Assembly (NCBI RefSeq): GCF_001375555.1
Contig: NZ_CTDZ01000009.1
Coordinates: 372,001 to 436,000, forward strand
DNA from: Numidum massiliense
Lineage (GTDB): Bacteria; Bacillota; Bacilli; Thermoactinomycetales; Novibacillaceae
Length of the DNA: 64,000 bases
Reading direction: 5' to 3'
Shown here piece by piece: positions 1-64,000 of this stretch. A program made the translations under genes and the position numbers. Position 1 is the stretch's first letter, and each line of letters begins with the position of its first letter. Under the pieces are notes generated by a model, which saw only the letters and a program-made list of their open reading frames with translations, was not told where the DNA came from and did no database searches.

Positions 1-1
1 A

Positions 2-814
2 ACAAAGAAAGAAACAATTGGCATCTTAGATTCGGGTGTGGGTGGCTTGACAGTTGCGCGCGAAGTGATGCGGCAGCTACCGCGCGAACGCATTGTCTAT
101 TTTGGGGATACAGTCAATTGCCCGTACGGACCGCGCAGCGCGGATGAAGTGCGTCAATTTACGTTTGATATCGTCCGCTTTTTACAGACATTTTCGTTAA
201 AGGCGCTCGTCATCGCCTGCAATACAGCGACTGCAGTCGCCCTGGAAGAAGCCAAACGGTGGCTGACCGTTCCAGTGTTCGGGGTGATCCACCCAGGGGC
301 GCGCGCGGCGATCAAGGCGACCAACAGTGGGCGCATCGGGGTAATTGGGACGGAAGGAACGATAAAAAGTGGCGCGTACGCGCGTGCGTTAACACAAATT
401 AATGCCGATCTGCACGTCGTTAGCCACGCTTGTCCGACGCTCGTACCGCTCGTGGAGAGTGGTCAGGCTGAGGCTCCGGAGACGTTGCCGTACGTAGAAG
501 CTGCGCTCAAACCGCTGAAGGGGATAGCACTCGATACGCTCATTCTCGGCTGTACGCACTATCCGCTATTACATAAACATATTTCACACGTGATGGGGAA
601 CGGCGTTCAACTCATTAGTTCGGCGGAGGAAGTTGCGCGTGAATTAAGTGCCGTGCTGCACCATCAGGAGCTGCTCGCACCGCCCTTGAGCGCGCACAAC
701 GGGGAGCACCAGTTTTTTACGAGCGGCGCACCGCAGTTATTTCGGAAAATTGCAAAAAAGGCATTAGGGCTCGACATTTCCGTGCAAAGTGTTCAACTGA
801 AACAAGCGCAATAA
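2..814 (+). CDS. murI: Glutamate racemase (5' end cut by window)
   Basis: This enzyme interconverts L- and D-glutamate in the cytoplasm to supply D-Glu for peptidoglycan. The first codons lie outside the window; 270 residues are visible, close to the usual full length of about 265-275. The N-terminal motif ILDSGVGGLTV and the two catalytic cysteine motifs ACNTAT and LGCTHYP are intact. An internal GTG at 38 is not the start, because the conserved IGILDSG lies before it. A strong terminator follows at 923-949. Confidence 0.95.
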   Translation, partial: TKKETIGILDSGVGGLTVAREVMRQLPRERIVYFGDTVNCPYGPRSADEVRQFTFDIVRFLQTFSLKALVIACNTATAVALEEAKRWLTVPVFGVIHPGARAAIKATNSGRIGVIGTEGTIKSGAYARALTQINADLHVVSHACPTLVPLVESGQAEAPETLPYVEAALKPLKGIALDTLILGCTHYPLLHKHISHVMGNGVQLISSAEEVARELSAVLHHQELLAPPLSAHNGEHQFFTSGAPQLFRKIAKKALGLDISVQSVQLKQAQ

Positions 815-867
815 GTTAGGTGCCGTTGCCGTAATCATAAATCATATGTTATTGCCGTAGCATCTAT

Positions 868-912
868 ACGTGTATATGTGTGTATGTGTACACGTGTATA
901 TGTGTGTATGTG
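868..912 (+). repeat. Two 21-bp TG-rich direct repeats
   Basis: A 21-bp sequence made of TG/TA steps occurs at 868-888 and again at 892-912 (period 24). It lies between murI and its terminator and is not coding. It looks like a simple-sequence repeat that could vary in copy number. Confidence 0.8.
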
Positions 913-922
913 ACATTGAAAG

Positions 923-949
923 ACGTCGGATGTTTTTCCGACGTTTTTT
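923..949 (+). terminator. Rho-independent terminator after murI
   Basis: An 8-bp stem (ACGTCGGA at 923-930, TCCGACGT at 937-944) is followed directly by six T residues. Confidence 0.85.
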
Positions 950-1068
950 CGTTTCGTTTTACGTCGAAACGTTAACGTTTCAGAAGCACAAATCTAGTGC
1001 AAATGGAACGTATAAATCCTGTCCGGGCTCGTATACATATAATAAAACGTGCCCAGGGAGGAAACGCC

Positions 1069-2181
1069 ATGCGCGGTCATTTTTCGTATAAAGTGCTCAT
1101 TCTCGCCCTCATTCCGTTGTTGCTGGCCGGTTGTCTCTTCGGACCGGCTGCTCCGAAACAGGAGATCGACCCGCCGCAAGATAAGGCTACGACCAGCCAA
1201 AAAACGGATGGGAAGGCAGGTGATTCGTCGCCTCTAACAGATGGTGCGGCGAACGGGGGGAAAAATAGTACAGACGGGAAAAGCGACGAGGAAAAAACAG
1301 CGAGCAGTCGTCAAGCGGAAGTCGAATTGTACTTTAAGAGCGCCGAAGGGTATGTCGTCCCTTACTCGATAACCATTCCCGCGGAAGAGGGGATTGCCAA
1401 GGCCGCGCTAAGTCAAATGGTAGCAGGTAGCGAATTGGAAAAGAGCGGTCAGTTGCCGAAAGGGTTTTCGGCCTTATTGCCCAAAGGGACGACGATTAGC
1501 TTAGATATAAATAAGAAAAATAAAGTGGCTAACGTCGACTTATCAAAGGAGTTTTTGAACTATAAGGAGGAGGAAGAGGAACAGCTGTTAGGGGCGTTAA
1601 CGTGGGCGCTGACAGCGTGGAACAGCGTCGAGCAGGTCAATGTATGGGTGAACGGCAAACAGCTTGACGCAATGCCGAAAGGAAAGACGCCGGCAAAGGG
1701 GCTGACCCGGCAAAACACTGCCCTTAACGTCGAGTTAGGCGACGGGGTGCAAATATCGAACAGCATGCCGGTGACGTTGTACTTTTTAGGGCAGTCGGGC
1801 GAGCACGTGTATTTCGTCCCGATTACGCGGATGGTGCCACGCGATGGGAATATCGCGCAAGTCGCCTTAGAGCAACTAATCGCCGGTCCAAACTTAGCGT
1901 CGCATTTAAGCACCGACTTGCTCGACAACTTAGTCGTGAACGACGTCACTGTGAAGGAGCGGCTCGTGCAGGCTGACTTCGGTGAACAGTTATTAGAATA
2001 CGGCAAGGAAGACAAAGTGTCCGAGCGAGCGATTCAAGCAATCGTCTTGTCGCTGACAGAAAATACTGGAGCCGAACAAGTAAAACTATCTGTAAACGGA
2101 AAAACAAACGTCAATACACAGCAAGTTTCGCTCGCCAAACCCGTGCTGCGCCCGAAAAAAGTGAACCCGTACGGCTTATAA
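1069..2181 (+). CDS. gerM: GerM-like sporulation/germination lipoprotein
   Basis: The protein has 370 residues. The start at ATG 1069 is chosen because GGGAGG lies 7-8 bases upstream and the protein then opens with a clean lipoprotein signal: basic MRGHFSYK, a hydrophobic stretch and the lipobox LLAGC. A Ser/Thr/Lys/Asp-rich linker (about residues 25-85) follows, then two related domains of about 110 residues, each with a YF..AEGYVVP or YFLGQSGEHVYFVP strand and a later A...M/L(I)AGP/S segment. This matches the duplicated GerMN (sporulation and spore germination) architecture. It is expected to be anchored outside the membrane. The neighbours murI, rph and the XTPase gene match the order seen in Bacillus. 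The family call is firm; the exact role is inferred. Confidence 0.85.
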   Translation: MRGHFSYKVLILALIPLLLAGCLFGPAAPKQEIDPPQDKATTSQKTDGKAGDSSPLTDGAANGGKNSTDGKSDEEKTASSRQAEVELYFKSAEGYVVPYSITIPAEEGIAKAALSQMVAGSELEKSGQLPKGFSALLPKGTTISLDINKKNKVANVDLSKEFLNYKEEEEEQLLGALTWALTAWNSVEQVNVWVNGKQLDAMPKGKTPAKGLTRQNTALNVELGDGVQISNSMPVTLYFLGQSGEHVYFVPITRMVPRDGNIAQVALEQLIAGPNLASHLSTDLLDNLVVNDVTVKERLVQADFGEQLLEYGKEDKVSERAIQAIVLSLTENTGAEQVKLSVNGKTNVNTQQVSLAKPVLRPKKVNPYGL

Positions 2182-2205
2182 CTACTAGAAACGTCGCCGT
2201 GCGCC

Positions 2206-2237
2206 AGCCATCCCAATTTGCGTGGGGTGGCTTTTCG
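2206..2237 (+). terminator. Terminator after gerM
   Basis: A 9-bp stem (AGCCATCCC at 2206-2214 with GGGGTGGCT at 2224-2232, one wobble pair) is followed by a short T run. Confidence 0.65.
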
Positions 2238-2352
2238 TTCACAGGGCTGTCGTTTTCAGTTTTTGCAAGTAGTTAGTGAGCGCCTGAGTTGCTAAAAGAC
2301 GTATGACAAGGTTATGCTATATAAGTGAAATAGCAGATGGAGGGGACAGCTT

Positions 2353-3150
2353 TTGCGAAGTGACGGGCGAGCAGCCGATCAGTTGAGAACGGTAAAAATG
2401 ACGACTAATTTTAATATGCATGCGGAAGGGTCTGTATTGATCGAGGTCGGTGGGACGAAAGTGATTTGTACGGCGTCGATCGAAGAGCGCGTGCCGCCGT
2501 TTATGCGCGGCGAAGGACGTGGTTGGGTGACCGCTGAATATTCGATGTTACCGCGTGCGACTCAGACGCGTAACATCCGCGAAGCGGCGAAAGGTAAGCT
2601 AAGCGGTCGCACGATGGAGATTCAGCGGCTCATCGGGCGCTCCTTGCGCTCAGTCGTCGACTTGACGGCGCTCGGTGAACGGACGGTGTGGCTCGACTGC
2701 GATGTGATTCAAGCCGATGGTGGGACGCGCACGGCGTCGATTAGTGGCGCCTTTGTCGCTATGGTTGCCGCGCTTGTGAAATTGGAGAAGAAAAAACCGT
2801 TTGCGACATTTCCAGTTCGCGACTACTTAGCCGCGACGAGCGTGGGGATCGTCGCGGACGAACCAGTGTTGGACTTAAGTTATACCGAAGACTCGACCGC
2901 GCGCGTCGATATGAACGTCGTGATGACTGGAGCAGGAAAATTTGTAGAAATTCAAGGTACGGGAGAAGAAGCGCCGTTTAGTTCTGAGGAGCTCCTCGCG
3001 TTAATCGACTTAGCACAAAAAGGTGTGTCCGAAATGGTCGCCCTCCAAAAAGATGTACTCGAAGATGCAGCGAACAGAATTGGAGTGAAGGCCAATGGGC
3101 CAGCAGAAACAAAAGTGGGTATGGCCAAGAGTCGTTCTCGCCAGTCATAA
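2353..3150 (+). CDS. rph: Ribonuclease PH
   Basis: RNase PH is a phosphorolytic 3'-5' exoribonuclease that trims tRNA and other RNA 3' ends. The protein has 265 residues (family about 240-255). It starts at TTG 2353, with GGAGGGG about 10 bases upstream; the start gives the expected MRSDGR N-terminus. Family motifs seen are [25 protein letters not shown]-like ([14 protein letters not shown]), [15 protein letters not shown] and the GTGEEAPFS phosphate-site segment. The last 56 bases overlap the start of the XTPase gene, so the two are probably translationally coupled. The C-terminus is slightly extended and basic. Confidence 0.95.
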
Positions 3151-3724
3151 TACACATAAAATAGCCGAGCTCCGAGCGCTCTTTCGGCACGAATACGGGA
3201 TCGAAGTCGTCGGGTTAGACGAAGTGAGCGATTTGCCCGAGATCGAGGAAGACGGCGACACGTTCGAGGCAAACGCCGTAAAAAAAGCGCGCGTCGCAGC
3301 GGATATGCTAAAACTGCCGGTCGTCGCCGACGATTCGGGATTAGTTGTCGACGCGTTAGACGGGGCGCCAGGCGTTTATTCCGCGCGCTACGCGGGCGCC
3401 CACGGCGACGATGCGGCGAACAACGACAAGTTGTTGCGGGAACTGGCGGGCGTTCCGGTAGAAAAGAGGAGTGCCAGATTCGTCTCGGTGCTCGCGCTCG
3501 TCATTCCGGAGCGCCCGCTCATCGTCGTCCGCGGCGAATGTCCGGGGCGGATCGCGTATGCGCCGCGCGGCACGCACGGGTTCGGTTACGATCCGCTGTT
3601 TGAACTCGAAGGTCAGTCGACGACGATGGCGGAGTTAACTTTAGAAGAAAAAGGAAAGATCAGTCATCGCGCCAGAGCGTTGGCCGCGCTCGTGCAGCGA
3701 CTGCGCGAGGAATACGTGTTTTAG
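3095..3724 (+). CDS. rdgB: XTP/dITP diphosphatase (RdgB/HAM1 family)
   Basis: The enzyme hydrolyses non-canonical purine triphosphates (XTP, dITP) to monophosphates and so cleans the nucleotide pool. It has 209 residues. Motifs present are [12 protein letters not shown] at the N-terminus, [16 protein letters not shown] (catalytic Asp), GVYSARYAG and GFGYDPLF. The N-terminus carries about 12 extra residues before the conserved VVLASHN strand; ATG 3095 is the only reasonable start and lies inside rph. The rph-rdgB-phosphoesterase order is conserved in Bacillales. Confidence 0.95.
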
Positions 3725-3824
3725 CAGCGTATACGTTCTTTAAACAGCGTATGACAAAAACGGTCGACGGAAAGGTCGCCGTTTCAATCGTGTGAAGTCT
3801 CAAAGTAAGGTGGGGTCCCCCTTT

Positions 3825-4334
3825 ATGCGACTACTCATCATAAGTGACACGCACGGCGACGAACAGACGTTTAAGCGCGTCGTCCTGCGGGAAGATCCAG
3901 ATCAAATCATTCACTGCGGGGATTTTTGTATTGCAGTTGAGCGCTTGCCGCAGCCGGAAATATTGACGGTCGTGCGCGGGAACTGCGACAGGCCCGGCGT
4001 GCCCGACGAAGCGCTGTGGGAAGGTGCGGGGCTACGGTTTTTAGTGGCACACGGCCACCAGTACGGCATTAAGTCATCACTCGTTCAGTTATCGTATCGC
4101 GCGGAAGAAGTGGCCGCCAACGTCGTTTGCTTCGGGCACTCGCATCTTCCGCAGTGTGTGGCACGCGGTGGCGCGCTATTTATAAACCCTGGTAGCTTAG
4201 TCGCGCCACGCGGTTTCCCCGAGCCGACGTACGCCGTCTTGGAGGCGGAAAGCGGTAAGGTAAAGGTAGCCTATTTTACCCCGGAAGGGGAGCGCGTAAA
4301 CGAGTTAGGCGGTACATTCCGTTTGAAGAAGTAA
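3825..4334 (+). CDS. YfcE/YsnB-type metallophosphoesterase
   Basis: A 169-residue calcineurin-like phosphodiesterase. Metal ligands are visible in order: SDTHGD near the N-terminus, HCGD, GNCD, AHGHQYG and GHSHLP. An in-frame GTG at 3792 exists, but ATG 3825 gives the normal MRLLIISDTHGD start with AAGGTGGGG upstream. The natural substrate of this family is uncertain. It follows rdgB with a 100-base gap. Confidence 0.9.
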   Translation: MRLLIISDTHGDEQTFKRVVLREDPDQIIHCGDFCIAVERLPQPEILTVVRGNCDRPGVPDEALWEGAGLRFLVAHGHQYGIKSSLVQLSYRAEEVAANVVCFGHSHLPQCVARGGALFINPGSLVAPRGFPEPTYAVLEAESGKVKVAYFTPEGERVNELGGTFRLKK

Positions 4335-4360
4335 GCCATAGGAATAGTATTCATTTGCAG

Positions 4361-4389
4361 TTTACAACTGCACGCTGACGCGCTATAAT
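4361..4389 (+). promoter_or_regulatory. Sigma-A-type promoter of the thiamine leader
   Basis: TTTACA at 4361-4366 and TATAAT at 4384-4389 are separated by 17 bases. They lie about 75 bases upstream of the TPP riboswitch. Confidence 0.75.
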
Positions 4390-4438
4390 TAATGCGGCTA
4401 TAGCAGAGCATTAATGCGGCTATAGCAGAGCATTAATG
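4388..4438 (+). repeat. 22-bp tandem repeat (2.3 copies)
   Basis: A 22-bp unit occurs at 4388-4409 and 4410-4431, followed by a 7-base partial copy. It starts within the -10 box of the thiamine promoter and lies in the transcribed leader. Confidence 0.9.
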
Positions 4439-4465
4439 TGACAATTACAGAGCGTACTACTGTGT

Positions 4466-4563
4466 TGCTAGGGGTGCCGGAAAAATCGGCTGAGAAACGC
4501 GACGTTCGTTCGCGTTAACCCTCTGAACTCGATTCTGGATAATACCAGCGGGAGGAAGTAACG
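4466..4563 (+). ncRNA. TPP riboswitch (THI box)
   Basis: The conserved thi-box elements occur in the right order: GGGGTGCC, GGCTGAGA, ACCCTCTGAAC, and CTGGATAATACCAGCG followed by GGAGG. This is the thiamine-pyrophosphate aptamer. The downstream stretch ends in a terminator at 4626-4662, so control is probably by transcription termination when TPP is bound. It serves ykoE. Confidence 0.95.
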
Positions 4564-4625
4564 GTTCGCAAGGAATGTGGATCACTCTGTGGAATTCCAC
4601 CGACTCACATTGCTTATTAGTAACA

Positions 4626-4662
4626 AAACGCCGTTTCGGACTATCCGGGCCGGCGTTTTTTA
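4626..4662 (+). terminator. Riboswitch expression-platform terminator
   Basis: AAACGCCG (4626-4633) pairs with CGGCGTTT (4651-4658) and a T run follows. It lies between the TPP aptamer and ykoE. The stretch 4575-4620 can form alternative pairings (ATGTGG with CCAC, and others) that could act as the antiterminator. Confidence 0.8.
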
Positions 4663-4690
4663 TATAACAAATTGAGGAGAGGTTGTATAA

Positions 4691-5272
4691 GTGAGTAAAG
4701 CAATTACGGTGAAAGAAGCGATTTTAACGGTTGTTATCTCGATATTAGGCGGTATTTTGTATATGGCGTGGATTCCGGTTTACGAATGGGTCAGCGGTTT
4801 CGTACCTTTCTTAGGGAAGGCGATTTCGCCGATGTGGTATATCGCCGGCATTATCGCCGCCTACATCATTCGCAAACCGGGCGTCGCTTTTGTGGCTGAA
4901 TTTGCGGCTGCATCATTAGAAATGATCGCCGGCGGGCAGTACGGATTGTCCACTGCGATGAGCGGAATCATGCAAGGCCTCGGGGCCGAAGTCGTCTTTT
5001 TAGCGTTTGGGTACAAAAAGTGGACGTTACCGGTGCTCATGTTGGCCTCTGTCGGTTCGAATATCGGTGGCTACATTGTCAATTACATGTTTTGGGGGTA
5101 CGCACAAAAGACGATTTTCATCCAAGTGACTAACTTTGCGTCAAGTACGATTGGCTCACTGTTCGTCTGCGGGCTACTCGGCAAATGGCTAAGTGACGCA
5201 CTGGCCAAGGCGGGCGTGTTGAACAGTTACGCGATCGTCCGAGCCACTGGGCGAGCGAAGTGGGAGAAGTAA
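4691..5272 (+). CDS. ykoE: YkoE-type ECF transporter substrate-binding component (thiamine precursor)
   Basis: A 193-residue membrane protein, start GTG 4691, with GAGGAGAGG upstream. It has about five to six hydrophobic segments (YkoE-like ILGGILYMAWIPVYEW, PMWYIAGIIAAYI, GLSTAMSGIMQGLGAEVVF). It should be the S component that recognises hydroxymethylpyrimidine or thiamine in an energy-coupling-factor transporter. The TPP riboswitch directly upstream supports this. In Bacillus it sits with ykoF, ykoD and ykoC; no ATPase or transmembrane partner is next to it here, because the gene is followed by a terminator and the prophage. Confidence 0.85.
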   Translation: MSKAITVKEAILTVVISILGGILYMAWIPVYEWVSGFVPFLGKAISPMWYIAGIIAAYIIRKPGVAFVAEFAAASLEMIAGGQYGLSTAMSGIMQGLGAEVVFLAFGYKKWTLPVLMLASVGSNIGGYIVNYMFWGYAQKTIFIQVTNFASSTIGSLFVCGLLGKWLSDALAKAGVLNSYAIVRATGRAKWEK

Positions 5273-5324
5273 CAGCTCATCCTCGCGCAGAGGGGCACGC
5301 GATTTAAGGAGCTACGCGAAATGT

Positions 5325-5369
5325 AAAACGCCCGAAATCGTTAAGTTTACTACGATTTCGGGCGTTTTT
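5325..5369. terminator. Bidirectional terminator between ykoE and attL
   Basis: Arms of 16 bp (AAAACGCCCGAAATCG at 5325-5340; its complement at 5353-5368) form a perfect stem that has A and T runs on both sides. Before prophage integration this hairpin would have lain just downstream of the tRNA-Arg gene on the opposite strand, so it probably served both ykoE and that tRNA. Confidence 0.85.
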
Positions 5370-5400
5370 AGAACGTCTTATCACGACTAAAGCATATCGG

Positions 5401-5415
5401 TTGGCGTCCCAGGAG
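5401..5415. repeat. attL core (15 bp)
   Basis: TTGGCGTCCCAGGAG here is identical to 44374-44388, which is the 3' end (with CCA) of the intact tRNA-Arg gene. The integrase gene lies just inside this copy. The prophage therefore spans 5401-44388, and 38,973 bp separate the two copies. Confidence 0.9.
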
Positions 5416-5467
5416 GACGCTATTAAACCCATTAAACCATTGATATATCAACGGTTTTTGTGTACGA

Positions 5468-5503
5468 TGTGTAAAAAATGTGTAAAATAATTCAATGTGT
5501 AAA
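5468..5503. promoter_or_regulatory. Putative integrase arm-type sites, left
   Basis: TGTGTAAAA occurs at 5468-5476 and 5479-5487 (11 bp apart, one helical turn) and TGTGTAAA at 5496-5503. The same pair with the same 11-bp spacing occurs near attR at 44233-44252. This pattern fits arm sites for the N-terminal domain of the integrase. The last site overlaps the end of int. Confidence 0.6.
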
Positions 5504-6601
5504 TCCCGCTGTCATCGCCTCGAAGGTAGCCGCCGCGCTCATCTCATCCTCGGTTCTGAGCTCCTTCACAACATGGGCATATGTGTCTAGCGTGGTCTGG
5601 ATATCTTTATGTCCGAGACGTTCTGAGACGTAGTAAATCGATAAGCGTTTATACAACAATATGCTGGCATGTGTGTGGCGCAAGCCGTGCAGTGAGATCG
5701 GTTCGATGTTCATTTTTTCGAGCAAACCTTTGAGAACTTTGTTTGCAGCTGTGTTTGATATCACTTGATACTTAGAACGAGGGCTAAAAAACACTAGGCC
5801 GTGAATGTTCGCCGGCCCGCTTTCGATCAAATTCTTAAAGACATCCATAGTGTGCCGATCCATGCGGATTACACGGTTTGACTGCTCGTTTTTAGTCTTG
5901 CAAAAACCGGACGGCATTCGACGAGTATAACCCCACGCCTTATTTACAGTGATCGTGTTGGCCCGATAATCGAAATCCTTTTTCGTTAGCCCGACCATCT
6001 CACCGAAGCGCATACCGGAAGTTAGACCCAGTAATAGCAGGTAGTACGTAAGCCCGCTGTCTAGGCGCTTGTATAGCTCGGCAAGCAACCTTTTTGATTC
6101 GAAGTAGCTGAGGTGTTTTTCTTCCGGCTTCTTGGCGGCCAAATTTCCCGTAAGTGTCGCGTTTCGCGTGAAGTCTATAGCTATGATACCCTCATCAATC
6201 GCGTCCTTTACACACGCCCGTATGTGCGTGTTGAGCTTCCGTGTTGTAGCCTTAGCGTGAGTTTTGGCATATTCGTTTAAAAAAGATTGATACGACCGTT
6301 TTGTGATGCTCTGAATCGGCACACCAGCAAAATGTTCGCGGACTGTTTCCAACGTCGTGTAATAACGCTCCAACGTGTTTTTAGCGATATCTGTTTTGTA
6401 CGTCCGTATCCATCCCTCAAAATACTCATCGAAAGGCTCCTTACGCAGGTGTGGCACAACGCCTTTTTGCAACTTCGCTTCGACTTCGGCAGCCGCAACT
6501 TGCGCTTCCTTTTTCGTGCGAAAGCCGCCCTTACGGATCGGTTTCGGCTTCGCGCTCACAGTGTACTGCCAAGTCTTACCGCGCTTTTGAAAACTCGCCA
6601 T
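5492..6601 (-). CDS. int: Tyrosine site-specific integrase
   Basis: The protein has 369 residues. It has an N-terminal arm-binding domain (MASFQKRGKTWQYTVSAKPK, with GGFRTKKEAQVAAAE), a SAM-like core-binding domain (about 65-165) and a catalytic domain with the tyrosine-recombinase signature: Arg in TSGMRFGEM, HGLRHTHAS, LGHKDIQTT and the nucleophile Tyr in LDTYAHV. A strong ribosome site (TAGGAGGAAT) lies upstream of ATG 6601. It is read leftwards, away from the immunity genes and towards attL, which is the usual arrangement. It should catalyse integration into the tRNA-Arg 3' end. Confidence 0.95.
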   Translation of the reverse strand: MASFQKRGKTWQYTVSAKPKPIRKGGFRTKKEAQVAAAEVEAKLQKGVVPHLRKEPFDEYFEGWIRTYKTDIAKNTLERYYTTLETVREHFAGVPIQSITKRSYQSFLNEYAKTHAKATTRKLNTHIRACVKDAIDEGIIAIDFTRNATLTGNLAAKKPEEKHLSYFESKRLLAELYKRLDSGLTYYLLLLGLTSGMRFGEMVGLTKKDFDYRANTITVNKAWGYTRRMPSGFCKTKNEQSNRVIRMDRHTMDVFKNLIESGPANIHGLVFFSPRSKYQVISNTAANKVLKGLLEKMNIEPISLHGLRHTHASILLYKRLSIYYVSERLGHKDIQTTLDTYAHVVKELRTEDEMSAAATFEAMTAGFTH

Positions 6602-6659
6602 GTTTATTCCTCCTAAAGGGAGGGGCGATTTTAAACGCCCCCCTCACAATTAATCGGTT

Positions 6660-7775
6660 TCAAAAAGGCAGATCGTCGTCGCCGATATTTACAACATTAG
6701 ATGGTGTGAACGGGTCATCAACAGTAGCGGCGGCTTCATTAGAGCTTGTAGATTGCCTCTCCTCTTGCCAATCCATTAGAAGTTCAGACAGGTAAAAAGT
6801 TGATACAGAACCACATTGAGTGCAGTATCGAGCGTCACCGTCTAAAAACTCTTTGCAGGCGCTATCATCTTTCTCTAATTTATGAGGAACAATATCGCTG
6901 TTCGGGTAGAGAACGCCGGTACATCTGTTGACCAAATATGACCCACATATCTGGCAATAATCACCGACTACCACTTCATTGTCACATTTAGGACACCTTA
7001 CGGCCCTGTGAAGCTCGTCCAAATCAATTTTAGAATAGATCATTTCCGGTTCATCCCCCATTGAACTTATTAGACTGTCGTTTCCACAGACTGGGCAGTA
7101 CTTTGCTGTTTTGTTTATACAGACGTGATTACATTCGGGACACCACCGTCTGCAAACTACATTTTGGATAAAGTCACTGAAACGTTTAGAGAAAAAATAC
7201 GAATATCTTATTGCTTTTATGGAATCCCAACTAAGGAATTCAAGCCTAACTACCGCTGCTTTATATGAAATCCTAAAATAACGCATTAGGGCGTTTATTA
7301 TAAAAAACGGTCTATTTGCTTTAATCCTGTTCACGACTGCAGCAGGCGCGAGAGAATTCCTTGCGAATGCATGGGCTTCCCGCTCTAATACTTCGTACTT
7401 TTCCTCAGTAAGTTCGCTACGTCTAAGGATGGTTTCTTCGAAATCGGTAAGGTGGCCTAACTTGATATGCCCGATCTCGTGCATTAAAGTGAATCTAATT
7501 CGTTCTGGGCTTGTGATCGTATCGTTATAAGCGATCGTATAATTTTCCCCATCCCAAATAGTGTAGCCATCTTCACTTTGGAAACCATTTATGACCTCAT
7601 CAACAGTTATTCCGTTTTCGTTGGCCAGCTTAGAATATGTTACCAAACCCCACTTATTCTTTTTGATTAACGCAAAAGGGTCTAGCGGAAGTTCAGTAAT
7701 CTCTTCTTGGACGAAAAAGCTATACACAGTTTGCATGATCTTGCCGTACCTTGTACGCTTAGGAAACTTTTTCAA
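6660..7775 (-). CDS. ImmA/IrrE-type metallopeptidase with zinc-ribbon extension and SSB-like tail
   Basis: Residues about 40-180 match the ImmA/IrrE (COG2856) peptidase, with the zinc motif HEIGH at 99-103 and a later conserved EREAHAFA segment. ImmA proteins cleave the phage or element repressor after DNA damage. The gene overlaps the upstream repressor gene by 4 bases, as expected for that pair. Unusually, the protein has 371 residues instead of about 130-180. The extension carries CxxC pairs at 212/215 with 227/230, 261/264 with 274/277, and 318/321, which look like zinc ribbons. It ends in DDPFTPSNVVNIGDDDLPF, which resembles the C-terminal tip of single-strand-DNA-binding protein. The peptidase call is firm; the function of the tail is inference. 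Confidence 0.88.
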   Translation of the reverse strand: MKKFPKRTRYGKIMQTVYSFFVQEEITELPLDPFALIKKNKWGLVTYSKLANENGITVDEVINGFQSEDGYTIWDGENYTIAYNDTITSPERIRFTLMHEIGHIKLGHLTDFEETILRRSELTEEKYEVLEREAHAFARNSLAPAAVVNRIKANRPFFIINALMRYFRISYKAAVVRLEFLSWDSIKAIRYSYFFSKRFSDFIQNVVCRRWCPECNHVCINKTAKYCPVCGNDSLISSMGDEPEMIYSKIDLDELHRAVRCPKCDNEVVVGDYCQICGSYLVNRCTGVLYPNSDIVPHKLEKDDSACKEFLDGDARYCTQCGSVSTFYLSELLMDWQEERQSTSSNEAAATVDDPFTPSNVVNIGDDDLPF

Positions 7776-8152
7776 TCATCTAACGCCTCTTTCCCACGCT
7801 TACGCATGGATCTGACTAGCTTTGTTAGAACCTCCTGCGAATCAGCATCAAGATCTTGGATTTCCCTCGCAAGAGCTCGAACACCTTCATCTAGATCCGC
7901 AAAGTTGTTTTGCTTGCTTCCGTCTTGCTTGTCGCCTTCTTTATTAGGGTTATCGGATAGACCTAGAAGGTAGTCAGTTGTTACATCGAATATTTCGGCT
8001 AACTTACTAGCCATTTCAGCACTTAGGTTTCTTTGCCCTCGCTCAATACTGTAATAGTACTGGGCAGAAATGCCGAGCTTTGCAGCGATTTCTGTTCCAC
8101 TAATATCTTTCTTCCGTCGAATCGCGCGTATGCGATAAGATTGTTTGCACAT
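7772..8152 (-). CDS. XRE-family phage repressor
   Basis: A 126-residue protein with an N-terminal helix-turn-helix at residues 5-60 (IRAIRRKKDISGTEIAAKLG, then QYYYSIERGQRNLS) and an acidic C-terminal half (DLDEGVRALAREIQDLDADS) that may dimerise or be recognised by ImmA. It is the first gene of the leftward lysogeny operon, with GGAGGG upstream and a well-formed promoter at 8189-8217. It is presumably the repressor that holds the early rightward promoter silent. Confidence 0.88.
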   Translation of the reverse strand: MCKQSYRIRAIRRKKDISGTEIAAKLGISAQYYYSIERGQRNLSAEMASKLAEIFDVTTDYLLGLSDNPNKEGDKQDGSKQNNFADLDEGVRALAREIQDLDADSQEVLTKLVRSMRKRGKEALDD

Positions 8153-8188
8153 TTGTTTCCCCCTCCTTTGGGGTATGTTCTTACTGCT

Positions 8189-8217
8189 ATTTTATCATCT
8201 ATTAGTTTAAGGTTCAA
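8189..8217 (-). promoter_or_regulatory. Leftward repressor promoter
   Basis: Read on the minus strand, TTGAAC (8217-8212) and TAAAAT (8194-8189) are separated by exactly 17 bases, upstream of the repressor gene. Confidence 0.7.
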
Positions 8218-8302
8218 TTTCTGAATAGGCTGCTTACTAAGCAAAACGGAGCATATTTGACCAAATAGGAGATTTAGGTACCCCATACGTTTAATTTGCT
8301 AG

Positions 8303-8387
8303 TTAATCATCCTATTTGATTAATAATGAGGCTTGAATAACTAAACTATATGGTTAATAATTAACCTAACAGATCAATCATTAATCA
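8303..8387. promoter_or_regulatory. Operator cluster between the divergent repressor and cro-like genes
   Basis: There is an inverted repeat TTAATCA (8303-8309) / TGATTAA (8317-8323), a perfect 15-bp palindrome GGTTAATAATTAACC (8352-8366) and a third TTAATCA at 8381-8387. They share a TTAAT-type half-site and lie where repressor and Cro would act. A possible rightward promoter (TTGAAT at 8332, TAATAA at 8355) overlaps the palindrome. Confidence 0.65.
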
Positions 8388-8401
8388 AAGGGGTGAAAAA
8401 A

Positions 8402-8614
8402 GTGAACTTCTCCGAGGTGGTGAAGCAAGCGCTAAAGGTTAAAGACCTAACACCGTCTCAGTTAGCCCGTTTAACTGGTTATTCTCCCCAGTACATCCAC
8501 AGCTTATTAAAGGGGGATAAGCGTTGGAATGAAACGACACTGAACAAAACCTTTAAAGTGCTCGATCTTGAGATAAAGGTTAAACAAAAAGAGCAAAAAC
8601 AGGAGGCGATCTAA
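8402..8614 (+). CDS. Cro-like helix-turn-helix protein
   Basis: A 70-residue DNA-binding protein with the helix-turn-helix LTPSQLARLTGYSPQYIHSL at about residues 16-35. It is the first gene of the rightward early operon, opposite the repressor. GTG 8402 is preferred because AAAGGGG lies 8-9 bases upstream; an in-frame GTG at 8393 overlaps that site. Confidence 0.8.
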   Translation: MNFSEVVKQALKVKDLTPSQLARLTGYSPQYIHSLLKGDKRWNETTLNKTFKVLDLEIKVKQKEQKQEAI

Positions 8615-8615
8615 C

Positions 8616-9419
8616 ATGAATAAACTTACCCCGATCGATCACCAAGACCAACGAGTTTTAACGACAGCTCAGCTTGCTGAGGCGTACGGTACCGACAGCA
8701 AGAACGTCAACGATAACTTCTACAGTAACAAAAAGAGGTACGCCCAAGGCAAACATTATTTTGAGTTAAGAGGCGAGGAGCTCAAGGCTTTTAAGGCTTC
8801 CACGGAAATTTCGGGAAACCTTAAATTCGCCCCAGTGCTCTACCTTTGGACGGAAAAGGGCGCCTGGATGCATGCCAAGTCGCTCAACACCGATCAGGCG
8901 TGGGACGCTTACGAAATGTTGGTTGATGATTACTATCGCGTGAAGCAACCCAGCTTGGACACATCAGCATTATCGCCGGAGCTGCAAATGTTCAATCAGA
9001 TCTTTAACGCCGTCGCCCGGATCGAGCTAGGACACACCGAGATGCAAAAGAAACTGGCCGGCGTGGAGAAGCGCCAGGAACAGATTACCGAAGTGCTCAG
9101 TCTTAATCCGACCGAGTGGCGGAAAAAGACGAACTCGCTCCTAAGCAAAATCGCACAGGCTCGCGGGGGGTTCGATGCTTACCGCGAGGTGCGCAAGGAA
9201 AGCTACCAAAAGCTGGAAGAGCGTGCGCGATGCGACTTGTCCCGCCGTCTAACCAACAAACGACGAAAGATGCTAGAGGAAGGCGTTGCGAAGTCCAGAG
9301 TGGACAAAACAAACCGGATGGACGTGATCGCGGACGACGCGAGGCTTACAGAAGTCTACCTCGCGATTGTGAAGGAAATGGCGATTCAATACCGTGTCGA
9401 AAGCGAGGTGACGGTATGA
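8616..9419 (+). CDS. ORF6N-domain antirepressor-like protein
   Basis: The protein has 267 residues. The N-terminal part (about 8-115: DQRVLTTAQLAEAYGTDSKN, NDNFYSNKKRYAQGKHYFEL, then LYLWTEKGAWMHAKSL) matches the ORF6N domain found in phage antirepressors. The C-terminal half is helical and basic (about 130-255). In this position it should help switch from lysogeny to lytic growth. It starts 1 base after the Cro-like gene. Confidence 0.8.
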   Translation: MNKLTPIDHQDQRVLTTAQLAEAYGTDSKNVNDNFYSNKKRYAQGKHYFELRGEELKAFKASTEISGNLKFAPVLYLWTEKGAWMHAKSLNTDQAWDAYEMLVDDYYRVKQPSLDTSALSPELQMFNQIFNAVARIELGHTEMQKKLAGVEKRQEQITEVLSLNPTEWRKKTNSLLSKIAQARGGFDAYREVRKESYQKLEERARCDLSRRLTNKRRKMLEEGVAKSRVDKTNRMDVIADDARLTEVYLAIVKEMAIQYRVESEVTV

Positions 9420-9589
9420 GCAATAAGAGGATCATTATTTACACAAAAAAAGATGGCATCAATCGGCTTTTACCCATCGATGCCTGTGGCGATTTAATCT
9501 CACTAACTCAATTTGTCGAGCGCCATTATCCAGACGACACAGATTTTGTTTACGTGTTAGTGGATGGGGTTGAAATCAAGCTGTTCTAA
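9416..9589 (+). CDS. Small phage protein, unknown
   Basis: 57 residues starting MSNKRIIIYTKKDGINR, with ATG 9416 overlapping the previous stop codon (ATGA). No domain recognised. The tight overlap and early-operon position support a real gene. Confidence 0.6.
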   Translation: MSNKRIIIYTKKDGINRLLPIDACGDLISLTQFVERHYPDDTDFVYVLVDGVEIKLF

Positions 9590-9604
9590 GAGAGGTGAGG
9601 AGGC

Positions 9605-9928
9605 ATGACCATGCAACAGTTGGACGTCAGATTGTCAATCCCGATCCCTAAAGACAGTGTACTTATCTCAAAAGTTGAACTCAAACAGCTAAAGCAAAAT
9701 GAGCTCGCAGGCGTGTACTGGACGATGGGTGACCTCGAGCGTCGCACGAAGCGCAAGAGTGAGTGGTTGAAAGAGCGGATCCTCTATCAGTCCCGCTTCC
9801 GGCAGAAGCTCGATACTGCAAACGGAGGGTTTGTGTACTACCCGAAGACGCGGGGTGAAACCTGGGCTTTCCAGGCATCGAAGATGGCGGAGTTTCTCGA
9901 CAAGTACTTTCATCAAATTTTCGACTGA
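9605..9928 (+). CDS. DUF771-family phage protein
   Basis: 107 residues. The segment WTMGDLERRTKRKSEWLKE, then GGFVYYPKTRGETWAFQASK, matches the DUF771 family common in early regions of Gram-positive phages. A basic helix-turn-helix-like stretch suggests nucleic-acid binding; function unknown. AGAGGTGAGGAGG lies upstream. Confidence 0.75.
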   Translation: MTMQQLDVRLSIPIPKDSVLISKVELKQLKQNELAGVYWTMGDLERRTKRKSEWLKERILYQSRFRQKLDTANGGFVYYPKTRGETWAFQASKMAEFLDKYFHQIFD

Positions 9929-9942
9929 GAGGAGTTTTGAAG

Positions 9943-10230
9943 ATGAACAAAGTTGCATCTGGCGTAACAGTAGCGGTATACCACGGGATCCTGTACCGCA
10001 TCAACCGGATACAGTCCGACCTGACAATGTTTGATCGCGGGGAGATATTGCCGATGGATTTTAGCTCCTTTGACGCTGACCTGCGAGCGATCCGTGAGGC
10101 GCAAGAGTTCCACAAAGCACACGTTAAAGAGTTCATGACCAACAAAATATTGGCGGAGAAGATCACACGTATTGCGAAGCTCGTCGACGAGTATCGCGAA
10201 AAATACGGTGTAGGAGTGAGCCAGAGATGA
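9943..10230 (+). CDS. Hypothetical phage protein
   Basis: 95 residues, start ATG 9943 with GAGAGGAG about 8 bases upstream (an in-frame TTG at 9937 is less well placed). Mostly helical by composition, no motif recognised. It overlaps the next gene by 4 bases. Confidence 0.65.
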   Translation: MNKVASGVTVAVYHGILYRINRIQSDLTMFDRGEILPMDFSSFDADLRAIREAQEFHKAHVKEFMTNKILAEKITRIAKLVDEYREKYGVGVSQR

Positions 10231-10457
10231 GAACACCACGTAAAGGCGAAGTTGTAAAGTTCGTCGCATCAACCGGAAAAGCGCAAACGGCAAAGCTCCT
10301 TTCGCTGCAGGCTCATAACTTTCGTCTGTGTGCTGTACTCGAGGTGCAGAACGGTCCGTTCAAAGGTTTTGTCGGGTTCATTCCTGCGGAGGAGATCAAG
10401 TTAGTCAAAGGTCAGTTTGTCGTATTCCCCAATCGTTGTAAGGAGGTTGCGCACTAA
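10227..10457 (+). CDS. Hypothetical phage protein
   Basis: 76 residues, beta-rich and basic (KGEVVKFVASTGKAQTAKLL, GPFKGFVGFIPAEEIKLV). It overlaps its neighbours on both sides by ATGA/TAATG junctions. No family recognised. Confidence 0.65.
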   Translation: MRTPRKGEVVKFVASTGKAQTAKLLSLQAHNFRLCAVLEVQNGPFKGFVGFIPAEEIKLVKGQFVVFPNRCKEVAH

Positions 10458-10594
10458 TGGATTGGGTATGGATCGTGATAGCCGGTGCAGTTGGTTTTTA
10501 CGCGGGATTCGGGTTTGCAGCTCTGTTCAAAGTATCAGGCGACGCCGATCGGCGGGCACGAAAAATACACGGAGGCGATCGTGATGAAGGCTGA
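10457..10594 (+). CDS. Small membrane protein (DUF3789-like)
   Basis: 45 residues: one N-terminal membrane segment (WVWIVIAGAVGFYAGFGFAA) and a charged tail with RRARK. AGGAGG lies upstream and ATG overlaps the previous stop codon. Small one-pass proteins of this kind are common in early phage operons. Family name is tentative. Confidence 0.55.
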   Translation: MDWVWIVIAGAVGFYAGFGFAALFKVSGDADRRARKIHGGDRDEG

Positions 10595-10772
10595 AAGACA
10601 ACTTTGCATCATATGTGCGATGCCGATTGTCGCAACGCGTAAAGCCGCATACTGCCCGCGTTGCGGGGCGGAAGCGGAACGGTCAGAGAGACTGACATGG
10701 AAAGACTGGATCGCTGCGACGCTCATCATGGCGGTTCTCGTACTTGTCGCTGGGATTGATAGCCTTTGGTAG
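10584..10772 (+). CDS. Zinc-ribbon single-pass membrane protein
   Basis: 62 residues. Two CxxC knuckles (CIIC and CPRC) form a zinc ribbon at the N-terminus, followed by a membrane helix (AATLIMAVLVLVAGI) near the C-terminus. ATG 10584 has GGAGG 8 bases upstream and overlaps the preceding gene by 11 bases. Function unknown. Confidence 0.6.
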   Translation: MKAERQLCIICAMPIVATRKAAYCPRCGAEAERSERLTWKDWIAATLIMAVLVLVAGIDSLW

Positions 10773-10783
10773 GCATAAAAAAA

Positions 10784-10936
10784 GCCGCTTAAAGCGGCCA
10801 GAATCGACAGAACAAGCGTACCACAATACGCGGTACGCGCGCAAGGTTTGACCCTTGCGTCACGACTTCGGTCGCGCGTTCAACCCTTCTAGCGCGTACA
10901 TCGAACGGGGTCGTGCCGGAACGGTCAAACTGTTCC
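10784..10936 (+). ncRNA. Cluster of hairpins, possible structured RNA
   Basis: No gene fits here. Successive stems are GCCGCT/AGCGGC (10784-10798), GCGTACC/GGTACGC (10816-10838), CGCAAGG/CCTTGCG (10840-10859), CGAC-TTCG-GTCG (10863-10874), a weak CGCG/CGCG stem (10875-10896) and GGAACG/TGTTCC with one wobble (10918-10936). The first has an A run on its left, so it could stop transcription on the minus strand. It matches no RNA family I know. Confidence 0.45.
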
Positions 10937-10971
10937 AAAGATAAGGCGGTGGCGGAAAGGGAGGTGATTAG

Positions 10972-11289
10972 GTGGAATTGTACTGTTACTTTTGCGGGTG
11001 GTCAGGAAGCGAAGCAAGTAAAATGGGGTGCTGTGTATGTGAAGATATTGGAATTGCTCCGCCGGAGCATGAAGACGAGTGTACAAAGAACGCACCTTGT
11101 CCTCGATGCCCAAGCTGTGGGCTCGCCGGTCTAAGAATGGAGCCGCCAACACCCGACGTTCGCTTAAGTATCTACGTAGGTCGTTTAAAACTTCGAGCGA
11201 GCGCGTTAAAACTTGAGGACCGCATCTTGGAAGCTAACCAGGTCGAACGGATCGTAATCGAGCTGACCGAGCTCACAAATAAATTTTGA
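10972..11289 (+). CDS. Cysteine-rich zinc-binding phage protein
   Basis: 105 residues, start GTG 10972 with GGGAGGTG 7-13 bases upstream. Cysteine pairs CYFC, CCVC, CPRC and PSCG occur in the first 50 residues, followed by a helical tail. This suggests zinc ribbons; function unknown. Confidence 0.6.
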   Translation: MELYCYFCGWSGSEASKMGCCVCEDIGIAPPEHEDECTKNAPCPRCPSCGLAGLRMEPPTPDVRLSIYVGRLKLRASALKLEDRILEANQVERIVIELTELTNKF

Positions 11290-11304
11290 AAGGAGGTGAA
11301 AGAG

Positions 11305-11401
11305 ATGACCAAATGATATTGATCACGAGTTGATTGAATGTCCGATTTGCGGTGACAATACGCCGTTAAAGATCGCTGAAAAGGTGCGAATCAAAAAATG
11401 A
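11305..11401 (+). pseudogene. Frameshifted short cysteine-rich peptide
   Basis: A strong ribosome site (AAAGGAGGTGAAAGAG) precedes ATG 11305, but that frame stops after three codons. The +1 frame reads NDIDHELIECPICGDNTPLK and ends at 11401, with a CPIC knuckle like other small phage zinc peptides. One extra A in AAAT at 11311-11314 would explain the break. It could be a sequencing error, a decayed gene, or, less likely, a +1 recoding site (AAA followed by UGA). Confidence 0.4.
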
Positions 11402-11491
11402 CCCACGTTGCAGCGCAGGTCATTCACTCACTAACTAACCAACTTACGGTTATTGTAGCACACGCAATACCCGTAAACAAGGAGGATCAAC

Positions 11492-12409
11492 GTGGAAATA
11501 CTAACGCACACGCGTTTGCAGACGCGGAAAAACTGCCCGAAAGCTGACTACTGGCGCAACATACGCGGACTATCCCCACTAAAGCGTAAGCAGTCGCTGA
11601 GCATTGGCGGAGCCTTCCACAAGGGCATGGAGACGCGATCCGTGCAGCAGGCAATTGACTATCTGATGCGTACTTCTTTCGCTAGTAGTCCAGAGGAAGT
11701 TACCGAGGTTGAAACAGCGAAAGTGATTGTGGAGGCAATGGTCAGCGGAGCGCTCGAGCAGTGGAAAATACTTGGAGATGGACGCGCAGAAATCAAATTC
11801 GAAATTCCGATCATCAATCCGCGCACCGGTCATTCCTCTCGTAAGTTTCGCCTTGCTGGCAAATCTGATGAGCTCGTTCAGCTCGAGGACGGATCCTGGT
11901 GGGTGATCGAATACAAGACGGCCGGACAGATCGGTCAGGCCTACGTCGATCGCCTGGATCTCGACAGTCAAATTACCACTTACATTTACGGTCTGCAGCG
12001 CGAGTTTGACATAACGATTGACGGCGTGTTTTACCGCGTCGCAAGAAAACCGTCGATCCGGCAGACGAAGAAAGAGACGCTCGAGCAGTATCGCCAGCGC
12101 CTAATCGCCGACTATCAGAACCGGCCGGAGTTTTACTTTCACGAGTTTCAGTTGTATCGGTCACAGGAAGACTTACAGGCGTTTGAGGACGAGTTATGGG
12201 GCTTCACACAGGAGTACCTTTTCGCGAAGCGTTCGGGGATCCACTACAAGAATACGAGCCGTTGTACGGAGTTTGGCGGCTGCCCGTACATGCCCCTATG
12301 TCGGGGCGTCGAAGGCGCGGAAAACCTGTTCAGATATGAGGTTCAAAACCCAGAGTTACTCGAGGAAGGAGAGCATGTAAGTGGCAGAAAAACAGCAGCA
12401 AACAGCTGA
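11492..12409 (+). CDS. PD-(D/E)XK nuclease with iron-sulfur cysteines (Cas4/AddB-like)
   Basis: 305 residues, start GTG 11492 with AAGGAGG upstream. The nuclease core is seen as Asp126 (GKSDEL) and Glu140-Tyr-Lys142 (VIEYKT). Cys15 near the N-terminus and Cys258, Cys264 and Cys270 near the C-terminus match the four-cysteine 4Fe-4S clasp of Cas4/AddB/RecB-like nucleases. It lies directly before the Sak4-like ATPase and is probably part of phage recombination. The 3' end overlaps the next gene by 29 bases. Confidence 0.85.
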   Translation: MEILTHTRLQTRKNCPKADYWRNIRGLSPLKRKQSLSIGGAFHKGMETRSVQQAIDYLMRTSFASSPEEVTEVETAKVIVEAMVSGALEQWKILGDGRAEIKFEIPIINPRTGHSSRKFRLAGKSDELVQLEDGSWWVIEYKTAGQIGQAYVDRLDLDSQITTYIYGLQREFDITIDGVFYRVARKPSIRQTKKETLEQYRQRLIADYQNRPEFYFHEFQLYRSQEDLQAFEDELWGFTQEYLFAKRSGIHYKNTSRCTEFGGCPYMPLCRGVEGAENLFRYEVQNPELLEEGEHVSGRKTAANS

Positions 12410-13118
12410 AAAAGTAAAAGGATCATCATTCTTGCCCACAGCACCGACACCCCGTAAGACACGGTTAGAGGACCAAAACGTTTTGTTGTATGGTCCGCCG
12501 AAGATCGGTAAGTCATCTTTTGCAGCGCAACTTAATATGCCAATATTTGCAGCTACAGAGGACGGGTTGCACGATCTTGAAGTGTTTCAAAAGCCAATCA
12601 GTGACTGGCAAACATTTTTGACGTTTTGCGCTGAGCTCGTGAAGGGGGAACATCCCTTCAAGAACATTGTTATTGACACGATCGACAACCTGTTTAAGTA
12701 CTGCTCGCAATACATGCGGGCAAGGCTCGGAATCATTCATGAATCGGACATGGAGTGGGGGAAAGGTTGGGCCATTGTTAGAGACGAGTTTATGCGCGTT
12801 ATAAGCAAACTCGCATCGCTTCCGTACGGCTTGTTCATGATCAGTCACGCGGAGCTTAAAGAGATTAAAACGCGCACTGAGAAGTACGACAAGTGGATGC
12901 CCACGATGCCTAAACAGGCGTTTGAAGTCATTTATCCGTTTTGTGACATCATCCTATTTGCAGATATGGAAGACACCGGCGAGGGCGAAGAACGAATTAT
13001 CCGCTTGCGCGCCGGCAAGTATTGGGAAGCCGGTTGCCGAGCAAAGAACATGCCGGAACAATTGCCGCTGGACTTCAACACATTTAAGAAAACCTACGAG
13101 GGGGCTGTTAAGCAATGA
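12381..13118 (+). CDS. Sak4-like RecA-fold ATPase (AAA_24)
   Basis: 245 residues. Walker A GPPKIGKS at 38-45 and Walker B-like NIVIDTIDNL at about 92-101 mark a P-loop ATPase. Length and context (between a PD-(D/E)XK nuclease and a DUF669 protein) match Sak4-type single-strand annealing/recombination proteins of phages. GTG 12381 is the start, inside the nuclease gene. Confidence 0.8.
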   Translation: MAEKQQQTAEKVKGSSFLPTAPTPRKTRLEDQNVLLYGPPKIGKSSFAAQLNMPIFAATEDGLHDLEVFQKPISDWQTFLTFCAELVKGEHPFKNIVIDTIDNLFKYCSQYMRARLGIIHESDMEWGKGWAIVRDEFMRVISKLASLPYGLFMISHAELKEIKTRTEKYDKWMPTMPKQAFEVIYPFCDIILFADMEDTGEGEERIIRLRAGKYWEAGCRAKNMPEQLPLDFNTFKKTYEGAVKQ

Positions 13119-13639
13119 CAAATTGGGAATCTCTTTTACAGCAGTTCGACCAGCAGTTCGCAAGTATCGACGTCGATCCGTCGGGCAACGTCCGACTGCC
13201 AGAGGGCGAGTATCAGGTGGTTGTCGACTCTACATTGATTGATCAGACCAAAAAGGAAGGGCGTCCGATTTGGAAGATCACTTTCAAAGTTATTTCCGGC
13301 GACCACCAGGGGCGCTTAATATTTCACAACAACTTGCTGGATGATCCGGATCGGCTGCAGTACATCAAACAAGATTGTTACAAGCTTGGTTTGATGATTG
13401 GGAAGCTTTCTGAGCTCCCTTCTAAGCTAAAGGAACTTTTGGATGTGAAAGTTGCGGTCGTTTTAAAGAATAACGGGGAATTCCAAAACTGTTACATCCA
13501 AAAACGATTGGACGCACCAGCCGGAACGCAACAGCAACGACAAACAGCACAGCGCAGCAGCCGGCCACAGCCACCATCAGTTAACGACATTTACGGAGAT
13601 GTGCCGCCGCCAAACGACAACTTTGAGCCGCCATTTTAG
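13115..13639 (+). CDS. DUF669 protein, probable single-strand DNA binder
   Basis: 174 residues. The core (about 1-125: LPEGEYQVVVDSTLIDQTKK, WKITFKVISGDHQGRLIFHN) fits DUF669, which is regularly coded next to Sak4-type ATPases. The tail (about 128-174) is rich in Gln, Ser and Pro and ends in DNFEPPF, an acidic-aromatic tip like that of SSB. I infer that it binds single-stranded DNA during phage replication. Confidence 0.75.
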   Translation: MTNWESLLQQFDQQFASIDVDPSGNVRLPEGEYQVVVDSTLIDQTKKEGRPIWKITFKVISGDHQGRLIFHNNLLDDPDRLQYIKQDCYKLGLMIGKLSELPSKLKELLDVKVAVVLKNNGEFQNCYIQKRLDAPAGTQQQRQTAQRSSRPQPPSVNDIYGDVPPPNDNFEPPF

Positions 13640-13653
13640 GAGGGTGAGCATCG

Positions 13654-15597
13654 ATGAATTTAGACGGAATGAATCCAGCACAGTTGGAAGCTACCACACA
13701 CATTGACGGACCGTGTTGTGTGATCGCGGGGGCGGGCTCGGGTAAAACCCGGGTCCTTACCCACCGCATTGCATACCTGATTGAACAGGGAGTGCCTGCA
13801 GAACAGATTTTGGCATGTACGTTCACGCGGAAGGCAGCAAGCGAAATGACAGAGCGTCTAGAGCCGCTAGTAGGGCGTGAGGCGGACTTACTCAATCTCG
13901 GGACCATTCACTCTATGTGTTATCGAATTCTCCGCGAGGAATGGCGTAACACCGGCGAAGACTACGAAATACTGAATGACTACTGGCAAAAACGTTACGT
14001 CAAAGATATTTTAGCGCCGGCCGGCCCAAAGAACCCGGATGGCATGAACTGGGGCGCTGACGTCGGAGACGTACTAGGGGTTATCAGCAAGCAGAAAAAC
14101 GAGCTAGTGACCGCTCAAATGTTTCAAAAGCGGATCGTTGACTATGACGCTAATGACGCCGGCAGGTACGCGAGAGCTTACGAACTGTACGAAGAGCGGA
14201 AGCAGCAGGAAGGAAAACTAGACTTCGATGACATGCTAATCCGTTGTTATTACCTACTGGCAGAAAATCCGGTCATTCTCGCAAAGTACCAAGAACGATA
14301 CAAGTACATCCTTGTTGACGAGTTTCAAGACACGAATCACGCACAGTGGGAAATCATACGGATGCTTGCGGATCCAGAAGCTAATTTGTTTGTCGTAGGC
14401 GATGACTGGCAGTCAATCTATGGATTCCGTGGTGCGCGTCCGGAGTATATTGTCAACTTCCAAAAGTGGTATCCGGAAGCGGAAATTGTTGTGTTAGACA
14501 CCAACTATCGTTCGAACTCTCAAATTATCAATGTCAGTAACGCGGTGATTCAGAACAACCAAGACCAGTATCCGAAGACAGTACTTGCACACCGGGATCC
14601 CGGTCGCGAACCAATGATGTTGCACGCGACAGACGAAGAGCATGAGGCGGAGTTGATAGTGTCGGAGATTCAAACGCTCATTAAAAATGGCACAAAACCG
14701 GGTGAGATAGCGATCCTTTACCGCACAAATTCACAGTCGCGAGCATTTGAAGACAAACTTGTCCGAGCAAACATTTCGTACACGATCGTAGGAAGCGCCG
14801 GTTTCTATGGCCGCAAGGAAGTTAAGCATATGATCGGTTATTTGCAGGTGATCGCAGACACTAATAACGACGAAGCGGTCAAACGCATTTTGAATGTCCC
14901 TAATCGCTTCTTGGGTCGTGTGTTGATTCAGAACGTCGAAAGTTTCGCGATTCAAAACGGCTTAAGTTTTTATGACGCGATGCAATGTATCGACAATCTA
15001 AGGATGTTCCAGAAACGAAACATTAGCGAGTTCGTGGAGTTGATTGAGGAGCTGCGTCGTCACTCGTACCCGCCGGCACAAACCATTCAATTGATCCGCG
15101 AACTGACGGAATACGATGCATGGCTAAAGAAAGAGGACGGCGACACGGACGGCGAGAATGCGCGAATCGAAAACTTGAACGAGTTGCAGTCAGCAGCCAG
15201 CCGGCACAGCGACTTGACGAGCTTCCTACAGTTTGTCGAGATGATGACCTCCCGCTCACAGTCAAATGACGATAGCGACGATCGTGTGCAGCTCATGACG
15301 ATCCACCGCTCGAAAGGGCTGGAATACCCGGCGGTGTTCTTAACCGGTATGGTGAACGATCTCTTACCGCATAAAAACGCCGTCGGCTATGTTGACGGAC
15401 AGATATTGCCCAATACGTGTACCGAGGAACGACGGTTATGCTACGTGGGCATGACACGTGCGAGAGATTTGCTTTACATGAGTTACTTCGATCGGTACCA
15501 AGGCAAGGACGTGGAGCCGTCAATATTCCTAACAGAGACGGCTAAAGAAAGACATGTCGACGACGTGTCGGGGACAGGTACACGACATGTCATATAA
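13654..15597 (+). CDS. UvrD/PcrA-like superfamily 1 helicase
   Basis: 647 residues. It has motif I AGAGSGKT (25-32), motif II DEFQDTN (about 221-227), motif III GDDWQSIYGFRG, motif IV TNYRSN and the C-terminal motifs MTIHRSKGLEYP and VGMTRARD. It is therefore a complete 3'-5' DNA helicase, a little shorter than PcrA (about 730). The last 15 codons contain the first copy of the 36-bp repeat (15556-15591). It presumably works with the nuclease, Sak4-like and DUF669 proteins in phage DNA replication or recombination. Confidence 0.92.
   Translation: MNLDGMNPAQLEATTHIDGPCCVIAGAGSGKTRVLTHRIAYLIEQGVPAEQILACTFTRKAASEMTERLEPLVGREADLLNLGTIHSMCYRILREEWRNTGEDYEILNDYWQKRYVKDILAPAGPKNPDGMNWGADVGDVLGVISKQKNELVTAQMFQKRIVDYDANDAGRYARAYELYEERKQQEGKLDFDDMLIRCYYLLAENPVILAKYQERYKYILVDEFQDTNHAQWEIIRMLADPEANLFVVGDDWQSIYGFRGARPEYIVNFQKWYPEAEIVVLDTNYRSNSQIINVSNAVIQNNQDQYPKTVLAHRDPGREPMMLHATDEEHEAELIVSEIQTLIKNGTKPGEIAILYRTNSQSRAFEDKLVRANISYTIVGSAGFYGRKEVKHMIGYLQVIADTNNDEAVKRILNVPNRFLGRVLIQNVESFAIQNGLSFYDAMQCIDNLRMFQKRNISEFVELIEELRRHSYPPAQTIQLIRELTEYDAWLKKEDGDTDGENARIENLNELQSAASRHSDLTSFLQFVEMMTSRSQSNDDSDDRVQLMTIHRSKGLEYPAVFLTGMVNDLLPHKNAVGYVDGQILPNTCTEERRLCYVGMTRARDLLYMSYFDRYQGKDVEPSIFLTETAKERHVDDVSGTGTRHVI
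15556..15591 (+). repeat. 36-bp direct repeat, copy 1
   Basis: The sequence is identical to 16029-16064, 473 bp away. It lies at the 3' end of the helicase gene and encodes VDDVSGTGTRHV there. It contains GACATGTC and GGGGACA and is flanked on the left so that GACATGTCG and CGACATGTC form a 9-bp inverted repeat (15551-15591). Confidence 0.95.
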
Positions 15598-15620
15598 CGG
15601 TGGTGATAGAGGTGGCGACG

Positions 15621-16505
15621 ATGCGAAGACGTATGCTTAACCCGGAATTCTTTGTCGACGCCGAGGTTGTTGGTTCGTTAGATTTTGCAGGTAGATTGTT
15701 TTATCAAGGGCTGTGGTGTGTCGCCGAAGACAGTGGAGTATTTGAACTCTCTGCGCTCGCTCTGAAGATGAAAATATTCCCCGGTGACCCTATCGATCTC
15801 AATCAGATCGATCAGTATGTCGAAAAACTGGTAGAGCTTGAGAAGGTCATCACGTTCGAATCAGGTGGCAAAGAATACGGTTGGCTGAAGAATTTCCATA
15901 AGCACCAGAAGCTAGATAAGCCTTCTCCGCCAACGCTTCCGCTTCCTCCTTGGATGCATTTTAACCAAGAGGGAGAGAAGCGACACCAGTGGCATTATAC
16001 CTGCAGTTATGAGGAGTATACAGAAAGCGTCGACGACGTGTCGGGGACAGGTACACGACATGTCCCCGGACAGCCGGCGCCAGAAGAGAAGGGAAGAGAA
16101 GGGAAGAGAAGAGAAGAGAAAGGAAAGGGCGTCGCCGACAGTTCACCGACGCCTCCTTCCCCCTCTCTCCCTCTTTCAGACATCTCGGAGTATGAGCGTG
16201 ATGTGATGAGCGAACTACAGCAAGTTGATCACTACCCGACTGATGAGGGTAAAGACCTCACGCTGATCCGGACGCTTGAAGAACAATACCAGACCGTCGA
16301 CTTGCTGTCAGAGGCCCGCAAATGGCAGACATACAAGCTCGATAGGCCGTTAATTCCTGGCAAAAGCAATGCACGTTCGCAGTTCCGGACTTGGGTATCT
16401 AAAGCGGCGAAGTGGCAGAAAGAGCGTGACGAACCCGATGACGATCCGGGCTATGTGCCGCCGTATTGGCAAAAGTATGTGCCACCCGAGGAGGAGGCTG
16501 ACTGA
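15621..16505 (+). CDS. Replication initiator / DnaD-like replisome organiser
   Basis: 294 residues, ATG 15621 with AGAGGTGG upstream (in-frame GTG at 15600 also possible). The N-terminal part (RRRMLNPEFFVDAEVVGSLD, FYQGLWCVAEDSGVFEL, WLKNFHKHQKLDKPSPP) resembles winged-helix phage replication proteins. A low-complexity linker follows, encoded by the second 36-bp repeat and a pure purine tract. The C-terminal part (SEARKWQTYKLDRP, NARSQFRTWVSKA) resembles DnaD-type tails. Position directly before dnaB supports loading of the helicase at the phage origin. Confidence 0.75.
   Translation: MRRRMLNPEFFVDAEVVGSLDFAGRLFYQGLWCVAEDSGVFELSALALKMKIFPGDPIDLNQIDQYVEKLVELEKVITFESGGKEYGWLKNFHKHQKLDKPSPPTLPLPPWMHFNQEGEKRHQWHYTCSYEEYTESVDDVSGTGTRHVPGQPAPEEKGREGKRREEKGKGVADSSPTPPSPSLPLSDISEYERDVMSELQQVDHYPTDEGKDLTLIRTLEEQYQTVDLLSEARKWQTYKLDRPLIPGKSNARSQFRTWVSKAAKWQKERDEPDDDPGYVPPYWQKYVPPEEEAD
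16029..16064 (+). repeat. 36-bp direct repeat, copy 2
   Basis: Perfect copy of 15556-15591, here in the middle of the replication-initiator gene and translated in the same frame as VDDVSGTGTRHV. GGGGACA and TGTCCCC (16043-16067) also form a stem around it. A purine-only tract follows at about 16082-16128. Confidence 0.95.
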
Positions 16506-17902
16506 TGGCAGCAGAGACAGTTTTATTCCCGCATAACGTGGATGCTGAGCAGGCTGTTATTGGCACGCTGCTACTTGAGCCTAACTTGATCGCAGAAACA
16601 GCCGATAAGCTTAAACCAGAGCACTTTTACATTGCGGCTCACCGGCTGATTTTTGAAACGATGCTCGAGCAGTCGGAAGACGGCAAGTCGATCGACTTCG
16701 TGACACTAGGGACAGACCTAACCAATCACCAAGCCTTTAAAGGCAAAGAGGTCATCTCATACTTGACTGAACTTGCTAATGCTGTACCGACCACAGCGAC
16801 ATTGCCACGACACATTGAACGTGTCCAAGAAGAAGCGTTACGCCGGGAAATGTTCCGCACCGGTCAACAGCTTATGCAGCAAGCAAAAGAGTACAACAAG
16901 CCGGCTGTTGAAGTGCTCGATAAGGCAGAACAACACGTGTTATCCCTTGTGCAGTTTACAGGTGACACAGAGGGGCCGGAATCGCTAGCAGAAGCGGCCG
17001 GCCGTCGATGGGAGTACCTTTACCACACCAAGGACGATCCAAGCGTGCTGGGCGTAAAAACAGGCTTCGTAGACGTCGATAACATGCTTGGCGGTTTGCA
17101 GCCGGCAGAATTTATTTTACTCGCTGCACGGCCGTCGATGGGGAAGACAGCTCTTAGCTTACAGATCGCGAAGAACATAGCGGCAGCCGGCAAAGGTGCA
17201 GTGCTTTATTTTAGTCTCGAGATGTCGAAAGACATGCTGGTCGATCGCCTAATATGCGCTGAGGCTGGATTGGATCATGTGAAGATCAAAAATCGAACCC
17301 TGACGGAAAAAGAGTGGGATCGCGGAAGTAAAGCGATGACTGAAATTAGTCAGCTCAATTTGATGATCGATGACGAAGTAAGCACGACAGCGGCCATGCG
17401 ATCCGTCGCAAGAAAGGTAAAACGTGAAAGCGGCCTTGCGTTGATCGTGATCGACTATTTGCAGCTGATAGCAGACAAACCAGAACGCGCACAGAACTCG
17501 CAAAACGATATCGTAACCGCGATCTCACGGAGGTTAAAAGCGATGGCAAAGAGTTTACAGGTCCCAGTGATGGCGTTGTCGCAACTTAACCGAGCAACAG
17601 AAAAACGAGGCGATCATCGGCCAATGCTATCAGACCTACGTGATAGTGGCAGTCTCGAGCAAGACGCGGATCAGGCGTGGTTTATACACCGACCGGAGTA
17701 TTACAACCCGAAAGATTCGCCAGGCATTGCGGAGATCATGATTGCAAAAAACCGTAATGGTCCAGTAGGTGTTCAGGAGCTAAGCTTTACAAAGCAGTTT
17801 GCCCGTTTCGGGAACCTTGCGGCAACAGGAGGGACGCAAGATGCAGCAAGACCAAAGAGACGACAGTCCCAATCAAAGCGTCATGGCTGGCGGCAAGAAT
17901 GA
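16505..17902 (+). CDS. dnaB: Replicative DNA helicase, DnaB family
   Basis: 465 residues. The N-terminal domain (NVDAEQAVIGTLLLEPNLI) and a RecA-type motor domain with Walker A ARPSMGKTAL and Walker B LIVIDYLQLI, followed by LSQLNRATEKR and DLRDSGSLEQDAD, are all present. Length is normal for DnaB/DnaC helicases. ATG 16505 overlaps the stop of the initiator gene by one base. It is the phage's own replicative helicase. Confidence 0.95.
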   Translation: MAAETVLFPHNVDAEQAVIGTLLLEPNLIAETADKLKPEHFYIAAHRLIFETMLEQSEDGKSIDFVTLGTDLTNHQAFKGKEVISYLTELANAVPTTATLPRHIERVQEEALRREMFRTGQQLMQQAKEYNKPAVEVLDKAEQHVLSLVQFTGDTEGPESLAEAAGRRWEYLYHTKDDPSVLGVKTGFVDVDNMLGGLQPAEFILLAARPSMGKTALSLQIAKNIAAAGKGAVLYFSLEMSKDMLVDRLICAEAGLDHVKIKNRTLTEKEWDRGSKAMTEISQLNLMIDDEVSTTAAMRSVARKVKRESGLALIVIDYLQLIADKPERAQNSQNDIVTAISRRLKAMAKSLQVPVMALSQLNRATEKRGDHRPMLSDLRDSGSLEQDADQAWFIHRPEYYNPKDSPGIAEIMIAKNRNGPVGVQELSFTKQFARFGNLAATGGTQDAARPKRRQSQSKRHGWRQE

Positions 17903-18185
17903 GCGGCGGGGCACTTGGTACGTTACAGATGGCCCGGCGATCCACCGCATACCGTTCGATGTGCATGAAGCTAGTTTTTATAACTTCGGCCTGTATGCGA
18001 TCAGCATTGGGTTTGGAAATCCTATTGTCGAATGGGGCGAAAGAAACTGGCACTACGAAAAAGTGAGCGTTCAGCCGGGCGAAGTGTTAAGAGATTTTAA
18101 GCCACAACATCCGACGGGGGTTCTGATCGTTTGCGCGGCTAAGAACATATCAAAACTTTATTATCTCTTGAGAGGGGTTTGTTAA
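17841..18185 (+). CDS. Hypothetical phage protein
   Basis: 114 residues from ATG 17841, which has AGGAGGG 7 bases upstream and lies inside the 3' end of dnaB (62-base overlap). Tryptophan- and tyrosine-rich middle (NPIVEWGERNWHYEKVSVQP). No family recognised. Confidence 0.6.
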   Translation: MQQDQRDDSPNQSVMAGGKNERRGTWYVTDGPAIHRIPFDVHEASFYNFGLYAISIGFGNPIVEWGERNWHYEKVSVQPGEVLRDFKPQHPTGVLIVCAAKNISKLYYLLRGVC

Positions 18186-18695
18186 ATGGCCACCACGTTC
18201 AAAGACGCGCCGGAAGTGAAAATGCTTGTGGATAAACTTGTGTATAACTGCAGTGAGTTTAAGTGTTTGCGTCACGCGCAAATTTTAACGAGGTTCCGTT
18301 ATGGCACTTGGAATTCGCGGGGAAAAATAAAACTTGGCATGGCAAAGGTGCTAACACCGTTTGAACGCTTCGAGACTGACGCGGAATGTGCCGTAATCGT
18401 GAATGGCGATATTTGGGGTAACCTTAACGTCAAACAGCGTGAGGCGCTAGTTTATCACGAGCTTTGCCATTTTGAAGAAATGACCGATGCCATGGGCAAT
18501 CCGAAAGAGGACGAGAACAAACGGCCAATGTACAAGACGGTTGGGCATGATGTCGAGGAGTTTTCAGCAGTCGTTCGGAAGTACGGCCTATGGATGGCGG
18601 ATGTGCGTAAGTTCGGGCAGGTCGTAAAAGAGGTTGAACAGCTGTCGATGTTTGAAGAAGGCAAAGTCCACAAGTTGGAGGTGACCGGCTCATGA
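18186..18695 (+). CDS. Phage putative metallopeptidase (HExxH)
   Basis: 169 residues. The zinc motif HELCHFEE lies at about residues 96-103 (VYHELCHFEEMTDAMGNP) with a later GHDVEEF that could supply the third ligand. This matches the phage putative metallopeptidase family (SprT-like fold). Role unknown. It overlaps the RusA gene by 4 bases. Confidence 0.75.
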   Translation: MATTFKDAPEVKMLVDKLVYNCSEFKCLRHAQILTRFRYGTWNSRGKIKLGMAKVLTPFERFETDAECAVIVNGDIWGNLNVKQREALVYHELCHFEEMTDAMGNPKEDENKRPMYKTVGHDVEEFSAVVRKYGLWMADVRKFGQVVKEVEQLSMFEEGKVHKLEVTGS

Positions 18696-19126
18696 TTGTG
18701 TTTGCAGTCTATGGCGATCCGGTTGCTCAAGGCCGGCCGCGTGCGACAACGGTAAATGGGCGGGTGCGGATGTACGATCCGCCTAAGTCGCGAAACTACA
18801 AGGAGTACTTACGGTTCTTAGCTGCTGAACATGCGCCAGACAAACTGCTCGAAGGTCCACTAGCGATGGACCTACGAGTTTACCGCCGGATCCCGAAGAG
18901 TTTTAGCAAAAAGAAGAAGGCTGCAGCAATCGCCGGCGAGCTTCGTCCTGTGACAAAGCCCGATGCCGACAACTACCTAAAAAGCGTAAAGGACGCACTT
19001 AACGGTGTGATTTGGCGCGATGACAGTCAGGTTGTGAATGTCTCGGTAGGTAAGTGGTACGGCGAAAAGCCGCGAGTTGAAATCCGGATATCCGGAATAG
19101 AGGAGGTTAATAAACATGAAAGTTAG
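18692..19126 (+). CDS. rusA: RusA-family Holliday junction resolvase
   Basis: 144 residues. N-terminal FAVYGDPVAQGRPRAT and the acidic catalytic cluster KPDADNYLKSVKDALNGV followed by WRDDSQV are typical of RusA. The enzyme cuts four-way junctions made during phage recombination. ATG 18692 overlaps the preceding stop. Confidence 0.92.
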   Translation: MIVFAVYGDPVAQGRPRATTVNGRVRMYDPPKSRNYKEYLRFLAAEHAPDKLLEGPLAMDLRVYRRIPKSFSKKKKAAAIAGELRPVTKPDADNYLKSVKDALNGVIWRDDSQVVNVSVGKWYGEKPRVEIRISGIEEVNKHES

Positions 19127-19505
19127 TTATGACCCGAAGTTTTTCGAGTGGCACCAAGGGACGAACGAGAAAGCTGTGCAGGGAGAAAAAGCGATCACGA
19201 TCCACCCGAAGAATGGTCAAATACGAATATCTGCTGCTGCCGGCCGCACGTTCGAAGAGAAAGCCGAGTTAATTGAAAACCGCTACTTTCGAGTAGAGAT
19301 TGGTATTGCTCCGAAAGCTATTGCTGTTCGTCCTGTAACATCGAATTCAAACGGTTATCGAGCATTTATGGCTAAGGGCTCAAAAGCCTTAAAGATTTCA
19401 TGTAAGTATTTGATCTCCACGCTGGAGTGGAATCTTAGTTCTCCGATCAAGATCATAGCATTTTGGGACGAGAAACACAGGATGCTAGTAGGGAAAATCT
19501 CTTAA
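19116..19505 (+). CDS. Hypothetical phage protein
   Basis: 129 residues, overlapping the rusA end by 11 bases, with GAGGAGG upstream. Beta-rich; no motif recognised. The early-operon position is the only clue. Confidence 0.55.
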   Translation: MKVSYDPKFFEWHQGTNEKAVQGEKAITIHPKNGQIRISAAAGRTFEEKAELIENRYFRVEIGIAPKAIAVRPVTSNSNGYRAFMAKGSKALKISCKYLISTLEWNLSSPIKIIAFWDEKHRMLVGKIS

Positions 19506-19517
19506 GGGGTGAACCTC

Positions 19518-19655
19518 ATGGCCAAAAAGCGCAAACGAAAAAGAAAGTGGTTTTTGCTCTTTCGTCTCGAGGATGGCCGACAAGTTTACCTGTACGAGCC
19601 GCTCAGAAAGTACGAATTGAAGAGCCGTTTGCGTAAAGGGTGGCGGGTAGTATGA
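19518..19655 (+). CDS. Small basic phage protein
   Basis: 45 residues opening with MAKKRKRKRKWFLLFRLEDG. GGGGTGA lies upstream of ATG 19518 and the stop overlaps the next start (ATGA). Function unknown. Confidence 0.5.
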   Translation: MAKKRKRKRKWFLLFRLEDGRQVYLYEPLRKYELKSRLRKGWRVV

Positions 19656-19786
19656 AACAGCGGCAGAAGGGAGAGCGGTACCGTCCGATCGTGACGGTGG
19701 CAAAGACGAAAAAGGGTGTTCCGACAGTGATTGAAGTCAGTGGGAGACGGTACCAACTTCAGCATCCTAGTCAATATCGGAGGTGA
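19652..19786 (+). CDS. Small basic phage protein
   Basis: 44 residues (MKQRQKGERYRPIVTVAKTK...). It begins within the stop of the previous gene and ends in the ribosome site of the next. Function unknown. Confidence 0.45.
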   Translation: MKQRQKGERYRPIVTVAKTKKGVPTVIEVSGRRYQLQHPSQYRR

Positions 19787-19791
19787 TTGGC

Positions 19792-19971
19792 GTGATCCGA
19801 ATCAGCCAACAAGAGAGCGCCAAGCGCCGTTGCAACTCATGCTTTGCTCGAAAGGATACCAAAGACATTGATGTTTCATGCGGTAAATCTTATCGTCTAA
19901 ACACGATTTCATTGTGCAAGGATTGCCGTGTGTTGTTACTTGAGTTGTTGAAAGAGGAGGTGAAAGACTAA
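19792..19971 (+). CDS. Small zinc-finger-like phage protein
   Basis: 59 residues, start GTG 19792 with GGAGGTGA upstream. Cysteines CNSC and CKDC bracket a 30-residue loop with one more Cys, consistent with a single zinc site. Overlaps the next gene by one base. Confidence 0.5.
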   Translation: MIRISQQESAKRRCNSCFARKDTKDIDVSCGKSYRLNTISLCKDCRVLLLELLKEEVKD

Positions 19972-20174
19972 TGCCAATGTATACAGAAGAAATCAGCACT
20001 TTCCGGAATGACGTAGAAAGAACGTTGTCCGTCAGACCGTCAGACAACAGAAAGAAGGTCATGCTGTACATTGAAGTTTACGGTGATGATAAACCATACA
20101 TCGAGCTAACGCCTAGCAGGACTAAGTATCTCATTGAGTTGCTGCAGGGTTACGTTGACGAGTGGAGCCGTTAA
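19971..20174 (+). CDS. Hypothetical phage protein
   Basis: 67 residues, GAGGTGA upstream of ATG 19971. No motif recognised. Followed by a short G/C-rich hairpin (CCCCG ... CGGGG at about 20184-20208). Confidence 0.5.
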   Translation: MPMYTEEISTFRNDVERTLSVRPSDNRKKVMLYIEVYGDDKPYIELTPSRTKYLIELLQGYVDEWSR

Positions 20175-20261
20175 AAAAATCCCCGAAGCCGTGCAGGGCG
20201 ACGGGGGAAGCGTTCAGACTTTGAAACCTTACCTCATTCAAATTATACCGGGGGTGAAGAT

Positions 20262-20876
20262 GTGATGACAAGCGAATTCGAAAACATATGTGCAAACTGT
20301 CCCGGGACACATTGGGGTAAGAAAAGTATTTGCCGTGTGCATGATAAGCACATTTCACAAATAGAAACCTGTCCGGAGTGGGAACGACAAATCAAAGAAG
20401 ACGGCGACGGCCAACTATCGTTTTTGGATATTGAGCCGGCCGTCGAAGTCGTAGAAAAAGTGTGGGAGGATTTACGCTCCTACAACTGGATGATTAAAGA
20501 GGTTAACCGGCTTAACAGTGAACTGTATAAAGTTTCATCGCCTCCCGAACACTTAACTGCTCAATACGGGATCGAGGCGGTCATGCCTAAACCTAAAGGA
20601 ACAATACCCGTTAGTGACATTGAGATGCAGCGGATCGAGAGGCTGAAGCATCGTGTGGATCGGCTACAAATCAAAGTGCACAAGATAGAACGAGCCATCC
20701 GGAAGCTTGACGACGACAAAGAAAGATCGTTCATCGATTGCGTTTTAAGTGGCTGGAAGATGAAAGATATTGCTAGGCATATTGGCGTATCGCGGCAGCG
20801 ACTCAATGAGATTAAGCGTAGCGTTATTAAGCGTTTTGCATGGGAGATGTACGAGGACGAACTAAAAGGCGCATGA
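20262..20876 (+). CDS. Sigma-70 region-4-like late transcription regulator (ArpU type)
   Basis: 204 residues. The C-terminal 65 residues (IRKLDDDKERSFIDCVLSGW, MKDIARHIGVSRQRLNEIKR) form a sigma-region-4-like helix-turn-helix, as in ArpU and related activators of phage late genes. The N-terminus has a cysteine cluster (CANCPGTHWGKKSICRVHD). It is the last gene of the early operon and a terminator follows, which suits a regulator of the late operon. The start is GTG 20262 or ATG 20265. Confidence 0.75.
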   Translation: MMTSEFENICANCPGTHWGKKSICRVHDKHISQIETCPEWERQIKEDGDGQLSFLDIEPAVEVVEKVWEDLRSYNWMIKEVNRLNSELYKVSSPPEHLTAQYGIEAVMPKPKGTIPVSDIEMQRIERLKHRVDRLQIKVHKIERAIRKLDDDKERSFIDCVLSGWKMKDIARHIGVSRQRLNEIKRSVIKRFAWEMYEDELKGA

Positions 20877-20910
20877 AAAAAAATCCGTCAAAAAAGGCGG
20901 ATTTATTTTA
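20877..20910. terminator. Bidirectional terminator after the late regulator
   Basis: AAATCCG (20881-20887) pairs with CGGATTT (20898-20904), with A residues on the left and T-rich sequence on the right. Confidence 0.7.
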
Positions 20911-20919
20911 TAAAAGTAC

Positions 20920-20948
20920 TTGACATACGTAAAGTAATTTGTTATAAT
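20920..20948 (+). promoter_or_regulatory. Consensus sigma-A promoter of the small-peptide gene
   Basis: A perfect TTGACA (20920-20925) and a perfect TATAAT (20943-20948) are 17 bases apart. It is the best-matching promoter noticed in the prophage and serves a 42-codon gene. Confidence 0.88.
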
Positions 20949-20972
20949 ATAGTTAGAAAGGAGGTGAACAGA

Positions 20973-21101
20973 GTGGATTTAAAAGACCTGGTAATAACGA
21001 TTGGCGGTATCCTCGGTTCGGCCAAGATCATCCTAGAGTTCTACGACCGAATCAAGGAACACCGCCAGACGAAAGCCCAGAAAGGCGATAAAGAAGCCTA
21101 A
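20973..21101 (+). CDS. Small hydrophobic peptide, possible type I toxin
   Basis: 42 residues from GTG 20973, with AAAGGAGGTGA 6-12 bases upstream. One membrane helix (DLVITIGGILGSAKIIL) is followed by a charged tail (DRIKEHRQTKAQKGDKEA). Its own consensus promoter, a G-run/C-run stem after the stop codon (21106-21141) and a TATAAT on the opposite strand at 21155-21150 resemble type I toxin loci. It could instead be a small membrane protein of another kind. Confidence 0.55.
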   Translation: MDLKDLVITIGGILGSAKIILEFYDRIKEHRQTKAQKGDKEA

Positions 21102-21178
21102 TCTGGGGGAGGGGGAGCAGGGAAACCTGCGATGAACCCCCTTACCAAAATTATAACTCAAAATCCACCGGAAACAAA

Positions 21179-21343
21179 ATGAGAAAACTTAGCACTGTAG
21201 ATGTACTGTTCTTCATTCTGTTCCTAGCTTGGGTATCGGATCTTAACCTAAACAACATGACATGGGTTCAGTGGATCGGATTAGGAGCAGTTAGCGTTTG
21301 GTTTATACTCATGGCGGTAAAGCTATTTGTAATGAGGAAGTGA
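21179..21343 (+). CDS. Small two-helix membrane protein
   Basis: 54 residues with two hydrophobic segments (VDVLFFILFLAWVS and WIGLGAVSVWFILMAVKLFV) and a basic end. The ribosome site is weak (CCGGAAA). It may be a holin-like or lysogeny-associated protein; no family recognised. Confidence 0.45.
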   Translation: MRKLSTVDVLFFILFLAWVSDLNLNNMTWVQWIGLGAVSVWFILMAVKLFVMRK

Positions 21344-21349
21344 ACAGGT

Positions 21350-21580
21350 ATGTACCACTTTAAGACGAAAGACGAACTAGCCGCGTTCGTCGCCTCCGAG
21401 GTAGTTAATTCCTCGGAGGCAACACAAATACTCGAATGTACTAGGCAAAACTTAACCGACATGGTTAAACGCGGTAAGCTTGCACCAATAAAGGAATTGC
21501 CGCGTGACCGTTGGTTCTTTAAGGATGACGTCATTCAACGAAAGAAAGAAGTAACAGCCTGGTTTAAAAAGGACAGGTAA
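21350..21580 (+). CDS. Helix-turn-helix (excisionase-like) protein
   Basis: 76 residues. The segment SSEATQILECTRQNLTDMVK followed by GKLAPIKELPRDRWFFKDDV is a MerR/excisionase-type winged helix-turn-helix. It could be a transcription regulator or the excisionase, although it is far from int. Confidence 0.65.
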   Translation: MYHFKTKDELAAFVASEVVNSSEATQILECTRQNLTDMVKRGKLAPIKELPRDRWFFKDDVIQRKKEVTAWFKKDR

Positions 21581-21793
21581 CAGAGGTTTACACTTCTGAC
21601 AGAAATGACGTAAATGACACATCTGACATTCCGGACATTATTTGTTTTTCGTCGCCGCTTGCGTGTATAATGGAGCTGCGCGAAAAAAGTAAATAGGACG
21701 GATGACGGGCACCCGTGAGGGTGCTTTTTGTTTTGTATATAAAAGCATATCCTGGCAATAATATGACAGGATTAATGTTAGGAGTGAGTAGGG
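21581..21793 (+). promoter_or_regulatory. Non-coding junction between early region and cargo
   Basis: It holds several TCTGACA/GACATT-like direct repeats (21595-21640), a TATAAT at 21666-21671 with a poor -35 (TTGTTT at 21642), and the hairpin at 21709-21730. Late promoters of such phages often sit here. Confidence 0.4.
21709..21730 (+). terminator. Left cargo-flanking hairpin terminator
   Basis: GCACCC (21709-21714) pairs with GGGTGC (21719-21724), then a T run. It is almost identical to the hairpin at 23544-23566 on the other side of the Kiwa-like cassette. Confidence 0.8.
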
Positions 21794-21949
21794 TTGTCAG
21801 GAGTACGTAATACAGTTAAACGATCCTTTGTCGAACTGTACAACATATATAGACCGAAAAACATTGATAAGTTCACGCGGGAGTTTATTAAAAAATATCG
21901 GATTGACGGAGGGTATGAGGAAGAGTTAAAGCAACTTGTGACGGAATAA
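21794..21949 (+). CDS. Small protein upstream of the Kiwa-like genes
   Basis: 51 residues from TTG 21794 with TTAGGAG upstream; basic, helical (RSFVELYNIYRPKNIDKFTR). No family recognised. It lies within the cargo interval, so it may belong to it. Confidence 0.5.
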   Translation: MSGVRNTVKRSFVELYNIYRPKNIDKFTREFIKKYRIDGGYEEELKQLVTE

Positions 21950-21971
21950 CGAACATTGAAGGAAAACGCCT

Positions 21972-22009
21972 CCTTTTGTCGAAATGATATTAATATGGCA
22001 GACAAAAGG
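21972..22009 (+). promoter_or_regulatory. Inverted repeat over the kwaB ribosome site
   Basis: CCTTTTGTC (21972-21980) and GACAAAAGG (22001-22009) form a perfect 9-bp stem with a 20-base AT-rich loop. The right arm overlaps the AAAGGGG that would serve as ribosome site for the next gene. It could be an operator or a translational lock. Confidence 0.55.
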
Positions 22010-22011
22010 GG

Positions 22012-22941
22012 ATGGAAATATTGAACATAAACGAAGTAGCAAAAATGTTGGAGAAGAACCAGGAATCCCAGGGGAAATTATCAGTTCTATTTGTAAGTAA
22101 AAAAGGAACGAAGTATCAAGCGTATCAACCGCAGGTTTCTAACAAAGTTCAACAGGATGTAATTAAGCTATTTAAGGAACACCTGGAAACTATAATTGCA
22201 AAAGACTTAAAGGAAAGGGAATTTAATCCAAGTGGGCAACCGAATGATGAGTACTCGGTTTGCAGTTATGAATACGTCGGAAACTTCCACGAGGTAACTA
22301 GTTTGTACAAAAATACAAAAGAAGAAGAAATGAGAGCCGATCAAATAAACTTTTTGATTTTCAGGCTGAGAATTAACGAAGATGAAAATCCTATAAAGTA
22401 TCTTTACTTATTCAGGAAAAACCATAAGTTAAAGAATATAAGAAAGGGCTTTTGGATTAGAAAGATATCCGATACATATGATAAACTGTCAGATTCTGAC
22501 TTGATAGGGATAGATGGGAGCATTGATGCCATTGCGTTTGAAGATGAACTTGCATTCTTCTCTCATATTTCAGCAGAAAGGATTTTTAATTTAAGGGAGA
22601 AGTTCGCGCAAAATGCCCGAAAGGTATTAAACGAGATAGAGGACGGTGGCAGAATTGATAACTTTGATGAATTCAAGGAAGAGTGTTTAAATGACGTAAG
22701 GATCACCAGAAGGCTAACTAAAATGCATTCGAACCCAAGAATTGTAAAACTATTTCATGAGTACTTTTCAAACGCACAAGAGGTCGTGGAATTGTTTGAT
22801 TTGAATATCTCATTCAATGAGGATAACACAAAAATTGTATATAGTCATAAAGATGAACTGAAGGACATCACGATGCTTATGAGAGATGCGTATTACAGGA
22901 CGATATTGGCAGACAGAAAGGGTATAGACGACTTTAATTAG
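22012..22941 (+). CDS. kwaB: KwaB-like DUF4868 protein (Kiwa antiphage system)
   Basis: 309 residues. The middle and C-terminal parts (IDGSIDAIAFEDELAFFSHI, SAERIFNLREKFAQNA, TRRLTKMHSNPRIVKLFHEY, then a LFDLNISFNED strand and RDAYYRTILADRKG) match the DUF4868 pattern that defines KwaB. KwaB is the cytosolic, DNA-binding partner of the membrane protein KwaA in Kiwa defence. Base composition is much richer in A+T than the phage core, a sign of separate origin. The start may be ATG 22012 (too close to GGGG) or TTG 22021. The next gene is a four-helix membrane protein, as Kiwa requires. Confidence 0.72.
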   Translation: MEILNINEVAKMLEKNQESQGKLSVLFVSKKGTKYQAYQPQVSNKVQQDVIKLFKEHLETIIAKDLKEREFNPSGQPNDEYSVCSYEYVGNFHEVTSLYKNTKEEEMRADQINFLIFRLRINEDENPIKYLYLFRKNHKLKNIRKGFWIRKISDTYDKLSDSDLIGIDGSIDAIAFEDELAFFSHISAERIFNLREKFAQNARKVLNEIEDGGRIDNFDEFKEECLNDVRITRRLTKMHSNPRIVKLFHEYFSNAQEVVELFDLNISFNEDNTKIVYSHKDELKDITMLMRDAYYRTILADRKGIDDFN

Positions 22942-22965
22942 GGTTTCGGGAGGTGGAAAGATAAG

Positions 22966-23499
22966 ATGTTAACGAATTTGTATAAGTCAATTCTGTTTGT
23001 CTCATCTTTTTTTCCACTATATGTCATACTACTGGTTAAGTTCTACGAATTTGACAAACCACTAGCATACAACATTATTAACCATACTGAATCATTTATT
23101 GTTTTTGGTTCGTTAATCGTCATCTCCTTAATTACTTTTATGTATTTTTTGTTTTGCGAACTAAATAGTGAAGAGAGTTTTGGAGAGGTTGAGAATGTTA
23201 ATAGTGAGATATTAACATATTTCATAACTTATGTTGTACCATTAACAACGCTAGAGGAAAACAATATAAATTCTATTTTGGTTAATATCATTTTGTTTAC
23301 TGTTGTTGGTATTTTTTACGTAAATAGTAATCAGTTTTATTTAAATGTACTATTTACGTTATCTGGTTTTAATGTGTATAAAGATCAGGGTAATAGAATA
23401 ATTATATCGAAAAAAAGCGCAGATAAAATATGCAACAGGGATTCGGTTAGGGTGAAGAAGGTTGGGAAAAAGATATACGTTATTAATAAAAAGGAATAA
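22966..23499 (+). CDS. kwaA: KwaA-like membrane protein (Kiwa antiphage system)
   Basis: 177 residues, ATG 22966, with GGGAGGTGG upstream, 24 bases after kwaB. Four hydrophobic segments lie at about 5-25, 43-64, 83-98 and 103-121. A soluble C-terminal part (about 122-177) opens with FYLNVLFTLSGFNVYK and continues with strands ending KKVGKKIYVINKKE. Four helices plus the adjacent DUF4868 gene fit KwaA, which senses phage at the membrane. Sequence alone is weak evidence; the call rests mainly on topology and context. The usual order is kwaA-kwaB; here it is reversed. Very A+T-rich. Confidence 0.58.
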   Translation: MLTNLYKSILFVSSFFPLYVILLVKFYEFDKPLAYNIINHTESFIVFGSLIVISLITFMYFLFCELNSEESFGEVENVNSEILTYFITYVVPLTTLEENNINSILVNIILFTVVGIFYVNSNQFYLNVLFTLSGFNVYKDQGNRIIISKKSADKICNRDSVRVKKVGKKIYVINKKE

Positions 23500-23543
23500 C
23501 CCTAGGGTTACGAACTCTGTTCCGTCATTTGATTTGTGCGATT

Positions 23544-23566
23544 AGCACCCGCGAGGGTGCTTTTTT
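23544..23566 (+). terminator. Right cargo-flanking hairpin terminator
   Basis: AGCACCC (23544-23550) pairs with GGGTGCT (23555-23561), then six T residues. It differs from the hairpin at 21709-21730 by one loop base across the shared core. Confidence 0.85.
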
Positions 23567-23599
23567 GATGATTTGATGAAATGAAAAGGAGTGGTTTCT

Positions 23600-23791
23600 A
23601 TGGCTGAGATGGTGTTAGGAGTAAAAGAGACAGTAGCCGACAACGCTGAGATCGGAGACGAGCTTGAGTCCCTGAAGGCAGTACAACAAGCAGCCAATAC
23701 GACCGCGGCCGTGGGACAGGCAATAGCGAAGGCATTAGAAGATGTCGGGGAATACGAGAAGCGCCTAGCTTACGACTTCTTTAACAGGTGA
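23600..23791 (+). CDS. Hypothetical phage protein
   Basis: 63 residues, alanine-rich and helical (LKAVQQAANTTAAVGQAIAK). ATG 23600 has AAAAGGAG 8 bases upstream. First gene of the late region; function unknown. Confidence 0.55.
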   Translation: MAEMVLGVKETVADNAEIGDELESLKAVQQAANTTAAVGQAIAKALEDVGEYEKRLAYDFFNR

Positions 23792-23797
23792 TTAGGT

Positions 23798-24175
23798 ATG
23801 CCAAGTAGACCAAAGAAACCGTGCGCTGCACCTGGATGCCCGAACCTTACAGACGGCCAGTACTGTGAGCAGCACGCACACAAAAGCGCAGAGCGCGACA
23901 GGTATTACGACCGCCACCATCGCGACAAACAGGCGCGAACTTTTTACAGGTCTCCGGAGTGGAAGCTAGTGAGGCAGCGTGCATTGAACCGCGACAGTGG
24001 ATTGTGTCAACATTGTCTGCGGCGGAAGCGTATCACGATGGCCGATATGGTTGACCACATCGTACCGATCCGGAAGGCGTGGCACCTGAGACTAGACACA
24101 AGGAACTTACAATCGCTTTGCAACAGCTGCCACAACAAGAAGACCGCGGAAGACAAAAGGAGGTACGGGATGTAA
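23798..24175 (+). CDS. HNH endonuclease (packaging-associated)
   Basis: 125 residues. CQHC, the catalytic DHIVPIRKAWH and the closing LQSLCNSCHNKKT form a classic HNH zinc nuclease. Another cysteine pair at the N-terminus (CAAPGC, YCEQH) forms an extra knuckle. HNH genes directly before terminase are common in cos-type phages, where they help DNA packaging. Confidence 0.92.
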   Translation: MPSRPKKPCAAPGCPNLTDGQYCEQHAHKSAERDRYYDRHHRDKQARTFYRSPEWKLVRQRALNRDSGLCQHCLRRKRITMADMVDHIVPIRKAWHLRLDTRNLQSLCNSCHNKKTAEDKRRYGM

Positions 24176-24294
24176 TGCGACAGACGAAAGGGAAGAGACA
24201 AGAGAAGCACGGCACAGTATACTGTGACAAGTGTCGTAGAGATTTCTATCTGCGACAGCAGATTGCAGGGATAGAAAAAGAAGTAACGGACTAA
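24175..24294 (+). CDS. Small CxxC protein after HNH
   Basis: 39 residues from ATG 24175, which overlaps the HNH stop; AAAGGAGG lies about 12 bases upstream. One CDKC knuckle in a basic peptide. Function unknown; the ribosome site supports translation. Confidence 0.45.
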   Translation: MRQTKGKRQEKHGTVYCDKCRRDFYLRQQIAGIEKEVTD

Positions 24295-24439
24295 CAACCT
24301 TGCGTGTCGTAACTAGGCTAAGGATTGAATACTAAATGAGCTTGGGAAGTTGTGGGAAGAAAAGGGATTGCGTAAGCCGTTGCTTCGTGCTGTTTGAAGT
24401 TTGCGACAGTATTGAAGAAGATTTGATAATTGATACTTC

Positions 24440-24545
24440 GATTGGGAAAGAGTGTTAGGGGTGGGGGGAGGCAAAAAGTTTTTAGACGTCGCTCAGAGAC
24501 CGACCGCCAGGGTCGTGCGAACTTTTTTCCCAAAATGACATTTTT
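24440..24545 (+). other. Possible cos region upstream of terS
   Basis: A G-rich stretch (GGGGTGGGGGGAGG), then AAAAAGTTTTT, an inverted repeat CGACC-GCCAG-GGTCG (24501-24515) and AACTTTTTTCCC lie directly before the P27-type terS. This layout is typical of cohesive-end sites in Gram-positive siphoviruses. The cut positions cannot be read from sequence. Confidence 0.4.
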
Positions 24546-24566
24546 TTGACAGGGAGGTGTTTTCCG

Positions 24567-25091
24567 ATGGCGGGGAGACCGAGTAAGCCGGTGCAACTGC
24601 TCAAACTGGAAGGGAAAAGCCACCGGACAAAAAAAGAACTGGCGCATCGGGAAAAGGCCGAAAAATCATTATACACCGGGACAAAGTTTAGGGAGTCTCC
24701 CGCCGTAAAGTCCGACCCGATCGCGCACAAAGAGTTTTTGAGACTAAAGAAATTATACAAGTACATCCAATATGTCGATGGGCTTGACGAACAAATTATT
24801 AACCGTTACTGCATGATGGTAAGCCAAGAAAATAGTTTGATAGAGCGAATAGCCCAGTTGGAGGGAATATCTAACGAGTTAGACGGCCCAGGTGAAAAGA
24901 TCGAGATGTTTAAACTCATAACAAGCACGACGACAAAGCTCAATCAAACAAGAGACATGCTGTTAAAGTTGGAGGATCGGCTATTTTTGAACCCGACAGC
25001 GCGGGTGAAGGCGATACCGAAAACACCTCCTGAAAAAGAGGATACGTCGCCCATGGCTAAATTCCTAAAAAGCCGTGAGCGCAATGCCTAA
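24567..25091 (+). CDS. terS: Terminase small subunit, P27 family
   Basis: 174 residues from ATG 24567, with AGGGAGGTG 8 bases upstream. N-terminus MAGRPSKPVQLLKLEGKSHR, followed by a helical oligomerisation region and FLNPTARVKAIPK, typical of P27-type small terminases. It recognises the packaging site and recruits TerL. Confidence 0.88.
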   Translation: MAGRPSKPVQLLKLEGKSHRTKKELAHREKAEKSLYTGTKFRESPAVKSDPIAHKEFLRLKKLYKYIQYVDGLDEQIINRYCMMVSQENSLIERIAQLEGISNELDGPGEKIEMFKLITSTTTKLNQTRDMLLKLEDRLFLNPTARVKAIPKTPPEKEDTSPMAKFLKSRERNA

Positions 25092-26652
25092 GATTGACAA
25101 GGACAGAGCACTGGAGCCGATCGAGTTTATACAAATGCTTAACGCGGTTGACGATTTTTACGGTCAACCGCTTTTGTTACTCGACTGGCAACACGAAACG
25201 ATATGGGACGTATATGGAACAGTTAAAGACGACGGACTAAGGCAATATCGGTTTGCTTACCTTGAAGTGCCAAAAAAGAACGGTAAGACTTCGTTGATCG
25301 GCGCGCTATCTCTCTATCATTTAGTTTGCGACGGTCCGGGAGGACAGATCTATTGTTGTGCGGCAGACAGGGAACAAGCTCAGCTTGTTTACCGCGCTGC
25401 TTGCGGAATGATTGAACAGGATACCGAGCTTGAAAAGGTATTAAAAGTCCTGAACAGCCGGAAAGAAATAATAAACGTTCATACCGGGACAACGCTAAAG
25501 GTACTGTCTGCAGAGGCGTATACAAAACACGGTATTAACCCGACTGTCGTCATATTTGACGAACTTCACGCCCAGCCGAACCGTGACCTATGGGATGTGA
25601 TGACATTTGGTGCCGGTGCCGCTCGGAAGGAACCTCTTTGGTGGGTAATCACTACAGCCGGCGACGATCCTGATCGTACGTCGATTGGCTGGGAGGTACA
25701 TGAACAGGCAGTAAAAATAAGAGACGGCGAGCTAGTGGATCCATCATGGTACGTGAAAATATACAACGCACCAGAAGATGCAAACATATTCGACGAACAA
25801 GTGTGGTATGAGGCGAACCCTTCATTAGGGCACACTATCAATATCGAAGCAGTCCGACAGGAAGCACTAGCCGCTCGCAACAGCGAGGCGTCAGAACGAC
25901 TTTTCCGTTGGCTACGTCTTAACCAGTGGGTTTCGCTTAAACGGATCGGGTGGCAGCCGTTAAGCCTTTGGGATCAGACTAACGGCGATTGGGATTTGTC
26001 GGAACTTGTCGGCAAGAAGTGCTACCCCGGGTTAGACTTGTCGAGTACGACGGATATCACGGCAGTATGCTATTTATTTCCGCCACAAGAGGGTTTTTCT
26101 GCCTGGCGGGCAATATTTGATGCGTGGATCCCGGAGGACAACATGAAAGAACGTGTTTTGCGCGATAAAGTACCTTACGACCGTTGGGTTAATCAGAAAT
26201 ACTTACACGCCACGCCGGGCAACGTAGTCGACTACAGCTTTGTTGAATCGCGAATACTAACGGCAAACAAACAGTACAACATACAGACACTTGGCACTGA
26301 CCCGTGGAACAGCCGCATGCTCACACAGCGATTGATGCGTGAAGGTGTTGATGTTGTGGAGATACCGCAAAACTTTGCTGGTCAAAGCTTGGCGATGAAA
26401 ACCCTCGAGCGGTTAATGAAGTCGGGGAGTTTAACGCACGAAATAAACCCGCTCGCACGGTGGTGCTGGGGTAACGTTGTTGTAGCAGTAGACGGCAACG
26501 AGAATATAAAGCCGATGAAAAACAAATCGAAAGACCGGATCGACGTGACGGTAGCGCTGATAAACGCCATGGCGACTGCAATGATGTTTGAAAGTACCGA
26601 GATTGATTTCACAGAAGCTACTAGCGACTATCTTCAAATGATGGGGTGGTAG
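25075..26652 (+). CDS. terL: Terminase large subunit
   Basis: 525 residues (ATG 25084 is an alternative start 9 bases on). ATPase: Walker A-like LEVPKKNGKTSLIGA and Walker B VVIFDELHAQ. Nuclease domain: YPGLDLSSTTDITAVCYLFP near residue 318 and later KDRIDVTVALINAMA. This is the motor that cuts and packages DNA. It overlaps terS by 17 bases and is followed at once by the portal gene. Confidence 0.95.
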   Translation: MSAMPKIDKDRALEPIEFIQMLNAVDDFYGQPLLLLDWQHETIWDVYGTVKDDGLRQYRFAYLEVPKKNGKTSLIGALSLYHLVCDGPGGQIYCCAADREQAQLVYRAACGMIEQDTELEKVLKVLNSRKEIINVHTGTTLKVLSAEAYTKHGINPTVVIFDELHAQPNRDLWDVMTFGAGAARKEPLWWVITTAGDDPDRTSIGWEVHEQAVKIRDGELVDPSWYVKIYNAPEDANIFDEQVWYEANPSLGHTINIEAVRQEALAARNSEASERLFRWLRLNQWVSLKRIGWQPLSLWDQTNGDWDLSELVGKKCYPGLDLSSTTDITAVCYLFPPQEGFSAWRAIFDAWIPEDNMKERVLRDKVPYDRWVNQKYLHATPGNVVDYSFVESRILTANKQYNIQTLGTDPWNSRMLTQRLMREGVDVVEIPQNFAGQSLAMKTLERLMKSGSLTHEINPLARWCWGNVVVAVDGNENIKPMKNKSKDRIDVTVALINAMATAMMFESTEIDFTEATSDYLQMMGW

Positions 26653-26663
26653 GAGGTGGGACG

Positions 26664-27896
26664 ATGTTTAACTGGATTAAGAGAATGTTTAAAAACGAAA
26701 ACGAGAGTGCAGACCTAAACCACCCAAAGTTTTTGGAATGGCTCGGTATAGACGCCAATTTACCGAGAGATAAGTTGTCAGAGGCGACTTACTTCGCTTG
26801 TTTAAAAATCTTGTCAGAAAGCATGGGGAAGCTACCGCTACACATGCTAAAAAAGACTGACAGGGGGATTGTAGCAAGCGATAAAGAAGAATTGTATAAC
26901 TTATTAAAGCTTAGGCCTAATCCGTACATGACGAGCGCTACATTCTGGTCGACGGTTGAGATGAACAGGAACCACTACGGAAACTCCTATGTCTGGAAAA
27001 GATATAAGGGTCCGGAGGTGAAAGACCTGTGGATCATGCCTAGCGAAAACGTGTCGATCGTAATTGACGATAAGGGGATATTAGGCAAGACGGATAAGAT
27101 TTGGTACAAGTATACCGACAAAAAAACAGGAATTCTATACACGTTTAACCATGACGAGGTTTTGCATTTTAAAACATCAACAACGTTTGATGGTATCAGC
27201 GGTGCGCCGATCCGCGACATCTTGAAAACCACGGTAGATGGCGCGCTGGAGAGTCAAAGGTTTATGAACAATCTTTACAAGACAGGGTTAACGGGTAAAG
27301 CCGTGCTCGAGTACACCGGGGACCTTGACGAGAAGGCAAAGCGGCGGTTGGTAAAAGGGTTCGAAGAATTTGCAAACGGGTCGAAGAACGCCGGAAGGAT
27401 AATTCCCGTACCGCTTGGTATGAAACTCGTACCGCTTGACATCAAATTAACGGATAGTCAGTTCTTCGAACTTAAGAAGTATTCCGCGCTGCAAATCGCT
27501 GCAGCCTTCGGCATTAAACCAAATCAAATAAATGATTATGAGAAGTCAAGTTACGCCTCAGCTGAGGCGCAAAACTTGGCTTTTTACGTTGATACCCTTC
27601 TTTACATTTTGAAGCAGTATGAGGAAGAGATCACTTATAAGATTTTAAGTTCGCAACTTGTAGAGGAAGGTTATCACTTTAAATTTAACGTCAACGTTAT
27701 TTTGAGAGCCGATATTAAAACGCAAATGGAAGCCTTGGCTAAAGGGGTGAATAACGGCATTTATACTCCAAACGAAGCAAGGGGGTACTTAAACCAGCCG
27801 GCCTTAGATGGAGGAGACGTTTTAATGCTCAACGGTAATTACATCCCTGTAACAATGGTCGGGGAGCAGTATCAGAGAGGGGGTGAAAGTCAATGA
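26664..27896 (+). CDS. Portal protein, HK97 family
   Basis: 410 residues from ATG 26664 (GGAGGTGGG upstream). The sequence ATYFACLKILSESMGKLPLH, RPNPYMTSATFWSTVE and FGIKPNQINDYEKSSYASAE is diagnostic of HK97-type portals. It forms the dodecameric DNA entry ring. Its stop overlaps the protease start (ATGA). Confidence 0.95.
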   Translation: MFNWIKRMFKNENESADLNHPKFLEWLGIDANLPRDKLSEATYFACLKILSESMGKLPLHMLKKTDRGIVASDKEELYNLLKLRPNPYMTSATFWSTVEMNRNHYGNSYVWKRYKGPEVKDLWIMPSENVSIVIDDKGILGKTDKIWYKYTDKKTGILYTFNHDEVLHFKTSTTFDGISGAPIRDILKTTVDGALESQRFMNNLYKTGLTGKAVLEYTGDLDEKAKRRLVKGFEEFANGSKNAGRIIPVPLGMKLVPLDIKLTDSQFFELKKYSALQIAAAFGIKPNQINDYEKSSYASAEAQNLAFYVDTLLYILKQYEEEITYKILSSQLVEEGYHFKFNVNVILRADIKTQMEALAKGVNNGIYTPNEARGYLNQPALDGGDVLMLNGNYIPVTMVGEQYQRGGESQ

Positions 27897-28621
27897 GCTT
27901 TTGGAAGTTCATTAGGAACAAGGCTTCAGACGACAATATAGAAACCGTGGAGCTTCGCATCGAAGGCGATATTGTCGATGACGAGGATATGTGGTTTTAT
28001 GAGTGGTTTGGTGAGCCTGCGGCAGCCCCAAACGCTTTTCGTGAAGAGTTAACCGAATACAAAGGGCAAGATCTAACCGTGTGGATTGATAGTTACGGCG
28101 GCAGCGTATTCGCCGGCGCGTCGATTTATAACGCGCTTAGGGAACACGATGGCAGAATTACGGTCAAAATTGACAGCAAGGCCATGAGTGCGGCTTCTGT
28201 GATCGCGATGGCTGGTGACGAGATACTAATATCGCCAGTATCCGTTATGATGATCCATAATCCTCTGACTTACGCGTATGGGGATATGCGGGATCTACGC
28301 AAGACGGCGGGGATACTTGACGAGGTGAAACAGTCGATCGTAAATGCATACGTCGATAAAACCGGTAAGCCCGCAGGAGAGATCTCCGAGATGATGGATG
28401 ACGAAACATGGATGTCTGCAAATGTGGCGGTTAAGCAAGGTTTTGCCGACGGAGTGCTGTACCAAGATGAACAACTTGATGTTGCAAACATGGCAGGTTT
28501 TAATTTTAACCGCTTGGCAATCGTTAACAGTGCACAGCGGTCTGTTAAAAAAGCGGTTGAGTTGATCAATAAACCATACGATGACAAAGAAAAACTAGCG
28601 CTCTATCTTGACTTAATTTAA
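27893..28621 (+). CDS. ClpP-type prohead protease
   Basis: 242 residues. Serine in KAMSAASVIAMAGDE, His in VMMIHNPLTYAYG and an Asp further on (EMMDDETWMSANVAVKQGFAD region) give the ClpP-like (S14) triad. It cleaves the scaffold portion of the major capsid protein during head maturation. Confidence 0.93.
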   Translation: MSFWKFIRNKASDDNIETVELRIEGDIVDDEDMWFYEWFGEPAAAPNAFREELTEYKGQDLTVWIDSYGGSVFAGASIYNALREHDGRITVKIDSKAMSAASVIAMAGDEILISPVSVMMIHNPLTYAYGDMRDLRKTAGILDEVKQSIVNAYVDKTGKPAGEISEMMDDETWMSANVAVKQGFADGVLYQDEQLDVANMAGFNFNRLAIVNSAQRSVKKAVELINKPYDDKEKLALYLDLI

Positions 28622-28634
28622 CGAGGTGATTTAA

Positions 28635-29735
28635 GTGAACAAAAAATTACGTGAGCTCCTTGAAAAAATCGAAAACAGAAAAGCGGAGGCTAGGAAGCTA
28701 CTAGCTGACAACAAGATTGAGGAAGCCGCCGCGATCCGAGATGAAGTTGTGGACTTGCAAAACGAATTCGACGTTGCAAAGGATCTTTACGAACAGGAGA
28801 AAGAGCAAGCCGAAAACTTTAAGCCGATCGAGGCGCAAAATGATGTGCACACTTTTTTAAACCATGTGCGTACGCGGTTTAAAAACGCAATGCACGAGGG
28901 GTCTGGAAAAGATGGTGGCTATATCGTTCCGCAGGACATTCTAACGCAGATTAACGAATATCGCGAGAGCAAAGACGCGCTCCAAAACCTCGTGACCGTT
29001 GAGCCAGTTTCCACTAAATCGGGTAGCCGCGTGTTTAAAAAGCGTGCACAGCAAACAGGGTTTGCTAAAGTCGATGAGATGGGGAACATTCCAGAGAAAT
29101 CCACACCACAATTCACGAATCTAATGTACGATGTGGACAAATACGCAGGTTTCATGAAAGTCACCAATGAACTGTTAAAGGACAGTGACCAAGCTATCGC
29201 AAGTGTGTTAACCAAGTGGATTGGCGACGAAAGCCGTGTAACGCGCAATAAGTTGATCCTAGAAGCATTAGGAGCGAAGGAGAAAACAGCATTCAGCGGA
29301 CCGGACGACATTAAAACGGCGTTGAACGTGACGCTTGACCCAGCGTTCCGCTATACATCCACGATCGTGACGAACCAAGACGGATACAACTATCTAGACA
29401 CGTTGAAAGACGAAACAGGCAACTATCTACTTCAGCCGACCGTAGCTGAAGACAGCAGTAAAATGCTTTTTGGTGTCCCCGTCCAGGTGGTGTCTAACAA
29501 GGATATGCCGTCTAACAGCTCTAAAGCGCCGGTCATCATTGGCGATTTGAAAGAGGCTGTTGTCATGTTCGACCGACAAACTACGGAAATCTCGGCCAGT
29601 GACGTAGCGGGTGATGCCTATTTGACAGACGTGACGCTGTTCCGAGCAATTGAGCGGTTGGATCTGAAATTGCGCGATGATGAAGCCTTTGTCTATGGTG
29701 AAATCGAGGTAACCAGCGGAGGAGTTGAAGGGTAA
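28635..29735 (+). CDS. Major capsid protein, HK97 gp5 family
   Basis: 366 residues from GTG 28635. The first about 60 residues form a charged coiled coil (the delta/scaffold domain) that the protease should remove. The remainder (GYIVPQDILTQINEYRE, YAGFMKVTNELLKDSD, TIVTNQDGYNYLDTLKDETG) is a standard HK97 fold. Confidence 0.95.
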   Translation: MNKKLRELLEKIENRKAEARKLLADNKIEEAAAIRDEVVDLQNEFDVAKDLYEQEKEQAENFKPIEAQNDVHTFLNHVRTRFKNAMHEGSGKDGGYIVPQDILTQINEYRESKDALQNLVTVEPVSTKSGSRVFKKRAQQTGFAKVDEMGNIPEKSTPQFTNLMYDVDKYAGFMKVTNELLKDSDQAIASVLTKWIGDESRVTRNKLILEALGAKEKTAFSGPDDIKTALNVTLDPAFRYTSTIVTNQDGYNYLDTLKDETGNYLLQPTVAEDSSKMLFGVPVQVVSNKDMPSNSSKAPVIIGDLKEAVVMFDRQTTEISASDVAGDAYLTDVTLFRAIERLDLKLRDDEAFVYGEIEVTSGGVEG

Positions 29736-30244
29736 TGACCAAATTCCAGGCGAAAGTAACCGAGGAATCACCGGCTGCTCGCCTGTTATCTCTAACAGGC
29801 GGTGATGATCTTCCAACAATTTCTTTAACTTCAGCTGGAGGCAATCCAGATTTCTACACAAAACGGGGCCTCAAGGTTGATGAGGTCGTGACTGTAACTA
29901 TCAAAGGAGCACCAGTTTGGCCAATAGAAGCCGGTGCAGACATCCCGGCTGGTAGTAACGTTGAGGCAGGAGACGGAGGTACAATTGTGCCTTCAACCGG
30001 GACGGGCATCGGCTACGTGGCTCAATCCGTCAATGCCGGCGACGTTGCACAGCTCATTCGCTCTGCAAGCGGTGGCCCTCCAGGACCAAAAGGTGATAAA
30101 GGGGCAAAAGGTGACCCAGGACCGCAAGGGCCAAAAGGTGACACCGGACCACAGGGTCCAAAAGGCGCGGACGGCGCACCAACGAAAGCCGAGTGGGACG
30201 CGCTCGTTGAACGGGTCGACGCATTGGAAGGCGGGGGAGGTTGA
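29735..30244 (+). CDS. Capsid-decoration-like protein with collagen repeats
   Basis: 169 residues, start overlapping the capsid stop. Residues about 45-110 (VDEVVTVTIKGAPVWPIEAG, VNAGDVAQLIRSA) resemble small head-decoration (DUF2190-like) domains. Residues about 112-147 are ten or more Gly-X-Y triplets (GPPGPKGDKGAKGDPG...). The end (TKAEWDALVERVDALEGG) is a short coiled coil. The position directly after the capsid gene suggests a head decoration or fibre that trimerises through the collagen-like stalk. Confidence 0.7.
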   Translation: MTKFQAKVTEESPAARLLSLTGGDDLPTISLTSAGGNPDFYTKRGLKVDEVVTVTIKGAPVWPIEAGADIPAGSNVEAGDGGTIVPSTGTGIGYVAQSVNAGDVAQLIRSASGGPPGPKGDKGAKGDPGPQGPKGDTGPQGPKGADGAPTKAEWDALVERVDALEGGGG

Positions 30245-30273
30245 TCCCTCGCCCCCTTAGGGGGTGTTAAACC

Positions 30274-30582
30274 GTGATTTTAGAACTTGAAGAAGCAAAA
30301 CAGTGGTTGCGTGTTGATGGTGACGAAGAGGACGGCACCATCCAAATGCTGATTAAAGCCGCAGAATCGTACCTGTACAACGCAACCGGCATTGAATACG
30401 ACGCGGAAAGCGATCTTGCAAGGCTGTTGTGTCTTGTACTTGTTTCTGATTGGTACGAAAACCGTGAGCTAGGTACTGGTAAAGTCAGCGAAAAAGTACG
30501 GTTCACCGTATCCAGTATCACGGCACAACTGCAGTATGCGCAATCGAAAGAAGGCGATACCGATGAATCCGGGTCGCCTTAA
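30274..30582 (+). CDS. Head-tail connector (HK97 gp6-like)
   Basis: 102 residues, helical, opening MILELEEAKQWLRVDGDEED followed by LIKAAESYLYNATG, characteristic of the gp6-like DNA-packaging adaptor that sits under the portal. Confidence 0.9.
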   Translation: MILELEEAKQWLRVDGDEEDGTIQMLIKAAESYLYNATGIEYDAESDLARLLCLVLVSDWYENRELGTGKVSEKVRFTVSSITAQLQYAQSKEGDTDESGSP

Positions 30583-30883
30583 AAATCGTATCGAGATACA
30601 GCATAAAACAGCGGTCCGCGATCCTGACACAAAAATAACGAAACAAAAATGGCAGACGATCCATAAGTGCTGGGCTGAGATCGAGCAACCGACAGGCAAC
30701 AGATTTTATCAGGCTGCGGTTGCTCACCTCGAGTACGCCACATGGTTTAAAATCAGACAGAAGGACGGCATTAAGCCTGGTATGAGAGTCGTTTATCAGG
30801 ATCATAAATATTTGATTGAACACGTGAAATACGACCTACAGCACAAGCGGTTTGTGTCCCTGCAATGTAAGGAGGTGGTGTGA
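30563..30883 (+). CDS. Head-tail adaptor / head closure protein
   Basis: 106 residues from ATG 30563, overlapping the connector gene by 20 bases. MNPGRLKNRIEIQHKTAVRD followed by WAEIEQPTGNRFYQA is typical of the SPP1 gp16-like head-closure family. Confidence 0.88.
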   Translation: MNPGRLKNRIEIQHKTAVRDPDTKITKQKWQTIHKCWAEIEQPTGNRFYQAAVAHLEYATWFKIRQKDGIKPGMRVVYQDHKYLIEHVKYDLQHKRFVSLQCKEVV

Positions 30884-31321
30884 GTGGGTGCGAACGTCAA
30901 GATCGACGGGTACGCAGACATTCAAAAGAACTTACGGTCGCTAGGCACTAAGGCCAAAGTAGTCGAAGCTGCTGCAGTCAAAGCCGGCGGCGAAGTGCTG
31001 CGTAAGACTATGGCACAAGAAGCACCACGAAGCGCATCACCGAGACAACCGACTTCACCCTCGCAAAGCTGGCGTACCGGCCAACACGCGGCGGACAATA
31101 TTAGGGTTAGCCGTGTCAAGACGGTAGGCGGCTTTAAGATTGTTGATGTCGGTGTACCAAAAGGCGACAACTCACCGTACTTTTATCTAAAATTCCATGA
31201 GTATGGATCAGTCAAGTACACACCGCCTAAGCCGTTTATGACACGTGCCGTACAAAGTTCTAAGTCGCAGGTAAAGGAAGCTATCAAACAGACAGTTAGG
31301 AAGGGGATGGGGCTGAAATGA
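30884..31321 (+). CDS. HK97 gp10-type tail/neck protein
   Basis: 145 residues from GTG 30884 with AAGGAGGTG upstream. The FYLKFHEYGSVKYTPPKPFM segment is the gp10-family signature. It overlaps the next gene by 4 bases. Confidence 0.88.
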   Translation: MGANVKIDGYADIQKNLRSLGTKAKVVEAAAVKAGGEVLRKTMAQEAPRSASPRQPTSPSQSWRTGQHAADNIRVSRVKTVGGFKIVDVGVPKGDNSPYFYLKFHEYGSVKYTPPKPFMTRAVQSSKSQVKEAIKQTVRKGMGLK

Positions 31322-31686
31322 TCAACATGGAGGCCCCAGTCATCGATGCGCTAGAAAGCGATCCGGAAGTATCACGACTAGTAGGCGAAAAGATATTTCG
31401 CTGGACGGTACCGGATGAAACAGCAGATAAATATCCGTATATCCGCGTGGTGGAAATTGATAACGTTGATAATGACTATAACGATAACCGCGCGGTTGCG
31501 AGCGACATCGAAATACAAATCGATCTATGGACGCGGGGCGATCCCGCACAACTGCAAACAGCAATAAACCGTGTCATGAAGTCACTGAGTTTTAAAAGAA
31601 CGTCGGTGGCTTTTTTCTATGAGGAAGACACAGGCGCGACGCGTAAAGTGCTGCGCTTCACTACTAAAGTAACACTGGAGGAATGA
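31318..31686 (+). CDS. Tail completion / terminator protein
   Basis: 122 residues (DALESDPEVSRLVGEKIFRW, YPYIRVVEIDN, IEIQIDLWTRGDPAQLQ). It resembles the DUF3168-like tail-terminator group in length, fold pattern and position between gp10 and the major tail protein. Confidence 0.75.
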   Translation: MINMEAPVIDALESDPEVSRLVGEKIFRWTVPDETADKYPYIRVVEIDNVDNDYNDNRAVASDIEIQIDLWTRGDPAQLQTAINRVMKSLSFKRTSVAFFYEEDTGATRKVLRFTTKVTLEE

Positions 31687-31690
31687 AACA

Positions 31691-32284
31691 ATGGCTAGTT
31701 CGATCGTTGGTTTAGAGAACATTGTTTACGCCAAGTTGATTAGCGACACTCAAGATGCAGTAGAGTATGGAGAAGTCAAACCCTTCGCGCCGGCTATCAC
31801 CGCGTCAGTCGAAACAGCCCAGGACAGCGCCACGCAGTACGCGGACAATGGACCAATTGCGGTTGCTACACAGATCGGGGAGACAACGTTAAACCTGACT
31901 GTCAACGAAATTCCGCAGGAAGTTTTGGCCGATATTTTGGGGCAGGAAATGGTTAAGGGCGTTATTGCATACAAGCAGGACATTCAGGCGCCTTACTTAG
32001 CTTTAGGCTTTACAGGCAACAAGGAAAATGGTAAGAAACGCCTTGTTTGGCTTACGAAAGGCCGCTTTACTATTCCGTCGGATGAATGGAACACGAAACA
32101 AGATTCTCCGGAATTCCAGAACGCGGAAATCCAAGGGACGTTCATCCGTCGCGACTTTGACAAGGTGTTTAAGATTGTGGCTGACACCGAAGTCGAAGAA
32201 TTCACGTATGAGGACGAGTTTTTCACTGAGGTTTTCGATCTCTCGAAGCTCACCGGTGGCGGTGGCGGCGGAGTAGAAGGTTAA
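31691..32284 (+). CDS. Major tail protein, phi13 family
   Basis: 197 residues, beginning MASSIVGLENIVYAKLISDT and with TTLNLTVNEIPQEVLADILG, typical of the phi13-type tail tube protein. It ends with a Gly-rich tail (GGGGGGVEG). Confidence 0.9.
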   Translation: MASSIVGLENIVYAKLISDTQDAVEYGEVKPFAPAITASVETAQDSATQYADNGPIAVATQIGETTLNLTVNEIPQEVLADILGQEMVKGVIAYKQDIQAPYLALGFTGNKENGKKRLVWLTKGRFTIPSDEWNTKQDSPEFQNAEIQGTFIRRDFDKVFKIVADTEVEEFTYEDEFFTEVFDLSKLTGGGGGGVEG

Positions 32285-32299
32285 GGGAGGCGATAAACA

Positions 32300-32641
32300 G
32301 TGGAAATTACACTTAGAATCGACGGCGAAGATAAAACGTTCGTGCAGGAGTTTGTTCCTCTGAAGTTCTACCGGAAGGCGCTTGAAATCGAAAAATACGC
32401 AGCGGAACCGGATTCCGACGAATTTGAGCTGCTAGACCGCCGATTGCGGTTGATTGTTGAGATTTTCGACAAGCAATTCACGAAAGATCATCTCGAGAAT
32501 GGTCTGAACACAATCAATCATGGAGAGGTCATTTACGACATCATCGGAGTAGGGGTGCTTGGATACGCCCCTTTGGACGAACTGGAGCAACAGGGGAAGT
32601 ATCTGATGGAGCTCCAGCAATCACAATCGACGAACGAATAG
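32300..32641 (+). CDS. Tail assembly chaperone, G part
   Basis: 113 residues (MEITLRIDGEDKTFVQEFVP, then helical). It sits between the major tail protein and the tape measure, the standard place for chaperone gpG. It ends at TAG 32639-32641, and a second open frame continues from it in the -1 frame. Confidence 0.85.
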   Translation: MEITLRIDGEDKTFVQEFVPLKFYRKALEIEKYAAEPDSDEFELLDRRLRLIVEIFDKQFTKDHLENGLNTINHGEVIYDIIGVGVLGYAPLDELEQQGKYLMELQQSQSTNE

Positions 32642-32826
32642 ACCAGTTGAAAGAGCACATTTTGTTTTTGATGGAAACTAGGCAATGGGCGCTGTCTCAA
32701 ATCGATGAGATGGACGTCCATTTTTATTTTGATTTACTAGAGTTTAAGCATGAGAACACACCACAAGCGAAACGGGCAAGGGCGCGTAAGCGTGGCAAGG
32801 TCGTCCCGATTGACAAGGTGTTTTGA
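32593..32826 (+). CDS. Tail assembly chaperone, T extension by -1 frameshift
   Basis: The -1 frame is open across the G stop and reads ITIDERIDQLKEHILFLMET... to TGA 32824-32826, with no start codon of its own. A -1 shift at G.GGG.AAG (32593-32599) would give a GT fusion of about 175 residues. The shift site is not a perfect slippery heptamer: the A-site codon does not re-pair well. The T frame itself is well supported by position. Confidence 0.6.
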   Translation, partial: GEVSDGAPAITIDERIDQLKEHILFLMETRQWALSQIDEMDVHFYFDLLEFKHENTPQAKRARARKRGKVVPIDKVF

Positions 32827-32841
32827 GGGAGGTGAACGATC

Positions 32842-35800
32842 ATGGCCACTATTGCCGATATGGGCAGTCTAGTCGTTCGCGTGGGCCTCGATGACAAAAA
32901 GTTTGACCAAGGGCTTAAAAACGTCAACAGGCGCATGGCACTAGCTAAGAGTGAACTTAGGGCTTCTTCTTCTATGTTCACCAACTTTGGAAAAACAGTA
33001 GATGGTCTGCGCCTGAAACAACAAAACCTTTCAAAGCAATACCAGCTCCAAGGTGTACGAGTTCAGCAGTTGCGTAACCAGTATAAGGAGCTAGCCGCAG
33101 CTCATGGCGCTGAATCAGACACGGTGTTGCGTGCTGCTGCAAAATACAACAACGCGCTTGCTACGTATAACAAAATGGGGCATGAGCTCCAGGGGGTAAC
33201 CAAGGAACTACGGTTTCAGGAAAGCCGTTGGTACAAGGCCTCGTCGTCCCTAAAGTCGTTTTCCGACCAAGCAAACAAGGTCGGCGGTGCAATGACATCG
33301 ACGGGGAGAAGCCTAACAATGGGCGTCACGATGCCGATCGCCGGCATTGCGACAGCCGCGATCCGGACGGGCATGCAGTTCGACAAACAAATGTCCAAAG
33401 TTCAGGCAATCAGCGGTGCGACGGGAAAGGATTTTGACGCGCTGAGAAAACAGGCGCGCGATCTCGGCGCGGGCACGCAGTTTTCGGCTAGAAGAAACTG
33501 GCCGGTTGCGGGGAAACTCGCAGCATAAATCAGTTGGTGAATTCGGGGGAGGCTAAGGATAAACTATGCTAATCCCGAGCCAAGCGCATTAGGGATATTG
33601 CGAAGGTGTAGAGACTAGGCGAAGTAATCTAGAACAGAAGAAACGCCCACGAGCGCCAACCACCTGACCACGTAACGGTGAAGGTGATGATATAGTCCGA
33701 TACTCCGATGAAAATCGGAGAGATAGTCTAAACAGCTATCATAACACTTGACTGAAGCTGCGCAAGGCATGGAGTATCTTGCACTCGCTGGTTGGAAGAC
33801 GAAAGACATCATGTCTGCTATGCCTGGCATGCTTGATTTGGCCGCTGCCGGCGCGCTCGATCTTGGTCGTGCCGCAGACATCACTAGTGATACCATGGCC
33901 GCTTTCAAAATGAAGGCCTCTGAAGCCGGCCATGCCGCTGATGTGTTTGCGTACGCACAGGCAAATGCAAACACAAACGTAGAGCAACTCGGGGAAGGTA
34001 TGAAGTATCTGGCGCCGGTTGCGAACAACATGGGCTGGAGTTTAGAGGGTACTTCAGCGGCGATGATGGCCTTGGCTAACCAAGGGCTAAAAGGATCAAT
34101 CGCTGGCCAGGCGTTTGCATCTTCCCTTGGACGGCTTGCTAAACCGACAAAGGCGATGCAGGGCGTCATGAAAGAGCTGAACATATCATTCTTTGACGCC
34201 CATGGACAAATGAAGTCCATGCCAGACATCGTACGTGAGCTTGAAAAAGGCACAAAAGGCCTCACGGATAAACAGCGATCCGCTGCCCTTACAACATTGT
34301 TTGGTGCCGAAGCGTACAAACACTGGTCGATTCTTCTTAACACCGGCAGCAAAGACCTTAAGAATATGACAAAAGAGCTTGAGAACAGCGACGGCACAGC
34401 GAAGAAAATGGCTGACACTATGATGGATAACTTCGCCGGAGCAATGAAAGAGCTACGCTCAAAGCTAGAAGAGGCCGGAATTGTCATATCAGACAAACTG
34501 ACGCCGGCGATCCGCGCTATTGCTGAATGGGTTGGTAGGGCGACAGACAAATTTAACAAAATGGACGCGGGAACGCAGAATCTTATTTTAGCTATCGCTG
34601 GCATTGCCGCAGCGTTAGGACCGGTCGTCGTCGGTATGGGCGTATTCGTAAAGAGCCTAGGAACCATTACGGGCGGGCTATCAAAAACGATTGGCTGGTT
34701 CGGGCGGTATAGAACCAACCTCGCCACTACAGACAAGTCAATGAAAACATTTGCCGCAACATCAACAACCGCCGTGGCAAAAATAAACGCCACGAACGCC
34801 ACAATGGGACGTGCTTCGAAAGGTATGCGGGGGCTACGAGGCAGCGCGATGTTAGCTGGGGCTGCGATGGCTACGTTTGGCGGCGAATGGGGTGGCGTTG
34901 CCGGAATTGCAAGTGTGTTTCTGCCAGGAATTTTGAAAGGCGGAAAAGGCTTGTTAACGTTTGGGAACAACGCCCTATCATCGGCTGGCAACCTCCTGAA
35001 ATTCGGCGGTAATGCTAAAACAGCTTCTAAAGCCAACGTAGATTTGGCTGGTAATGTGGGGAAGTCTTCCAGGGGATTTGCCGGACTCGCAGGTAAGGCT
35101 CTTGGTGCCGTTAAAGGTATCGCCGGCTTCGGGGGCAAAGCGTTAGGCCTTGTTAAGAACCTTGGCAGCCTAACCAAAGTACTTGGTATTGCTCGTGCAG
35201 GGTTCAGCGTTCTTGGCGGTCCCGTGGGGCTCGCTACAACGGGTATAACTTTGCTTGCGGAAGGTGGGTATAAGCTATACAAACAGCTTACAAAAGAAAG
35301 TATTCCCGCAGTCAATGACTTTGGATCCGAGGTCAGCGAGTCGACGACTGAAGCTGTGCTGGGCTACAAAAAGCTGAACGATGACGCAACGACACAGTTG
35401 AATGAACTGAACTGGTCAGGTCAAAAAGTGTCTAAGAAAACCGCTGAGAATTTGACAAAAACGTTCGGCGAGATGGGTAGTCAAATATCTGGTAGCCTTA
35501 AATCGAATTTCAATGAGAGCTATGGCGCACTGAAAGAATTTTTAAGTAACAGCAAAGGGATAAGCAGCAAAGAACAACAAGCGATCCTCGACAATGTGAA
35601 GAAAAAGCATGAAGAACAGCAAAAGACTGTCAAAGGCTATCAAGCCCGAATAAAAGAGATCATGGAAAAAGCGCGTAAAGAAAAACGGCAACTGACAGCC
35701 AATGAACGCCATGAAATCAACGATATACAACAGAAAATGGCCGACACCGCAGTCAAAACGATGTCAAAAAACGAAAAAGAACAAGTTATAATACTTGAAC

Positions 35801-37446
35801 GGTTGAAACGATCATCAGGGAGTATCACAGCGAAGCAAGCCGCCGATACGGTTAAAAATTCGAAGAAGGCAAGAGACGGTGCTATATCCGACGCTAAAAA
35901 GAAGTTCAAAAAAGTGGAGGAGTGGGCAATCTACGAGAGCACCGTTACAGGATCTATCAGCAAAAAAGAAGCGGATAAAATCATAAAGGAAGCACGGCGA
36001 CAAAAAGATAAGTCTATTAAAGCTGCAAAAGACAAACACAAAAAAGTTGTCGAACATGCCAAGAGCCAAGCCGGCGGTCAGGCAAAACACGTCGACTGGG
36101 CAACCGGCGAAGTGCTCACCGGATGGGACAAAATGATTGCGGGCGTAGCTGTCGCAGTTAATACCGTAAGCGATGGGATCAACTGGGTACTCGATTTGAT
36201 CGGGATGGGTAAATATAAAATCCCACATTGGAAGCCCAAAGGATACTCCAAGGGCAAAAAGCCAGCGGCAAGACGCAATACAGAGGGTCCGGGCGGGAGT
36301 ATTGGGTACTATGCGACAGGAACGCCATCGAGCGGCCACCCTGGAGGCCCCGCGATCGTCGGTGAACGAGGCCGCGAACTTGCGCACATACCAGGCCAAG
36401 GTGTGACTCTTGTCGGTACTAAGGGGCCGGAACTCATTTGGGATTTGCCACGGGGTTCGTCTGTTCTCCCGAACCGAGAGACTGAAAAGACGCTGAAAAG
36501 TTACGGTTTCCCAGGATACGCGGGCGGTGTCGGGGACTTTTTCGACTGGGTATTTGAGGGGCCGCGGTACTTGATGAACAAGGTTTGGGGCAAGTTTCCA
36601 ATACCCAGCATAGACATTGGCGGAATGTTCTCTAAAATGGGCGCTGGCATAATATCATTTTTAAAAAATAAAAGCCTAAAGTTCATTGGAGACAAGGTCA
36701 AAGGCTTTATGGATAGCTTTGGGAGCATAGGAGACGGTTCAGCGAAGGGCAACATAGGCAAATGGATCGCTGCTGCTGTAAGTATCACCGGCGTTCCAAA
36801 ATCGTGGATCGGTCCACTGTCTACGATTGCACAAAAAGAGTCTGGCGGAAATCCAAAGGCGATCAACCTCTGGGATTCGAATGCAAAGGCGGGAATTCCG
36901 AGTAAGGGTCTCATGCAGACAATCGATCCAACATTTCAGGCGTACAAAAAGCCAGGAATGAACGACATTTGGAATCCGGTGCACAACGCCGTCGCGGCGA
37001 TCCGTTACATCATTGCGCGATACGGCAATGTGTTCAACGTGCCTGGAATCCGGTCGATGGCTCGGGGCGGTCCATACATGGGGTATGCAAGTGGCGGCAT
37101 CATCAACAAGCCGCAACTAGCTATGCTCGGCGAGAACGGCTTCCGAGAATACGCGATCACGACAGAACCGCGGTATCGTAAGCGATCGCTAGAATTGTGG
37201 TCGCAGCTGGGCGGTGAGCTCGGGGCGCTCCCCGAAGTCAAAGGGCTGAGCACAAGCGCAGCAAATGTTAAAGACGCAGCTAGCATCATAGCAAATGAAA
37301 TAGCGCAGGCACTGGCGCCGATCGTTCGTGCCAGTGGCATCACTCAAAATCTAAACTTCTACACTTCTGAATCGCCGCCACCTTCCGAGGTAGCACGGAG
37401 AACAAAACAAGCCTCCCGTCGTTTGGCAATGGAGCTGGGGGTGTAA
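32842..37446 (+). CDS. Tape-measure protein, interrupted by a group I intron
   Basis: Exon 1 is 32842-33489 (216 codons) and exon 2 is 33751-37446. Joined, they give 1447 residues with the conserved junction GTQFSA / TEAAQGMEYLALAGW restored. Unspliced, exon 1 would run into RRNWPVAGKLAA and stop at 33528. The N-terminal third is the TP901-type tape-measure core (MGVTMPIAGIATAAIRTGMQ), followed by hydrophobic Gly/Ala segments (about 500-770), a long charged helical region and, at about residues 1230-1320, a lytic transglycosylase (SLT) domain (IAQKESGGNPKAINLWD, SKGLMQTIDPTFQAY). The protein sets tail length and helps open the cell wall during DNA entry. Confidence 0.9.
33490..33750 (+). ncRNA. 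Group I self-splicing intron in the tape-measure gene
   Basis: The 261-nt insert follows an exon T (33489) and ends in G (33750), as group I introns require. The exon end TCGGCT pairs with the internal guide GGCCGG (33500-33505), including the U.G pair at the splice site (P1). P4 is TTCGGG (33542-33547) with CCCGAG (33574-33579). P7 is GACTA (33613-33617) with TAGTC (33693-33697). The R and S elements AAGGTGTAGAGACTA and GATATAGTCC are recognisable, and a GAAA-capped hairpin (33703-33720) fits P9. There is no room for a homing endonuclease. Confidence 0.9.
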
Positions 37447-37448
37447 CG

Positions 37449-38300
37449 TTGAGGAGAATAACGTTTACGAATGGACGGGGAGAGAGTGTCGAGTTGTACC
37501 TCTCCCCTTTTCTTATAACAGGACTAGACGGATTGAGCAAGGTTGACGCGGAAATACAAATGGCCGGCGCACCGTTCCAAGATGGTTCGTTGTACGTCGG
37601 CACGCGATTAGAGCCTCGTCCGGTCAGCATTGAGGGGGAGTTTCGGTCATTGGATCCGATAGAGATCGGAGAGCAACGACAACTTCTCCAACGGGTGTTC
37701 AATCCAAAGTTAGGTTTGGGCATGTTGTACATCGAGCAAAACGGCGTAGAAAAAGAGATCGAGGCTGTCCCGGATGGCTCGCCGGATTTCCCGGAAAAAG
37801 GACAGGACATCTTTCAGAAGTTCGTTATCGATTTAATCTGTCCGGATCCGTACCTAAAAGACATAGAGAGCTCGACGGAACCCAGTCTAAAATACCGTGG
37901 ATTGTTTAAATTTCCGCTCGAAATCCCAACGGAAATGGGCGAACTCGAAGAAGAACAGACCTATCAAAACGATGGGGACGTTCCAACGCCTGTGATCATA
38001 GAAATACGCGGTCCGGCTGTAAATCCGAAAGTGACGAATCGAACAACCGGAGAGTACATCAAGGTTAACCGTGAAGTGCCGGCTAACCAAAAACTCATTA
38101 TCGATACATCGTTCGGAAAAAAGCGTGTCGAGATTGAGGACGAAAAAGGGAATCGATCCAACGCGTTTAACTGGATAGACTTAAAATCTAAATTCTTCCA
38201 ACTGCAGGTTGGCGAGAACAAAATAGTATACAGTTCGGATCCAGGGAGTGGCGGGGCCATTGTAGCCGTCCGTTGGCGAAGCAGGTACGTGGGCATTTAG
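37449..38300 (+). CDS. Distal tail (Dit-like) protein
   Basis: 283 residues from TTG 37449 (GGGGGTG upstream). The opening RRITFTNGRGESVELYLSPF and the DLICPDPYLKDIE segment are typical of siphovirus distal tail proteins that form the hub below the tube. Confidence 0.85.
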   Translation: MRRITFTNGRGESVELYLSPFLITGLDGLSKVDAEIQMAGAPFQDGSLYVGTRLEPRPVSIEGEFRSLDPIEIGEQRQLLQRVFNPKLGLGMLYIEQNGVEKEIEAVPDGSPDFPEKGQDIFQKFVIDLICPDPYLKDIESSTEPSLKYRGLFKFPLEIPTEMGELEEEQTYQNDGDVPTPVIIEIRGPAVNPKVTNRTTGEYIKVNREVPANQKLIIDTSFGKKRVEIEDEKGNRSNAFNWIDLKSKFFQLQVGENKIVYSSDPGSGGAIVAVRWRSRYVGI

Positions 38301-38310
38301 GAGGTAAATC

Positions 38311-39456
38311 ATGGCCGAGAAATCAATGTTTTTTAATAGCGTCGAGGGCGACAGAGTTTACGACGCGGAGGAGTTTGCAAGTTATTTCCGCAGGTTCATG
38401 GCCGACGGCGTTTATAAGGACGGTGCGGAGCTGAAGGTCACCGCAAACGGCCAAGACATGCGTGTGACGGTGGGTACCGGTAGCGCTGTGGTTGATGGCT
38501 ATATGTATATCAATACGACGTCGCTAGCTTTGACCATCGGCGCGGCAGACGCTTCGTTAGACAGGATTGATCGTATAGTCGTTCGAGTTGACAAGAACGT
38601 AGACAAGCGATATGTGAGGGCGTTTGTTAAAAAGGGAACAGCTGCAGCAAACCCAAAGCCGCCGAGCTTGACGAACACTGAGCAGATCAAAGAAATAGCG
38701 ATCGCGCAGGTGACGGTGAAAGCGGGAAAATCGTTCATTGAGCAATCGCAGATCAAAGACGAAAGACAGCCGATCAACTTTGTCGTTACACCCGAGATGA
38801 TCGGCGCCCTGCGCGCAAAAGATGGCAAATTGCTGGGGTATCTTGACGCAGATAACCACGATGTCCTCAATACGAACCGTGTCTTTTTGGCAGACAAGAA
38901 TAACGACAAGGATGTATACGGAGTGACTGAGTCGCCCTCTACAGGGGACTACAACATCAACGTATACAAAATGGATGGGAACAAGCGTGAATATGATAGG
39001 ACCGTGTTCCGCATCAATCAGGAAGGAACCGTGTCGTATCCGTATCAGCCGCTAGTATGGGCGTACGCGGATAAGTATCAAAAACTTCTTTTCCAGACGT
39101 GGACGAAATTGCAGTTCAAGAAGATTAGACATAGCCGAGGAACCGAGTACAAGACATCAAACTCACGCTATACGGCGAAGGTTTCGGGCTATTATCTTGT
39201 CAATGGCTATGTAGAGCTGGACGACCGTATACAGGAAGGCGCATTCGAGTTGGCCGTTTACAGAAACGGTTCGAATTACAGTCGACTGGGTTATGTGCGC
39301 CCTGGTTCTCGGTACCCGATCGGTGTCAACGGAACCGGTATGGTGTATTTGAACGTAGGGGACTATATTGAGTTGTACTTATGGAGTTCTATATCTACAT
39401 TTACACGGGTGCGCGGGATGCCATCCACGCGCTTTGAAGTGGTGAAACTCGTATGA
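38311..39456 (+). CDS. Baseplate/receptor-binding protein with C1q/TNF-like end
   Basis: 381 residues. The N-terminal half (MFFNSVEGDRVYDAEEFASY, GTGSAVVDGYMYINTT, RIDRIVVRVDKNVDKRYVRA) is a baseplate-attachment module. The last about 130 residues (TSNSRYTAKVSGYYLVNGYV, FELAVYRNGSNYSRLGYV) look like a C1q/TNF-type jelly roll, common in receptor-binding tips. GGAGG lies upstream. Confidence 0.75.
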   Translation: MAEKSMFFNSVEGDRVYDAEEFASYFRRFMADGVYKDGAELKVTANGQDMRVTVGTGSAVVDGYMYINTTSLALTIGAADASLDRIDRIVVRVDKNVDKRYVRAFVKKGTAAANPKPPSLTNTEQIKEIAIAQVTVKAGKSFIEQSQIKDERQPINFVVTPEMIGALRAKDGKLLGYLDADNHDVLNTNRVFLADKNNDKDVYGVTESPSTGDYNINVYKMDGNKREYDRTVFRINQEGTVSYPYQPLVWAYADKYQKLLFQTWTKLQFKKIRHSRGTEYKTSNSRYTAKVSGYYLVNGYVELDDRIQEGAFELAVYRNGSNYSRLGYVRPGSRYPIGVNGTGMVYLNVGDYIELYLWSSISTFTRVRGMPSTRFEVVKLV

Positions 39457-40604
39457 AGACTTTACGCGTATTTACGCCAGATTTGCAGCTCAGATCGGAG
39501 ATAGATAATTATGAATCGCTACAATTCCAGCGTAGTTGGAGTGAGATCGGCGAGTTTGAAATCCACATAAACAGGCATAAAGAGCACGTAAACGAGCTAC
39601 TAAAGAACAACATAATTGTACTTGGGGAAGACTTGCACAAGTGCGGCATTATCCGGCATTGCGAAATCTCATTTGACGAGAGCGGGCGGGGTAGTGAGAC
39701 ATGGGTTATTCGCGGCTACGAACTCAAGGCGATACTAGGACAGAGGATCACGGTACCGCCGTCCGGAAAGTCACACGAAACACTTAACAATACCGCAGAA
39801 ACAGCTATGAAGTTTCTTGTCGATAGGAACGCAATTACTCCTGTAGATACGAAACGAGCTTTTCCAATGCTCGAAAGGGCGCTTTCACCAGGACGGGGTA
39901 AACAAGTAAAGTGGCAATCGAGATACAAAGAGCTAAACGAAGAGTTGACCGCTCTTGCAGAATTAGGCGGCCTCGGCTGGTGGATTGCGCTGGACTACAG
40001 CAAAAGAAAATGGGTGCTCGATGTGTATGAAGGCCGCAACCTCACCGTGGGGCAAACGGAACACCCGCCCGTTATATTCAGCACTGAGTTTGACGCGCTA
40101 AGCTCCTTACAATTCGTAAATAGCTACATGGATTACCGAAACGTTGCATACGTGGGAGGCCAGGGGGAAGGTGCAAAGCGCCGTATCGTCAAGGTGGGCG
40201 ACGCATCTGGCCTCGATCGACACGAGATGTTTGTTGACGCTCGCGATGTTTCGGAAGAAACAGAAGACGATCCGCCGCAAAAGCGACCGGATCCCGAGAT
40301 TGTAGCAGATCTAAGAGAGCGAGGCGAACAGAACCTCGCCGAGCACGCTCACGAATTCTCCCTCGAGGGGAAAGTATTCGAAGAGAGCCCGTATGTCTAC
40401 GAAGAGGACTGGGATCTCGGGGACATAGTTACGATACGAGAACCCAACTGGAACTTGACACTTGATGCGCGAATTACTGCCGTTCGAGAGATATATGAGC
40501 ATGGTGGTATGCAGGTAGAACCTACGTTCGGAAATAGTCAGCCAACACTAATGAAAAAAATAAAACAACAACTAAACCAATTCTCACCAGAAATAAGGAG
40601 GTAG
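39453..40604 (+). CDS. Tail protein, ReqiPepy6 Gp37-like (Tal)
   Basis: 383 residues, overlapping the previous gene by 4 bases. The opening (LRVFTPDLQLRSEIDNYESL, WSEIGEFEIHINRHKEHVNE) and the RGYELKAILGQRIT segment match Gp37-like tail-tip proteins. It likely forms the tail-tip hub that contacts the cell. Confidence 0.88.
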   Translation: MKTLRVFTPDLQLRSEIDNYESLQFQRSWSEIGEFEIHINRHKEHVNELLKNNIIVLGEDLHKCGIIRHCEISFDESGRGSETWVIRGYELKAILGQRITVPPSGKSHETLNNTAETAMKFLVDRNAITPVDTKRAFPMLERALSPGRGKQVKWQSRYKELNEELTALAELGGLGWWIALDYSKRKWVLDVYEGRNLTVGQTEHPPVIFSTEFDALSSLQFVNSYMDYRNVAYVGGQGEGAKRRIVKVGDASGLDRHEMFVDARDVSEETEDDPPQKRPDPEIVADLRERGEQNLAEHAHEFSLEGKVFEESPYVYEEDWDLGDIVTIREPNWNLTLDARITAVREIYEHGGMQVEPTFGNSQPTLMKKIKQQLNQFSPEIRR

Positions 40605-40608
40605 ACGG

Positions 40609-41403
40609 ATGGAAAGTGTGAAAGAACGCGAACCGGATCTAATCATCAAGCAGGGCGACACGTACGAAAAAATGCGTGGCGTCATGAGGAACGCCAACAA
40701 AGAAGCCGTCGATGTGACAGACTGTAAAATATACCTCGTGATGGCAACTAGCCTAGACGGCGAGGAGGGAGAAGTCATTGCACAGGGTGAAGGAGCCGTA
40801 GTGGATGGTCCGGCCGGTGAGGTGGAGTATCAATTCCAGAACGGTGATACGAGACGCCCTGGTACACACATAACTGAATTTAAAGCAGTGTTTCCCGACG
40901 GCAGGGTATTGACACAACCCGTAGAGGATTACAACAGGGTGCACATCATCCCATCGATCCCGTTCAATCTAACGGATCCAGAGCCTGAGCCGCCAGTTGA
41001 AAACGTATGGACAAAGAAAGGTAACCCGAAGGACCTTACGCCGCTGCCTGTTGGATGGCAACACGGGGTAAACTGTATCGTATTGGAACCAGGTCAGTAT
41101 ACGTTGTCCTTCAATGCAAAAAGCGATTCACTAGCATGGATGGACGTCTATATTGACGATAGAACCATTTTCGGGCATACCTTGCATCTTGAGGAGATAT
41201 ACCAACAGTACAACTTTGCATTTGAGTTTTCGGCAAGTCAGTACGAACGACTAAGTATGTGCTTTTACGCTAAGAACGATGCTGAGGACATCTATGTACA
41301 AGACATCATGCTTGTACGAACTGGCGACGTGGACGATCCGGGGGGTGGGGAACCGGAGCCCGAACCGGTTGAGCCTGAATACTACAAGGAGGAAACCGAG
41401 TAA
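40609..41403 (+). CDS. Baseplate protein with BppU-like N-terminus
   Basis: 264 residues. Residues about 8-115 (DLIIKQGDTYEKMRGVMRNA, GEVEYQFQNGDTRRPGTHIT) match the BppU N-terminal Ig-like fold. A Pro/Glu linker (DPEPEPPVEN) leads to a beta-rich domain (about 130-240) that could bind sugar, and the protein ends in another Pro/Glu stretch. Confidence 0.75.
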   Translation: MESVKEREPDLIIKQGDTYEKMRGVMRNANKEAVDVTDCKIYLVMATSLDGEEGEVIAQGEGAVVDGPAGEVEYQFQNGDTRRPGTHITEFKAVFPDGRVLTQPVEDYNRVHIIPSIPFNLTDPEPEPPVENVWTKKGNPKDLTPLPVGWQHGVNCIVLEPGQYTLSFNAKSDSLAWMDVYIDDRTIFGHTLHLEEIYQQYNFAFEFSASQYERLSMCFYAKNDAEDIYVQDIMLVRTGDVDDPGGGEPEPEPVEPEYYKEETE

Positions 41404-41801
41404 TGGAAAACATTATAAAAACAAGTGTAGCGGTAGCCGGTGCGGCTGCTTCTTTTTTATGGGGAGGTTGGTCGTCGTTGTTGTCGATTCTACTTGCATT
41501 CGTGGTCATTGATTACGCGTCCGGAGTGCTGGCAGCAGCAAAGCAGGGTGAGCTATCGTCCGAAGTAGGCGGCTGGGGGATCGCAAAGAAGGTGTTTATT
41601 TTCGCCATAGTTGCGGTCGCACATCTCATCGACACGGCGATCGGCGAGGCGCATGTCTTCCGTGATGCAACTATTTTCTTCTATCTCGCGAACGAAGTAT
41701 TGTCGATCATTGAGAACGCTGGGGTAATGGGGCTGCCTATTCCGGCGAAGCTTAAAGGTGCTGTTGATGTACTAAACCAGAAAGGAGACGATAAACAGTG
41801 A
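41403..41801 (+). CDS. Phage holin
   Basis: 132 residues with three or so membrane segments (SLLSILLAFVVIDYASGVLA, KKVFIFAIVAVAHLI, YLANEVLSIIENAGVMGL). This is the toxin-secretion/phage-lysis holin family (phi105-like). It overlaps both neighbours and precedes the amidase, the standard lysis cassette. Confidence 0.92.
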   Translation: MENIIKTSVAVAGAAASFLWGGWSSLLSILLAFVVIDYASGVLAAAKQGELSSEVGGWGIAKKVFIFAIVAVAHLIDTAIGEAHVFRDATIFFYLANEVLSIIENAGVMGLPIPAKLKGAVDVLNQKGDDKQ

Positions 41802-42610
41802 TTAAGTTTATGATCGATGGTGGTCATGGCGGTACGGACCCGGGTGCGGTCGCTAACGGGCTGAAGGAGAAAGATATTACTCTCGCGATCGCCCTACGAA
41901 TCCGCGATATACTTTTTAGCGAATATGAGGGTGTAGCGGTCAAGATGAGCCGTACGACTGACAAGACTGTACCGTTATCGGCCATCACAAACGCCGCAAA
42001 CGCTTGGGCAGCTGATTTCCTTCTTTCCATCCATATTAACGCAGGCGGTGGAACAGGCTTCGAGAGCTTCACGTATAACGGCATTAATGATGTCAAAACA
42101 AACAGCATTCAGAAGAATATCCACACTGCAGTTGCTAAGGTAATCGGGATCCCAGACCGTGGAATCAAAAAAGCTGACTTGCACGTTTGCCGCGAAAGCT
42201 ACATGCCTGCATTGCTCACAGAGTGCGGATTCATCGACTCAAAAACGGATTCGAAACTCATGAAGAGTAAGGCGTGGATCGACAGGGTTGCAAGGGCTCA
42301 CGTAGAAGGGTTAGCAAAATCCTTCGGTATAAAGAAGAAAAAGAACTCTGGGGGAAGTAAGAAGCCGACGCCGGTTAAACCGAAGCCTGGCGACAAACTT
42401 CATCGTGTTCAGATCGGCGCGTACGCAAATAAGAAAAACGCGGATGCCGCAGCTGCAAAAGCTAAGAAGGTCGGCTTCGACGCGGTGATCAAAAAAGAAG
42501 GATCGTTATATAAGGTGCAGATCGGAGCATTCAGGGAACGGAAAAACGCTGGGGCATTAGCGACAAGGGCGAAAAAGGCTAAATTCGATGTCACAATTTC
42601 GTACAACTGA
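41798..42610 (+). CDS. N-acetylmuramoyl-L-alanine amidase (endolysin) with SPOR domain
   Basis: 270 residues from GTG 41798. Zinc ligands of amidase_3 are seen as His in DGGHGGTDPG, Glu in LKEKD, His in LLSIHINAG and the catalytic Glu in LLTECGFID. After a Lys/Pro linker, residues about 200-270 form a SPOR repeat (KLHRVQIGAYANKKNADAAA). It cuts the amide bond between muramic acid and the stem peptide. Confidence 0.95.
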   Translation: MIKFMIDGGHGGTDPGAVANGLKEKDITLAIALRIRDILFSEYEGVAVKMSRTTDKTVPLSAITNAANAWAADFLLSIHINAGGGTGFESFTYNGINDVKTNSIQKNIHTAVAKVIGIPDRGIKKADLHVCRESYMPALLTECGFIDSKTDSKLMKSKAWIDRVARAHVEGLAKSFGIKKKKNSGGSKKPTPVKPKPGDKLHRVQIGAYANKKNADAAAAKAKKVGFDAVIKKEGSLYKVQIGAFRERKNAGALATRAKKAKFDVTISYN

Positions 42611-42629
42611 TGGTACAACTGAATAGACG

Positions 42630-42666
42630 AACGGGAACGCACCTCCTACGCGTTCCCGTCTTTTTG
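42630..42666 (+). terminator. Late-operon terminator
   Basis: ACGGGAACGC (42631-42640) pairs with GCGTTCCCGT (42650-42659) and a T run follows, directly after the amidase gene. Confidence 0.9.
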
Positions 42667-42759
42667 ATACCTATTGCATTCAAACCCATAGGGAAACCCC
42701 TCAGAAACGAAAATAGAAGGCCGTTTTTTGCCGCTCACAAAAATACAGATAAAAAAGTT

Positions 42760-42782
42760 CCCTCCCGTTATGTTCGGGAGGG
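42760..42782 (-). terminator. Hairpin after the lipoprotein gene
   Basis: CCCTCCCG (42760-42767) and CGGGAGGG (42775-42782) with a 7-base loop. On the minus strand a T-rich run follows the stem, so it should end the lipoprotein transcript. The same arms recur at 43768-43790. Confidence 0.75.
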
Positions 42783-42787
42783 ATTTA

Positions 42788-43684
42788 CTAGTTCAAATCA
42801 TTTTCAGCATCCTTCATGTTGTCTTGGAACATTGTTTCCATGTCTTTGGTGATGTTTGCGTCACCCCGTCCTTGCAGATCCTGAACATAACCGTTAAATG
42901 TTTGCTGTAAATAGCCAGCAGCTGCACCCAAAGAGAATTTTAACCCTTTGTCGTAGTCCGCGGATTCTATGTCCTCCTTAACTTCCTCAACACTGTCTTT
43001 CCAGTTTCTTGCGAACTCTCCCCAAGCAGCATCATCCATGCCGTTTTTATGTACTTCATATTCTTCTTGCAGATCGCTGTATAGCTGGTTTAAACGGTCG
43101 TAATGCTTCTTTGCTTCCTGGGATCCGGATGTGTTCTTAGGTTCCTTTTTCGATGCTTTCTTTTTGCCTTTTTCTTTTTCGGTTGGCTCAATGATGGTCG
43201 CCGTAATAATCGGCATTCCTGTTTCATCCTTACCATCATATGAACCGTACACTTTGACGCGGTCAGATTCTTTGGGCTCATATCTGACTGTCATACTGTT
43301 AACGGTATACATTCCGTTGCCGTTCTCCTCTTCAGTTGTTAGAGTGAACTTACCGAGCTTACCTTCTTCTTGAATATTGGTTATCTCGCCGACTGCGAAG
43401 ACCTTTTTTCCGTCTTCTGCATCATCGCTGTTCAACTCGACGAAATTAGCTTCGACTGCTTCTTTCTTGAGTTGCTCGTTTAACTTCTCTTGCTCTGGAT
43501 CCGGATCGTCACTTTCGTCTTCTTGCTCGCTGCTGTCGTCATCCGACCCATCGACATCTGCAGCGGTTTCGCCTGCTTCCACTTCATCGCCAGGCTCCGC
43601 TTCATCCGAAGAATCACCGCAGGCAACTAAGACTAAACTAAACACAAGGAAAATAGACAGTAACAATAGGAATGACTTTTTCAC
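42788..43684 (-). CDS. Phage-borne secreted lipoprotein (possible exclusion factor)
   Basis: 298 residues from GTG 43684, with GGAAGGAG upstream; the upstream in-frame codons are not used because the lipoprotein signal starts here: MKKSFLLLLSIFLVFSLVLV with lipobox VLVAC. A very acidic linker (about 28-75) leads to a beta domain (FAVGEITNIQEEGKLGKFTL, ESDRVKVYGSYDG) and a helical C-terminus (residues about 200-298). It is transcribed against the late genes, between lysis cassette and attR, a typical place for genes expressed in the lysogen. Superinfection exclusion is plausible but unproven. Confidence 0.75.
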   Translation of the reverse strand: MKKSFLLLLSIFLVFSLVLVACGDSSDEAEPGDEVEAGETAADVDGSDDDSSEQEDESDDPDPEQEKLNEQLKKEAVEANFVELNSDDAEDGKKVFAVGEITNIQEEGKLGKFTLTTEEENGNGMYTVNSMTVRYEPKESDRVKVYGSYDGKDETGMPIITATIIEPTEKEKGKKKASKKEPKNTSGSQEAKKHYDRLNQLYSDLQEEYEVHKNGMDDAAWGEFARNWKDSVEEVKEDIESADYDKGLKFSLGAAAGYLQQTFNGYVQDLQGRGDANITKDMETMFQDNMKDAENDLN

Positions 43685-43767
43685 TTTTTTACTCTCCTTC
43701 CTTTCAATAACACATTCCAATGTTATCATGTTCTCATATGAAAACTCAAACGCTTTCAGGATTGAAA

Positions 43768-43790
43768 CCCTCCCGCGATGATCGGGAGGG
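43768..43790. repeat. Second copy of the lipoprotein-flanking hairpin
   Basis: CCCTCCCG (43768-43775) and CGGGAGGG (43783-43790), the same 8-bp arms as 42760-42782 with a different 7-base loop. It lies on the 5' side of the lipoprotein gene. Confidence 0.85.
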
Positions 43791-43800
43791 CTGTTTCTGC

Positions 43801-43828
43801 CACCCACGAACACCCACAAAACACCCAC
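43801..43828. repeat. Three phased CACCCAC repeats
   Basis: CACCCAC occurs at 43801, 43811 and 43822, spaced 10 and 11 bp, followed by an A run. It looks like a protein-binding array on one DNA face. The rest of 43830-43939 is AT-rich with no gene. Confidence 0.5.
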
Positions 43829-43939
43829 AAAAAAATGGAATTCCTTGAATCTATTTGAATGGTGTATTTGAAAAACCGTTGATACATAAGGGTTTTATAT
43901 ACTGCATAAAACGACTTAAAAGCCGCCTTTAATCAGGAA

Positions 43940-44194
43940 TTGATGGAAGCTATGTTAGTTTTGGTCACGGTTATCTCTCCGATCACCGTCGCGTTCGTAG
44001 AGGTGCTAAAGCGTTCGTTTGGTGTACCGACCCGCCTACTGCCCCTCATAAGCCTTGCCGCGGGAGTTGTGCTCGGTCTTGCGTTTTACCCGTTCACAAG
44101 CGCAAGTGCCGACCTACGTGCATGGGCTGGCGCGCTCGCAGGATTGGCCGCTACCGGACTTTTCGAGGTAGCCTTTCAGAAACGTGAAGGTTAA
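43940..44194 (+). CDS. Second holin-like membrane protein
   Basis: 84 residues with two membrane segments (MLVLVTVISPITVAFVEVL and LLPLISLAAGVVLGLAFYPF, then WAGALAGLAATGLFEVAF). The pattern matches small phage holins. It is separated from the lysis cassette by the lipoprotein. Start codon uncertain: ATG 43943 is an alternative. Confidence 0.65.
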   Translation: MMEAMLVLVTVISPITVAFVEVLKRSFGVPTRLLPLISLAAGVVLGLAFYPFTSASADLRAWAGALAGLAATGLFEVAFQKREG

Positions 44195-44203
44195 TAAAAC
44201 AAG

Positions 44204-44232
44204 CGGGAGCGCGTATTAACCTAGCGCTCCCG
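44204..44232 (+). terminator. Hairpin after the second holin-like gene
   Basis: CGGGAGCGC (44204-44212) pairs with GCGCTCCCG (44224-44232). No clear T run follows, so termination is uncertain. Confidence 0.45.
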
Positions 44233-44252
44233 TGTGTAAAATATGTGTAAAA
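44233..44252. promoter_or_regulatory. Putative integrase arm-type sites, right
   Basis: TGTGTAAAA at 44233-44241 and 44244-44252, 11 bp apart, the same sequence and spacing as near attL. Confidence 0.6.
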
Positions 44253-44298
44253 AAGTTTCGTTTCCTATCGTTTTTGGACGTAACTTCCATAAAATAAC

Positions 44299-44343
44299 AA
44301 ACGCCCAAAACCGTTGATATAACTACGATTTCAGGCGCTTTAA
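44299..44343 (-). terminator. Phage-borne terminator-like copy next to attR
   Basis: This stretch resembles the host terminator at 5325-5369 over about 45 bases (shared AAACGCCC and CTACGATTTC, GGCG) and lies at the same distance (about 31 bp) from the att core. The stem is imperfect. On the minus strand it would follow the tRNA-Arg gene. Confidence 0.55.
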
Positions 44344-44373
44344 GGTTGGTTGATCTTGCCTAAAAAAGACCTA

Positions 44374-44388
44374 TTGGCGTCCCAGGAG
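44374..44388. repeat. attR core (15 bp)
   Basis: Identical to 5401-5415; it forms the 3' end of the tRNA-Arg gene including CCA. Confidence 0.9.
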
Positions 44389-44451
44389 AGATTCGAACTC
44401 CCGACCGACGGTTTAGAAGACCGTTGCTCTATCCGACTGAGCTACTGGGAC
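44375..44451 (-). tRNA. tRNA-Arg (anticodon TCT)
   Basis: 77 bases on the minus strand. The acceptor arms GTCCCAG and CTGGGAC, a D-arm with AGCTCAG, the anticodon loop CTTCTAA, the T-loop GTTCGAATC and an encoded CCA end are all present. It is the phage integration target and remains whole because the att core restores its 3' end. Confidence 0.95.
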
Positions 44452-44684
44452 GTATTATTACCGTACATGTCCTTCATCACAAGCAAGGACGTCATCGATA
44501 TACGCGTCGTTCACTCACATAACGCGCGCACGTCCTAAACGAATAAACGTTCTTTAGTAAACACAAGTAAACGTAAAAACGTACATTGTACAGTATACGA
44601 GATCTCCTGCCGTTCGTCAATACGCGTAAAGTCCATCTCATGTACCAGGCGGTGGATCCTCTTGCCAATTCATTCGTTTTTTCC

Positions 44685-44762
44685 CGTTATAATTTCTCGT
44701 TATAACTTCCCGTAATAAATTCTCGTAATAAATTCCCGTTATAATTTCCCGTTATAATAAAA
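44685..44762 (+). repeat. Six 13-bp tandem units carrying TATAAT-like boxes
   Basis: Units beginning CGTTATAAT or CGTAATAAA recur with an exact 13-bp period at 44685, 44698, 44711, 44724, 44737 and 44750. Three of them contain TTATAATTT/A. Confidence 0.85.
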
Positions 44763-44995
44763 AGGAGACGACAAGTGGTATGCTGCGTTCCATTGTAGAC
44801 AGCGATTCTGACAACAAACTGTGAAGAAGGGAAATGCTGGGGTCAGTCGGAGGATTTGGTTGACGCTGCACAGGACTTACAGGGGAACGGTAGCCGCGGT
44901 GACCGTTTTATGAGAAAGGTGCTTGAATTTCTTGCACCTTCCATTATAATGGAGTTTGTGTCATGGACAGTCCTTCAGTCACTACTTTGGTTCTA

Positions 44996-45023
44996 TTGTA
45001 AACAGAACAGGCTGTGTTATAAT
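44996..45023 (+). promoter_or_regulatory. Probable tig promoter
   Basis: TTGTAA (44996-45001), 16-base spacer, TATAAT (45018-45023). Confidence 0.6.
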
Positions 45024-45105
45024 AAATTGATTGTTAAGTGTTCGCTGTTTGGAAAAAGAGGATGATGCTTTTTCCGGACTTACTGTAGGAGGGAATAGTA
45101 CAATA

Positions 45106-46383
45106 ATGAACGTCCAATGGGAAAAAACGGAGAAAAACACAGGGGTTTTAACGATTGAAGTCGAAGAGGAAAAAGTTCGCGAGGCGTTAGACGTCGCCTT
45201 TAAAAAAGTGCGGACTCAAGTGAACGTTCCCGGGTTCCGCAAAGGGAAAGTACCGCGCCCGGTATTTGAGGCGCGTTTCGGCGTTGAAGCGTTGTACCAA
45301 GATGCGTTAGATTACTTATTGCCGCTGAGCTACCCCCAAGCGGTAGAAGAAGCTCGCATCGAGCCAGTCGACCAGCCGGAAATCGACGTCGAGCAGTTCG
45401 AGAAAGGCAAGCCGTTTATTTTTAAAGCGACGGTAACGGTCAAACCGGAAGTGGAACTCGGGCAATATAAGGACTTGGAAATCGAAGCGCAGGACTTCTC
45501 CGTGAAGGAAGAAGATATCGAAGCTGAGTTGAATCAAATGCGCGAGCGCGCCGCGGCGTTGGAAACGATTGAAGGGGAGGCGGCCGACGGAGATTTTGTC
45601 AAAATCGACTTTAAAGGATTTGTCGATGGCGAAGCGTTCGAAGGCGGTGAGGCGAGTGACTACAACTTGCAAATCGGCTCTGGCCAGTTCATCCCCGGTT
45701 TCGAGGAGCAGCTGATCGGCGCGAAAGCCGGCGATGAAAAAGACGTGAATGTCACTTTTCCGGAGGAGTATCACCAAGAGTCGCTGGCGGGCAAGGATGC
45801 GCTGTTTAAAGTGACCGTACACGAAGTAACGCGGAAAAACTTGCCGGAACTCGACGACGAGTTCGCCAAAGATGTGAGCGAGTTTGACACGTTAGCGGAA
45901 TTGAAAGCAGACATCGAGAAAAAAGTGCAGGAGAGAAAAGAAAAAGAGGAAGAAGACTACAAGCGTAACGCCGTCATTGACAAAGCGGTGGAAAACGCGA
46001 CCGTCGATATCCCCGAAGTGATGGTCGAGCACGAAATCGACCATGCGCTTCGCCACTTCGAACAACAATTGGCGATGCAAGGGATGAACCTCGACATGTA
46101 CAAGCAAATGCTCGGGTCGGAAGACGATGCGCTGCGCGAGCAATTTAAAGCGGACGCCGAAAAACGGGTAAAGAGCGACCTCGTGCTCGCCGCGATCGCG
46201 AAAGCGGAAAACGTCGAGGTAAGCGAGGAAGAGATCGAGAAGGAAATCGAGAAGCGCGCCGAGCTGTATAATCGTGGCGCCGACGAAATCCGCCAGTTGT
46301 TTCCCCCGGAATCGCTAAAAGGCGATCTGCAAATTCAAAAAGTGATTGAACTACTTGTATCGAACAGCCAAAATGCGGCATAA
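45106..46383 (+). CDS. tig: Trigger factor
   Basis: 425 residues from ATG 45106 (TAGGAGGG upstream; the longer in-frame start has none). N-terminal ribosome-binding signature PGFRKGKVPR, central FKBP-type peptidyl-prolyl isomerase (FKGFVDGEAFEGGEASDY, GQFIPGFEEQLIG) and C-terminal helical arms. It binds nascent chains at the ribosome exit. It heads the tig-clpP-clpX-lon protein-quality-control cluster. Confidence 0.97.
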   Translation: MNVQWEKTEKNTGVLTIEVEEEKVREALDVAFKKVRTQVNVPGFRKGKVPRPVFEARFGVEALYQDALDYLLPLSYPQAVEEARIEPVDQPEIDVEQFEKGKPFIFKATVTVKPEVELGQYKDLEIEAQDFSVKEEDIEAELNQMRERAAALETIEGEAADGDFVKIDFKGFVDGEAFEGGEASDYNLQIGSGQFIPGFEEQLIGAKAGDEKDVNVTFPEEYHQESLAGKDALFKVTVHEVTRKNLPELDDEFAKDVSEFDTLAELKADIEKKVQERKEKEEEDYKRNAVIDKAVENATVDIPEVMVEHEIDHALRHFEQQLAMQGMNLDMYKQMLGSEDDALREQFKADAEKRVKSDLVLAAIAKAENVEVSEEEIEKEIEKRAELYNRGADEIRQLFPPESLKGDLQIQKVIELLVSNSQNAA

Positions 46384-46407
46384 TGGAAGTGAGAAGTAAA
46401 AACGAAA

Positions 46408-46435
46408 AATAAGGCACGGATTCGTGCCTTATTTT
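46408..46435 (+). terminator. Terminator after tig
   Basis: AATAAGGCACG pairs with CGTGCCTTATT around a short loop, followed by a T run. It overlaps the ribosome site region of clpP. Confidence 0.8.
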
Positions 46436-46454
46436 GGCAGAGGGAGAGATGACC

Positions 46455-47039
46455 GTGACTTTAGTACCCATGGTCGTAGAACAGACTACCCGGGGAGAAC
46501 GCGCCTACGATATATATTCCCGTTTACTGAAAGACCGGATTATCTTTATCGGAACGCCGATCGACGATCAAGTCGCGAATCTCGTCGTCGCACAACTGTT
46601 GTTTTTGCAAGCTGAAGACGAAAAAAAGGATATCAACTTATACATCAACTCCCCTGGCGGTTCCATTACGGCGGGGATGGCCATATACGATACGATGCAA
46701 TACATAAAGCCCGATGTCGCTACAATTTGCATTGGGATGGCTGCGAGTATGGGTTCGTTCCTACTGGCGGCCGGTGCGAAGGGCAAGCGTTTCGCCTTGC
46801 CGAACAGCGAAATTATGATTCACCAGCCGCTGGGCGGGGTGCGCGGGCAAGCTTCGGACATTCAAATCCATTCCGAGTGGATTAAAAAGACCAAGGAAAA
46901 ACTAAATCGCATTTACGCCGAACGAACGGGGCAACCGGTGGAGAAAATAGAACGCGACACAGATCGCGACCGTTTTATGAGTGCTGGCGAAGCAAAAGCA
47001 TACGGTCTGATCGACGAGATTATGACCAATCGCTCTTAA
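46455..47039 (+). CDS. clpP: ATP-dependent Clp protease proteolytic subunit
   Basis: 194 residues. GTG 46455 is chosen because [20 protein letters not shown] then aligns exactly with known ClpP starts and AGGGAG lies 8 bases upstream; ATG 46449 is possible. Catalytic Ser in [14 protein letters not shown], His in MIHQPLGG and Asp in RDTDRDRFM are present. It pairs with ClpX, coded next. Confidence 0.96.
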
Positions 47040-47161
47040 TAAAAACAATTGTTGCGCAAGTCTCACAGGGGCGGTTGTGTTTGGGTGCTCAAGAGCCATT
47101 GGGCGAATGGCTTATACAATGAGGTTATCACCCAATGATTTCTAATGAAGGGGTGATCCGG

Positions 47162-48430
47162 ATGTTTAAGTTTAACGAGGAGAAGGGGCAATTGAAATGT
47201 TCGTTTTGCGGTAAAACACAGGACCAAGTGCGCAAATTAGTGGCAGGTCCCGGCGTTTACATTTGCGACGAATGTATCGAGTTGTGCACGGAAATCGTCG
47301 AAGAAGAATTAGGACACGAAGACGAAGTCGACGTGCAAGAATTGCCTAAGCCTCAAGAAATTTGTGCGGTGCTCGACCAGTACGTCATCGGTCAAGATAA
47401 GGCGAAAAGAGCGCTATCGGTAGCGGTGTACAACCATTATAAGCGGATCAATACGATGCAAAAGAGCGACGATCTCGAGTTGCAAAAAAGCAACATCGTC
47501 ATGTTAGGGCCGACCGGGAGCGGGAAGACATTGCTCGCGCAGACGCTAGCCAAAATTTTGAACGTGCCGTTTGCGATTGCCGATGCGACGTCGCTCACCG
47601 AAGCGGGGTACGTCGGCGAAGATGTCGAGAACATTTTGCTCAAGTTAATTCAAGCGTCCGACTACGACGTGGAAAAAGCGGAACGGGGCATCATTTATAT
47701 CGACGAAATTGACAAGGTTGCCCGCAAATCGGAAAACCCGTCCATTACACGCGACGTTTCCGGTGAAGGTGTGCAGCAGGCGCTACTGAAAATCTTAGAA
47801 GGAACCGTTGCGAGTGTACCGCCGCAAGGTGGCCGCAAGCACCCACATCAAGAGTTCATTCAGATCGACACGACGAACATCCTCTTTATTTGTGGTGGGG
47901 CGTTCGACGGCATTGAATCGATCATTAAACGCCGCTTAGGTAAGCGCGTGATCGGATTCGGTTCGGACTCGCAGCAGACAGACCTCGAAAACAGTGAACT
48001 GCTGCAAAAAGTGTTGCCGGAAGACTTGCTGAAATTCGGGCTCATTCCGGAATTTGTCGGCCGATTGCCGGTCATTGCGACGCTGGAACAACTCGACGAA
48101 GACGCGCTCATCCGCATCCTGACCGAGCCGAAAAACGCGCTCGTCAAACAGTATAAAAAACTGTTGGAGATGGACGACGTCGAGCTCGAGTTTGAGCACG
48201 GGGCACTCGTGCAAATTGCCCGTGAAGCGATCAAACGCAACACAGGGGCGCGGGGGTTACGGGCGATTATTGAATCGACGATGTTGGACGTCATGTTTGA
48301 CTTGCCGTCGCGGGATGACATTACTCACTGCCTGATCCGTGAAGAAACGGTGCGCGACCGCGTCGATCCGATTTTGACGACGCGCGAAGGCGACGTCGTC
48401 GATCGCGACAAGACGGAAGAAAGTGCCTAA
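47162..48430 (+). CDS. clpX: ATP-dependent Clp protease ATPase subunit ClpX
   Basis: 422 residues from ATG 47162. The N-terminal zinc domain ([18 protein letters not shown]), Walker [12 protein letters not shown], Walker [10 protein letters not shown] and pore/ClpP-contact motifs of ClpX (GYVGEDVE; the ClpP loop lies near the IGFGSD segment) are intact. It unfolds substrates for ClpP. Confidence 0.97.
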
Positions 48431-48524
48431 AGGAAGTCCTTGAGCAAAGGTGCTTTAAGAAGTTTAAGGACGAATCCTAGTCAATAACGATTAAACGGTA
48501 ACAGCCGTTCGACTATAGGTGTGC

Positions 48525-48552
48525 AACCGGGAGTCATTCCCGGTTTTTTATT
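48525..48552 (+). terminator. Terminator after clpX
   Basis: AACCGGGA pairs with TCCCGGTT, followed by a T run. Confidence 0.85.
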
Positions 48553-48623
48553 TTATTTGGGTTACTGAGGCTTCCTCGCGGCAATACTAAACGTACGAAT
48601 CATTTGCCCGGGAGGAACCGCTC

Positions 48624-50324
48624 ATGAACATACAGACTATTTTACTCGTTGTTAACGTGTTTTTTAGCGTGATTATCGGCATGTACTTTTGGAATATGCT
48701 AAAAAACCAACAGTCGAACAAAACAGCCGTTAACCGTGAATCGAAGAAAGAATTGGAAAAGCTCCAGCGGCTACGCAAAATATCGCTGTCTGAGCCGCTC
48801 GCGGAAAAGACGCGGCCTGCCAGCTTGCGCGACATCGTCGGGCAGGAAGAGGGTTTAAGAGCGCTCAGAGCGGCGCTGTGTGGCCCGAACCCACAGCACG
48901 TCATCATTTACGGACCACCTGGCGTCGGCAAGACGGCAGCTGCCCGCGTCGTTATGGAAGAGGCGCGTAAAAATCCGTTTTCGCCCTTTAAAGCGGACGC
49001 GAAGTTTATCGAAATCGATGCGACGACGGCTCGCTTTGACGAACGGGGGATCGCCGACCCACTCATCGGATCCGTGCACGATCCAATATATCAAGGGGCG
49101 GGTGCGATGGGGGTTGCCGGCATTCCTCAGCCGAAGCAGGGGGCAGTGACGAAAGCGCACGGCGGGCTATTGTTTATCGATGAAATAGGGGAACTGCATC
49201 CGATTCAAATGAATAAAATGTTGAAAGTATTGGAAGACCGCAAGGTATTTTTGGAAAGTGCATACTACAACTCCGAAGATGCAAACATACCGAGCCACAT
49301 CCACGACATTTTTCAAAATGGTTTACCCGCCGACTTCCGCTTGGTCGGGGCGACGACGCGAACGCCGGAAGAAATACCGCCGGCGATCCGCTCCCGTTGT
49401 TTAGAAATATTTTTCCGGGCGCTCTTGCCGAGTGAGGTTGAAAAAATCGCGCGACAAGCGGTGGAAAAATTGCGCGTTACGGCCGAGGCCGATGCGATTA
49501 GTGTCGTGCAAAAGTACGCAACGAACGGCCGTGAAGCGGTGAATATGGTGCAAATATCGTACGGCTTGGCTTTGACCGAAAATCGGCAGCACATTTCTGC
49601 TTCCGACGTCGAGTGGGTAGCGCATAACAGTCAAATTTCCCCACGTCCGGACAAAAAAATCCCTACTGCACCGCAAATCGGCCTCGTGAACGGATTAGCC
49701 GTGTACGGTCCAAACATCGGCTCGTTACTCGAAATTGAAGTGACCGCACGCAAGGTGGAAGGCATTCGCCGCGGCACGGTAAACACGACTGGCGCTGTCG
49801 ACGAAGAGACGCTCGGCGAAGGGCGCGGTGGGCGTTCTTTGCGGCGCAAAAGCCTTGCCCGCTCCTCAGTCGACAACGTCTTAACGATTCTCGAACGGCT
49901 GGGAGTCGAACCGTACCGCTACGATCTGCACATCAATTTTCCTGGCGGAATGCCTGTCGACGGGCCGTCCGCCGGCATTGCGATGGCGACCGCTATATAT
50001 TCGGCTATTAAGCAGGTGCCGATTGACAACGAAGTGGCGATGACCGGTGAAATCAGTATTCACGGGCGGGTTAAACCGATTGGCGGCGTCGTAGCGAAAG
50101 TGAACGCGGCGCTGCAGGCGGGGGCGCGCAAGGTGATTATTCCGGAAGACAACTGGCAGAGCATTTTCAAGGAAATCAAGGGCATCGAGGTCGTCCCTGT
50201 CACACAGATCGAACAAGTGTTACAGCAGGCACTCGTGACGGAAGAAAAAAGTGAGCGACAGCCGAAAGGCGCTTTGGAGCCGACCGATATTTTGACGGCT
50301 TCCCCGGCGACGCGGCAATTGTAG
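48624..50324 (+). CDS. lonB: LonB ATP-dependent protease
   Basis: 566 residues. An N-terminal membrane helix (IQTILLVVNVFFSVIIGMYF), Walker [14 protein letters not shown], Walker B LLFIDEIGEL and a Lon-type Ser-Lys protease domain (DGPSAGIAMATAI) are in order. LonB is known from spore formers, where it acts in the forespore. GGGAGG lies upstream of ATG 48624. Confidence 0.95.
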   Translation: MNIQTILLVVNVFFSVIIGMYFWNMLKNQQSNKTAVNRESKKELEKLQRLRKISLSEPLAEKTRPASLRDIVGQEEGLRALRAALCGPNPQHVIIYGPPGVGKTAAARVVMEEARKNPFSPFKADAKFIEIDATTARFDERGIADPLIGSVHDPIYQGAGAMGVAGIPQPKQGAVTKAHGGLLFIDEIGELHPIQMNKMLKVLEDRKVFLESAYYNSEDANIPSHIHDIFQNGLPADFRLVGATTRTPEEIPPAIRSRCLEIFFRALLPSEVEKIARQAVEKLRVTAEADAISVVQKYATNGREAVNMVQISYGLALTENRQHISASDVEWVAHNSQISPRPDKKIPTAPQIGLVNGLAVYGPNIGSLLEIEVTARKVEGIRRGTVNTTGAVDEETLGEGRGGRSLRRKSLARSSVDNVLTILERLGVEPYRYDLHINFPGGMPVDGPSAGIAMATAIYSAIKQVPIDNEVAMTGEISIHGRVKPIGGVVAKVNAALQAGARKVIIPEDNWQSIFKEIKGIEVVPVTQIEQVLQQALVTEEKSERQPKGALEPTDILTASPATRQL

Positions 50325-50447
50325 GATGGTGGGGGCGGAATGAATGCATTCGCCCCGCCCTTATGTAGCGGAAGCGCGAAACTCCCTCTGATGTATCTCA
50401 GGAAGTAACGTATGAAGGATGAATGGTAAATAAAAGGTTCTCTGCAG

Positions 50448-50477
50448 TTGGACAAAGTAGATCGTTTAAGATAAAAT
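50448..50477 (+). promoter_or_regulatory. Possible lonA promoter
   Basis: TTGGAC (50448-50453) and TAAAAT (50472-50477), 18 bases apart, upstream of lonA. Confidence 0.4.
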
Positions 50478-50573
50478 TTACGGAGTATTAATGTGTCGTG
50501 ATTCATACGTTCTTTTGCCTTTTTTTCAGTCTTTAGTCATTATGTCGTATGTATTAGGCGGAGGTGCCCATCG

Positions 50574-53015
50574 ATGGGGATGAAGAAAACGGAAAGAATG
50601 TTGCCTTTGCTTCCGTTGAGAGGATTAATTGTTTATCCCGGTTCAGTATTACATCTAGACGTCGGCCGCGAAAAATCGATTAAAGCGTTAGATCGCGCGA
50701 TGTTAGAAGATAACGAATTATTGCTTGCGACTCAAGAAGAGGTAAACATCGAAGAGCCACAGGCCGAGCAAATATATAAAATGGGCACTGTCGCTAAAGT
50801 TAGGCAAATGTTGAAGTTGCCGAATGGCACGATGCGCGTACTCGTCGAAGGAATCGCACGCGGAAAACTCGTTGAGTTCGTGCAGTCAGACGAGTTTTTC
50901 CTCGTAAAAGTGGAGCAACTGGAAATTAGCGTGAAGGAAACGCCAGAAATCGAAGCGATGATGCGTGCGGCGTTAGAGCAGTTTGAGCAGTACATTAAAA
51001 TGACGAAAAAATTGACGCCAGAGACGTTAATGACAGTGCAAGACATTGACGAACCGGGGCGGTTAACGGATTTAATTACGTCGCACTTACCGCTGAAACT
51101 GAAAGATAAACAACAAATATTAGAAGTCGTCGACGTGAAAAAGCGGCTGCAGACGTTACTCAATCTGTTGAGCGACGAACGGGAAGTCCTCGAACTAGAA
51201 CGGAAAATTAGTTTGCGCGTCAAAAAGCAAATGGAAAAAACACAGAAAGAGTATTACTTGCGCGAACAAATGAAAGCCATTCAACGCGAATTGGGGGAAA
51301 AAGAAGGCCGAGCCGGGGAAATCGAGGAACTGCGGGAAAGACTCGTGCAATCGATGGCCCCTGACGCTGTGATTGAAAAGGCGGAAAAAGAAATTGATCG
51401 TCTCGAAAAAATGCCATCTACGTCGGCCGAAGGTAGCGTCATTCGTACGTACGTCGAGTGGTTGTTAGATTTACCGTGGACAGAAGAAACGGAAGATCAA
51501 CTTAACATTAAACGAGCGGAAAAAGTGCTCGACGATGACCATTACGGGTTAGAAAAAGTAAAGGAACGCGTTTTAGAATATTTGGCCGTACAACAAATGG
51601 TACAAAAGTTAAAAGGCCCGATTTTGTGTCTCGTAGGCCCACCTGGCGTCGGTAAAACATCACTTGCGCGCTCGATCGCCCGCGCCCTTGGGCGGAAATT
51701 TGTCCGCATTTCCTTAGGCGGCGTGCGCGATGAAGCGGAAATTCGCGGGCACCGGCGCACGTACGTCGGGGCAATGCCGGGGCGCATCGTGCAAGGGATG
51801 AAAACAGTGGGTAGTGTGAACCCGGTGTTTCTGTTAGACGAAATCGACAAGATGGCGATGGATTTTCGCGGTGACCCGGCATCGGCGTTGTTAGAAGTGC
51901 TCGATCCGGAGCAAAACCATTCGTTCAGCGACCATTACATTGAACTGCCTTACGATTTATCGAAAGTGATGTTTGTTACGACGGCTAACGTGGCCCACAA
52001 CATCCCGCGGCCGCTGTTAGACCGGATGGAAATGCTGTACATTCCAGGTTATACAGAGCAAGAGAAATTACGCATAGCGCAAGGGTATTTGTTTCCGCGC
52101 CAGCTGAAGGAACACGGGCTAACGAAAGATAAAATGCAGTTACAAGAAGAGGCGCTCCTAAAAATTATCCGCCTGTATACGCGTGAAGCGGGTGTACGCA
52201 ACTTGGAGCGGACAATTGCCGCGCTGTGCCGCAAAGCGGCAAAAATACTTGTTTCTGGCGACAAAAAGCGTGTCATCGTCACGCCTAAAAACTTGGCCAC
52301 TTTTTTGGGGCCGGAAAAATATCGCTACGGGATGGCGGAAGAGGAAGATCAAATCGGCGTGGCGACAGGGCTCGCTTGGACCGAAGTCGGCGGGGATACG
52401 CTGTCGATCGAAGTATCCGTCCTACCGGGTAAAGGAAAGCTCATCCTTACCGGTTCGCTCGGTGACGTGATGAAAGAATCGGCTCACGCGGCGTTCAGTT
52501 ACATTCGCTCGCGGTCGCAATCGCTCAACATCGATCCGGAATTTAACGAGAAAAACGATATTCACATTCACGTACCGCAAGGCGCGATCCCGAAAGACGG
52601 ACCGTCGGCGGGAATCACGATGGCGACGGCGCTCATTTCCGCCTTGACAGGCCGTTCGGTGTCTCGTGAGGTAGCGATGACCGGCGAAGTGACGCTGCGC
52701 GGACGCGTACTGCCGATCGGCGGGTTGAAGGAGAAATCGCTAGCGGCACACCGCGCGGGGATAAAGACTGTGCTGTTTCCGAAGGAAAACGTAAAAGATT
52801 TGGATGACATTCCGGAAAGTGTGCGGAACGACTTAAGGTTTGTCCCGGTCGAACATATGGATACGGTTCTTGAGCACGCGCTCACCGGTGCGAAAACAGA
52901 AGCGGGCGCCCGAGGGGATGCGGAACCGTCACAGACAGACGAACAGCTGGTGCAAACCAATGCCGTGCACATGACGATCGAAGAGAACGAACAAATAAAC
53001 GAGCAACCTAATTAG
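50574..53015 (+). CDS. lon: Lon protease (LonA)
   Basis: 813 residues. N-terminal substrate domain ([20 protein letters not shown]), Walker [14 protein letters not shown], Walker [11 protein letters not shown] and the Ser-Lys protease core ([17 protein letters not shown] with a later [14 protein letters not shown]). The C-terminus has a 35-residue Glu/Gln/Asn-rich tail. It degrades misfolded and regulatory proteins. Confidence 0.97.
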
Positions 53016-53055
53016 CAGGTAAACGTTGATGACATAAAGTGCGGGGCGAATGACG

Positions 53056-53640
53056 ATGAAAATAAAAGCAGCCGAAATTGTAATTAGTGCCGTGGGACCG
53101 AAAGATTACCCGCAGGGCGCCTGGCCGGAGATTGCGTTGGCCGGGCGTTCCAATGTCGGTAAATCTTCGCTCATTAACTGTATGCTCGGGCGTCGCAAGC
53201 TCGCGCGCACGAGTGCGACACCCGGTAAGACGCAGACGTTGAACTTTTATTTAATTAATGATGCCTTCTATTTTGTCGACTTACCAGGATACGGCTATGC
53301 GAAAGTGTCAAAGCAGACGAAAGCTGCTTGGGGGAAAATGATCGAACGGTATTTAATCGAGCGTCCGCAGCTTAAGTGCGTCGTACAAGTGGTCGATTTC
53401 CGCCACCCGCCTTCAAAAGACGATATTCAAATGTACGAGTGGCTCACACACTTTGGCCTGCCGACAGTCGTCGTCGCGACAAAAATCGATAAAATATCCC
53501 GCAGTCGGCGGCAAAAACATGTGCGGAACATTACTGACACACTGCACATCACAGGTGAGGATCCGTTTGTGCTATTCTCTTCCGAAACGGGCGAGGGGAA
53601 AGAGACGCTGTGGCAAACGTTGACGCCGTTTATCACTTAA
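53056..53640 (+). CDS. engB: Ribosome-biogenesis GTPase EngB (YsxC)
   Basis: 194 residues from ATG 53056, which aligns with family starts and leaves room for GCGGGG. G1 [13 protein letters not shown]3 [10 protein letters not shown]4 ATKIDK and G5 SSETGEG are present. It acts in large-subunit assembly. The lon-engB order is conserved in Bacillales. Confidence 0.96.
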
Positions 53641-53760
53641 ACGACGAGATAAATACTGTGGCTATACGATAAGGGTATCTGATATAGGCATGAGAGGAAA
53701 GCCGCGGTCATAGTGTAAAAAACGACAATAGCGTGTAGATCTAATGGGAAGGTGAACAGG

Positions 53761-54993
53761 TTGGCACAAAAAAAGCGAATCGCTGTCCTCTTCGGGGGAC
53801 GCTCCGGCGAACACGAAGTATCTTTACTTTCCGCGCGTTCAGTCATCGAATCGCTCAACCCTGATATGTTTGACATTATTCCGATTGCCATTACGCGGGA
53901 AGGCGAGTGGAAGAGTAACCGTGAGGCAGTAGCGCTCCTCGGAGAAGGGTTCGATGCTGAGAAGTTATCACTTCAGACGGCGGATGTCGCATCCGTAAGT
54001 GACTCTGATGCAGCTGACGGGGGCACTACGACGGCTTCCCCCGCAAATAAGGCTACGACGGCTTCCCCTGCAAATAAGGCTACCACGGCTGACGCTGCGG
54101 CGACCACTGCTGGGGGCGGTGGCGTTCCTTTAACGGGCTCGGCGCAAGGACTAGCGTTCATGGCCGGACAAAAACCGGATGTCGTTTTTCCGGTGTTACA
54201 CGGGACGTACGGGGAGGACGGCACCGTCCAAGGCATGCTAGAAATGGCGGACATCCCGTATGTCGGGGCAGGTGTACTCGCGTCAGCTGTCGGCATGGAC
54301 AAGGTGATGATGAAGCGCCTGTTCGCGGAGGCGGGATTACCGCAAGGCGATTTCACTGCCGTCATCAGGCGGAATTGGGAACGGGATCCGAACGGAGTCA
54401 TCGCTGCCATTGAGCGGCAGTTTACGTATCCCGTCTTCGTTAAACCGGCGAACCTCGGCTCGAGTGTCGGCATTTCTAAAGCGAAGGACCGCGAGTCGCT
54501 CACCGCAGCAATCAATCTCGCTTGCCGTTACGACCGCAAGATCGTCGTCGAACAGTTTATTCCGGCGCGTGAAGTAGAAGTCGCCGTTCTCGGTAACGAC
54601 AACCCGGAAGCGTCCGTACCCGGTGAAATTATGTCGTCCAACGAATTTTACGATTATCGGGCGAAGTATATCGATGGCAAGTCAGTCTTACAAATTCCCG
54701 CCGATCTACCGGCGGAGACAGTCGAGCGCATCCGCGAGTATGCGATCACCGCCTTTCAGTCGATCGATTGCTCTGGACTCGCGCGCGTCGACTTTTTTGT
54801 ACGGCGCGATACGGGAGAGGTACTACTTAACGAAATTAATACGATGCCAGGCTTTACCCCGTTTAGTATGTATGCGAAACTGTGGGAGCACTCAGGCTTA
54901 ATTTATCGCGAATTGGTCGAGCGCCTTATCGCCCTCGCGTTCGAGCGATATGCCGAACAGGAAAAGAATGAAACGACGTTTGCCATACAATGA
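53761..54993 (+). CDS. ddl: D-alanine--D-alanine ligase with a repeat insertion
   Basis: 410 residues from TTG 53761 (GGGAAGG 9 bases upstream). ATP-grasp ligase with FGGRSGEHEVSLLSARSV, VFPVLHGTYGEDGT, FVKPANLGSSVGISKA, NEFYDYRAKY and EINTMPGFTPFSMY. The Tyr of FYDYRAKY fits D-Ala rather than D-lactate specificity. Residues about 75-120 are a low-complexity Ala/Thr/Ser insert with two copies of TTASPANKA encoded by a 27-bp tandem repeat (54028-54081). The family has a short variable loop there. Confidence 0.94.
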   Translation: MAQKKRIAVLFGGRSGEHEVSLLSARSVIESLNPDMFDIIPIAITREGEWKSNREAVALLGEGFDAEKLSLQTADVASVSDSDAADGGTTTASPANKATTASPANKATTADAAATTAGGGGVPLTGSAQGLAFMAGQKPDVVFPVLHGTYGEDGTVQGMLEMADIPYVGAGVLASAVGMDKVMMKRLFAEAGLPQGDFTAVIRRNWERDPNGVIAAIERQFTYPVFVKPANLGSSVGISKAKDRESLTAAINLACRYDRKIVVEQFIPAREVEVAVLGNDNPEASVPGEIMSSNEFYDYRAKYIDGKSVLQIPADLPAETVERIREYAITAFQSIDCSGLARVDFFVRRDTGEVLLNEINTMPGFTPFSMYAKLWEHSGLIYRELVERLIALAFERYAEQEKNETTFAIQ

Positions 54994-55020
54994 CCGAAAG
55001 TTAATCCATAAAGAGTCGAA

Positions 55021-55048
55021 AACCCTGCCGAAAGCGGTAGGGTTTTTT
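55021..55048 (+). terminator. Terminator after ddl
   Basis: AACCCTGCCG pairs with CGGTAGGGTT (one wobble), loop AAAG, then a T run. Confidence 0.9.
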
Positions 55049-55164
55049 CCGTTAGACAACACATTGTGATAAAAAGTTCGGCAGACTGTCACACATGGCT
55101 GACGAAAACTTTTCTATAATAGTTCGTAATAGATGTTTATTAACTCGCTAAACGTGAAGGTATG

Positions 55165-55196
55165 TCGCGATTAGGTTACATTAGACCTAACCGCGA
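55165..55196. repeat. 12-bp near-perfect inverted repeat upstream of ctaC
   Basis: TCGCGATTAGGT (55165-55176) and ACCTAACCGCGA (55185-55196) differ at one position and enclose 8 bases. It has no T run, so an operator or leader hairpin is more likely than a terminator. Confidence 0.7.
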
Positions 55197-55349
55197 TATA
55201 GTCGTGCACGAGTGTCGTGAGTAAGAGAGGAATCATACGTTAGTCGTTGTACAAGGGAGAGGTATGTGTTATGGTGTAAACGGGTATTTATTTAACAAAT
55301 ATGTGTCGTTTGTTTAGAAAAGCGGAGAAAGTGAGGTTGCGATCATTTA

Positions 55350-56360
55350 ATGAACAAGAATCGCCGTGCACGGTACGTCTTACTCATGCTGGCAATTATG
55401 GCGTTCGGCTTGGCTGGCTGTACTGTCCCTCAGTCGGTCTTTGATCCGAAAGGGCCGATGGCGCAAATTCCACTCGACTTGCTGTGGATGAGTGTATGGG
55501 TGATGACTTTCGTCACAGTTGTTGTCGCAGTCATCTTAGTTATTGTGTTGATCCGTTTCCGTACGCGCAAAGGGGAAGAGAACGTCATTCCCGAACAAAC
55601 TGAGGGAAGCACAAAGTTGGAATTAGTATGGGTCGTCATCCCTGCAGTGCTGTTGACGATTCTCGCCATTCCGACGGTAAAGGCTGCTTACGAGATCGCT
55701 GAAGTACCGCAAGGATCGGACGTGTTACATGTCAAGGTCACAGGTAAACAGTACTGGTGGGAGTTTGAGTACCCTGAATTAGGAATCATTACCGCTAACG
55801 AAATGCACATTCCCGCCGGTGAAGATGTGAGGGTATCGCTCGAATCAACGGATGTCGTTCACTCATTCTGGGTGCCAAAATTAGCTGGTAAGCTGGATAA
55901 CATACCGGGACAGACGAACTACATGAAGCTACACGCCTCGGAACCGGGTACATATTCGGGGCAATGTGCGGAACTGTGTGGTCCTTCCCACGCATTGATG
56001 GCGTTTCAAGTTGTTGCGCACAAGCCAGGAGATTTTGACAACTGGGTGGAAAAGATGAAAAACCCTGAGACGAAGCCGAAAACAGCTTTGGCTGAAGATG
56101 GGGAAAAAATCTTCGCCAAAAGTTGCGCGAGTTGCCACGCGATTGAAGGGACGGATTCAAAAGGCCGTATGGGTCCGGACTTGACGGGCTTCGGTAATCG
56201 CAAGCGACTGGCGGCACACATTATGGACAACAACCGCGAAAACTTGATTAAGTGGATTCAACAACCGCAAAAAATTAAGCCTGGCAATAAAATGCCGGAT
56301 ACCGGCATGAGTGACGAGCAAGCTGAAGCGCTCGCGGAGTATTTGGAAGGCTTAAAATGA
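55350..56360 (+). CDS. ctaC: Cytochrome caa3 oxidase subunit II (with cytochrome c domain)
   Basis: 336 residues. Lipoprotein signal ending AFGLAGC, two membrane helices (about 45-70 and 90-110), the CuA site (CAELCGPSH with upstream His) and a fused cytochrome c domain with CASCHAIE and a Met ligand near PDTGMSDEQ. It accepts electrons on the outer membrane face. First gene of ctaCDEF. Confidence 0.96.
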   Translation: MNKNRRARYVLLMLAIMAFGLAGCTVPQSVFDPKGPMAQIPLDLLWMSVWVMTFVTVVVAVILVIVLIRFRTRKGEENVIPEQTEGSTKLELVWVVIPAVLLTILAIPTVKAAYEIAEVPQGSDVLHVKVTGKQYWWEFEYPELGIITANEMHIPAGEDVRVSLESTDVVHSFWVPKLAGKLDNIPGQTNYMKLHASEPGTYSGQCAELCGPSHALMAFQVVAHKPGDFDNWVEKMKNPETKPKTALAEDGEKIFAKSCASCHAIEGTDSKGRMGPDLTGFGNRKRLAAHIMDNNRENLIKWIQQPQKIKPGNKMPDTGMSDEQAEALAEYLEGLK

Positions 56361-56387
56361 CGGTGACGAAAGAAAGGAGGGGGACCA

Positions 56388-58298
56388 TTGTCCCAAGCTA
56401 GTTTACCAAAGGAATCAAATAAAACGGTCATCGAGCCGTTGAACTTGCAGAGAAAAACCGGATTTTGGGGTGCGTTGTGGGATTTGTTGACGACAGTCGA
56501 CCACAAGAAGATCGGGATCATGTACTTCGTAACTGGGGCGTTTTTCTTTGCCGTAGCTGGGCTCGAAGCGTTTATTATCCGCTTGCAACTCATTGGGCCG
56601 AACTTGGAACTCGTCGCGGCGGACACGTTTAACCAGCTGTTTACTGGACACGGAACGAACATGATCTTCCTAGCGGCAATGCCGATGTTGCTCGGGCTAA
56701 TGAACTATATTATGCCGCTACAAATCGGTGCGCGCGACGTGGCGTTTCCATCGATGAACGCCCTCGGGTACTGGTTGTATTTCTTCGGCGCGATCATCGT
56801 CAATATGAGTTGGTTTTTAGGCGGTGCACCTGAGGCGGGTTGGTTCGCTTACGCCCCCTTAACGTTGAACGAGTACCTCCCAGGACCAGGGATTGACTTT
56901 TACGATATTGGGCTACAAATTTCCGGTTTCGGGACACTGATGGGCGGTATTAACTTTCTCGTGACGATCATAAACATGCGCGCTCCGGGGATGACCTTTT
57001 TGCGCATGCCGCTGTTCTCGTGGACGACGTTCGTCACATCGGCGCTCATTTTGTTCGCGTTCCCACCGCTCACAGTTAACTTTTTCCTATTAATGTTCGA
57101 TCGCCTGTTTGACGCACAGTTCTTCGACTTCACCGCGGGCGGAAACGTGCTCATTTGGCAGCACTTGTTCTGGATTTTTGGTCACCCGGAAGTGTACATT
57201 TTGGCTTTGCCGGCGTTCGGCATTATGTCCGAGGTGGTGGCCACCTTCTCCAAGAAACGGCTGTTCGGTTACAGTGCGATGATTTTGTCGACGATCGTCA
57301 TCGGTTTCTTAGGGTTTATGGTTTGGGTGCACCACATGTTTACGGACGGATTAGGGCCTCTCGTTAACGCGATTTTCTCAGTCAGTTCAATGTTAATTGC
57401 GATTCCGACAGGGATTAAAGTGTTCAACTGGCTATTTACGATGTGGGGCGGTAAACTGAGGTTTACGACGTCGATGATGTTTGCCGTCGGTTTTATTCCG
57501 ACATTCGTCATGGGCGGAGTGACCGGCATCATGCTCGCGATGGCGCCGGCAGACTATCAGTACCACGACAGTTACTTCGTCGTCGCCCACTTCCACTACG
57601 TCATTATCGGGGCGACAGTGCTCAGCTTGTTCGCTGGATTCTACTACTGGTACCCGAAAATGTTTAACCGCGTATTGGATGAACGGCTCGGGAAATGGAA
57701 TTTCTGGTTCTTGTTCCTCGGGTTCCACATTACGTTCTTCCCGCAGCACTTCCTCGGTTTGATGGGGATGCCGCGGCGCGTGTGGACGTACCAAGACGGC
57801 ATGGGCTTTAACTTCTTAAACCAGCTCAGTACGTTTGGGACGTTCCTCATTACGATCGGGCTGTTGATCTTGATTTACAACGTGATTCACACGTGGAGGA
57901 AAGGCGATCCAGCCCCAGCTGATCCGTGGGACGGCCGCACGTTGGAATGGGCTTTGCCGACGCCGGTGCCACACTACAACTTCGGTCGTACACCGCTCGT
58001 ACGCGGTCTCGATACGCTGTGGATTGAAAAGATGGCAGGCAACGATAAAGTGACGGCCGCCGAACCGCTTAAACCGATTCACATGCCGTCGTCGACGTTT
58101 AAACCGTTCTTGTTTGCTCTGGGGCTGGCGATTGCCGGTGTCGGTGCGATTTTCCACCGCGAGTTGACGTGGGGCGTCGCCATTGTGGGTCTCGTGTTCT
58201 GGCTCGGTGTCGTCATCGCCTACTTACTGGAAGAAGATGAAGGCTACTATGTAAGCACCTCTGAAATTGAAGCGACTGAGGGAGGGAGCAAGGCGTGA
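56388..58298 (+). CDS. ctaD: Cytochrome caa3 oxidase subunit I
   Basis: 636 residues from TTG 56388 (AAAGGAGGGGG upstream). Twelve or more membrane helices; heme and CuB ligands in FTGHGTNM, WIFGHPEVYI, WVHHMF and VAHFHYVI. It reduces oxygen and pumps protons. It overlaps ctaE by 4 bases. Confidence 0.97.
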   Translation: MSQASLPKESNKTVIEPLNLQRKTGFWGALWDLLTTVDHKKIGIMYFVTGAFFFAVAGLEAFIIRLQLIGPNLELVAADTFNQLFTGHGTNMIFLAAMPMLLGLMNYIMPLQIGARDVAFPSMNALGYWLYFFGAIIVNMSWFLGGAPEAGWFAYAPLTLNEYLPGPGIDFYDIGLQISGFGTLMGGINFLVTIINMRAPGMTFLRMPLFSWTTFVTSALILFAFPPLTVNFFLLMFDRLFDAQFFDFTAGGNVLIWQHLFWIFGHPEVYILALPAFGIMSEVVATFSKKRLFGYSAMILSTIVIGFLGFMVWVHHMFTDGLGPLVNAIFSVSSMLIAIPTGIKVFNWLFTMWGGKLRFTTSMMFAVGFIPTFVMGGVTGIMLAMAPADYQYHDSYFVVAHFHYVIIGATVLSLFAGFYYWYPKMFNRVLDERLGKWNFWFLFLGFHITFFPQHFLGLMGMPRRVWTYQDGMGFNFLNQLSTFGTFLITIGLLILIYNVIHTWRKGDPAPADPWDGRTLEWALPTPVPHYNFGRTPLVRGLDTLWIEKMAGNDKVTAAEPLKPIHMPSSTFKPFLFALGLAIAGVGAIFHRELTWGVAIVGLVFWLGVVIAYLLEEDEGYYVSTSEIEATEGGSKA

Positions 58299-58945
58299 GT
58301 AATTACCAAGCGACGGAAAACACGGCGGGGGGAGCTGGCTCCCTCTCGCTAGAAAGTGCGACATTGCAGGCACGTAGCCGGCAGTTAGGTTTTTGGTTCT
58401 TTTTGGCGGGAGAGTGTGCGCTCTTTGCTTCCTTTATCGGAACGTATTTAACGCTTGCGGGCCAGCATGGCAAAGGTCCTGGACCTGCAGAGGCGTTCGA
58501 TTTGACGCTCGTGTTTGTGATGACCTTTCTCTTGTTGACGAGTAGTTTGACGAGTGTGATCTCGACAGTCGGTATGCAGCGCGGCGACTTTAAAATGATG
58601 CACCGCTGGCTGACGGCGACGATCCTTCTGGGACTTGTTTTTCTCGCCTTCCAGATTTACGAGTTTATCGAGTATAGCAACATTGGCTTAACGATGCAAA
58701 GCAGTCCGTTCGGCTCCGCGTTTTACGCGTTAGTCGGATTTCACGGGCTACACGTATTGTTTGGTCTCATCTGGTTGTCGGTATTGAAGTTCCAATCGTT
58801 GGATCGCCACGGGTTTACGACTGACGAAGCGTTAACGGTGCAAAATGCGTCTAAATTTTACATTGCAGGTCTGTACTGGCACTTCGTCGACGTCGTGTGG
58901 GTCGTCATTTTTACGGTCGTCTATTTGCTCGGAAGGGTGGGTTAA
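58295..58945 (+). CDS. ctaE: Cytochrome caa3 oxidase subunit III
   Basis: 216 residues from GTG 58295. Five to seven membrane helices; LGFWFFLAGECALFASFIGT and GFHGLHVLFGLIWL match subunit III. Part of ctaCDEF. Confidence 0.95.
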   Translation: MSNYQATENTAGGAGSLSLESATLQARSRQLGFWFFLAGECALFASFIGTYLTLAGQHGKGPGPAEAFDLTLVFVMTFLLLTSSLTSVISTVGMQRGDFKMMHRWLTATILLGLVFLAFQIYEFIEYSNIGLTMQSSPFGSAFYALVGFHGLHVLFGLIWLSVLKFQSLDRHGFTTDEALTVQNASKFYIAGLYWHFVDVVWVVIFTVVYLLGRVG

Positions 58946-58954
58946 ACAGACGTT

Positions 58955-59266
58955 ATGGCTAAAACAGAATCCAACCATCAGAAGGGACATATTCCGATTT
59001 GGACGCATGTCGTTAGCTGGGCAATTATGATCATTATGACGGCGGTCGCTTTCTTGGCTGTCGGAATGAAACTCATGCCGGCGTCGATCGTTATCCCGTT
59101 TATCCTCTTCTTGTGTGTGATTCAAGTGTTTGCACAGATTTATATCTTCATGCACTTGAATACGAAAAGTCAAGCGTTCCAGATGTTGTTTATGGGATCG
59201 GGTCTTATGTTTGCCACCGTCTTTGCGGTTGGTCTGTGGTTGATGGCATGGACGTACACGCCGTAA
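58955..59266 (+). CDS. ctaF: Cytochrome caa3 oxidase subunit IV
   Basis: 103 residues with three membrane helices (HVVSWAIMIIMTAVAFLAV, IVIPFILFLCVIQVFAQIYI, GSGLMFATVFAVGLWLMAW). Small subunit IV, last gene of the operon. Confidence 0.92.
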   Translation: MAKTESNHQKGHIPIWTHVVSWAIMIIMTAVAFLAVGMKLMPASIVIPFILFLCVIQVFAQIYIFMHLNTKSQAFQMLFMGSGLMFATVFAVGLWLMAWTYTP

Positions 59267-59584
59267 CGGCTCGGGATCATCTAGCAACGTGACGGCACAA
59301 ACAATAACGGGGTAAGTACGGCACAGCAAGTGCAAAATAGAAAAAGAGGATAATCAATAACATGTAGCTCCTTGCTGGATCGTTCTTGACGCGTACTCAC
59401 GAAGTCGTACCGTTAGGGGAACATCCAACAAGGAGCTTTTGCTCTAGTGGAACGATTCACATTGTCTTCACAAACTGGAACTTTGCTTAGAATAGCTTAT
59501 GTTATAATGGGACATGACTAATAATAATTGTCATCGATCGCGGACGGGGCGGTCTAGTTTCTATTTTTAAGTGGGGGTTATACG
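59267..59584 (+). other. Intergenic region between ctaF and hemA
   Basis: It holds a long hairpin terminator (59366-59441) and a TATAAT at 59503-59508 with no good -35 box, probably part of the hemA promoter. No gene seen. Confidence 0.6.
59366..59441 (+). terminator. Long hairpin terminator after ctaCDEF
   Basis: AGCTCCTTG (59366-59374) pairs with CAAGGAGCT (59429-59437), and TGGAT with ATCCA inside it; TTTT follows. The 54-base loop is unusually long for a simple terminator. Confidence 0.65.
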
Positions 59585-60949
59585 ATGCACCTTATGACGA
59601 TCGGCCTAAATTACAAAACAGCCCCTGTCGCAGTGCGCGAGCAGTTTGCGTTCGCCCAAGATTCGTTGCCTCTAGCGCTCAAACAGTTGCGGCAATCGAA
59701 AGGCATTTTGGAATGTGTTATTTTAAGTACGTGTAACCGAATGGAAATATACGTCGTATGTGACCAATTGCACACAGGGCGTTACTATATAAAAACGTTT
59801 TTAGAGCAATGGTTTGGGTTGCCGAAAGAGCAGTTTGTGCCGCATTTGTATATTTTGGAAGCGGAACAAGCGGTACGCCACTTGTTTAAAGTGACGTGCG
59901 GTCTCGACTCGATGGTAATCGGCGAGACGCAAATATTAGGGCAAGTACGGCAAGGGATTGCTGCGGCTCAAGAAGTAAAAACGACAGGCACTATTCTTAA
60001 TAAGTTGTTTTTGCAAGCAGTAACAGTTGGAAAAAAGGCGCACAGTGAAACGGCGATCGGCCAAAATGCCGTATCGGTTAGTTATGCTGCCGTCGAATTA
60101 GGAAAAAGGATTTTCGGCGATTTTACAGGAAAGACAGTGCTCGTCTTCGGTGCGGGAGAAATGAGTGAACTAACGGCGAAACATTTGCAGGGGAATGGGG
60201 CGGCAAAGGTGCTCGTCGTAAACCGCTCCCGCGAACGCGCGGAACGAGTCGCTCGGCGCATACAGGCGGAGGCGTATTCGTTTGACCAGTTAGACAGTGC
60301 ACTCGTACGCGCGGATGTCGTCATCGCGTCGACGGGGGCAGAAGGCATCGTGCTCAGCAAGGAGCAGGTGGCGCGTGCGTTGCTTCAGCGTCGCAGTCGT
60401 CCACTCTTTTTGATCGATATTGCTGTACCGCGCGATATCGACCCTGCGGTGAATGACCTAGCAGACGTTTATTTATACGACATCGACAATTTACAAGGTA
60501 TTGTCACGGCGAATATGGAAGAACGAGAACGGGAAGCGGCGAAAGTATGGACGTTGATCACAGCCGAATTGGACGCTTTCAACACGTGGATGGATACGCT
60601 AGGCGTCGTGCCGTTAATTACCGCCCTGCGCGAGAAAGCTCTGCAGGCACAAGGTGAGGCGATGCAGCGCATTGAACGCAAATTGCCGGATCTCTCTGAG
60701 CGCGAACGCCGTGTCATTAGCAAGCAGACGAAAAGTATCATTAACCAACTGTTGCGCGATCCGATCCAACGTTTAAAGGAGTTGGCGGCAGATCCCGACA
60801 GTGGAGAGGCGCTAGCGCTGTTTGAACACTTCTTCGCGTTAGAAGAACTGCTAGCGGCGCATGAGGCGGAAGAGCAACAGCAGGTGCAAAAGGTCGCTAC
60901 GGCTCCGCAAAAAGCTGCGATCGGAGAGGTTAAAGTACGCACGTACTAA
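59585..60949 (+). CDS. hemA: Glutamyl-tRNA reductase
   Basis: 454 residues. Catalytic Cys in ILSTCNRMEIY, GLDSMVIGETQILGQV, NADPH-binding VFGAGEMSELTAKHL and the C-terminal dimerisation helices. It makes glutamate-1-semialdehyde, the first step of tetrapyrrole synthesis. GTGGGGG lies upstream. First gene of the hem operon. Confidence 0.97.
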   Translation: MHLMTIGLNYKTAPVAVREQFAFAQDSLPLALKQLRQSKGILECVILSTCNRMEIYVVCDQLHTGRYYIKTFLEQWFGLPKEQFVPHLYILEAEQAVRHLFKVTCGLDSMVIGETQILGQVRQGIAAAQEVKTTGTILNKLFLQAVTVGKKAHSETAIGQNAVSVSYAAVELGKRIFGDFTGKTVLVFGAGEMSELTAKHLQGNGAAKVLVVNRSRERAERVARRIQAEAYSFDQLDSALVRADVVIASTGAEGIVLSKEQVARALLQRRSRPLFLIDIAVPRDIDPAVNDLADVYLYDIDNLQGIVTANMEEREREAAKVWTLITAELDAFNTWMDTLGVVPLITALREKALQAQGEAMQRIERKLPDLSERERRVISKQTKSIINQLLRDPIQRLKELAADPDSGEALALFEHFFALEELLAAHEAEEQQQVQKVATAPQKAAIGEVKVRTY

Positions 60950-60964
60950 GCAAGGTGAGGGCAC

Positions 60965-61783
60965 ATGGGAGTCGAGAGATACCTTTACGATGTGACGATT
61001 TACACGTATGCGCTAAGTGTTCTTATGTATTTTAGCGACTTTTTGCAACCTAATCACCGGATGAATCGTGCGGCGCTCGGCTTACTCGTCGTCGTGTGGC
61101 TGTCATTAGCTACTGTTTTAGTCCTGCGGCTGCTAGAGCGCCAGTTTGTCCCTTTTTTTACGACGTTTGACTCGCTCATTTTTTATGCGTGGGCGATTGT
61201 GAGCTTTTCCATGGTTATTAATACGTTTTATCGTATGGATTTGTTTGTTTTTCTCGCTAATTTAGTCGGATTTGCGCTAGCTGCATTGAGTTTGTTTGTA
61301 CGGCATGACGTGCCGCCGTCGTTCAGTGAACGATTATTGTCCGAACTGTTAGTGATTCATGTGACGTTTGCCTTAGTCGCGTACGCGTTTTTTCTACTTT
61401 CGTTACTGCTGGCACTGCTTTATTTGCTACTCAATGATATGCTTAAAAACAAACAGTGGAATAAGCTAGTGAAACGGGCACCTAGTTTAAGCCAGCTCGA
61501 GCACTTAACGTATTGCGTCAGTATGATTGGCGTTCCGATCTATATGCTGTCGCTCATTTTAGGATTGATTTGGGCGCAAAAACAGGCTGTTCACGGCTTT
61601 TGGTATGACCCAAAAGTGTGGCTCTCTTTTTTTGCTCTGACCGTTTATATTTATTACTTGTACCAGCGGAAGTCAAAGCATTGGAGTGGGAGATGGCTCG
61701 CTTATTGTAACGCCTTTGCGTTTACAATTATTCTATTCAACTTGATTATTTCTAATTCTGGACATTCGTTTCACCGTTGGTGA
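60965..61783 (+). CDS. hemX: HemX, CcsA-like membrane protein
   Basis: 272 residues, about eight membrane helices (VLMYFSDFLQPN, LLVIHVTFALVAYAFFLLSL, YWLA-type end). This is the HemX/CcsA-like family coded after hemA in Bacillales, which lowers HemA levels in Bacillus. Start ATG 60965. Confidence 0.92.
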   Translation: MGVERYLYDVTIYTYALSVLMYFSDFLQPNHRMNRAALGLLVVVWLSLATVLVLRLLERQFVPFFTTFDSLIFYAWAIVSFSMVINTFYRMDLFVFLANLVGFALAALSLFVRHDVPPSFSERLLSELLVIHVTFALVAYAFFLLSLLLALLYLLLNDMLKNKQWNKLVKRAPSLSQLEHLTYCVSMIGVPIYMLSLILGLIWAQKQAVHGFWYDPKVWLSFFALTVYIYYLYQRKSKHWSGRWLAYCNAFAFTIILFNLIISNSGHSFHRW

Positions 61784-61933
61784 GACATTTTGCTGAGCAT
61801 CATTGCTGATTCGAAAACAACTACTGTTGTGTTCTTGCACGGTACCCGATGTCGGTGCACGTCGTGTCGGATCTCTGATACGCGATATAATAGAGTACGA
61901 GTTGGGATGGCTAGGCCGTTGGGAGGCAGTTGA

Positions 61934-62860
61934 ATGAATTCACTCACAATCGGGACGCGCCAAAGTGCGTTGGCGCTCACACAAACCGAATGGGTAATGG
62001 GGGAATTGCGGGGGAAGTTCCCGCACCTCAAGCTTGGGACGAAAAAAATTGTGACGAAAGGCGATAAGATTCTTCACGTCACCTTGTCCAAGGTGGGCGG
62101 CAAGGGTTTGTTTGTGAAAGAAATTGAACAGGCGTTGCTGGACGGAGAAATTGACGTCGCGGTGCACAGTATGAAAGACATGCCTGCTCAACTAGCAGAC
62201 GGTTTGACGCTCGCGGCGATCTGTAAACGGGAAGATCCGCGCGACTGTTTTATTTCCAAAACGGGACAATCGCTCGACGAGCTTCCAGAAGGTGCAATCG
62301 TCGGTACGAGCAGCTTGCGGCGACAGGCGCAAATACAACATTACCGTCCGGACTTACAGATAAAACCGGTGCGCGGCAATATCGATACGCGGTTGCGCAA
62401 GTTGCGGGAAGGCGAGTTCGATGCGATTATACTTGCGGCGGCGGGGCTCATCCGCTTAGGGTGGGAGGATGTCATAACGCATTACTTAGACGTTGACGTG
62501 TCCCTACCTGCTGTCGGGCAAGGGGCGATCGGGTTAGAGTGCCGCGCCGACGACGAAGACACGCAAGCGTTGCTGGTGGCGCTGAACGACGCCGACACGG
62601 CACGAGCTGTATCGGCGGAGCGAGCGTTTTTACACCGTTTAAACGGGAGTTGTCAAATTCCGATCGGGGCTTACGCGCGTATTGAGCAGGAGGCGATTGC
62701 TTTGTCGGGCCTCGTCGGCGATCCTGCGGATGGGCGAATTATACAGCATGCGGGGACCGGCAGCGATCCCGTGCAATTAGGAGTACAGCTGGCCGATGCG
62801 CTAATCGCGCAGGGCGCGGACGAAATATTAGCGTCGCTCGCTAACGGCAACGACACTTAA
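61934..62860 (+). CDS. hemC: Hydroxymethylbilane synthase
   Basis: 308 residues. N-terminal TIGTRQSALALTQTEWVM, GEIDVAVHSMKDMP, TSSLRRQAQ, and the dipyrromethane-cofactor Cys in LNGSCQIPIGAYARIE. It polymerises four porphobilinogens. A 150-base gap separates it from hemX. Confidence 0.97.
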   Translation: MNSLTIGTRQSALALTQTEWVMGELRGKFPHLKLGTKKIVTKGDKILHVTLSKVGGKGLFVKEIEQALLDGEIDVAVHSMKDMPAQLADGLTLAAICKREDPRDCFISKTGQSLDELPEGAIVGTSSLRRQAQIQHYRPDLQIKPVRGNIDTRLRKLREGEFDAIILAAAGLIRLGWEDVITHYLDVDVSLPAVGQGAIGLECRADDEDTQALLVALNDADTARAVSAERAFLHRLNGSCQIPIGAYARIEQEAIALSGLVGDPADGRIIQHAGTGSDPVQLGVQLADALIAQGADEILASLANGNDT

Positions 62861-62999
62861 TGACGGTCGCGCTCGGTTCTTTTTGATTAGGCGCTGATCA
62901 AGTGATATGGGTGTATACTGGTAAGGGAATACTTTTCGCGTGTGTCGATCGGAGAAGAGGAGAAAGCTTGCACTCGATTGCGAAGGGGAGTCCGTAGTA

Positions 63000-64000
63000 A
63001 TGGGCGATAAATGTGAGCATAACGATCAATGTCAGCGGGTAAAAGAAGGAATCGTCACCTTCGTCGGCGCAGTAGCAGGAGATGTCGGCTTGATGACGGT
63101 GAAAGGGATGCGCGCACTTCAAACAGCGGATGTCGTCGTTTATGACGCTTGCCTCAATGCACGCCTCTTGTATTTTGCTCCTGAGTACGCGGAGCGTCTG
63201 TGCGTGCATACTGCTCAGCAGGTACCGTTACTCAATAGTGCCGCAGCATGTGGGTGTGATGACGGGACCGCTGTTCTCGATAAAAACGATGTTGCCGCGG
63301 ACAGTGAGACTATAAATGCGGACGGGGTCAATGCGTTAATGGTCGCACGCACACGGGAAGGGAAGAGGGTCGTCCGGTTAATGTACGATAATCCGTTCAC
63401 CACCCTAGACGGCGTCCGGGCTGTGCGCGATGTGCGCGAACGAGGCGTACGCTGCGAAGTCGTCCCTGCTGTGCCCGCGACCGTCGTGGCAGCCACGTAT
63501 GCCGGAATTCCCGTCGGAGAGGCGGCGTATACGATGAACGCGCCACTGACCGCATGGCTAGACCGGGAGTCCCAACAAGACACGCAGGACGTACATAAAC
63601 CGGTGCTTTTTTTTGATACAACTGTGGCGACAGCGGAAGAACTCGCAGCCGTCTGCGGTCAGTTAATGGCGGACGGCTATCGCGCCGACACACCTGTCGC
63701 CCTTATTTGTCACGGGACGCGTGGGGAGCAAAGGGTGCTCGACGGCACGTTAGCGACCATTACGGAGCAATTGTATGCGGAGGAGCGACTGCACGTCTGC
63801 GAGCAGGAGAGAGACGGTTCAGGCAGTCCTGCGACACACGTTAGCCGGCAAGCGTTGGGGGAACCTTGTGTTGTTGCCTTCGGAGAACCCGTGCGCGTGG
63901 ACCGGAGAATCGCTTGGCTGCAGGAAAAACCGTTAAGCGGCCACCGCGTACTTGTGACGCGGCCGCGCGGGCAAAATAGGGGTATGGTCCACGCCATTGA
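63000..64000 (+). CDS. SUMT-like domain fused to uroporphyrinogen-III synthase (3' end cut by window)
   Basis: The frame is open from ATG 63000 to the window end (333 codons), with AAGGGGAG upstream. Residues about 17-290 follow the uroporphyrinogen-III methyltransferase (SUMT) fold: VTFVGAVAGDVGLMTVKGMR, ADVVVYDACLNARLL, VVRLMYDNPF, CEVVPAVPATVVAATYAGIP. Residues from about 317 (LSGHRVLVTRPRGQNRG) begin HemD. Compared with active SUMT, the GAGPGDPGLLT, RLKGGDP and GITS motifs are changed, so methyltransferase activity is doubtful. The hem operon position supports HemD as the main function. Confidence 0.85.
   Translation, partial: MGDKCEHNDQCQRVKEGIVTFVGAVAGDVGLMTVKGMRALQTADVVVYDACLNARLLYFAPEYAERLCVHTAQQVPLLNSAAACGCDDGTAVLDKNDVAADSETINADGVNALMVARTREGKRVVRLMYDNPFTTLDGVRAVRDVRERGVRCEVVPAVPATVVAATYAGIPVGEAAYTMNAPLTAWLDRESQQDTQDVHKPVLFFDTTVATAEELAAVCGQLMADGYRADTPVALICHGTRGEQRVLDGTLATITEQLYAEERLHVCEQERDGSGSPATHVSRQALGEPCVVAFGEPVRVDRRIAWLQEKPLSGHRVLVTRPRGQNRGMVHAI

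Follow-up and report, generated by a model that had tools for sequence, protein, structure and literature searches.

The window analysed here, a stretch of 64,000 nt, contains a prophage tape-measure protein (TMP) gene whose reading frame is broken by 261 nt. What is this insert, can the gene still yield a full-length TMP, and how did an element without an endonuclease gene come to lie there? An earlier note had read the insert as a group I intron at 33490-33750, and its coordinates proved exact: a group I intron, complete in all its parts, interrupts the TMP gene there. Infernal (cmscan), the check proposed in that note, returned a match to Rfam Intron_gpI (RF00028) at 33480-33720 on the + strand, scoring 85.1 bits against a gathering score of 50 (E 3.1e-20) and spanning the full model (positions 1-253 of 253). 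In the 3.76-Mb host genome, RF00028 matches the TMP intron only (E 0.1), and the intron DNA is single copy by blastn. We did not find this locus described in the literature searched, mostly non-subscription papers.

The interrupted gene and its prophage

The TMP gene is made up of three parts:

32842-33489, + strand: TMP exon 1, 216 codons, open when joined with exon 2
33490-33750, + strand: group I intron of 261 nt without an endonuclease gene; RF00028 match, no long frame inside
33751-37446, + strand: TMP exon 2, with PhageMin_Tail from profile position 16 and an SLT transglycosylase domain (Pfam)

Joining 32842-33489 to 33751-37446 gives 1447 codons and a terminal stop with no internal stops, which agrees with the 1447-residue protein expected by the earlier note. 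Left unspliced, the exon 1 frame holds 228 codons and closes with a stop at 33528. The 3' exon covers PhageMin_Tail profile positions 16-201 (Pfam). As it begins inside this domain, the intron site falls within the conserved N-terminal region of the TMP; the earlier note had placed it in the most conserved part of the frame. The longest stop-free stretches in the intron are 27 codons on the + strand and 48 codons on the - strand, and the frames of both strands of 33490-33750 contain neither an endonuclease gene nor a remnant of one, in line with the description of the insert as endonuclease-free.

The surrounding prophage measures 39 kb. Its probable attachment sites are direct repeats at 5319-5415 and 44292-44388 (72% identical over 97 nt), whose final 15 nt are identical and lie at the 3' end of a tRNA-Arg (44375-44451, - strand); a tyrosine integrase is encoded at 5492-6601, beside the 5319-5415 repeat. 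Upstream of the terminase genes, 22012-23499 carries KwaB-like and KwaA-like genes in the order kwaB-kwaA (PADLOC E 2.4e-76 and 2.4e-43), matches that identify it as a two-gene Kiwa anti-phage defence system within the prophage. A perfect 36-nt direct repeat (15556-15591 and 16029-16064, 473 nt apart) has one copy where a replication-type ORF ends and the other within the next ORF (roles assigned by eye). Just outside the prophage, a TPP riboswitch (4460-4573) lies upstream of ORF 4691-5272, which judging by its position possibly encodes a thiamine transporter.

Intron structure and predicted splicing

The secondary structure runs from P1 to P9 and includes a P3/P7 pseudoknot. It was assessed on eight introns aligned with MAFFT, five TMP introns plus three from phages AD45-P1, pYD6-A and an unannotated record; percentages refer to paired cells of this alignment.

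33484-33505, + strand: P1, exon end UCGGCU plus AG with CUGGCCGG; U33489.G33500 at the 5' splice site
33484-33489 and 33500-33505, + strand: P1 exon strand UCGGCU and guide GGCCGG, by sequence pairing
33533-33539, + strand: P3 5' strand, partner 33654-33660; both-side changes in 4 of 7 pairs
33542-33547 with 33574-33579, + strand: P4, 95.7% paired
33552-33555 with 33565-33569, + strand: P5, 100% paired
33580-33606, + strand: P6 and P6a, 100% and 90.6% paired
33613-33617, + strand: P7 5' strand GACUA, partner UAGUC at 33693-33697; 100% paired, invariant in 8 of 8 introns
33654-33660, + strand: P3 3' strand; P3 85.7% paired
33661-33665 with 33682-33686, + strand: P8, 77.5% paired
33703-33720, + strand: P9 hairpin CUCCGAU-GAAA-AUCGGAG; both-side changes in 6 of 7 pairs
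33722-33740, + strand: hairpin GAUAG/CUAUC 3' of P9, from the minimum-energy fold; no support from the alignment

Over all eight introns, 85.6% of 436 cells hold standard pairs, compared with 35.1-40.7% in slid controls (partners moved by 1-3 columns). Both-side changes occur in 34 of 57 pairs, against 18.5 +/- 2.6 in shuffles and 11-16 in slid controls; because the structure was drawn on the window's own sequence, it has an advantage over the slid controls in cells paired and a smaller one in both-side changes. None of 500 shuffles reached 34, and all five whole-structure measures exceeded 500 of 500 shuffles. The intron has a fold z-score of -4.73 relative to dinucleotide shuffles, none of 200 being equally stable. 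The least supported helix is the GAUAG/CUAUC hairpin 3' of P9 (35% of cells paired, eight rows).

P2 can also be written in the window intron, and P10 is weak by eye. At the 5' splice site, five of the six introns that have letters in the column concerned, the window intron among them, show the U.G pair, and the terminal guanosine of the intron is G33750. The pairing of TCGGCT with GGCCGG, the U.G pair and the terminal G that the earlier note had picked out by eye were all recovered, and its P4, P7 and GAAA-capped P9 are supported in the eight-intron alignment. P7 is the guanosine-binding helix. Between its 5' strand and the P3 3' strand, the Rfam alignment places an insertion of 34 nt, with GGCG/CGCC near its ends by eye; extra pairings P7.1/P7.2 in this interval are the criterion for subgroup IA.

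In the late transcript, a guanosine bound in P7 would cleave just 3' of U33489, which the U.G pair of P1 keeps in place. The released exon would next attack immediately 3' of G33750 and become ligated, UCGGCU to ACUGAA, giving the 1447-residue TMP; if splicing failed, translation would end at 33528 after 228 codons. The intact core and the precedent of phage ICP1 (below) suggest that splicing does take place in cells. The intron might instead be degenerate and splicing-dead, in a defective prophage that makes its TMP solely as two fragments, a truncated one of 228 codons and a separate 3' one. It does sit in a prophage, an element whose late genes are normally silent, but its core helices are present and covary, the Rfam score is 85.1 bits, and both TMP exons are open. 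The terminase, tail chaperone and Dit frames are likewise open with domain matches above the Pfam cut-off, and the probable attachment repeats are present. We consider a dead intron very improbable and retain the reading of an intron competent to splice.

Tape-measure introns elsewhere

The earlier note had called introns in TMP genes uncommon, which does not hold. The gene is a recurrent target of group I introns, as illustrated by phages JCL1032, ICP1 and Lietuvens and six further Bacilli loci, and PMC10448857 describes it as frequently interrupted. Vibrio phage ICP1 is the closest precedent with proven splicing (RNA-seq and RT-PCR); according to the same paper, two of its three TMP group I introns normally carry no endonuclease gene, and endonuclease content varies between isolates, empty introns included. 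Endonuclease-free TMP introns are thus already published. Unlike the window, ICP1 has three introns in the gene and a Gram-negative host, and the ICP1 stretch compared shows no similarity to the window TMP at tblastn E 0.01.

In Sporosarcina phage Lietuvens (MT104122.1), the conserved TMP region entered by the window intron also holds a group I intron that resembles ours in sequence and lacks an endonuclease gene; it lies 13 residues further on (229/230) and is not listed at the Rfam gathering score. Lactobacillus phage JCL1032 also has a group I intron in its TMP gene, reportedly described by Riipinen and Alatossava in 2004; its GenBank TMP CDS is a join of two pieces, and the intron scores 59.4 bits with RF00028 and is 61% identical to ours (156/256). 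It differs in position, by about 112 codons in the 3' direction: it splits the codon that aligns with residue 329, at a distance of 2 nt from the L191 site. The IMG/VR contig IMGVR_UViG_2901146262_000003 (L305) carries a homologous intron without an endonuclease gene at exactly the same insertion site as the window. Unlike the window, L305 has a second intron 18 nt on and then a third with an HNH-type gene. Numbered on window TMP residues, from tblastn breaks and junction sequences, the sites are:

216/217: window intron; L305 intron 1
222/223: L305 intron 2
229/230: Lietuvens intron without an endonuclease gene; L190 intron with an HNH-type gene
297/298: L193 intron
325/326: L305 intron 3, 1030 nt, with an HNH-type gene
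328/329: L191 intron, 262 nt, without an endonuclease gene
inside codon 329: JCL1032 intron

Residues 325-329 form a second site cluster besides 216-230, with the introns of JCL1032 (L003, ~2787), L191 and L305 (~3792) falling within about four codons. In L305, 2910-4821 is a single TMP gene with three group I introns, an 18-nt exon separating introns 1 and 2; both of these lack an endonuclease gene and lie upstream of the HNH-bearing intron 3. The 248-residue protein of intron 3 matches zf-FCS, with HNH_2 below the Pfam cut-off. The L190 intron protein is HNH-type by eye, from AHHI...CHKEFH, and matches no Pfam family at 0.001.

Searched with the intron by blastn, 398 Bacilli genomes gave six places outside its own genome: L190, L191, L192 and L193, with TMP exons downstream (PHROGs), and L194 and L195, with ribonucleotide reductase exons downstream. 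An RF00028 census of the same genomes gave matches in 89 (E 1e-5; 77 over the cut-off), among them L363 and L395, where TMP sequence lies 3' of the intron (PHROGs). Both exons match the window TMP at L190, L191 and L193, and the TMP call at L192, L363 and L395 is based on the 3' side. L192 (43.1 bits) and L395 (41.8 bits) score under the Rfam gathering score; L190 has no Rfam match at that score and was identified by blastn and the intron HMM.

The 3' exons of 95 intron loci were inspected (94 of the listed census places plus L190, found by blastn only). Pfam was run on 47 of these and on the window; the other 48 loci were set aside by eye, mostly with short 3' frames (L220, L338, L340, L346: 110-181 codons). 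Among the 48 scanned 3' exons, 24 encode ribonucleotide reductase and five PhageMin_Tail; L192 and L363 are two more TMP 3' exons, by PHROGs only. Several short 3' frames in L196-L224 and L336-L395 look flagellin-like by eye (e.g. TKNSILSQAAQAMLAQ), often with two introns close together.

The census bears on another possible source, an IStron (a group I intron combined with an IS605-type transposon) that has lost its transposon part. An OrfB_IS605 domain occurs in 3 of the 48 scanned 3' flanks, and so such combinations exist in other genomes. The neighbours of the window intron, however, are TMP exons, a tail chaperone gene and a Dit gene, with no transposase; it is the sole group I intron copy in its genome, and its closest blastn matches are four TMP and two ribonucleotide reductase introns. 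We give an IStron remnant almost no credence and keep to an origin among TMP introns.

Empty sites, mosaic likeness and route of spread

Relatives of the window TMP are mostly uninterrupted at the site. In all 60 listed phage records (P. larvae phages, ~68% identity; part of 979 matching records), 275 query residues are encoded in an unbroken 825 nt. The TMP loci align across the junction in one piece in 128 of 129 cases (some contigs entered twice), and the intron HMM (E 1e-3), run on 111 TMP loci, matched only the window's own sequence and L305. An order-level TMP search matched 11 of 42 genomes, own genome included, and 15 of the 16 places outside that genome align nearly the whole query in one piece. 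L182, from this search, was rejected as an intron case: it has a truncated TMP in a degraded prophage and no Rfam intron match. Gapped-pattern scans returned 35 viral and at least 119 genome stretches; among the matches listed, TMP exons are split at the site only in L018 (own sequence) and L032 (tblastn E 1e-3), and L036 gave one weak tblastn match elsewhere in the TMP. The other stretches among the matches listed have no split TMP exons by tblastn (E 1e-3) and are probably mostly chance. No phage matched the 24-kb late region by megablast.

Both occupied 216/217 sites have TCGGCT 5' of the junction, pairing with the window guide at 6/6 positions. Full guide pairing with U at -1 is found in 3 of 96 distinct 18-mers from empty sites (L170, L276, L323); the L262 empty site is fully guide-paired but has C at -1. 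This pattern fits the requirement for a P1 helix with its U.G pair, whatever the route of arrival. Arrival by RNA-level reverse splicing instead of DNA homing could account for an endonuclease-free intron and for full pairing at both occupied sites against 3 of 96 empty ones. Full pairing is, however, also expected from DNA homing combined with the need to splice, the L305 homologue shares its gene with an intron bearing an HNH-type gene, and PMC3984707 describes the pathway as without direct experimental evidence. We therefore judge reverse splicing unlikely and prefer a source in endonuclease-driven movement.

The same-site pair allows a closer comparison. Intron 1 of L305 (279 nt) is 66.3% identical to the window intron (171/258), and the joined exons are 52.0% identical (312/600). 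That the introns are more alike than the exons does not prove a recent transfer, since other introns are about equally similar overall: in a multiple alignment, 12 introns are 48-69% identical to the window intron, with L190 highest and L305 intron 1 third (64%). Taken segment by segment, the likeness is a mosaic. L305 intron 1 clearly leads over the first 60 nt (50/60, 83%; next best 39/60). It ranks 11th of 12 over the next 80 nt (45/80), where L191 and L305 intron 3 reach 71%, and 8th of 12 over the last 121 nt (70/117), where L190 from site 229/230 is closest (87/117). Fisher tests, chosen post hoc and run on an earlier alignment (a one-position difference for the first-60-nt test), gave p 0.0004 for L305 intron 1, first 60 nt against the rest, and p 0.026 for the last part, with L190 set against L305 intron 1. 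Guide matching accounts for some of the likeness in P1 but not for the shared P2. Well-supported groups are few in the intron trees, which do not place the two 216/217 introns together, so that same-site descent is not shown over the whole intron. Exon identity between the window and L305 stays at 12-22 of 30 in 30-nt steps with no peak at the site, which leaves recent co-conversion between these two phages unsupported.

The earlier note had also held the spread of such an intron to be unexplained. Collaborative homing and the turnover or loss of endonuclease genes, described in PMC10448857 and PMC3984707, offer explanations in principle for an intron without an endonuclease. In the window, no free-standing endonuclease gene adjoins the TMP gene, whose flanking genes are the tail chaperone and Dit genes (Pfam). 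The only HNH gene recognised among 10 scanned prophage ORFs (23798-24175) lies just before the terminase genes, about 9.3 kb upstream, and is presumably a packaging HNH. The simplest account would be that the intron lost its endonuclease gene or was co-converted with a neighbouring intron that bore one (as in L305); site 229/230, seen both without (Lietuvens) and with an HNH-type gene (L190), counts for this origin. The absence of an endonuclease remnant from the intron, the distant HNH gene and the flat exon identity to L305 count against it. We are highly confident that 33490-33750 is a group I intron that would restore a 1447-residue TMP by splicing and that most likely derives from an endonuclease-bearing or co-converted TMP intron. 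It would have been retained because precise removal makes the insertion nearly harmless.

The window intron is thus real and ordinary in kind, and by itself it breaks no rule. Its practical consequence is that automatic annotation splits the gene, so that TMP length, and hence tail length (about 0.15 nm per TMP residue), is misread. Tentatively, and with odds that we put well below even, the TMP genes of Bacilli phages may harbour group I introns that recombine as a pool, a 5' module (P1-P2 with the guide) staying tied to its site while the catalytic core is swapped between sites, so that endonuclease-free introns could persist and spread within the gene as mosaics. The same-site endonuclease-free pair, a site occupied with and without an endonuclease gene, and the guide-paired empty sites (L170, L276, L323) together offer a concrete system for endonuclease-free intron movement.
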